Origin: a virus
Virus record (IMG/VR): IMGVR_UViG_3300024999_002256
Span: 1 to 27,981 of that record
Length of the DNA stretch: 27,981 nucleotides
Reading direction: 5' to 3' (one strand)
Part shown: positions 1 through 27,981 of the stretch, one piece after another
Position numbering within the stretch: position 1 is the first letter of the stretch
Layout of the letters: every line of letters begins with the position of its first letter
Notes under the pieces: generated by a model
What the model was told of the DNA's origin: nothing
Databases searched by the model: none
What the model saw: only the letters and a program-made list of their open reading frames with translations
Position numbers and translations under genes: made by a program

Positions 1-1119
1 TCCACCTGTACTCTAAAAGTTGATAGTATAATTACTTTTAAAGATAAGAATTTAGAAAATGCAATAAGAAATATAGTCAATAAACCAAGTGGCGATTTAA
101 TGAAGAGCGATGTTTCTAATATTACTTCTTTAGATGTACACTCTATGGAAATAGTTGATATAAATGGAATAGAAAAATTAACCAATTTAAAAGAAATTCG
201 TTTAGGCATTAATAAAATTAGTGATATAAGTCCATTAAAAGGACTAACAAATTTAACAAATATTAATCTAATGTATAATAATGTTAGTGATTTAAGTGCT
301 TTAAGTGGACTATATAATTTGCAATATCTTAGTTTGTCTGCTAATGAAATTAGTAATACAGACCCATTATTAGGTTTAAGTAATAGTTTAACATATCTAA
401 CTTTAAATGATAATCAAATTAGTAATATTGAATCATTGAAAAAATTAAGATATTTAGAGTGGCTTGAACTTTATAGGAATAAAATAAGCGATGTGGATAG
501 AATCTCATTATCTAATGCATTGCCAAAATGCACTATACTTTACGGGGATTCTATAGATATTCCTATTGTAATTACATTTCCAGATGTAAATTTCGAGAAA
601 GTAATACGAAATAGTTTAAACAAACCAACTGGTGATATAACCACAAGTGATGTACAAAAAATCACTAAATTATCAATAACTAGTGGCAATTCAATATCTG
701 ATATAAGTGGGATAGAAAATTTAATTAATCTAACAGAATTTACTTTATATGACAGTGCGGTTAGTAATATTAGTTCATTAAAAGGCTTGACAAAACTAGG
801 AATACTTAATTTAGGTAATAATGAAATTGTTGATATTTCTTCATTAAAAGATTTGTCAAATTTGAGAACTCTAAGTTTGAGCAATTTTTTGCCAGATTTT
901 CTTGCAGAGCATAAAAATCAAATTAGTGATATAAGTGCTTTATCAGGATTAACTAGTTTGCAAAGTTTAGAAATTACTTCTAATAAGATTAGCAATATAG
1001 AACCATTAAAAGGATTGAGGAAATTATGGAATCTTAATCTGAGGAATAATTTGATTAGTGAAGCAGATAAAATTGCATTGAGGAAATATTTGCCGAATTG
1101 TACGTTTATGTATTTATAA
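1..1119 (+). CDS. Leucine-rich-repeat protein, 3' part (5' end outside window)
   Basis: The frame is open from base 1 to the TAA at 1117-1119, giving the last 372 residues. The first ATG inside the window (100) lies in the middle of a repeat module, so it is not the real start. Two copies of one module are visible. Each starts with a cap of the form ITF.D.N.E.aIRN..NKP.GD...SDV (from about bases 34 and 571) and continues with roughly 22-residue LRRs of the type L..L.L..N.ISDIS.L.GLT. The layout resembles internalin-like LRR proteins, which usually bind proteins or surface ligands. No anchor motif is present at the C-terminus, which ends shortly after the last LRR. Whether it is secreted cannot be judged because the N-terminus is missing. 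A terminator follows. The LRR assignment is firm; the role (adhesion, receptor or host-interaction protein) is inference. Confidence 0.88.
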   Translation, partial: STCTLKVDSIITFKDKNLENAIRNIVNKPSGDLMKSDVSNITSLDVHSMEIVDINGIEKLTNLKEIRLGINKISDISPLKGLTNLTNINLMYNNVSDLSALSGLYNLQYLSLSANEISNTDPLLGLSNSLTYLTLNDNQISNIESLKKLRYLEWLELYRNKISDVDRISLSNALPKCTILYGDSIDIPIVITFPDVNFEKVIRNSLNKPTGDITTSDVQKITKLSITSGNSISDISGIENLINLTEFTLYDSAVSNISSLKGLTKLGILNLGNNEIVDISSLKDLSNLRTLSLSNFLPDFLAEHKNQISDISALSGLTSLQSLEITSNKISNIEPLKGLRKLWNLNLRNNLISEADKIALRKYLPNCTFMYL

Positions 1120-1166
1120 ACGAGAATGGAATTTATTTTATTGATTTGGATGTTTAATATATCAAT

Positions 1167-1197
1167 AAGGAAAGACCTGATTATAGGGTCTTTCCTT
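1167..1197 (+). terminator. Rho-independent terminator after the LRR gene
   Basis: An 11-bp perfect stem (1167-1177 with 1187-1197, aaggaaagacc/ggtctttcctt) surrounds a 9-base loop. The T-rich side forms the end of the stem. It lies about 50 bases after the LRR stop codon. Confidence 0.8.
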
Positions 1198-1324
1198 TGT
1201 GTAAAAATGTGATGAGAAGCGCGAGGAATGTTTGTGTTGAGTCAGAATTTATTGTTGGTATGATTTTGATTTGAGGTTTGAGAGTGGATTAGATTGGATT
1301 TGTAATAAAAATTGGTTAAAGAAA

Positions 1325-1351
1325 AGAGATTCTAGTTTTAGTAGAATCTCT
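1325..1351 (-). terminator. Terminator of the minus-strand gene at 1370-2179
   Basis: A 10-bp perfect stem (1325-1334 with 1342-1351, agagattcta/tagaatctct) has a 7-base loop. Read on the minus strand it is followed by TTTTCTTT. It lies about 20 bases past the stop of the minus-strand gene. The roughly 125 bases between this hairpin and the LRR terminator hold nothing else I recognise. Confidence 0.8.
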
Positions 1352-1369
1352 ATAATACAAGTATTATAT

Positions 1370-2179
1370 TTACTCCACTACTCTCAATGGAGGATAATAT
1401 TTCTCCAATGTCTTATTGCCATTTTCATCCTCTTTAATCACCATAGCATGTTCAGCAAATCCCATGTCCATAATTTTATTATTAACTTTCTCTTTAAGAT
1501 CCTTATTTCTATTAAGCATCAATATAAAATTCTTGTGTACTAAATGAAATAATGGCATATCATTAGATTTATTTTGTTTCCATTCTTTATCTGACCTATC
1601 ACTCTCAATTCCACCAAACAAGTATTTATAATGTTTATGTTCTTTTTCATCATCTTCTTCATCCCTTATATTTTGTTTAGCTATTATAGGATTCATGTTA
1701 ATCAACTGGCAAAAGTCATGAAAAGATAAATTATGCTTATCATAAAACTCACAGATATCTTCTATTTTAAACGAGCATCTAATTATCATGTCTTCAAACA
1801 TTTTCAATATAATTTCGTATTGTTTTATTGTCTTCAGATATAATTCATATAAATCATACTGTTCTGGTGTGAAATCTGATGTGTTTAATGCTCCTGTGAT
1901 TTTTATGAATTCTTTATATTTGTCTTGTATCTCTCTTAGATAGGAAGAGTGTTCACTTTTCTTCTTAATTAAGGGCATCGCATATTTGCGAATCCATGTG
2001 AATTGATTATGGCATTCCATAAGGGATGTAGGATTATCCATTTTATCTATGTAATAGAACATTACATCCTCTAGAGCTATGTTGTTCATGGATTGGATCG
2101 TCTTTTTATCAGTGATTTTAGTTTTGAACACTATACGATTTACGATCTTGGTTTGATATTGCTGTTTTGTCATTGTCAT
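1370..2179 (-). CDS. Hypothetical protein, about 269 aa
   Basis: I do not recognise the family. The frame can start at TTG 2182 or at the adjacent ATG 2179. ATG 2179 is preferred: AAAGAAAGAG lies about 10 bases upstream. The protein is hydrophilic, with no signal peptide or membrane segment. It has a helical middle rich in K, E and Y, an acidic stretch (RDEEDDEKEHKH) near residue 180, and a hydrophilic C-terminus ending in PPLRVVE. It lies downstream of the split antirepressor on the same strand, with a 115-base gap containing a hairpin, and ends at its own terminator. Its position in the lysogeny/regulatory block suggests a temperate-phage accessory role, but no function can be assigned. A first-residues resemblance to the antirepressor (repeated ATG-ACA codons) is probably trivial. 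Confidence 0.75.
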   Translation of the reverse strand: MTMTKQQYQTKIVNRIVFKTKITDKKTIQSMNNIALEDVMFYYIDKMDNPTSLMECHNQFTWIRKYAMPLIKKKSEHSSYLREIQDKYKEFIKITGALNTSDFTPEQYDLYELYLKTIKQYEIILKMFEDMIIRCSFKIEDICEFYDKHNLSFHDFCQLINMNPIIAKQNIRDEEDDEKEHKHYKYLFGGIESDRSDKEWKQNKSNDMPLFHLVHKNFILMLNRNKDLKEKVNNKIMDMGFAEHAMVIKEDENGNKTLEKYYPPLRVVE

Positions 2180-2232
2180 CAATAATCACACTCTTTCTTT
2201 GCTATTTTTAAAATATTAAGATGTCAATTGTA

Positions 2233-2269
2233 TTAAGGATAGTGACTCTAGTGGGATAGAGTCCCTTAA
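2233..2269 (-). terminator. Hairpin between the antirepressor remnant and the 270-aa gene
   Basis: The stem gactcta/tagagtc (2244-2250 with 2257-2263) extends, after a bulge, into ttaagg/ccttaa at the base. On the minus strand it is followed by AT-rich sequence without a clean T-run. It may be a weak terminator or an attenuator between the two minus-strand genes. Confidence 0.45.
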
Positions 2270-2295
2270 TAGTTTTAACATTTTATTTATGTATT

Positions 2296-2457
2296 CTATA
2301 CTTCCAAATCAAAAAACTTTTCCAAATCATAATCAATCTCCTTCAGTAACTTATCAATAAACTCAATACCCTTACTTGTAACAAGTGTTTGTGTTCGATT
2401 AACAATTTCTCCATCTGCATCAGGAATTGTATATTCTCTGACTACAAATAATTTTTG
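2296..2457 (-). pseudogene. 3' remnant of the phage antirepressor gene
   Basis: The last ~54 codons read KLFVVREYTIPDADGE followed by NRTQTLVTSKGIEFIDKLL, a pattern typical of the C-terminal end of phage antirepressors of the KilAC/Ant type. The frame stays open to about 2565, but upstream of 2457 the translation loses this character. The only early start there is a GTG with no Shine-Dalgarno site. This segment is best read as the 3' part of the gene whose 5' part is at 2938-3510. Compared with intact relatives, roughly 35-40 residues between the two parts (the IGRNKLF...PYQKY region) appear to be missing. This is recognition by pattern, not by alignment. Confidence 0.6.
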
Positions 2458-2491
2458 TTCAAAGTGTATAAAAAATAAATTTACATTAGAT

Positions 2492-2521
2492 AAAAGGCAT
2501 TTCTTAACTGAAATGTCTTTT
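2492..2521. terminator. Imperfect hairpin bounding the endonuclease insert
   Basis: aaaggcatttc and gaaatgtcttt pair over 11 positions with one mismatch and a short loop. There are T-runs on both sides, so it could terminate in either direction. It lies between the antirepressor remnant and the GIY-YIG gene, near the left edge of the inserted segment. Confidence 0.45.
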
Positions 2522-2642
2522 ATGTGTTGTAAATAACACAAATATAAAAGGATAGAGCAGTACACTCAAAAAGCACAATCCTTAGTGCCTTCCTTTTATC
2601 ATTATTTTCTAAGGAATAAAAAATATTAAAGGAGATGTTAAA

Positions 2643-2966
2643 ATGGATAATATTGAGGAAATAAAAATTATTGATCCTTATGGTTTTGTGTATGTGACCA
2701 CAAATATGGTAAATGGGAAGAAATACATAGGACAAAAAATGTTTCGTAAAGATTGGCAATATTATTTAGGTAGTGGAACATTACTGAAGAGAGCAATTAA
2801 GAAATATGGTAAAGAAAACTTTAGTAGAGAAATCATTGCTTTTTCCTATTCTAAAGAAGAATTAAATAATTTAGAGATTGAATTTATAAAAAATCATGAT
2901 TTAGTTTCTCATTCAACAATTGCGTTAGTTGTTAGATTTAAAGGAGTTTACAAATTAGTAATGTAA
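2643..2966 (+). CDS. GIY-YIG endonuclease, C-terminally truncated
   Basis: This 107-aa protein has the GIY-YIG nuclease signatures: YGFVYVTTN (residues 13-21), KYIGQ (27-31), YLGSGT, a KKYGKENF segment and LNNLEIEFI (residues 75-82) with the probable metal-binding glutamate. This is the Seg/homing-endonuclease type of GIY-YIG domain. A good Shine-Dalgarno AAAGGAGA lies at 2631-2638. After about residue 90 the expected continuation (a Y-N-GG-type segment and a DNA-binding C-terminus) is replaced by unrelated residues ending GVYKLVM. These are encoded antisense to the antirepressor end. The catalytic core is present but the DNA-recognition part is gone, so activity is doubtful. It sits inside the antirepressor gene on the opposite strand. 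Confidence 0.8.
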   Translation: MDNIEEIKIIDPYGFVYVTTNMVNGKKYIGQKMFRKDWQYYLGSGTLLKRAIKKYGKENFSREIIAFSYSKEELNNLEIEFIKNHDLVSHSTIALVVRFKGVYKLVM

Positions 2967-3510
2967 AAGTCCCATTTGCTCCAATCAACTGATCAAAACT
3001 TCTTGCTTTAGGAATTAATTCTTGTGCTTGTAATTCTAGTAATTTTCTTTCCTTTTTTTCTTTAAAATATGCAATTCCTCTTTCATCTTCATCCATATCG
3101 AGATAATCTTGAATAAATGATTCAATATCTGGAAGAAAAGCTTTTGCAAGAACATCTTTTGCTTTGAGTTGATATTCTACTAGATTATCAACTATTTTAT
3201 TTTCTGATTTCATTTTTGGAGTAATAGATATTTTAGCTAACCACAGTGGAAGAAACTCAAGTTCAATACATAAAAATTCTTGATTACCTCCATTAGTAGG
3301 GAGAACTAAATTTCGTTTCCCTTTAGAAAGTACGATGTCTTCTTGAATTCTTATTCTTTCGTTCTGCATTTGACCTTTGGTTAATCCAATTCCATTGCAA
3401 ACCCAATTTACTCCTACATAGCTTTTACCATCATTATCTTGAGCTACTAATATATTAGCTCCATTAAAATCCACTTCTTTAATCATTAATTCAGTTGTCA
3501 TTGTTGTCAT
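2938..3510 (-). CDS. Phage antirepressor, P22 AR-type N-terminal domain, truncated
   Basis: The product is 190 aa from ATG 3510, with AAAGAGG about 10 bases upstream. Residues ~8-125 match the P22-antirepressor N-terminal pattern: VDFNGANILVAQDNDGKSYV, an ICeaLGl-like VCNGIGLTKGQMQNERI segment, then FLCIELEFLPLWLAKI and the LVEYQLKAKDVLAKAF helix. A helical linker follows, ending LQAQELIPKARSFDQLIGAN. The expected C-terminal DNA-binding domain is absent: after GTFT the frame runs into ICKLL and a stop inside the GIY-YIG insert. Such proteins normally inactivate CI-type repressors and promote induction. Here the protein has lost its C-terminal half, which may lie in pieces at 2296-2457. It is transcribed leftward from a promoter at 3680-3708, with a leader of about 160 bases. 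Confidence 0.8.
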   Translation of the reverse strand: MTTMTTELMIKEVDFNGANILVAQDNDGKSYVGVNWVCNGIGLTKGQMQNERIRIQEDIVLSKGKRNLVLPTNGGNQEFLCIELEFLPLWLAKISITPKMKSENKIVDNLVEYQLKAKDVLAKAFLPDIESFIQDYLDMDEDERGIAYFKEKKERKLLELQAQELIPKARSFDQLIGANGTFTLLICKLL

Positions 3511-3679
3511 GTTTTTATTACCTCTTTCTTATAATTAATTTTATTTTTGTATTTATATTATTATGACTTACAAAGTTGTTGGGATTTTCATCATTATGTA
3601 CCTATATCTCAAGGCCCATCTCTAATAATAATATCACTTCCTTTCTATCCTTATATTTTCTATTTGTGTCTCCTTTATC

Positions 3680-3708
3680 ATTATACACGGATAAGTTGTA
3701 TTTGTAAA
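3680..3708 (-). promoter_or_regulatory. Leftward promoter for the antirepressor operon
   Basis: On the minus strand, TTTACA (3708-3703) and TATAAT (3685-3680) are separated by exactly 17 bases. Transcription would start near 3673. The 160-base leader to ATG 3510 contains purine-rich stretches but no gene I can support. Confidence 0.7.
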
Positions 3709-3726
3709 GTAATAAATAAATTTAAT

Positions 3727-3756
3727 TTGACATTAATATGTTTGGTGTGATATTAT
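3727..3756 (+). promoter_or_regulatory. Rightward promoter upstream of the HTH regulator
   Basis: TTGACA (3727-3732) and TATTAT (3751-3756) have an 18-base spacer. Its -35 box lies 18 bases from the -35 box of the leftward promoter, so the two stand back to back. The -35 box is the centre of a 15-bp element with inverted arms ttaat/attaa (3722-3736), a plausible operator. The 3511-3869 gap contains these promoters and a second rightward promoter, and no coding sequence I trust. Confidence 0.65.
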
Positions 3757-3787
3757 GCTTATATAGAGGTAAAGGTTACTTATTTTT

Positions 3788-3862
3788 TCACTCCGTAATA
3801 CATATGTTTTGATTTTTGATGAGCATATGAGTATTATGATATAATAGATAGGAATGGAGTGA
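3788..3862 (+). promoter_or_regulatory. Potential Shine-Dalgarno-sequestering hairpin upstream of the HTH gene
   Basis: tcactcc (3788-3794) is the exact complement of ggagtga (3856-3862), which contains the ribosome-binding site of the 3870 gene. Inside this pair, aatacatatg (3797-3806) pairs with catatg-ag-tatt (3824-3835) apart from a 2-base bulge. Only transcripts from the distal promoter at 3727 would contain the upstream half. Confidence 0.4.
3816..3845 (+). promoter_or_regulatory. Second, proximal promoter of the HTH regulator gene
   Basis: TTGATG (3816-3821) and TATAAT (3840-3845) have an 18-base spacer. A start near 3852 would give a leader of only about 18 bases that still carries the ribosome-binding site at 3856-3859. 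Confidence 0.5.
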
Positions 3863-3869
3863 TTGGGAT

Positions 3870-4076
3870 ATGGCAATTAAGAATAGATTAAAAGAGATTA
3901 TGGATGAGAGAGGTCTGAAACAGATTTGGTTAGCAGATAAGATTGGGATAGATAGAAGTACATTATCATCTGTGATTGCAAATAGAAAAGGAACAAACTT
4001 AGAAACCGCTATGCGTATTGCTCATACTTTAGATTTGAAGATGGAAGATATATTCGAATTAGTTAATGGCGATTAA
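3870..4076 (+). CDS. HTH Xre/Cro-CI-family transcriptional regulator, 68 aa
   Basis: This single-domain helix-turn-helix protein covers the whole length. Features are NRLKEIMDERGLKQIWLADKIG (helices 1-2), then IDRSTLSSVIANRK (recognition-helix region, residues ~27-40) and the closing LETAMRIAHTLDLKMEDIFEL. This size and the absence of a cleavage or oligomerisation domain fit a Cro-like or small CI-like DNA-binding protein. ATG 3870 is preceded by TGGAGTGA at a spacing of about 8-10 bases. The gene stands rightward opposite the leftward antirepressor, with promoters on both sides, the arrangement of a lysis-lysogeny or immunity switch. It probably binds between 3720 and 3810 and possibly at the 4111 promoter. 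No larger repressor gene is visible in the window. Confidence 0.9.
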   Translation: MAIKNRLKEIMDERGLKQIWLADKIGIDRSTLSSVIANRKGTNLETAMRIAHTLDLKMEDIFELVNGD

Positions 4077-4110
4077 GGAAAACTTTTTGATAGATTATGT
4101 AAATTTAATG

Positions 4111-4139
4111 TTGACATAACCAACAATTTCTTCTATAAT
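4111..4139 (+). promoter_or_regulatory. Consensus sigma-A promoter for the 4199-4827 genes
   Basis: TTGACA (4111-4116), exactly 17 bases, then TATAAT (4134-4139): a full-consensus promoter. The -35 box and the nine bases before it (aaatttaatg) repeat, apart from one inserted G, the sequence upstream of the promoter at 3727. This suggests both are read by the same regulator or arose by duplication. Confidence 0.85.
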
Positions 4140-4198
4140 AATAGATGTAAGGAAGATTAATTCGGCCTTAACATTATTAAAGTAGAGGAGTTACATAA

Positions 4199-4654
4199 AT
4201 GACTAAAGCATATGTAATTAAAGATTCTAATAATCATTATGGTGGTAAACTAAATATTTTCTCCAACGCAGAAACTGGCAGAGGCGATTATAAGTGGAGT
4301 TATTACTCAACCCCTTATCCTATGAGTTGGTTCGAGTGCGAATGTGATAATTGTGATGAAATTAATTTAGAATTACAGAATGAGATTAGTAAATTAAGAG
4401 AACTAAATTCATTAGCAGGGTTTAATTTAGAGTGGATGGTTGAAGAGTTTGAGAGTCGTGAGGATGTTGTAGAATCGTTTGTGAGAGGTAGAGATTTGGG
4501 TTGTGGTAGTAGTGATAGTTTTGTTGTTGTGAAGGATGTAAAGAAGGGATGTGTGGGTTCTAGTAGGAGAATATTGAGGGAGATTAGGAAGAAGTATAAG
4601 GAGATGAGTAAGGATATAGGTGATGAATACATAGCAAAAAGTGAGTTGGTATAA
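4199..4654 (+). CDS. Small hypothetical protein, 151 aa
   Basis: I do not recognise this family. ATG 4199 follows AGAGGAG with good spacing and a perfect-consensus promoter 60 bases upstream, so strong expression is expected. The N-terminal third contains KAYVIKDSNNHYGGKLNIFS and a short Cys-rich CECDNCDE segment around residues 47-54. The middle is glutamate-rich and helical. The C-terminal third has a basic helix (SSRRILREIRKKYKEM). There is no signal peptide or membrane segment. The second half uses unusually many G-rich codons (AGG, GGG, GTG), unlike the A-rich first half. Small, strongly promoted genes beside phage switches are often host-takeover, anti-defence or exclusion proteins, but nothing in this sequence shows which. 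Confidence 0.8.
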   Translation: MTKAYVIKDSNNHYGGKLNIFSNAETGRGDYKWSYYSTPYPMSWFECECDNCDEINLELQNEISKLRELNSLAGFNLEWMVEEFESREDVVESFVRGRDLGCGSSDSFVVVKDVKKGCVGSSRRILREIRKKYKEMSKDIGDEYIAKSELV

Positions 4655-4656
4655 TT

Positions 4657-4827
4657 ATGGGTAAGTTATTTTATCTGCCTTGTGTTGATTATTATGAGGA
4701 ATATGGGAATTATTATAGTGAAGAGTTTGAGGAACAAGATTGTGGGAATTATGGTGAGGAAGTTAAAGATGGTTTGGTTAAGGGATTTGTTAGGAAATGT
4801 TTGATGTTTATTTTGGTTAGGTTGTGA
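4657..4827 (+). CDS. Very small hypothetical protein, 56 aa
   Basis: An open frame runs from ATG 4657 to TGA 4825-4827, only two bases after the stop of the preceding gene. The translation begins MGKLFYLPCVDYYEEYGNYY and is rich in Tyr, Glu and Gly. It ends with a basic/hydrophobic tail (RKCLMFILVRL). No strong Shine-Dalgarno is visible, so expression would depend on translational coupling. It shares the G-rich codon style of the end of the previous gene. It is plausible as a real gene because of the tight spacing and clean frame, but no family is recognised. Confidence 0.5.
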   Translation: MGKLFYLPCVDYYEEYGNYYSEEFEEQDCGNYGEEVKDGLVKGFVRKCLMFILVRL

Positions 4828-4851
4828 TTATTTTGATTTGTTAATATTGTT

Positions 4852-4881
4852 TTGATTCCTTTAAAATGCTTTTCATATGAT
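4852..4881 (+). promoter_or_regulatory. Probable promoter of the toxin-antitoxin pair
   Basis: TTGATT (4852-4857) and TATGAT (4876-4881) have an 18-base spacer. A start near 4888 excludes the ATG at 4877 and supports translation from 4922 or 5009. Confidence 0.45.
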
Positions 4882-4921
4882 TATCTTTTATGGTAAGATA
4901 TGTATGAAAGAAGGTGGTATC

Positions 4922-5143
4922 ATGAGAACGAAAACAAGGGTTAAAAGGGTTAGAAAATTATATTCTCGTAAAACAAAGGTAGAATTAATAAGTAAAAGGA
5001 GGTGCATGATGGTGGAAAAACAAGCAGAACCTTTGACTTGTATGAATGATATTAAATCTTTGATTCAGCAATCTATGAAGGAAAAAGGAATTAATTCTAA
5101 ACAAGCAAGAAAATCATTAGGAATTAAAAGATATGAGAAATAA
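4922..5143 (+). CDS. Putative antitoxin of the PIN toxin-antitoxin pair
   Basis: Small basic protein directly upstream of, and overlapping by 11 bases with, the PIN toxin gene. Two starts are credible. ATG 4922 (GAAAGAAGG upstream) gives 73 aa with an Arg/Lys-rich N-terminus. ATG 5009 gives 44 aa and has the strongest ribosome-binding site in the area (AAAAGGAGG, 4994-5002). The shared C-terminal part (VEKQAEPLTC... to KARKSLGIKRYEK-like end) is a short helical region that could wrap the toxin. An upstream ATG at 4877 is rejected because it coincides with the -10 box. The antitoxin role is inferred from position, size and overlap; no known DNA-binding fold is obvious. Confidence 0.6.
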   Translation: MRTKTRVKRVRKLYSRKTKVELISKRRCMMVEKQAEPLTCMNDIKSLIQQSMKEKGINSKQARKSLGIKRYEK

Positions 5144-5579
5144 GTTAAGTGTTGTCGTTGATACAAATGTTTTTCTTGATTCTTGGCTCGATGATGATAA
5201 AAATTGCAATAATATATTGGACTTAATTCTCAATAGGAAATTAAATTTATTATTTTCTCAAGATACTATTGGTGAATTAATTTATATTACTAAGAAATAT
5301 GCTATTAAAAATATGAGTAGCGAAAAACCAAGAATTGCTTTATTAAAACTTGTGATAGAGATGTTTTATTGGTCTAAATCTATTGATATTTCAAAAACAG
5401 AATGTCCTAAAATTAATGATCCATACGATGAAATGTTTTTAAAGACGGCAATTGAAGGAAAGGCTAATTATCTTATCAGTGAAGATCGTAAAAGTGGTAT
5501 GCATAAGGTCAAGTTGGAAGGGATTGAGATAGTTAGTTCTGAAGATTTTGTGAGTATGTATGAGAGATTAGTTGTTTAA
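5133..5579 (+). CDS. PIN-domain ribonuclease toxin
   Basis: This 148-aa protein has the PIN fold signature over its full length. It starts LSVVVDTNVFLDS with catalytic D10. E48 lies in the TIGELI helix, INDPYDEMFLKTA carries acidic residues D96 and D99, and YLISEDRKSG carries D118. Length and motif order fit the 'PIN-family toxin component' group (COG1569-like). Such toxins cut RNA and are held inactive by the partner encoded upstream. All acidic active-site positions appear present, so the toxin is probably functional. The start ATG overlaps the end of the antitoxin (ATATGAG...TAA), which implies translational coupling. In a phage the pair may serve maintenance or exclude other phages. Confidence 0.85.
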   Translation: MRNKLSVVVDTNVFLDSWLDDDKNCNNILDLILNRKLNLLFSQDTIGELIYITKKYAIKNMSSEKPRIALLKLVIEMFYWSKSIDISKTECPKINDPYDEMFLKTAIEGKANYLISEDRKSGMHKVKLEGIEIVSSEDFVSMYERLVV

Positions 5580-5591
5580 TTTGATAGTTTT

Positions 5592-5649
5592 ACAGAGGAT
5601 AAAAATTGAGAGTAATTAACTCAATGGGAACACTCCATCCCTCCTCTGT
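5592..5649 (+). terminator. Branched hairpin, probable terminator after the toxin gene
   Basis: An outer 8-bp stem acagagga/tcctctgt (5592-5599 with 5642-5649) encloses an attgag/ctcaat hairpin and a possible ggg/ccc pair. T-rich sequence follows (tatttatatatttttg). It is probably a terminator, but the three-way-junction shape is more elaborate than usual. Confidence 0.55.
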
Positions 5650-5719
5650 ATTTATATATTTTTGTTGGTGGGTTTATGTTATGATGGAGTAATAAATATG
5701 ATGGAGGTTAAAAGAAGAG

Positions 5720-7324
5720 ATGGGCAAAAATAATATAAAATACACATATGAAGAAGTTAAAATTATTATTAAAGAATATGGTTATGAATTAATTAGTAAA
5801 GAATATATAAATAGTAAAATTAATTTAACATTAAGAGATATTGATGGATATTTATATTTCAGTAATTTAAGTAGAATAATTAAAAATATTCAACCAAGTA
5901 AATTTGGAAATAACAATCCTTATACTTTTACAAATATTAAATTATGGTTTAAATTTAATACTTTTCCATTAGAATTAATCAGTGAAGATTGTATGGATGT
6001 TAAACAAACATTAATATTTAAGGATAAAGAAGGATATTATTACACTATAACTTTTAGTAATATTCAATTAGGAAAAATCCCAAGAAAATTTCATAAAAGT
6101 AATCCTTATACAATTAAAAATATTAAACTGTGGTTAGTATTAAATAACATGTCTAATTTTAAATTAATTACAGGTAAATACGTTGATCGTCAACAACTTA
6201 TTTTTAAAGATAGTAATGGATATATGTATTTGGGTAATTTTAATAGAATGCAACAAGGAGATATTCCTCGCAGATTTGATAAAAGTAATCCTTACACAAT
6301 ACAAAATATGAAATTATGGTGTAAATTAAATAATAAACCTTTTGAATTAATAAGTTACATATATAATGGGACATATGATAATTTACAATGGCAATGTTTA
6401 AAAGAAGAATGTGGAGAAATATTTGAAGCAAATTGGGCATGTATACATAGTGGTAGAGGTTGTAGTGTTTGTGTTGGAAGACAAGTAGGATTATCAAATT
6501 GTCTTGCCACACGAAGACCAGATTGGATATCTGAATGGCATTCAACCAAAAATGGAAACTTAACACCTTGGGACATAACCGAAAATTATAGTAAAGAAGT
6601 TTGGTGGCAATGTGAGAATAATCCTAAGCATATATGGAATATAAGTCCAAATGGTAGAAGTCATCATGATAGTGGTTGTCCTTATTGTTCTGGTAGATTA
6701 CCATCTGAAGATTATAATTTATTAATTATAAATCCTAAACTTTGTGAAGAATGGAATTATGAAAAAAATAATTGTAATATACCAGAACAATATTGCCCTA
6801 GTTCTGGTGATTATGTTTGGTGGAAATGTAAAAAATGTGGATATGAATGGATGGCAAAAATAAGTAACAGGAAAAATGGCAGAGGTTGCCCAGAGTGTGC
6901 TGAATCAAAAGGAGAAAAAGAGATAGACAATATTTTATTAAAGAATAATTGGACGAAAATTATTCAAGAAGAATATGATATATTAAGTAATTTTGATAAA
7001 CAAAAACAATATTACTTTATACCACAAAAAACATTTAAAAACTTACGTGGGGTTGGTAATGGGTTATTGTCTTATGATCATTATTTGCCAAATATTAATC
7101 TTTTAATTGAATATCAAGGGCAGTATCATGATGGTACGGTTAGTAATCAATCTGAAGAAGAATTCATAATACAAAAAGAGCATGATAAACGTAAAAGGGA
7201 ATATGCCGAACAGAATCATATTAAACTCTTAGAGATTTGGTATTGGGATTTTGATAATATAGAAACTATTTTAGATAATTATTTGAGTAATCTAAATAAA
7301 CCAATTGAACAAGTAATAAGATAA
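5720..7324 (+). CDS. Zinc-ribbon, Vsr-like (EDxHD-type) homing endonuclease, 534 aa
   Basis: Modular protein with three parts. Residues ~7-250 hold four repeats of about 60-65 residues, each with a pattern NPYT..NIKLW...N..F.LIS followed by L.FKD..GY.Y and F..IQ.G.IPR.F. The fourth copy has gained cysteine pairs (C226/C231, C248/C251). Residues ~255-395 hold zinc-ribbon repeats (C298/H304 with C320/C323; C370/C373 with C390/C393) and WW.C and EW motifs. Residues ~396-530 form a PD-(D/E)XK fold of the Vsr/I-Bth0305I type, with E399 or E401, D453 (SYDHYLP), E464 (IEYQGQYH), H470 and D489. All catalytic positions are present, so it looks intact. It is a free-standing gene between the toxin and the lipoprotein. 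Such proteins usually act as mobile site-specific nucleases. The start ATG follows GGAGGTTAAAAGAAGAG. Confidence 0.82.
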   Translation: MGKNNIKYTYEEVKIIIKEYGYELISKEYINSKINLTLRDIDGYLYFSNLSRIIKNIQPSKFGNNNPYTFTNIKLWFKFNTFPLELISEDCMDVKQTLIFKDKEGYYYTITFSNIQLGKIPRKFHKSNPYTIKNIKLWLVLNNMSNFKLITGKYVDRQQLIFKDSNGYMYLGNFNRMQQGDIPRRFDKSNPYTIQNMKLWCKLNNKPFELISYIYNGTYDNLQWQCLKEECGEIFEANWACIHSGRGCSVCVGRQVGLSNCLATRRPDWISEWHSTKNGNLTPWDITENYSKEVWWQCENNPKHIWNISPNGRSHHDSGCPYCSGRLPSEDYNLLIINPKLCEEWNYEKNNCNIPEQYCPSSGDYVWWKCKKCGYEWMAKISNRKNGRGCPECAESKGEKEIDNILLKNNWTKIIQEEYDILSNFDKQKQYYFIPQKTFKNLRGVGNGLLSYDHYLPNINLLIEYQGQYHDGTVSNQSEEEFIIQKEHDKRKREYAEQNHIKLLEIWYWDFDNIETILDNYLSNLNKPIEQVIR

Positions 7325-7357
7325 TATTAACCAAATGAAAGGTGTGATTAATATTAT
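7321..7357 (+). terminator. Hairpin overlapping the stop of the endonuclease gene
   Basis: A perfect 10-bp AT-only stem (7321-7330 with 7348-7357, ataatattaa/ttaatattat) has a 17-base loop and is followed by cttataattctt. It is weak, but may terminate transcription or protect the 3' end of the endonuclease mRNA. Confidence 0.4.
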
Positions 7358-7389
7358 CTTATAATTCTTAACATAATTTTAAGTATTTG

Positions 7390-7418
7390 TTGTATCCTCC
7401 TATGGTTTATCATATAAT
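7390..7418 (+). promoter_or_regulatory. Promoter of the lipoprotein gene
   Basis: TTGTAT (7390-7395), 17 bases, TATAAT (7413-7418). The element TCCTCCTA (7395-7402) is an inverted copy of TAGGAGGA at the ribosome-binding site (7443-7450), but it would not be in a transcript from this promoter. Confidence 0.6.
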
Positions 7419-7458
7419 GGTAATAATTATAAAATTCAAATGGTAGGAGGATAATAAT

Positions 7459-7947
7459 ATGAAAAGACTACTAAATTATCTATCGGTTATCATATTGACA
7501 CTCGGACTCGTAGGATGTTCCAATGGCGAACGAGTTTCTTTTTCTTCTATAAATTTAAAACAAGAGCATATTAAAGAGTTTACTTCATCTTTTATAGGTA
7601 GTGCAAATAATATCACAAAATTATCAGCAAGTTTATATAATCAAGCAATTGCTGATAAGATTCCAGAAAGAGAGACATTTGAATTAAAATATGATAACTT
7701 TTCCAAAATAGTTGCATCAAATGATAGAGAATCTGGTTTTAAACTTTATGTTTATAGTTTTGGAGAAAATTATAAGGTATTATCAGCAAATGAATATGTT
7801 TTGAAAAATGCTAAAACACTATACGATGATGGAATTTTGAGTAAAGAAGATTATAATAAGAATATGGAAGAATCTAAAATTAATAAAGTTAAATATTTAC
7901 AAAAAATTAAGATTGATGTTGAGAACATATTAAAATATTACGAATAA
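7459..7947 (+). CDS. Small lipoprotein, 162 aa
   Basis: The N-terminus is a classical lipoprotein signal: basic MKRLL, hydrophobic SVIILTLGLVG and a lipobox LVGC with the lipidated cysteine at residue 20. The mature part (~140 aa) is helical and charged, without domains I recognise. ATG 7459 follows GTAGGAGGAT and has its own promoter, separate from the tail genes. It should be tethered to the outer face of the cytoplasmic membrane. Phage-encoded lipoproteins expressed from their own promoter can block DNA injection by related phages (superinfection exclusion, as for Ltp of phage TP-J34). That role is inferred only from type and context. Confidence 0.85.
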   Translation: MKRLLNYLSVIILTLGLVGCSNGERVSFSSINLKQEHIKEFTSSFIGSANNITKLSASLYNQAIADKIPERETFELKYDNFSKIVASNDRESGFKLYVYSFGENYKVLSANEYVLKNAKTLYDDGILSKEDYNKNMEESKINKVKYLQKIKIDVENILKYYE

Positions 7948-7966
7948 TAAAGAAGGATGTGTAATT

Positions 7967-8521
7967 ATGCAAGAAACAAGCGTAACAATCGAAACTATTA
8001 GAGAAAATGATTACGATATTGGAGTATTGGATTTAAACATTAAAAAATATTTATCACTAACAGAGAAAAAAATATTAATTGAAAAAATATTAGATATATG
8101 TATTATTGAAGAAGATATTAAAAGAATTGATTTTACTTTAAAAGAATTTGCGTATGAGTATATGTTAGTGAATTTATATGCTAGAATTAACATTGGAACA
8201 GAAGATATTGTTGAGATTTATGACGAACTTAAAGAGAAAGGCATAATTAATAAAATTATAACCAATATTCCAGAATCAGAAATTAGATTCATTGATAATG
8301 TTTTACAAAAAGAGATTGAGCAAGTTCAATTAGTAGATAATAGTTTGGCTGGCGTAGTTAGTAAACAATTGAGTAAACTTGTAGAAAAACTCCCAGACAG
8401 CAATGAAATAAATAAAATGATTCCAAAATTAAGTAAGCAAATAAATAAAATATCTCCTGATTCATTTAAATTTCTAACTGACGCTATAGGTTGGAGCAAA
8501 GGGAATAAAGTAGGTGAATAG
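7967..8521 (+). CDS. Putative tail assembly (chaperone-like) protein, 184 aa
   Basis: The protein is cytoplasmic, acidic and mostly helical, with no signal. It starts MQETSVTIETIRENDYD, followed by a helical core (LTEKKILIEKILDICII; FAYEYMLVNLYARI) and a C-terminal helical stretch. The start follows AGAAGGATG about 8 bases upstream, and it ends 4 bases before the next gene. Two small genes immediately before the tape measure gene are the usual place of siphovirus tail assembly chaperones, and size and acidity fit. No slippery sequence for the classical -1 frameshift into the next frame is visible near its end, and the next gene has its own start. The role is therefore from synteny only. Confidence 0.6.
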   Translation: MQETSVTIETIRENDYDIGVLDLNIKKYLSLTEKKILIEKILDICIIEEDIKRIDFTLKEFAYEYMLVNLYARINIGTEDIVEIYDELKEKGIINKIITNIPESEIRFIDNVLQKEIEQVQLVDNSLAGVVSKQLSKLVEKLPDSNEINKMIPKLSKQINKISPDSFKFLTDAIGWSKGNKVGE

Positions 8522-8525
8522 TTAA

Positions 8526-8987
8526 ATGGCATTCGCACAAATAAATTTACAGAAAATATTATCCTCCCCTAATATGCAAAGGCAAATTAATACAATTAGG
8601 CATATGGGGGAATTGCGTCTAACAGAAGCAATATGGGACAATGTATACTCAACGTATAAACCTATGGAATATTTGAGGTCATATGAACTTTTACACTCAG
8701 TGTCGTCTTCATTTAAAATTACTGGTGACACAATAGAAATTAAAGTATTTTGTGATCCAGATAAAATGCATCATTTTAGTATTGTTGATGGCGAATCAAC
8801 TTACATTCCAAGTTTAATTAATTATGGATTTAGTTGGCACGGAATGGAATCTTCTACGCCCGATTATTTTCACAATCGTCCAGAGTCTAAATTTTTAGAA
8901 AAAGCAATTGAGCAAATACAGAAAGATATGAATTCTGCATTGGTTAATGCTGTAATTATGGCAATAAATAGCAATAGATATAGATAA
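8526..8987 (+). CDS. Putative tail/neck protein, HK97 gp10-like pattern, 153 aa
   Basis: The product is a soluble 153-aa protein. It contains YLRSYELLHSVSSSFKITGD, a beta-rich middle (IEIKVFCDPDKMHHFSIVDG) and a C-terminal FHNRPESKFLEKAIEQI segment, where the RP..FLEKAI pattern resembles HK97 gp10-like tail-completion proteins. ATG 8526 follows AGTAGGTGAA, which lies in the end of the previous gene, so the two are coupled. It lies immediately before a terminator and the tape measure gene. Tail completion or tail assembly is the likely job. The family call rests on motif resemblance. Confidence 0.55.
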   Translation: MAFAQINLQKILSSPNMQRQINTIRHMGELRLTEAIWDNVYSTYKPMEYLRSYELLHSVSSSFKITGDTIEIKVFCDPDKMHHFSIVDGESTYIPSLINYGFSWHGMESSTPDYFHNRPESKFLEKAIEQIQKDMNSALVNAVIMAINSNRYR

Positions 8988-8991
8988 ACAC

Positions 8992-9016
8992 CCTCTACAT
9001 TTGTAGGGGATTTTTT
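8992..9016 (+). terminator. Terminator/attenuator before the tape measure gene
   Basis: A 7-bp stem with one G.U pair (8992-8998 with 9003-9009) and a 4-base loop is followed by A and six T. It lies inside the tail operon and would lower expression of the tape measure gene relative to the upstream genes, unless read through. Confidence 0.75.
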
Positions 9017-9048
9017 GTATTCCCTAATAAAATAAGAGAGGTGATGTA

Positions 9049-12000
9049 ATGAATAATAACGATCAATTCGGCGCAATGATTAAAGTAAAAATATCAACAA
9101 CTGCTGCTGAATTAGATGCTCAAATACTTGCTTTATCTAGTCAAATAAAACAAGCAATATCAGTAAAATTAAATATTGATTCAAAAGATATTACTTTAAT
9201 TACAGAAAAAATAAAAGAAGTTCAAAAAAAAGCACAATCAGAAAGTAACAAATCTATTAAGGTTGGAAGTTTTGGAGAAGCCAATCATGAAATGGATAAG
9301 ATATTATACGGAATTGAAAAAATTAGAGGACATTTTGCAACTCTTGGTGAGAATGTAAAAGTTAAACAAGTTTTTAGTAGTGCAGATGCGTCTTTAAAAC
9401 AATTTGAAGTTAGTGTAGATAGACTTAATGGAAAAATAAAAGAAACAAGCAAATTTAAAGTAAATGTAAACACAAATAAAGATGGCATTGAAGAGATGAC
9501 ATTTAATAAAATTACAATGGCTTCTGCAAAGGCAAAAGAAGCAGTAGTAAAAGATGCACAAACAAAAACTGAAGCAGTTAAAAAAGAAGTTAGTGCAGTA
9601 GGAAAATTAATTGATCTTTATAAAGCACAGCGTATTAGTGCAGAACGATTTATGATTGCTTCTGCCAATTTATACAATCAAGGTAAAATGTCTGGAACTA
9701 GCACAGTAGAATTAAAAGAGCAAACAAAATTATTTAATACTCTTAAAGTAGCACAAGCAGAATATAATAAAGATACAGGACAAAGTAGTGCAAAAGGGGT
9801 TGAGGTTCAGAGATTAAAAGCAATTGCTGATTCATATAGACAACAAGAACAATTGCTTAAAAGTGTATATTCACTAAAAGAAAAACTTGTTAAAGTTAAT
9901 CCAACTGACAATGCTAAAGAAATATCTCAATTAGAGAAAATGCTACAGTTGCAAACATTAAGACTTTCATCTTCTCAAAATAGAGCAGAGAATAATAATT
10001 TAGTAGATCAACAACGCTCTGTACAATATTTAGAATTAGAAACTGATTTAAAAAACAAATTAAAATTAGTTACAACTGGTTTAACTGACGCAGAAAATAA
10101 AAGAAATGCCAGTGCTAATCAAACAGCATTAAACAAATTGCAAACTTATGAGAATCAAATAAAAAGATTGCAATCTGGGTTTACATCTCCTGCTACTGGT
10201 ATTAGTGATGAAGGACACTTAAATAACTTAAATATAAAATATGGACAAATTGAAAATACAATTAATCAAGTAAAACAAAGTAGTTTAGGACTTTCAAATG
10301 AACAGCGTAGAGGAATAATTCAAAATATTGCTGACTTAAAATTAGAAATAAAACAGTATCAAGATTTACAACGAATTATGAACACATCTGACACAAAAAC
10401 TTTAAGTCCAAAAGATATTTCATTATATCAAGATACAATGAAAAACAAGGTGTCAAGTTTACAAGTTGGCAAGATAGATACTGTTTTTGCTAGGCCAGAA
10501 ATTATAGCGGAAACAAATCGCTTAACAGAAAGTATAGCAAGGTTTGGAACTACTGGGGGAAAGTCTGCTAAAGAAGTAAATTTACAATTTGCACAACTTA
10601 CTACGTCTGTAAGAAGTGCAACTGCCGAAATTTCTAGGATTAATAGTGCAGCAGATAGTATTGGAACAACTTTTCTGAAAGATATTTTTAAGTTAGGTCT
10701 CTGGTCGGCAGCTGCGACAATTTTTTACCTTCCATTTCGTTCCATTTCTGATGGCCTCCAGTATGTTTACCAGATGGATACAGCTTTAACAGATTTGTCG
10801 AAAGTTGTCGATTTTTCGTCCAGTCAATTAAATGAAATGGCAGATTCAGCAATTAATCTTGGTAAACAACTTGGTAAGTCTAGTGTCGAAATTATGCAAG
10901 GTATGGCAGAATTTGGAAGAATTACCAAGGATCAAAATGAAATAATCGAATTATCCCGTGTTGCGACAATGGCATCGAACGTCACCACAATGACATCTGC
11001 CGAGGCAGCAAAGGCAATTACGACAAGTATGATTACATTTGGTATAGAAGCAAAAGATTCCATGAGAATATTAAATTCCCTTAATGAAGTGCAAAATAAT
11101 TTTAAAGTATCAGCAGAGGACATGGTAGCTTCGATCAGCAAAATCGGGGCAGCGAGCAGGTTAGCCAATACAGATATGGAAGATTTAGAGGGAATGACTG
11201 CAGCAATTGTACAATCTTTAGGAATTTCTGGAAATGAAGCTGGAACAGCCATAAAATCTTTTATGAGTCGTATATATAGAACTGATGAGTCTAATCCTGA
11301 TGAATTAGGGAAAACAGCAAAAGCATTAAAAGAGATTATGAATATTGATACCTCAAAAGCCAATGGTGAGTTAAAGAGCTTTAATGACCTTATTTCTGAA
11401 ATTCAGAGTGGTTGGAAGAATATGTCAAAACAGGAACAATTGGCAGTTTCGCAAAGTATGGGTTCGACTTATCATTATTCGAAATTCGTCGCCTTAATGG
11501 AGTCATATCAGATAAAACTTGATGCAGCAGCGATGGCGAGAAATAGTGAAAACAGTGCTTTAGATGAGAATGCTAAGAAACTTGACTCAATCTCAGGTCG
11601 ATTAGGATTATTGAAAGTAGCATCTGAGGAATTTTGGGCATCAACGATAAATTCCAATACAATAAAGGAAATGGTATCTGCTGTAACATATTTGGTTTCT
11701 ACATTTGCTAATTTAGCAACAATTCTTGCATTAGTAGCAACTGGGTTAGCAATATTTAAAGGAACACAAATTACCGCATCTATTATTGCGTGGGCATCTT
11801 CCTCTGTTACTCTTACTGCATCATTGACCGCAAGTACTAGGGCATTTATTACCAATAGGGCAGCTAATGCTGGTTATACAACACAAATGATTGCTTCAGC
11901 AATAGCAACTAGAGGGATGTCTTTAGCAATGCATGGTTTAAAAGTAGCAATTTTATCAAATCCAATTGGTTTAATTATAGGTGCAATCACGGCAGTAGTT

Positions 12001-15000
12001 ATAGCAATGGATATATTTAATCAAAAACAAGAAGAAAATGCTAGAAAAGCAGAAGAAACGTCTCAAAAAATTAAACAAGAACAAGATGCTTTAAGTGGAT
12101 TATCAGAAGAATATACAAAAATAATTCAATCTGGTAATTTAACTGCTGAGTCAAAATCTCGTTTAAAAGGCATTCAAGATGAGCTTATTAAAACTTACGG
12201 AGCAGAATCAAAAGATTTAGATTTAATAAATGGTAAATATAAAGATCAAATTGGAATAATTGATCAATTAGCAGTTAAAAAGGCCAAAGAACAATTAGCA
12301 TCAATGGGAAATTCTGGTGAAGAAGCTTTAGCAAAATCTAAAGAAGAATCAGTTACTCAAGTATCTTTTGGTAGTTCAAGAAAAGCAAAAGAGGTAAATT
12401 CCGTTATTTCTTCTGTAATGGGAGATTCTGTTGGTCTTACTAATGAAAATAAGCAACTATATGAAATTAATGGAACATTAGAAAAAAGAGTTGAGATCCT
12501 AGAGAAATTAAGTTTAGCATTAGGTGGAATTTCTGATAAAGATAAATTTACAAAAGAATTAATCAAAGAAGTTTCAGATGAATTTAATAAACTCAATGGA
12601 GAACTTAAAGACAATCAAACTATTCTAGATAAATTTCTCCCAAGCAAAAATATAATAGAATTTGATAAGTCGTTTGGAGATGTTAAAAAGCAAGTTGCAG
12701 GATTAAAAGATGAGCTTGCAAAAAATCCAAATGATAAAGGAATAATTAAGCAGTTACAAGACTTACATAATGCTACTTCAGAGAAGAATAATATTGAAGA
12801 ATTTAGATCGCAAATTGATAAATTATTTGAAGGTGTGCCTGATAAAGCAGAAAGTGCTATAAATGGAATCATAGATGTAAAAAAAGCAATAGAGTCAGTA
12901 TCAGAGTCCACAGAATCATATCTCTCTGATTCAAAAGACTTAGCCTCCACAATTGCAAAAATGAATGATGGTCACAAATTAACGACCGAAGAATTATATA
13001 AACTTTTAAAAGCACATCCTGAATTAGCATCTGCTATGACAAAAGTAAATGGTTTATATACAATAGAAAAATCAGCAATTGAAAAAGTAATGGAAGCAAA
13101 AAATAAAGCCCATAAAGAAAGTTTAGATCAAAAAAAAGAAGAACTTGAACAGTCTAAAAAACTATTATTGGCAAAACTTTCTCTTTATGGTCAAGAAGTT
13201 GGCGGTATAACTTCTGTTGAAAAAGCTAAAGAATTAGTTAATTCTCAATCTCTTGCTGATCCTGAAAATAGAGCTGAATATGTAAGTAGGCAATCAATAC
13301 TCAAAGATTTGCAAGCAATAGAAGATGCTCTCAAAGGAATAGATGTATCATCGCAAATAACTCCTAAAGATCTAATAGCATCTGCTAATCCAGACTTAAA
13401 TAAAACATCTAAAGAAATTCTAGAAAATGTTACTGGCCCATATGCTGACTTAATTCGTGAATCTGCAAAACAAAATAAATTATCAGCAACTTTAATAGAC
13501 GCTGTAATTAAAGCAGAATCAGGGTTTAATGCCTCTGCTCGTAATCCATCTGGTGCTTCTGGACTCATGCAATTGATGCCCCTCACAGCCAAAGAACTAG
13601 GAGTATCAAATGTATTTGATTCTGCTCAAAATATTGAAGGTGGTTCAAAATATCTCTCTCAAATGATGTCTGCATTTAATAATGATAAAGAATTAGCATT
13701 AGCAGCCTACAACTGGGGGATCGGTAACGTAAAAAATGCACTTCGCAAATCAGGTGGAGCAACATTTGCAGATATTAGTGGATATGCGCCTAGTGAAACA
13801 AGAAATTATGTTTCAAAAATTATGTCTGATTTTAATGCAAGGAAATCTAATGAAACTGCAGTAGCGGAAATTGGGGATAAAAAATTATCTGATCCATCTT
13901 ATACAGATAATACCGATTCTCTAATAGCAGAAGCAAATGCACAATCCAAACTAACAGCAGAACGCAACAAATCCCTCCAATCAGAAATAGATCAAGCTAA
14001 ATCTTCCAAAGATTATTCTCTAGTCCTCTCTAAAACAACAGAATTAATCCAATCACAATCACTTGAACTACAACAACTCTCTACTGCAAGAGACAAAATA
14101 AATGCATTAAAAGACAATGCTATATCATCATCTCCATTTGGTGATACTTCTCGTTGGTTTAATGATGAAAATGATGCTTCAACTCAATATGTTTCAGAAT
14201 TTAATTCTCAAACTGCAGAAGTTCAGAAAACAATGCAAACTTTATTTGAAACTATGCAGAAATTAAGAAAAGCATGGATGTCTAATAAACAAGCAGTTGA
14301 TGATTTAACAACTTCTCAATCAAAACTCAAACAATCCCTCCTAGACATCCAATCATCTCAAGCAGATGAAGCAATAACAGCATTAAAAGCATATTATCAA
14401 AATGAAAAAGAATTAGCAGAAGAAGCACACACTAATAAAGTAAAACTTGCTGAAAAAGCTCATCAAGACGTATTAGACAATCTTGAATCAGAAGAAAAAG
14501 CATATGAAGAAACAATTAATGCTCAAATTAAAGCAATTGATAAATTAGCTGATGCAGAAAATTACACAAAAAATCTTAATAAATCTCAATCTGAAGCTCA
14601 AACTATTCAAAGTCAAATTAATATCTATTCTAGAGATACGTCTGTAGAAGGAAGAGCAAAATTAGCAGAACTTCAAGCTCAATTAGCAGAGAAAAATTCA
14701 TCTATTGAAGATATGCAAAATTCTCATACAATTGAACTTCGTAAACAAAATCTTCAAGATTCTTTAGATTCTATTAAAAAAGAATTAGAATCACAGAAAA
14801 ATGCTGAAAATGAAAAATATAATGCAACAAAAAATAGGTTAGATGAAGAGAAAATTGCATTAGATGCTCATTATAAAGCAATTATGGAAGATGAAGCAAT
14901 TTTTGCAACAATTAGACAAGGAATTATTGATGGCAATATTACTAAAATTAATGTTGCATTAACTAAATTTAGTGATGATTTTACTATTGATTTGGTTACA

Positions 15001-15555
15001 AAAGCAAAGAAGATTGATGAGAATTTTAGTAATATTATTGATACCATTAATCAAATTAAAAAAGCATCAGATAGTATTCCTGATATTCCTCAAAACGCAT
15101 CTGGAACTTCCTTCCATAAAGGAGGACTTGCTTCATTCGATGAAGAGGGAAGAGAGTTAATAAAACTTCCTTCAGGAAAAACATTTATTGGTGATAATAG
15201 TGGAGCAAAAATAGCAAATCTACCTAGAGGAACAGAAATTCTCCCACATAATGAAACAGAATCTCTTCTTAAAAAAGTAAAGTTGCTAAATATTCCTTCT
15301 TATGCTAATGGAATAGGTGGCAATAGTATAATTTCTGATATTTTATCAAAAGTAAATATTAAAAATATATCTCTTCCATCATTTAATCTTCCACAATTCC
15401 AAATGCCACAATTGGCAAATACTATTGCTACAACCACAACTAATAATTTATCTCCAACTTTTAATATTTCAGTACCTAAAGGAACTACTAGGTCACAAGC
15501 AAAAGAAATTGTCAACTTAGTCTATGATGATTTAGTTAAAATACTTAAAAAATAA
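9049..15555 (+). CDS. Tail tape measure protein with lytic transglycosylase domain, 2168 aa
   Basis: The tape measure protein sets tail length and is ejected with the DNA. Residues 1-560 are long, charged, coiled-coil-like helices. Residues ~560-790 are the TP901-type core (MDTALTDLSKVV at 576, then MASNVTTMTSAEAAKAITTS and a GISGNEAGTAIKSFMSRI segment). Residues ~870-1000 carry hydrophobic helices (YLVSTFANLATILALVATGL; NPIGLIIGAITAVVIAMDIF) for membrane insertion. Residues ~1464-1600 are a complete soluble lytic transglycosylase domain: E1490 in IKAESGFN, GASGLMQLMP, and AAYNWGIGNV. More coiled coil follows, and a Gly-rich end (FHKGGLASFDEEGRE). At about 1.5 angstrom per residue the tail would be near 0.3 micrometre (a rule-of-thumb estimate). 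The start follows GAGAGGTGATGTA. The core around 10690-11640 is visibly richer in G and C than the rest. Confidence 0.95.
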   Translation: MNNNDQFGAMIKVKISTTAAELDAQILALSSQIKQAISVKLNIDSKDITLITEKIKEVQKKAQSESNKSIKVGSFGEANHEMDKILYGIEKIRGHFATLGENVKVKQVFSSADASLKQFEVSVDRLNGKIKETSKFKVNVNTNKDGIEEMTFNKITMASAKAKEAVVKDAQTKTEAVKKEVSAVGKLIDLYKAQRISAERFMIASANLYNQGKMSGTSTVELKEQTKLFNTLKVAQAEYNKDTGQSSAKGVEVQRLKAIADSYRQQEQLLKSVYSLKEKLVKVNPTDNAKEISQLEKMLQLQTLRLSSSQNRAENNNLVDQQRSVQYLELETDLKNKLKLVTTGLTDAENKRNASANQTALNKLQTYENQIKRLQSGFTSPATGISDEGHLNNLNIKYGQIENTINQVKQSSLGLSNEQRRGIIQNIADLKLEIKQYQDLQRIMNTSDTKTLSPKDISLYQDTMKNKVSSLQVGKIDTVFARPEIIAETNRLTESIARFGTTGGKSAKEVNLQFAQLTTSVRSATAEISRINSAADSIGTTFLKDIFKLGLWSAAATIFYLPFRSISDGLQYVYQMDTALTDLSKVVDFSSSQLNEMADSAINLGKQLGKSSVEIMQGMAEFGRITKDQNEIIELSRVATMASNVTTMTSAEAAKAITTSMITFGIEAKDSMRILNSLNEVQNNFKVSAEDMVASISKIGAASRLANTDMEDLEGMTAAIVQSLGISGNEAGTAIKSFMSRIYRTDESNPDELGKTAKALKEIMNIDTSKANGELKSFNDLISEIQSGWKNMSKQEQLAVSQSMGSTYHYSKFVALMESYQIKLDAAAMARNSENSALDENAKKLDSISGRLGLLKVASEEFWASTINSNTIKEMVSAVTYLVSTFANLATILALVATGLAIFKGTQITASIIAWASSSVTLTASLTASTRAFITNRAANAGYTTQMIASAIATRGMSLAMHGLKVAILSNPIGLIIGAITAVVIAMDIFNQKQEENARKAEETSQKIKQEQDALSGLSEEYTKIIQSGNLTAESKSRLKGIQDELIKTYGAESKDLDLINGKYKDQIGIIDQLAVKKAKEQLASMGNSGEEALAKSKEESVTQVSFGSSRKAKEVNSVISSVMGDSVGLTNENKQLYEINGTLEKRVEILEKLSLALGGISDKDKFTKELIKEVSDEFNKLNGELKDNQTILDKFLPSKNIIEFDKSFGDVKKQVAGLKDELAKNPNDKGIIKQLQDLHNATSEKNNIEEFRSQIDKLFEGVPDKAESAINGIIDVKKAIESVSESTESYLSDSKDLASTIAKMNDGHKLTTEELYKLLKAHPELASAMTKVNGLYTIEKSAIEKVMEAKNKAHKESLDQKKEELEQSKKLLLAKLSLYGQEVGGITSVEKAKELVNSQSLADPENRAEYVSRQSILKDLQAIEDALKGIDVSSQITPKDLIASANPDLNKTSKEILENVTGPYADLIRESAKQNKLSATLIDAVIKAESGFNASARNPSGASGLMQLMPLTAKELGVSNVFDSAQNIEGGSKYLSQMMSAFNNDKELALAAYNWGIGNVKNALRKSGGATFADISGYAPSETRNYVSKIMSDFNARKSNETAVAEIGDKKLSDPSYTDNTDSLIAEANAQSKLTAERNKSLQSEIDQAKSSKDYSLVLSKTTELIQSQSLELQQLSTARDKINALKDNAISSSPFGDTSRWFNDENDASTQYVSEFNSQTAEVQKTMQTLFETMQKLRKAWMSNKQAVDDLTTSQSKLKQSLLDIQSSQADEAITALKAYYQNEKELAEEAHTNKVKLAEKAHQDVLDNLESEEKAYEETINAQIKAIDKLADAENYTKNLNKSQSEAQTIQSQINIYSRDTSVEGRAKLAELQAQLAEKNSSIEDMQNSHTIELRKQNLQDSLDSIKKELESQKNAENEKYNATKNRLDEEKIALDAHYKAIMEDEAIFATIRQGIIDGNITKINVALTKFSDDFTIDLVTKAKKIDENFSNIIDTINQIKKASDSIPDIPQNASGTSFHKGGLASFDEEGRELIKLPSGKTFIGDNSGAKIANLPRGTEILPHNETESLLKKVKLLNIPSYANGIGGNSIISDILSKVNIKNISLPSFNLPQFQMPQLANTIATTTTNNLSPTFNISVPKGTTRSQAKEIVNLVYDDLVKILKK

Positions 15556-15560
15556 TAATA

Positions 15561-15594
15561 AATGCAGGGAGAAAGCAAGTAATCTCTCTGCATT
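15561..15594 (+). terminator. Terminator after the tape measure gene
   Basis: A 12-bp stem with one G.U pair (15561-15572 with 15583-15594) and a 10-base loop is followed by tcattt. It lies between the tape measure and distal tail genes. Confidence 0.7.
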
Positions 15595-15621
15595 TCATTT
15601 ATAAATTGAGGTGAAAGTAAA

Positions 15622-16398
15622 ATGTCAATAGCAGAAAGTTTATTTTTTATGTATGATTCGAAAAACTCTAAAGATATGGGATTAATTAACTGTTCAGTAG
15701 ATAAACCAGGAATGAGCACAGAACCACTTGTAGCAGAAATAGAAATAAGAGAATCTACGACACGATATAATGATCGTCCATTTTTTCAAGGATTAACTAG
15801 AAAACCACTAATACTTAATCTTCAATTTGCATTTTTAGACACATGGGATGATGAAAAACTCAAAGAAATTACTAGATGGCTTTGTCAATCATATTATAAA
15901 GAAATGTATTTTTCTGATAATCCAAATAAAAGATATTATACAATTGCTAATTCTGCCCCTGAGTTAGTACATAACAATTTGAAAATGGGCTACATAAATA
16001 TCCAATTCCGTAATATTGATGCATTTAACTACTCGCCCATTTTCTTATCTTCTTTATTTGACCTATCATCTAATCCTCCATCTGGAACAATCGTTGAATT
16101 TGTAAATAATGGTGATTTCCCATGTAAACCAATTATATCATTTCAAAAAATTGGAAATGGAGATATTTCTATAGTAAATCTTTCAGATGGAGGGAAAGAA
16201 TTAAAAATGACATCTCTTTTATCTGACGAAGATATTCAAATTAATAATGAATATGGAAATATTCAAACATCAATTCCAAATACTTACAGATATGATAATC
16301 ATAATGGAGTATTTTTAGATTTTATAAGAGGAATTAATCAAATACAATGTTTTGGAAATATGAAAATTCAATTTAAATATCAATTTAAACTTCTCTAA
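15622..16398 (+). CDS. Distal tail protein (Dit), Sipho_tail family
   Basis: At 258 aa it has the usual length of a siphovirus Dit protein and sits directly after the tape measure gene. N-terminal half (residues 1-130) fits the Dit ring domain: the start contains LFFMYDSKNSKDMGLINC, then EIEIRESTTRYNDRPFFQG and KPLILNLQFAF, ending with the WLCQSYYKEMYFSD pattern of the family. The C-terminal half is a galectin-like beta domain (NNGDFPCKPIISFQKIG; FLDFIRGINQIQCFG). Dit forms the hexameric hub joining the tail tube to the tip. ATG 15622 follows GAGGTGAAAGTAAA. It is followed by 27 bases and the Tal gene. Confidence 0.88.
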   Translation: MSIAESLFFMYDSKNSKDMGLINCSVDKPGMSTEPLVAEIEIRESTTRYNDRPFFQGLTRKPLILNLQFAFLDTWDDEKLKEITRWLCQSYYKEMYFSDNPNKRYYTIANSAPELVHNNLKMGYINIQFRNIDAFNYSPIFLSSLFDLSSNPPSGTIVEFVNNGDFPCKPIISFQKIGNGDISIVNLSDGGKELKMTSLLSDEDIQINNEYGNIQTSIPNTYRYDNHNGVFLDFIRGINQIQCFGNMKIQFKYQFKLL

Positions 16399-16425
16399 AC
16401 TATTATATAAAAAGGAGAATAATAA

Positions 16426-19400
16426 ATGTTTACAGATATAGATTTATCAAAAGAAATACAAAAAGCAAAATTATCTTTGTGTAAACCAAACAAAACAACA
16501 TTGTGTAATTTACCAGAAGCATACAATACAACATTAGATATAAATTTATCTGCTCTTGACGAACTTATATTTTCTATTCCTTGCCAGATTGATGTTGATA
16601 TTGAACACAAAATAGAACGTAATCCTCATGTTGATTTAGTAAGAAATAGGTATCTAATAAAATTAGTTCTAAGTGATTATATTCAATGGTTTGTAATTAC
16701 TAGTCCGATTCCATCAGCGGATGATGATTCTGACTATTTAGAAATTAGTTGTGTATCCTTAGAGAATGAATTAAACAACAAGAGATTACATAATTATAAT
16801 GTAAGTGCAGTAAAATTATCTGAAATAATGAATGGGTTTACAAGGGACACTACTACTATGGTCGATGGTATTTCCACAACTACCACTGTTACTACAGATG
16901 GAATATTAAAAGGAACATTGTGGACTTTAGGAACATTTCCAATATCAATTGATGATACATACAGAACATTTGAAAGTATTACAGGAACAAAATTAGAATT
17001 TATAAACAATCAAATATCTGATAAATTTAAAATTCTTGCCAAATTTGATACAGAAAACAGAATAATAAATTTTTATGAAACTGATAAATTTGGAATAAAT
17101 GATGGATTTAGAATTACTAATAAGAATTACTTGCGTACAATTACTCAAAGTGAAGATGATCAAGATTTTTGTACTAGATTAAGTGCATATGGTAAAGATG
17201 GATTGTCAATACAAAGGGTTAACCCCATAAACACATCATTCCTTGAAGATTATAGTTATTTCCTTTATCCATTTATTCGTGATGAATTAGGAAATATCAC
17301 ATCTCATAGTGACTGGATGAGCGATGAGCTTTGCAATGCTATTTTAGATTATAGGATAGCATTATCTCAAAATGCGTTAGTGCATACTGATTTATTAGCA
17401 CAACTATCTGCCTTGCAAATTACATTAACATCTTTAAATAATGAAATGAAAATATTAACTGATGTGTTAAAAACAATTAATGATAGTATTGAATCAGAAA
17501 AATCTCTAGGACATAGTGTTACAACCCTTCTTGCAGATTTAGCGGAACAGCAATTATTAATAGATGCAAAACAATTGGAGATTGATCCTATAAAAGCTCA
17601 AATTACAGCTATTGATTTACAAATTGACACTATTCAAATTGATCTTTCCGAATCTAATTATTTTACACAAGAATTATTAGAAGAAAAGATAAAATTCGAG
17701 ATAGAAAAAGAGTGGTCAAATGAGAGTTATATCCTAGATACAGATTTATATTTTGCTGCAATAGATGAAATGAATAATCGAAAAATACCTCAAACACGAA
17801 TTGAAATTAGCATTATAAATTTTTTAGAAGTTCTTAGTGAACAACATAATTGGAAAAAAATTGTTGTTGGAAATAAAGTAACTATTATGCAAGAACAATT
17901 AGGAATTGATGCTTCTGCAAAAATAACAAAAGCAAGTTTTGATTTTGAAAATGGAGAAATTAAATTAACTATTTCAGATATTAAGAAAAATAAATCTGCT
18001 AGAGATAAAATTGCAGATTATCTTTATAGGACTGAATCTTATGTTGATATTATTGAATTAAATAAACTAAAATGGAATGAATCATTAATAACTGCTACAG
18101 AATATACAGATCAACAAATTGAAGAATTAAATGGTTCACTTCTAAATTTAAGTATTGACATCACTAGATTTGGTGCAGATGGATGGATTACAGCAATAGA
18201 GGCAAAATTTCTAAAATTATCTCTTGATAAGGTAATTGCAGAATCATTAGATGTAATCAATATTGCTACTCAACTTGAATTTCTTGATTTGCCAGATGTA
18301 AATGAAAAAACTGATTATCAAAATGCTTTAAATATTCTAGAAGCATATTTAATAGAAGAATGGATAGGTACTCCAGAAAATCCTAAAACTTATCCAATTG
18401 CTATTATTTGTGATTCTAGTCCAGAGGATGAAAGGATTAAAATAACTGAATTATTTAAAACTGTAGAAAATACAAAATCTATCCTTATTAATGCAATGTC
18501 TAAAGCTCGTCAAGATGATGGGAAAAGATATGTAGAGACACAAATAACCGAATTAAACACAGCATTAAGTGCATTTCAAGGTCAAGTTAATGTTTATATT
18601 ATAGTAGGTGAAATTACAGAAGATGAAGCAAATGATATATTAAAACCATTATTTACTACTGTTCAGCATGAATCTGATGATATTGTTGCAATTGCAAATG
18701 GATTGTTGGAAATAATTGGTGAAGATAATATTCTTTATAATAGTTTAAACAATGCTAAAAACGCCTATTCAAATGTTCAAATCAATTCTAGTACAGGAGC
18801 GATTTATGATGTTCTCAACGAAATAGATGATTGGTTTGATAAAACTAGTTACCCAATCATAATTAAACCAAGTAAAGGAGAAAATATAAACAAAAAAATA
18901 AAGAATGTTGAGACAAAAAAAGATATATTAACTGCATTAATAACTCAAGTACAAATTGATAATGAATTGACTCTTGTAGATCAACAATTATTTGAAGTTA
19001 GCGTTGCAATTACTTCTATGCAGATGGATATTACAACTTTTGCTAAAGATAATTATATTACATATCCTGAATCAGTTTCATTAGGAGAATCTTTTGATAA
19101 AATTCTTGCCGAAAGTTTAGATGTAATTAAAATTGCTAATAGTCTATCAGTATCTTCTGAAATAATAAATAATTATCAAAACTCATTAACTGGAGAAAGT
19201 GGATTACAAGTAGAATTAAATGAGTGGGTAGGGATACCAAATAAAATACCAGCAGGATTTTATCCTAAAAAGATGGAATCTTCAGAAAGAAAACTATTGC
19301 TAAAGAAATTTGATTTAGTAATGAGTACAAAATTAGCGTTAAACAACGCAATAAATTTACTTACTGCTGAATATTCAATTGATGGTGAATTATCTATAAG

Positions 19401-22104
19401 AGGAACAGGAGACAATCAAAGTTCTTCAGCTAGATATTTAAAACTTAATAAAAAGAATATTAGTGCAAGTGGAGCATCTGGTACTGGTTTAATGCTCACA
19501 GTCATTAGCAGAGAAGATTTGTCTATTATTTTTACACAATTATATGATACTTATAATTCTAATGAAGTAGATAGAAATCTATTAGCAACAAAATTAAATT
19601 CATTAGATAATACAGTAATCGTAACTTTAACATCTTATAATTCAATTGGATGGAATCAAAATCTATTAAATGCGATGATTAGATGTGGAGGGACTGGAAC
19701 AGATACAGGAACAGGTAGATTTCCTTTTGCTTTTATTGGAATACCTAAATTATTTAAAGGTACAGCATTAGAAGTATTTTATGATAGTGGCAAAAAAGCA
19801 CCATATGCTGATATAAATACTAAAATTGTGGATGGAATTCCTGAAGGAATTGCTGTTGGGACTACATTAATTTCAGCAGAAGCAACTTTAGCAGTTCAAT
19901 TAGCAAAAGCAAATAGAGATATAGTTATGGCAGATATTACAAAAGTAGTAATAACAACTCCTACTTTAGTTGTATCAAAAGAAAAGAAAATTGTAAAAAG
20001 TTATTGGGATGCAATTATAAGTGAAAAAAACACAGTAGAATTACAAGCAGATTATTGGAATAATTCTACTTATCCTGCTATTGCAACACTTTTATCAAAC
20101 TATCAAACTGCATATTCTAATTTAAGTGCTTATATTATTCCTATATTAGTTGATTTAAATTCAAATTCAACAATTGTAAGTTCAACATTTATTAATTATT
20201 TTACATCGTATTATGATAATAAAATTGTACTATTAGAAGAAATAATGGTTATTGCAAGAGATTATATAGGAAATTCAATATCTGGATTAGCAGAAGCAAT
20301 AATTACATTAGGGTTAAAAATTAATAGCTCATTTAATACATTTACAATTAGTGTAAGTGATTCTATTATCCTTGGAACTGATTTAGATTTAGTAATTGAA
20401 GAATCTAAACCATTGATTGATCTCGCTACTAAATTGGGGTTATCCAATATAAGTCCTAATGAAAAGACAAATTTTCAAGATGCTTTAAATTCATTGCAAA
20501 CAGAACTAAACAATTGGATTAATTTATCAGTACCAAAAGCAATTACTGCTCCACAAATTAGTGTTATTCAAACATTGTATGATGGTTTAAATGATACTAA
20601 GAAATTACTTATAGCAAAAGTATCTACATTAGAAATTGACAATGCTAAAACAAAAGCAATAATTGCAACATCTTTAAAGTTATTTGCTGATACTTTATAT
20701 AATGCAGATAATACTAATTTTCAAAATCAAAGTGTAGATGGTAAAATTGAGTGTTATTTTTATGGTTATGTTCCTTTATTGACAAATTTACCAAGTAGTG
20801 AATGGAATACATCTACAATTAAAGGATATCATTTAGGGGATTTGTTTTATGATGTAGTTGAAAGGAATGCATATAGATTTTCTTCTTCATACTTATGGGA
20901 ATTGATTGATAATGTTGATGTAATAAAAGTTCTATCTAATGCTTCAAGAACACAAGGTTCATTAGATTCAGAATTAAGACTATTTGTTGCAACACCTCAA
21001 CCTCCTTATAGTATTCAAGATTTATGGAGGCAACAATCAAGTGGAGATTTTAAGATTTGTATAGCAGAGAGATTAAGTGGAAGTTATGTTAATTCTGATT
21101 GGATTTATTATACCGAATATACAGATGATGTTGCAGGAAGTATAACAAAAGCATTAACAAATAAAGCACAAACTGATGCTACTTCGGCATTAATGAGTTT
21201 AGATGAAATAGCAGATGGTGGGAAAATTACTAAAAATGAAAAAACAACAGTCTTAAAACCAATATGGGATGCTATAGTAGCAGAGTATGATAGTTATATA
21301 AATCAAGCAGAATATTATGGGGTAAATACAGATGCATATACATCGTCCTATAGTGGAGCAGGAATAGGATTATATGACTATCTATATGTAGCACCATCTA
21401 GTGTTTCTCCATATACTGGAGACGATTTTGCAATTTTAGGTAATATGACTAAAACATCAAATGTAGATAGAATTACTTTCGACTCAAAATTTACAACTTA
21501 TTATTTTACAAGAAGTGTTTTATCAGAGAATATTATATCTGCAGGTAAAATTTATGTAGGAAATAAGTTTGACGAAATAACAGAAGATAGTAAATTGAAT
21601 GCAATTGAAAAAAGAATCATACAAAGTGAATGGGATGCAATTATTAAAGAAAAGGTTTTAATTAGTAATAAAGCAGATTTACTTTATGATAGACCATTAT
21701 GTTCTCTTTGTCAAAGACCTCATAGCACAGATGTTCAAGGATATACTCCTGCGTATAACGATTTAGTTAGTTATATTCCTAGCTTACAATTATCTTCTTC
21801 AACCGTTACAGAAATAAATAGAACTAATTTCAATGCTAAGTTTAATGCTTATTATTATGCAAAATCAGTAATTCTGCAAGAAATAGATGAAGCTGAGAAT
21901 AGCGGAACAATTACTATGCTTCAATCAAATTCTACTATGACTACAGATATAGCAAATGCGTTAAGTATAGCTAACAACGCACAAAGTATTGCTATTACTG
22001 CATTGGGTACTGCTAATAATGCAGTTGCCACAGCCAGAGATTATACATCTGAGCAAATAGCTTCTCTTTTAACATATATAGACAATACCTATGTTAGACA
22101 ATAG
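16426..22104 (+). CDS. Tail-tip protein (Tal-like, prophage endopeptidase tail family), 1892 aa with helical repeats and ILEI-like domain
   Basis: Residues ~1-310 and ~410-545 show the gp44/Prophage_tail pattern: LDELIFSIPC, RNRYLIKLVLSD.IQWFVI, TFESITG..LEF, TRLSAYGKDG, then TRIEISIINFLEVL and VVGNKVTIMQEQLGIDA. They are separated by a ~100-residue coiled coil. From residue ~560 to 1850 the protein is built of repeated helical modules: family A (579-700, 865-970, 1306-1403) and family B with a WDAI motif (about 1182-1285, 1598-1710, 1721-1826). Residues ~975-1118 form an ILEI/FAM3-like domain. Residues ~1430-1570 resemble a phage tail module with GYHLGDLFYDV and YSIQDLW...GDFKICIAERLSGSY. 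Small helices and YVRQ end it. No peptidase active site is evident. It should form the tail tip carrying the fibres. The Shine-Dalgarno is AAAGGAGAA. The C-terminus holds an isolated CSLCQRPH motif. Confidence 0.85.
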   Translation: MFTDIDLSKEIQKAKLSLCKPNKTTLCNLPEAYNTTLDINLSALDELIFSIPCQIDVDIEHKIERNPHVDLVRNRYLIKLVLSDYIQWFVITSPIPSADDDSDYLEISCVSLENELNNKRLHNYNVSAVKLSEIMNGFTRDTTTMVDGISTTTTVTTDGILKGTLWTLGTFPISIDDTYRTFESITGTKLEFINNQISDKFKILAKFDTENRIINFYETDKFGINDGFRITNKNYLRTITQSEDDQDFCTRLSAYGKDGLSIQRVNPINTSFLEDYSYFLYPFIRDELGNITSHSDWMSDELCNAILDYRIALSQNALVHTDLLAQLSALQITLTSLNNEMKILTDVLKTINDSIESEKSLGHSVTTLLADLAEQQLLIDAKQLEIDPIKAQITAIDLQIDTIQIDLSESNYFTQELLEEKIKFEIEKEWSNESYILDTDLYFAAIDEMNNRKIPQTRIEISIINFLEVLSEQHNWKKIVVGNKVTIMQEQLGIDASAKITKASFDFENGEIKLTISDIKKNKSARDKIADYLYRTESYVDIIELNKLKWNESLITATEYTDQQIEELNGSLLNLSIDITRFGADGWITAIEAKFLKLSLDKVIAESLDVINIATQLEFLDLPDVNEKTDYQNALNILEAYLIEEWIGTPENPKTYPIAIICDSSPEDERIKITELFKTVENTKSILINAMSKARQDDGKRYVETQITELNTALSAFQGQVNVYIIVGEITEDEANDILKPLFTTVQHESDDIVAIANGLLEIIGEDNILYNSLNNAKNAYSNVQINSSTGAIYDVLNEIDDWFDKTSYPIIIKPSKGENINKKIKNVETKKDILTALITQVQIDNELTLVDQQLFEVSVAITSMQMDITTFAKDNYITYPESVSLGESFDKILAESLDVIKIANSLSVSSEIINNYQNSLTGESGLQVELNEWVGIPNKIPAGFYPKKMESSERKLLLKKFDLVMSTKLALNNAINLLTAEYSIDGELSIRGTGDNQSSSARYLKLNKKNISASGASGTGLMLTVISREDLSIIFTQLYDTYNSNEVDRNLLATKLNSLDNTVIVTLTSYNSIGWNQNLLNAMIRCGGTGTDTGTGRFPFAFIGIPKLFKGTALEVFYDSGKKAPYADINTKIVDGIPEGIAVGTTLISAEATLAVQLAKANRDIVMADITKVVITTPTLVVSKEKKIVKSYWDAIISEKNTVELQADYWNNSTYPAIATLLSNYQTAYSNLSAYIIPILVDLNSNSTIVSSTFINYFTSYYDNKIVLLEEIMVIARDYIGNSISGLAEAIITLGLKINSSFNTFTISVSDSIILGTDLDLVIEESKPLIDLATKLGLSNISPNEKTNFQDALNSLQTELNNWINLSVPKAITAPQISVIQTLYDGLNDTKKLLIAKVSTLEIDNAKTKAIIATSLKLFADTLYNADNTNFQNQSVDGKIECYFYGYVPLLTNLPSSEWNTSTIKGYHLGDLFYDVVERNAYRFSSSYLWELIDNVDVIKVLSNASRTQGSLDSELRLFVATPQPPYSIQDLWRQQSSGDFKICIAERLSGSYVNSDWIYYTEYTDDVAGSITKALTNKAQTDATSALMSLDEIADGGKITKNEKTTVLKPIWDAIVAEYDSYINQAEYYGVNTDAYTSSYSGAGIGLYDYLYVAPSSVSPYTGDDFAILGNMTKTSNVDRITFDSKFTTYYFTRSVLSENIISAGKIYVGNKFDEITEDSKLNAIEKRIIQSEWDAIIKEKVLISNKADLLYDRPLCSLCQRPHSTDVQGYTPAYNDLVSYIPSLQLSSSTVTEINRTNFNAKFNAYYYAKSVILQEIDEAENSGTITMLQSNSTMTTDIANALSIANNAQSIAITALGTANNAVATARDYTSEQIASLLTYIDNTYVRQ
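18160..21903 (+). repeat. Diverged helical repeat modules in the tail-tip protein
   Basis: Protein-level repeats of ~100-125 residues. Family A copies begin near 18160, 19018 and 20341, with cores LDKVIAESLDVINIATQL, FDKILAESLDVIKIANSL and LDLVIEESKPLIDLATKL. Each is followed by a YQNAL or FQDAL helix and a W(I/V)G.P or W..LS segment. Family B copies begin near 19969, 21217 and 21586 with EK..(I/V)...WDAII.EK, then a Y..L..YI segment and F...F..YY. Nucleotide identity is low, so the duplications are old. Confidence 0.7.
19348..19779 (+). other. ILEI/FAM3-like domain within the tail-tip protein
   Basis: Residues ~975-1118 fit the interleukin-like EMT inducer (ILEI/FAM3) pattern. A beta strand leads to GTGLMLTVISREDL (1019-1032), then YDTYNS (from residue 1040), an LxxLDNTVIVTLTSYNSIG core, a helix LLNAMIRCGG, and RFPFAFIGIPKLFKGTALEVF (1098-1118). 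The domain interrupts the helical repeat series. It is recognised by motif order, not by a profile search. Confidence 0.6.
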
Positions 22105-22141
22105 AATTATTTAAAACACAATTGGGAGGTAATTAATTAAA

Positions 22142-22456
22142 ATGATTACACGCATAGAATTATCAAATGGAGAATCTTTTAGTAAGGTAGTGGATATTCA
22201 AGAATATATAAATAATATATCTACCAATGTAACTGCAAATATAGTATTAGGAAAATATTACGAAGAAGTCTTACCTGACATTGAAGACATTCATGCTAAA
22301 TTTTCTAATTCTTTAACTTCTATAAAAATTTATTCAAAAGATAGTGAAATTGAAGATGAATATTTGAGTAAAACACTTGATGGATATGTCAGTGTTCGTT
22401 CTGTGAATAAAAGTTATAATTATAATTCTATTTCAATTATGTTGGCAAAATCTTAA
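22142..22456 (+). CDS. Small tail-associated hypothetical protein, 104 aa
   Basis: Not recognised. It is acidic and soluble, with probable beta strands at the start (MITRIELSNGESFSKVVD) and end (YVSVRSVNKSYNYNSISIML) around a helical middle. ATG 22142 follows GGGAGGTAATTAATTAAA, a good ribosome site with a rather long spacer. It sits 37 bases after the tail-tip gene and before a terminator. It is probably a small tail accessory protein co-expressed with the tip; nothing more specific can be said. Confidence 0.7.
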   Translation: MITRIELSNGESFSKVVDIQEYINNISTNVTANIVLGKYYEEVLPDIEDIHAKFSNSLTSIKIYSKDSEIEDEYLSKTLDGYVSVRSVNKSYNYNSISIMLAKS

Positions 22457-22502
22457 AGTTCTTAAAATATAATATAAAAATTTTATATAAAAGATGTTAT
22501 AT

Positions 22503-22534
22503 AAAAGAGAGATAATTAATTTTGTCTCTCTTTT
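22503..22534 (+). terminator. Terminator between the tail-tip and fibre genes
   Basis: A perfect 10-bp stem aaaagagaga/tctctctttt (22503-22512 with 22525-22534) has a loop of 12 bases containing taattaatttt. It closely resembles the terminator at 27661-27688. Confidence 0.75.
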
Positions 22535-22563
22535 AAATGTTACAATTAAAAGGAGGAAAGTAA

Positions 22564-23889
22564 ATGGCTTTTGAATTTAATAATCCACTTTTGTATGAGC
22601 TTCGCGAGGGGAGTGCCCTTGACCCATTTGTACCGCTATCCACGACATCTGTAATTACAAGTAATAAAATAGTATTGACGGAACTACCTAATCAATTCGA
22701 GGGTGTAACAATATCTGGATACGCAGAATCTAAAAATCCAAGTGAATTAATAGCTACAACATTTTATTGTAATTATATAAATGGTATTGTATCTTTCGCG
22801 AGTTCAGAAAATGGCAAAACTGTAACTGCTAATTTTAAAGGTAGAGGAATTGTCCAAATACCTGCTGAAAGAATTTATAGCACAGATGGAAATGGTGTAG
22901 TTGAAACTCTCCAAAATATGATAAATTCAGGCTTAGTAGCAATTGAATCTTTAGGAGGATTAACTACAGCCATTTCTACTGCTCAAGCTTTAGAAACAGA
23001 ATTGGATTCAGATATTTCTACGGGAAATATATTAAAATCAGATTTAGATGATTCAATTGATTCTGCAACAATTATAAATGGAACTTTAGATGGAACTATT
23101 GAAACAGCAAATATTTCAATAGGAGAATTAAATGAAACTAATGCTTCAGTTCAAGCAAACGAATTAACTAGAATCTCTCAAGAAAATATTCGTGAATTAC
23201 AAGAAGATAATCGTCAAAATACATATTCATCTTCATATGTAAAATTTAAAGGAGTTGTTACAGGAATTGCATCTCTCCCAACATCTAATAATATTCTTGG
23301 TGATACATATCAAGTAATAGATGATGCTACAACATCAAATAATGCAATGTGGAGATATAATGGAACTATTTTTGAAAAATCATATGTATTAGATTTAACT
23401 TTTGCAGGAGGATATGGAGCAAATAATAGTCAGGTTTTTACAGCAACGGCAAATCAAACTGTGTTTACTTTGACTGAATTTCCATATTTAATTGGTGTTA
23501 ATCAATTAATGGTATATGTTACTGGAATTAAGCAAATTATTGGAGTAAATTATACTGAGACTAGTACAAATTCATTTACTTTAACTAGTGGTGTTGTTGC
23601 AGGAACAAAAGTAGAAGCATTTAGAAGTGTTCCTGGAGGAGCAGGAAGTTTAACTACTCAAGAGGTAGAAAATGCTAGAGTTAGTTCATTGGGGATTGGG
23701 TATGCGAATCTTAAAGCTAGGTTGGATGATCATGATAGTAATAAAGTAGGGGTTTTAGCTAATTTAAATACTAGTGTTAAGACTGATATTGTTAGTGCTA
23801 TTAATGAAGTAGTAAAAAAAGTAAGTGTTGGCGCAATTGCACCAGAGAATCCATCACAATTTCAGCTATGGATTGATACTGATGCTTAA
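22564..23889 (+). CDS. Tail fibre / baseplate protein, 441 aa
   Basis: The N-terminal ~110 residues form a beta domain common in Firmicutes siphovirus fibres: KIVLTELPNQFEGVTISGY, FYCNYINGIVSF, ending FKGRGIVQIPAERIY. Residues ~120-225 are short helical repeats (L..DI.TG..LK.DLD pattern), likely a trimeric coiled shaft. Residues ~225-375 are beta modules: a YVKFKGVVTGIASLPTS segment with GDTYQVID and W.YNGT.F, then QVFTATANQTVFTLTEFPYL with QLMVYVTG and a threonine-rich end. The C-terminus (DIVSAINEV...APENPSQFQLWIDTDA) is the usual finish of such fibre proteins. ATG 22564 follows AAAGGAGGAAAGTAA. It probably carries or attaches the SGNH fibre encoded next, from which it is separated by an endonuclease cassette. 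Confidence 0.78.
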   Translation: MAFEFNNPLLYELREGSALDPFVPLSTTSVITSNKIVLTELPNQFEGVTISGYAESKNPSELIATTFYCNYINGIVSFASSENGKTVTANFKGRGIVQIPAERIYSTDGNGVVETLQNMINSGLVAIESLGGLTTAISTAQALETELDSDISTGNILKSDLDDSIDSATIINGTLDGTIETANISIGELNETNASVQANELTRISQENIRELQEDNRQNTYSSSYVKFKGVVTGIASLPTSNNILGDTYQVIDDATTSNNAMWRYNGTIFEKSYVLDLTFAGGYGANNSQVFTATANQTVFTLTEFPYLIGVNQLMVYVTGIKQIIGVNYTETSTNSFTLTSGVVAGTKVEAFRSVPGGAGSLTTQEVENARVSSLGIGYANLKARLDDHDSNKVGVLANLNTSVKTDIVSAINEVVKKVSVGAIAPENPSQFQLWIDTDA

Positions 23890-23902
23890 AGAAAAATAAT
23901 AA

Positions 23903-23912
23903 GGAGGAACTA
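23903..23912. repeat. 10-bp direct repeat, left copy
   Basis: ggaggaacta. An identical copy lies at 25755-25764. The two enclose both endonuclease-type genes. The left copy serves as Shine-Dalgarno of the first endonuclease gene. Confidence 0.8.
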
Positions 23913-24892
23913 ATGATTGTATTACCACAAAAAGTAAAAATAAAATGGTCTCCATTTGGACGTAAATTTTATGAGCCAAATGGGTATATATTTACTAAAT
24001 ATTATGAGGAATTTGAAGTAGATGTTCTAGATTTGCCAGATGGCAGTAATGTTTTTATTGATGTTGTTTGTGATTATTGTGGCGAAGTCTTTAATAAAAA
24101 ATATAGTCATTATACAGATATGAAAAAGAAAAATAAAATAACAAAAGATTGTTGTAGTAATTGTACGTCAGAAAAAACACGAGAAAGTAATATGATTACC
24201 TATGGAGGAAGCCCATCATCTAATTATAATGTACAAGAAAAGCTAAAACGAACAAATTTAAATAGATATGGTGTAGAATATTGCTCGCAAAACAAAGACG
24301 TACAAAATAAAACAAAACAAACTAGTATGGATAGATACGGAGTAAATCATTATTCCAAAACAGATGAATGTAAGGAAAAATATGTAAATACATGCCAAGA
24401 GAGGTATGGTTTTGATAACACATTTCAAGTAGAAGAATTTAAAGAAAAATCTAAAGAAACATGTTTAGCATTATATGGTTTTGAAAAAGCAATACAAAAT
24501 CCAGAAATTAAAGCAAAAGCAGTTAAAACTCTATATGAGAACGGAACATGTCCTACATCTTCTCAACAATTAGATATATATAATATGTTAAATGATTTCG
24601 GTTATAATGTAGAATTAAACTATCCTCTAAGTAGAATTAATATGGATGTTGCTATTTTATTGATGATATAAAAATAGATTTAGAATATGATTGCTATCAT
24701 TGGCACAAAGATCAACAAAAAGATAGAAGGCGTGACGAGTTCACGAAGTCTCAAGGATGGAAAATTCTAAGGATTAAAAGTGGACATAAAATACCATTGT
24801 TAGAACAAATCGTAGAATCTATTGATAAATTAGTTAGTTCAGATAGAACTTTTACACAAATAATATTAGATGATTGGAAATTAGTAGTATGA
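23913..24892 (+). pseudogene. DUF723-repeat, Vsr/DUF559-like homing endonuclease, frameshifted
   Basis: The first frame gives 252 aa (23913-24671). It has a CxxC...CxxC zinc knuckle (C53, C56, C81, C84) and then five 22-23-residue repeats with a YG motif (Y97, Y119, Y142, Y165, Y188) of the DUF723 type, thought to bind DNA. The frame stops just after RINMDVAI. With one extra base in the T-run at about 24654-24657 the reading continues as IFIDDIKIDLEYDCYHWHKD and then RRRDEFTKSQGWKILRI to TGA 24890-24892. That restores a complete Vsr/DUF559-type PD-(D/E)XK nuclease of 326 aa. The frameshift removes the catalytic residues, so the gene is inactive unless this is a sequencing error or a slippage site. 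The Shine-Dalgarno AAGGAGGAA is strong. Confidence 0.82.
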
Positions 24893-24923
24893 TGCATACC
24901 ATATAAATAATCAGAAGACGAGA

Positions 24924-24950
24924 AGACAGATTAATTTATCTGTCTTTTTT
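24924..24950 (+). terminator. Terminator between the two endonuclease genes
   Basis: An 8-bp perfect stem agacagat/atctgtct (24924-24931 with 24938-24945) has a 6-base loop and is followed by five T. It ends one base before the GIY-YIG start codon. Confidence 0.75.
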
Positions 24951-24951
24951 G

Positions 24952-25767
24952 ATGTGTAATTTTAAGAAAGGTTGTGTTTATATAAATAGAAATAATACAT
25001 ATGGAATAATTTATTGTGCTTTAAATACTGTAAATAATAAAAGATATATTGGTCAGACAATTAGAGATTTGAATAAAAGAAAGAAAGAACATATTAGTTT
25101 AGCGAATAATGGTAGTAAGTTCGCTTTTCATTTAGCAATTAACAAATATGGAGAAGATGTTTTTGAGTGGTCAACAATTGATGTTGCGGATAGTCAAGAA
25201 GAATTGGATAGTAAGGAATCATATTGGATTGAGTTTTATGACTGCTATCATAGTGGTGGATACAATATGTCGGTAGGTGGGCAATTTAATAAAAAGACAG
25301 ATAATAATGCAGATTATTTATCTATGATGAATGGTGGTAAGGAATTTTTAGTTTTTGATATTGACGGTAATTTCGAAAAGAGTATGTATTCTCAATCTGC
25401 ATTGGCTATTGAGATTGGGAGTTGTGTGCAGAGTGTAAATAATGTTTTACATGAAAAGGTTGGAAAACATTCGGTTAAAGGTAAAATAATAATATTTAAA
25501 GATAAATTTGCAAATGAGAAACTACAAGATAAGTTAATAAAGATTAAAAGTATACATAAAGAATTCGCGGTATTTGATATAGACAATAACCTTATTGGTA
25601 AGTGGTCAAATTACACTCATTGTAATAGAGATACAAACATTAGTGCTAGAAATATTGAAAAACAATTGAAAGAAAATACGAATAGAGAAAATTGTAGAAA
25701 ATATAAAGTTTATTATATTGAAGATATTCCAGATAATCTAAAATACTTACTAGAGGAGGAACTATAA
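24952..25767 (+). CDS. GIY-YIG homing endonuclease with two NUMOD1-type modules, 271 aa
   Basis: Residues ~16-110 are a complete GIY-YIG domain: YGIIYCALN (G18-Y21), RYIGQT (Y32-G34), basic NKRKKEH with R43, HLAINKYGEDVF, SKESYWIEFY with probable metal-binding E89, and GGYNMSVGG. Then come two NUMOD1-like DNA-binding modules, one from KEFLVFDIDGNFEKSMYSQS to IFKDKF (residues ~130-185) and one from KEFAVFDIDNNLIGKW (about 200-255). It is the architecture of an intact free-standing homing endonuclease. TTG 24949 and ATG 24952 are adjacent; ATG is preferred. No Shine-Dalgarno is visible because the terminator lies directly upstream, so translation may be weak or begin at a non-standard codon after GAAAGG at 24965-24970. 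Its last codons (GAG GAG GAA CTA) form the ribosome-binding site of the next gene. Confidence 0.88.
   Translation: MCNFKKGCVYINRNNTYGIIYCALNTVNNKRYIGQTIRDLNKRKKEHISLANNGSKFAFHLAINKYGEDVFEWSTIDVADSQEELDSKESYWIEFYDCYHSGGYNMSVGGQFNKKTDNNADYLSMMNGGKEFLVFDIDGNFEKSMYSQSALAIEIGSCVQSVNNVLHEKVGKHSVKGKIIIFKDKFANEKLQDKLIKIKSIHKEFAVFDIDNNLIGKWSNYTHCNRDTNISARNIEKQLKENTNRENCRKYKVYYIEDIPDNLKYLLEEEL
25755..25764. repeat. 10-bp direct repeat, right copy
   Basis: ggaggaacta, identical to 23903-23912. Here it is both the end of the GIY-YIG coding sequence and the Shine-Dalgarno of the fibre gene at 25770. Confidence 0.8.
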
Positions 25768-25769
25768 TA

Positions 25770-27602
25770 ATGGCAAAAGATAAATATTGGGATGGAACAG
25801 CATGGCAGGAAGTCGGCGCGAGTGCCAATAAAGTAACTCTAATTGATAATGGAAATATTATAAATGCGACTGATGTGGAAGGTGCTTTGCAAGAAATTGT
25901 AACCAACATTGCTGAATCTAAGGCTGATACTACGTCGGAACTTGCTTTAAGAGCCTATCAAACTGATTTGGATACAACTAATTCAAATGTAGCTGATAAT
26001 GATTCTAGGATAACGGTACAAGAAAATAAATTAACATCTCCAACTGATTGTACGCCAGAGTTATTGGCACAAATAGCAGGGACAACTGCAATTAATGCTA
26101 TCCCTGCTGACTATTCAATAGTTAATAGACAACAAAAATATCCCGTAGTTGTCGGCATTGCAAGCAAAAATTTATTTGACTTAACTGACATTACTGCTGG
26201 CAATTATGTAAGTTCTTCAACCGGACTATTATCAGCAAATGCAAGTTATACAGCTAGTAATTATATTCCTGTATCCCCTTCTACTGCTTACTCCGTTACC
26301 GCCGTGGGGCAACAATCAGCGTGGTATGATTCCGCGAAAGTATTTATAAGTGGTGGCAACACTGGGGCAAATATGGTTTCGCCTGTTAATGCTGCTTGGT
26401 TAAGGGTGTCAATAACGAATGCCCAAGTATCGGCACAACAAATAGAATTAGGGTCTACTGTTACTGCATTTGAAAGCTTTTATCCAAAGATAGACAGTAC
26501 ATTATTAAAGAACGATGCTGTAACAACATTAAAAGTTATGGATGAGGCAATTACTGCTCCGAAAATTTCAGACTATGCAATCACCTCAAGAAAGTTCAAA
26601 TATCCTACGGTTGTCGGTATAGCTAGTAAAAATTTATTTGATAAAACCGACATTACTATTGGTAAGTATGTAAGTAAAACAACTGGTGCTTTAAACACAC
26701 TAGCTGGTTATAATGCAAGTAATTATATTCCTGTATCCCCTTCTACTGCTTATTCCATGTTAATTGCAGGTCAACAGTTCGCATGGTATACCTCTACTAA
26801 AGTATTTATTAGTGGGGGGGATTCGGGGGCTAATAAAACCTCACCGTCAAATGCGTCATTTATAAGGTTGTCGATGAACGATTCCCAAGTAAGTACGATG
26901 CAACTGGAATTAGGGGTAACTGTTACTGGTTACGTTGGGTTTAACCCTACGGTAGATCCTTTAGTTACTCCATACGTTTATCGTAAATTGGCTAATAAGA
27001 AATGGAACGCAATGGGGGATAGTTTTTCATATTTGGATTTATATGTTACTAGTGTTGGTGCAAGATTGGGTTTAACAACTGTTAATAATTATGGTATTGG
27101 TGGTTCAACCATTGCACAAAATGATGTGGGAGATTCTACTGATGCTATGTGCTTGAGGTTTTCCGCTATGGATGCAACAGCCGACATAATTACTGTTTTT
27201 GGTTGTACTAACGATTTTGGAAGCGGTATTCCTATGGGTGCTATTAGTGATGGTACAGGATTGCAATCTTTCAAGGGTGGTCTAAAAATCCTTATTGAAG
27301 GAGTACTTACACAAAGTCCTAATGCAAAACTTCAATTTATCACTAGTCCACAACGAAATTATTTGGGTGCAGGAAATGGGCCAAATGGAATCGGATTATA
27401 TCTCGTAGACTATGTTAATGCAATGTTAGAGGTATGTGCTCTTTATGGTATTCCTGTTTTGGATTTATACAGATTATCGGGGGTATCACCTTTCAATATT
27501 GGGGTTGATAGTGCGTATTCCGACGATGGGTTGCACTTTAATACGACATTAGGTAAAGCTAGATTGGTGGATATGATTGCACCATTTATGAGTAATAATT
27601 AA
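25770..27602 (+). CDS. Tail fibre protein with C-terminal SGNH/GDSL esterase, 610 aa
   Basis: The N-terminal ~120 residues are a fibre shaft (start MAKDKYWDGTAWQEVGAS, then helical NATDVEGALQEIVTNIAES). Residues 123-~270 and 277-~398 are two copies of one beta module (YP.VVGIASKNLFD.TDIT, SNYIPVSPSTAYS, KVFISGG.(T/S)GAN, Q.ELG.TVT). Residues ~410-610 are an SGNH hydrolase: block I GDSF with nucleophile S418, an NYGIGGST glycine block, GCTNDF with N481, and DDGLHF with D586 and H589. All catalytic residues are present. The expected activity is deacetylation or ester cleavage of wall or capsule polysaccharide during adsorption. The gene is richer in G and C than its neighbours, suggesting host-range-driven module exchange. 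The ribosome site GGAGGAACTATAATA lies in the end of the upstream GIY-YIG gene. Confidence 0.87.
   Translation: MAKDKYWDGTAWQEVGASANKVTLIDNGNIINATDVEGALQEIVTNIAESKADTTSELALRAYQTDLDTTNSNVADNDSRITVQENKLTSPTDCTPELLAQIAGTTAINAIPADYSIVNRQQKYPVVVGIASKNLFDLTDITAGNYVSSSTGLLSANASYTASNYIPVSPSTAYSVTAVGQQSAWYDSAKVFISGGNTGANMVSPVNAAWLRVSITNAQVSAQQIELGSTVTAFESFYPKIDSTLLKNDAVTTLKVMDEAITAPKISDYAITSRKFKYPTVVGIASKNLFDKTDITIGKYVSKTTGALNTLAGYNASNYIPVSPSTAYSMLIAGQQFAWYTSTKVFISGGDSGANKTSPSNASFIRLSMNDSQVSTMQLELGVTVTGYVGFNPTVDPLVTPYVYRKLANKKWNAMGDSFSYLDLYVTSVGARLGLTTVNNYGIGGSTIAQNDVGDSTDAMCLRFSAMDATADIITVFGCTNDFGSGIPMGAISDGTGLQSFKGGLKILIEGVLTQSPNAKLQFITSPQRNYLGAGNGPNGIGLYLVDYVNAMLEVCALYGIPVLDLYRLSGVSPFNIGVDSAYSDDGLHFNTTLGKARLVDMIAPFMSNN
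26136..26960 (+). repeat. Tandem duplication of a fibre beta module
   Basis: Copy 1 starts at 26136 and copy 2 at 26598, an offset of 462 bases (154 codons). Both begin AAATATCC and share blocks such as the 16-base aattatattcctgtat and the segment aaaaatttatttga. Conservation at the DNA level is high in these blocks, so the duplication or gene conversion is fairly recent. Confidence 0.8.
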
Positions 27603-27660
27603 GTCGCAGTTGACGCAAACTATCTATTAGATTTATTATTCACAAGTATATAAATACAAC

Positions 27661-27688
27661 AAAGAGAGTAATTAATTTTACTCTCTTT
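27661..27688 (+). terminator. Terminator after the fibre gene
   Basis: A perfect 10-bp stem aaagagagta/tactctcttt (27661-27670 with 27679-27688) has an 8-base AT loop and is followed by ctcaa. It ends the tail operon. The remaining 200 bases up to 27890 are AT-rich and hold no gene; a weak TTGATT(N16)TATGAA pair at 27762-27789 may be a promoter for the lysin. Confidence 0.75.
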
Positions 27689-27890
27689 CTCAATTAGTAT
27701 GTGTTTAATTATAAAAACAAAATTATAACATAAAAAAATTCATGTAACATCAAAACTTGATTTGATTTGGTGTGATAAGAATCTATGAAAAATAAAAGTG
27801 GCTTATAGTAAGGGTTATAGGGTTTGGGTATTTATGGTTATTTATTAATAAGAGATAATTTTATAAAAATAATATAGGAAGGTGAAATAA

Positions 27891-27981
27891 ATGGGTTATT
27901 CAATTTGTCTTGATCCAGGTCATCAATCATCTCCAAACTCTGATACAGGGTGTTTTGGATTTGGTCTTCATGAAGAAGATA
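27891..27981 (+). CDS. N-acetylmuramoyl-L-alanine amidase (endolysin), 5' end only
   Basis: ATG 27891 follows AGGAAGGTGAAATAA. The 30 codons in the window begin MGYSICLDPGHQSS and continue to GFGLHEED. ICLDPGH is the first zinc-ligand block of Amidase_3 enzymes (H11), and E28 in GLHEED matches the second ligand. Such enzymes cut the amide bond between MurNAc and L-alanine in peptidoglycan. There is no signal peptide, as usual for a holin-dependent phage endolysin. The position after the tail genes fits a lysis module; the holin would lie outside the window. The gene continues past the window edge. Confidence 0.85.
   Translation, partial: MGYSICLDPGHQSSPNSDTGCFGFGLHEED

Follow-up and report, generated by a model that had tools for sequence, protein, structure and literature searches.

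Organization of the fibre locus

The window analysed here, a viral metagenome record of 27,981 bases, carries two nuclease genes between two fibre genes. The initial annotation had bounded this cassette by two copies of the ten-base sequence GGAGGAACTA, and it gave both the coordinates of the copies and the anatomy of the cassette correctly. The locus contains the following features.

22564-23889, + strand: fibre gene 1, 441 aa, ending in ..GAIAPENPSQFQLWIDTDA and a stop (PHROG 11315, unknown function)
23830-23886, + strand: final 19 codons of fibre 1, encoding the left half of the fibre module (xAPxxPxxxxxWIDxx)
23903-23912, + strand: left copy of GGAGGAACTA, the Shine-Dalgarno sequence (SD) of the DUF7487-family ORF, abutting its ATG at 23913
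23913-24671, + strand: N-terminal part (252 aa) of a DUF7487-family nuclease gene (Pfam PF24308, 100 bits; PHROG 12131, homing endonuclease)
24653-24892, + strand: out-of-frame remainder of that gene, a DUF559 nuclease-like half in the -1 frame (PF04480, 23.1 bits against a cut-off of 20.6)
24920-24949, + strand: hairpin resembling a terminator, with a T-run behind it, ahead of the GIY-YIG gene (folding energy -14.1 kcal/mol; z -4.6)
24949-25767, + strand: GIY-YIG homing endonuclease gene (PF01541, 36.7 bits), frame open for 272 codons, start uncertain
25755-25764, + strand: right copy of GGAGGAACTA, the last sense codons of the GIY-YIG gene and the SD of fibre 2
25770-25907, + strand: anchor at the fibre-2 N-terminus (MAKDKYWDGTAWQEVG..ATDVEGALQEIV), conserved and made up of the right half of the module and a linker
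25770-27602, + strand: fibre gene 2, 610 aa, with a GDSL-lipase-like tip (PF13472; PHROG 5240, tail fibre)

Homologues of fibre 1 were found in L002-L005, L014 and L024, with SPO1-group tail spikes as weak relatives, and a fibre-1 end of the window type recurs in L002, L014, L024, L025 and L169. The order fibre 1, hairpin, GIY-YIG gene, fibre 2 is shared by four viral contigs (L002, L014, L024 and L025; the four relatives below), placing a homing endonuclease between two fibre genes in all five phages, as had been described for the window.

Both of the proposed endonuclease genes are present, but the DUF7487-family gene is frameshifted: the shift precedes the DUF559 half, which leaves the N-terminal part and the nuclease domain in different frames. 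An intact homologue (L082, from the phage of L003) has an open frame of 386 residues, and its alignment with the window protein ends where the window frame shifts. The window gene appears to be broken, or else the shift is an assembly or sequencing error. Its protein belongs to the same family as those encoded by the DUF7487/DUF559 genes of phages such as the Lactococcus AM phages, from which the window gene differs in being frameshifted. Among the five phages it occupies the fibre junction in the window alone and is absent there from L002, L014, L024 and L025.

The GIY-YIG gene ends in the Shine-Dalgarno sequence of fibre 2

The GIY-YIG gene of the window has its catalytic domain in an open frame, and homologues of its product also bear NUMOD1. 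It lies outside any self-splicing intron or intein, the ORFs of the locus being separate, with their own starts and stops, and without an Rfam intron. The GIY-YIG proteins at the fibre junctions of L014, L024 and L025 are 50-68% identical to that of the window. Full-length proteins at least about 50% identical to it were found only at the fibre junction, remoter ones occurring elsewhere, such as a 47% relative in L005 that precedes an amidase gene and is without the EEEL tail described below. The GIY-YIG frames of the window, L014, L024 and L025 have dN/dS values of 0.21-0.42, indicative of purifying selection. The L024 copy opens with an ATG that a good SD precedes; the window has AAT there, and since no conventional start codon is found at the homologous place, the gene may be inactive in the window.

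At its 3' end the frame reads CTA GAG GAG GAA CTA TAA, with the right copy of GGAGGAACTA standing 5 nt before ATG 25770. The initial annotation had recognised that this copy both closes the GIY-YIG gene and acts as the SD of fibre 2. The observation extends to 5 of 5 phages (the window and the four relatives), the GIY-YIG frame of each containing the fibre-2 SD near its 3' terminus. The frames end in ..GAGGAGGAACTATAATAATG (window and L002), ..GAGGAGGAAGTATAATG (L014), ..AGGGAGGCGAGCTAATG (L025) and ..AAGGAGGAATATAATAATG (L024, where the two frames overlap by 14 nt), so that the SD-bearing last residues are EEEL, EEEV, KEEYN or REAS; within the native GIY-YIG tail before the fibre-2 start, the SD letters are GAGGAGGAA. 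L002 has a different GIY-YIG gene at the site, but of the window-type gene it retains the last 95 codons, a small ORF with the same SD at its end and a dN/dS of 0.20 against the window, again indicative of purifying selection. From these sequences we infer that the embedded SD is probably the one used by fibre 2. As the closing codons of the endonuclease frame contain it, loss of the element would remove the SD, and the gene could not simply be deleted.

Two further observations concern GIY-YIG genes of the group. At L002:4226-5744 one GIY-YIG gene appears to replace most of another, with the fibre-2 ribosome-binding site left in place. A second GIY-YIG type of 254 aa, without the EEEL tail, is found at L024:5663-6427 and L005:10496-11260, the latter with its own hairpin upstream and an amidase gene downstream.

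A terminator-like hairpin precedes the GIY-YIG gene

In all five phages a strong hairpin followed by T's lies after fibre 1 and before the GIY-YIG gene (z -3.4 to -4.6), and in L024 the pairing of its stem is kept by a compensated change, GACAGG/CCTGTC for GACAGA/TCTGTC. This terminator-like element, which the initial annotation had missed, stands before fibre 2 in every one of them, and expression of fibre 2 behind it needs read-through or a promoter; a promoter scan for the latter gave no excess over shuffled sequences. Near-neutrality of such insertions, as put forward in the initial annotation, is conjectural in view of this hairpin. Fibre 2 is likewise followed by a hairpin with T-runs (27661-27688), and hairpins between tail genes seem common in the group.

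The element lies at the exact division of a fibre module

The position of the element coincides with the exact division of a fibre module between two ORFs, ..GDLWIDT being encoded on one side and ..KYWDGTAWQ.. on the other. Fibre 1 always ends in ..P....WID(T/L).. and fibre 2 always starts with M(V)AKxKYW(D/N)GxxW. Unrelated phages encode the same module without a break, within one ORF, with the consensus APTxPTTGDLWIDTSxxPNxLKYWNGTAW. When an intact example, from L045, was modelled with AlphaFold2 (63 residues, mean pLDDT 74, core 85-90), WID and KYW came out on consecutive strands, and the split point fell in the hairpin turn between them.

Most pairs of fibre-2 proteins have only their first 43-74 residues in common, their downstream tips being mostly unrelated, and the shared N-terminal anchor has a dN/dS of about 0.06-0.25. 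On the other side of the junction, fibre 1 of L025 has little in common with those of the other four phages beyond its end. A protein search with the fibre-2 N-terminus gave no match among 50,697 phage records, one with the virtual junction gave only weak contiguous matches in other phages and nothing useful in plasmids, and a profile search of genome contigs with the fibre-1 C-terminus found nothing.

Origin of the divided module

One relative has the divided module without an endonuclease. In L169, a Bacillus sp. ISL-45 prophage, two fibre ORFs are joined by 15 nt: the first ends in ..NILWIDTN and a stop, followed by AAGGAAGGTGAAGAA and by an ATG that opens AKQKYWDGDSWEVIG.., a layout of stop, 15 nt and ATGGCCAAGCAAAAATATTGGG. 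The direct joining of the fibre genes that had been predicted for a locus without the cassette is therefore seen here, but with an SD that differs from GGAGGAACTA. L169 is distant (57% amino-acid identity over the fibre-2 N-terminus), and public collections together with about 1,000-1,400 Bacillota genomes contained no further endonuclease-free two-ORF junction. In L003 and L004, which are also free of the endonuclease, the fibre is encoded by a single ORF. As the sole empty junction comes from so distant a relative, the borders of the insertion are not readable base by base.

Two alternative origins of the split were weighed. In one, to which we give an even chance, the module has always been built from two proteins, and the endonuclease entered a gap that was already there. 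L169 fits this reading, as does the finding that an intergenic site is normal for free-standing seg/mob genes (PMC2988022); on the other hand, an endonuclease is present in 5 of the 6 two-ORF cases and in none of the contiguous ones.

In the other, which is credible but which we hold to be rather the less probable outcome, an endonuclease was inserted into a single fibre gene and split it at the WID/KYW hairpin turn, leaving a gene in pieces, much as mobE did with nrdA of phage Aeh1; L169 would then have lost its endonuclease later and retained the split. The module is contiguous in unrelated phages, as described above, and all five endonuclease carriers begin a new ORF at the module. Among 19 relatives without the endonuclease, the fibre-2 linker motif lies inside a long ORF in 18 (including two near-identical copies; L030 is the same as L003), L169 being the one with two ORFs. 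In L003 the parts that flank the junction in fibre 1 and fibre 2 occur in one ORF, the module itself being absent. Against these points stand L169, split without an endonuclease, the fibres of L017 and L018, which start naturally at a WDGTAWQ motif, and the hairpin after fibre 1, which resembles a normal gene end of the kind found behind other tail genes. L169 speaks against treating the splitting of a single fibre gene by the endonuclease as certain; as a possible origin, such a splitting is compatible with the explanation that we prefer overall, set out in the Discussion.

The ten-base repeat and the composite-unit model

The initial annotation had interpreted the cassette as one unit of two endonucleases that inserted at a Shine-Dalgarno site and duplicated its ten-base target as direct repeats. 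Two exact and rightly placed copies of GGAGGAACTA, the only matches in the window, favour this, and it was correctly pointed out that removal of the insert with one copy would leave a working SD before ATG 25770. However, the window holds 2,769 pairs of exact 10-mer repeats, 527 of them within 2 kb. Moreover, both copies are SDs in a phage group that uses GGAGGA, which precedes 17 starts, that of fibre 1 included (window and seven related loci; genes of at least 80 codons). As GGAGGA or GGAGGAA is already common to two SDs of the window phage, only about 4 bases are left to explain. The repeat is a chance likeness of two ordinary SDs and does not rise above chance.

In L002, L014, L024 and L025, GGAGGAACTA is absent after fibre 1, and all four have the GIY-YIG gene without the DUF7487 gene and without the left copy, which implies that the two nucleases arrived separately and that the left copy belongs to the DUF7487 gene. 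Thus, neither joint movement of the two genes nor above-chance repeats at both borders were found. A search of the relatives for an empty site with a single GGAGGAACTA gave none; the sole empty junction reads TAA-AAGGAAGGTGAAGAA-ATG and bears another SD. Homing through break repair makes no target duplications, a further point against the model. The initial annotation had named unrelated intergenic sequence in relatives free of endonucleases, or a repeat that is simply a common ribosome-binding motif, as evidence against its proposal, and we found both, the former in a distant relative (57% amino-acid identity, fibre-2 N-terminus). By comparison with the four relatives the model is largely refuted and very improbable, target-site duplication through the ten-base repeat being rejected on account of these phages and of the abundance of 10-mer repeats. 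Weaker still, with next to no probability, is a group I intron or twintron bearing the endonucleases within one fibre gene, which their position between the halves of one module would resemble, since fibre 1 is closed by a stop codon, fibre 2 starts from an SD and ATG of its own in 6 of 6 phages, and Rfam gave no intron match, a permissive threshold included.

Other features of the window

A P22_AR_N-type antirepressor gene (2296-3510, - strand) is interrupted in the window, whereas its counterpart in L003 (4793-5782) is intact: in place of about 44 codons it has a segment with a SegE-like GIY-YIG ORF on the opposite strand (2643-2966, + strand; PF19835, 59.9 bits), a second, gene-breaking endonuclease insertion in the window. 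A 534-aa protein with DUF4379 treble-clef zinc fingers (5720-7324; PF14311) is possibly the product of another nuclease gene, and a small ORF (4877-5143) immediately precedes the gene of a PIN-domain protein (5133-5579), with which it may form a toxin-antitoxin pair. A leucine-rich-repeat protein is encoded at 100-1119, and L004 has a similar-looking ORF (4753-5766) a short way upstream of its fibre 1.

Discussion

We consider it very probable that a free-standing GIY-YIG gene sits at the gap of a divided fibre module and carries the fibre-2 SD in its own frame, that the DUF7487 gene was inserted later and that the repeat arose by chance. In such a sequence of events, the GIY-YIG gene, with the terminator-like hairpin upstream of it, would have lodged between two ORFs that encode halves of one module, fibre 1 contributing the WID strand and fibre 2 the KYWDGTAW strand. 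The GIY-YIG enzyme would cut the endonuclease-free junction, and break repair would then copy its gene into the site. The gene would thereby take the place of the spacer and provide the SD of fibre 2, its frame reaching up to or into the fibre-2 start and its last codons doubling as SD. We infer that the GIY-YIG gene came first and that the DUF7487/DUF559 gene, with its own SD, was inserted later between fibre 1 and the hairpin; this second insertion would be limited to the window lineage, where the gene would since have been frameshifted.

Elements of this kind are known from the T4 seg/mob genes; the site at a divided fibre module is new. T4 seg enzymes cut DNA, and their genes are copied in by break repair (PMC2988022), and by analogy the window enzyme probably cuts the fibre junction and homes. 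Like the GIY-YIG gene of the window, segA-segG lie between conserved genes, but the neighbours of the window gene are those of a fibre shaft and a fibre tip, and its homing is putative. T4 segG contains the promoters of gene 32, an embedding that is said to favour retention (PMC2988022); where segG embeds promoters of its downstream gene, the window GIY-YIG gene embeds an SD in its last codons.

Endonuclease genes are also found between ORFs that encode one folding unit, as in the window, in Aeromonas phage Aeh1, in which mobE splits nrdA, and in phage 25, in which a seg-like gene lies in the split gene 43 (43A/43B), reviewers being undecided whether as maker of the split or as later entrant (PMC2988022). 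The window group differs from these cases in dividing a small fibre module in otherwise largely unrelated fibre pairs, and in that one endonuclease-free split (L169) is known. In HEG islands, nuclease genes lie at boundaries of genetic exchange (PMC10448857), and the GIY-YIG gene of the window likewise borders conserved and exchanged structural genes. Exchange of fibre tips by the window enzyme would be hypothetical, and synonymous divergence in the flanks of the window element gives no clear sign of recent co-conversion: on the right flank it is 0.3-1.4, not clearly below that of the GIY-YIG gene itself, with perhaps a weak indication of recent co-conversion between the window and L002.

A more speculative extension, which we think unlikely but worth stating, is that shaft and tip dock by complementation of the split hairpin and that endonuclease breaks in the gap aid tip swaps. 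Fibre 1 would end with one strand (..GDIWIDL) and fibre 2 begin with its partner KYWDGTAWQEVG, so that any tip with this N-terminus would fit any shaft with that C-terminus, while the endonuclease, which its embedded SD would hold in place, would break the DNA in the gap and aid the exchange of fibre tips.

Taken together, the direct-repeat account of the locus is wrong, the observation on the SD was right, and the main interest of the locus is the divided fibre module. The case of GGAGGAACTA is a reminder that, in AT-rich phage DNA, short repeats on either side of genes are frequently no more than shared Shine-Dalgarno sequences. In five phages with mostly different fibre tips, the last codons of a homing endonuclease gene contain a fibre gene's ribosome-binding site, which extends the embedding known for T4 promoters to translation signals and makes the window case the translational counterpart of segG. 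The divided module itself is a testable candidate for the docking and exchange of fibre tips.
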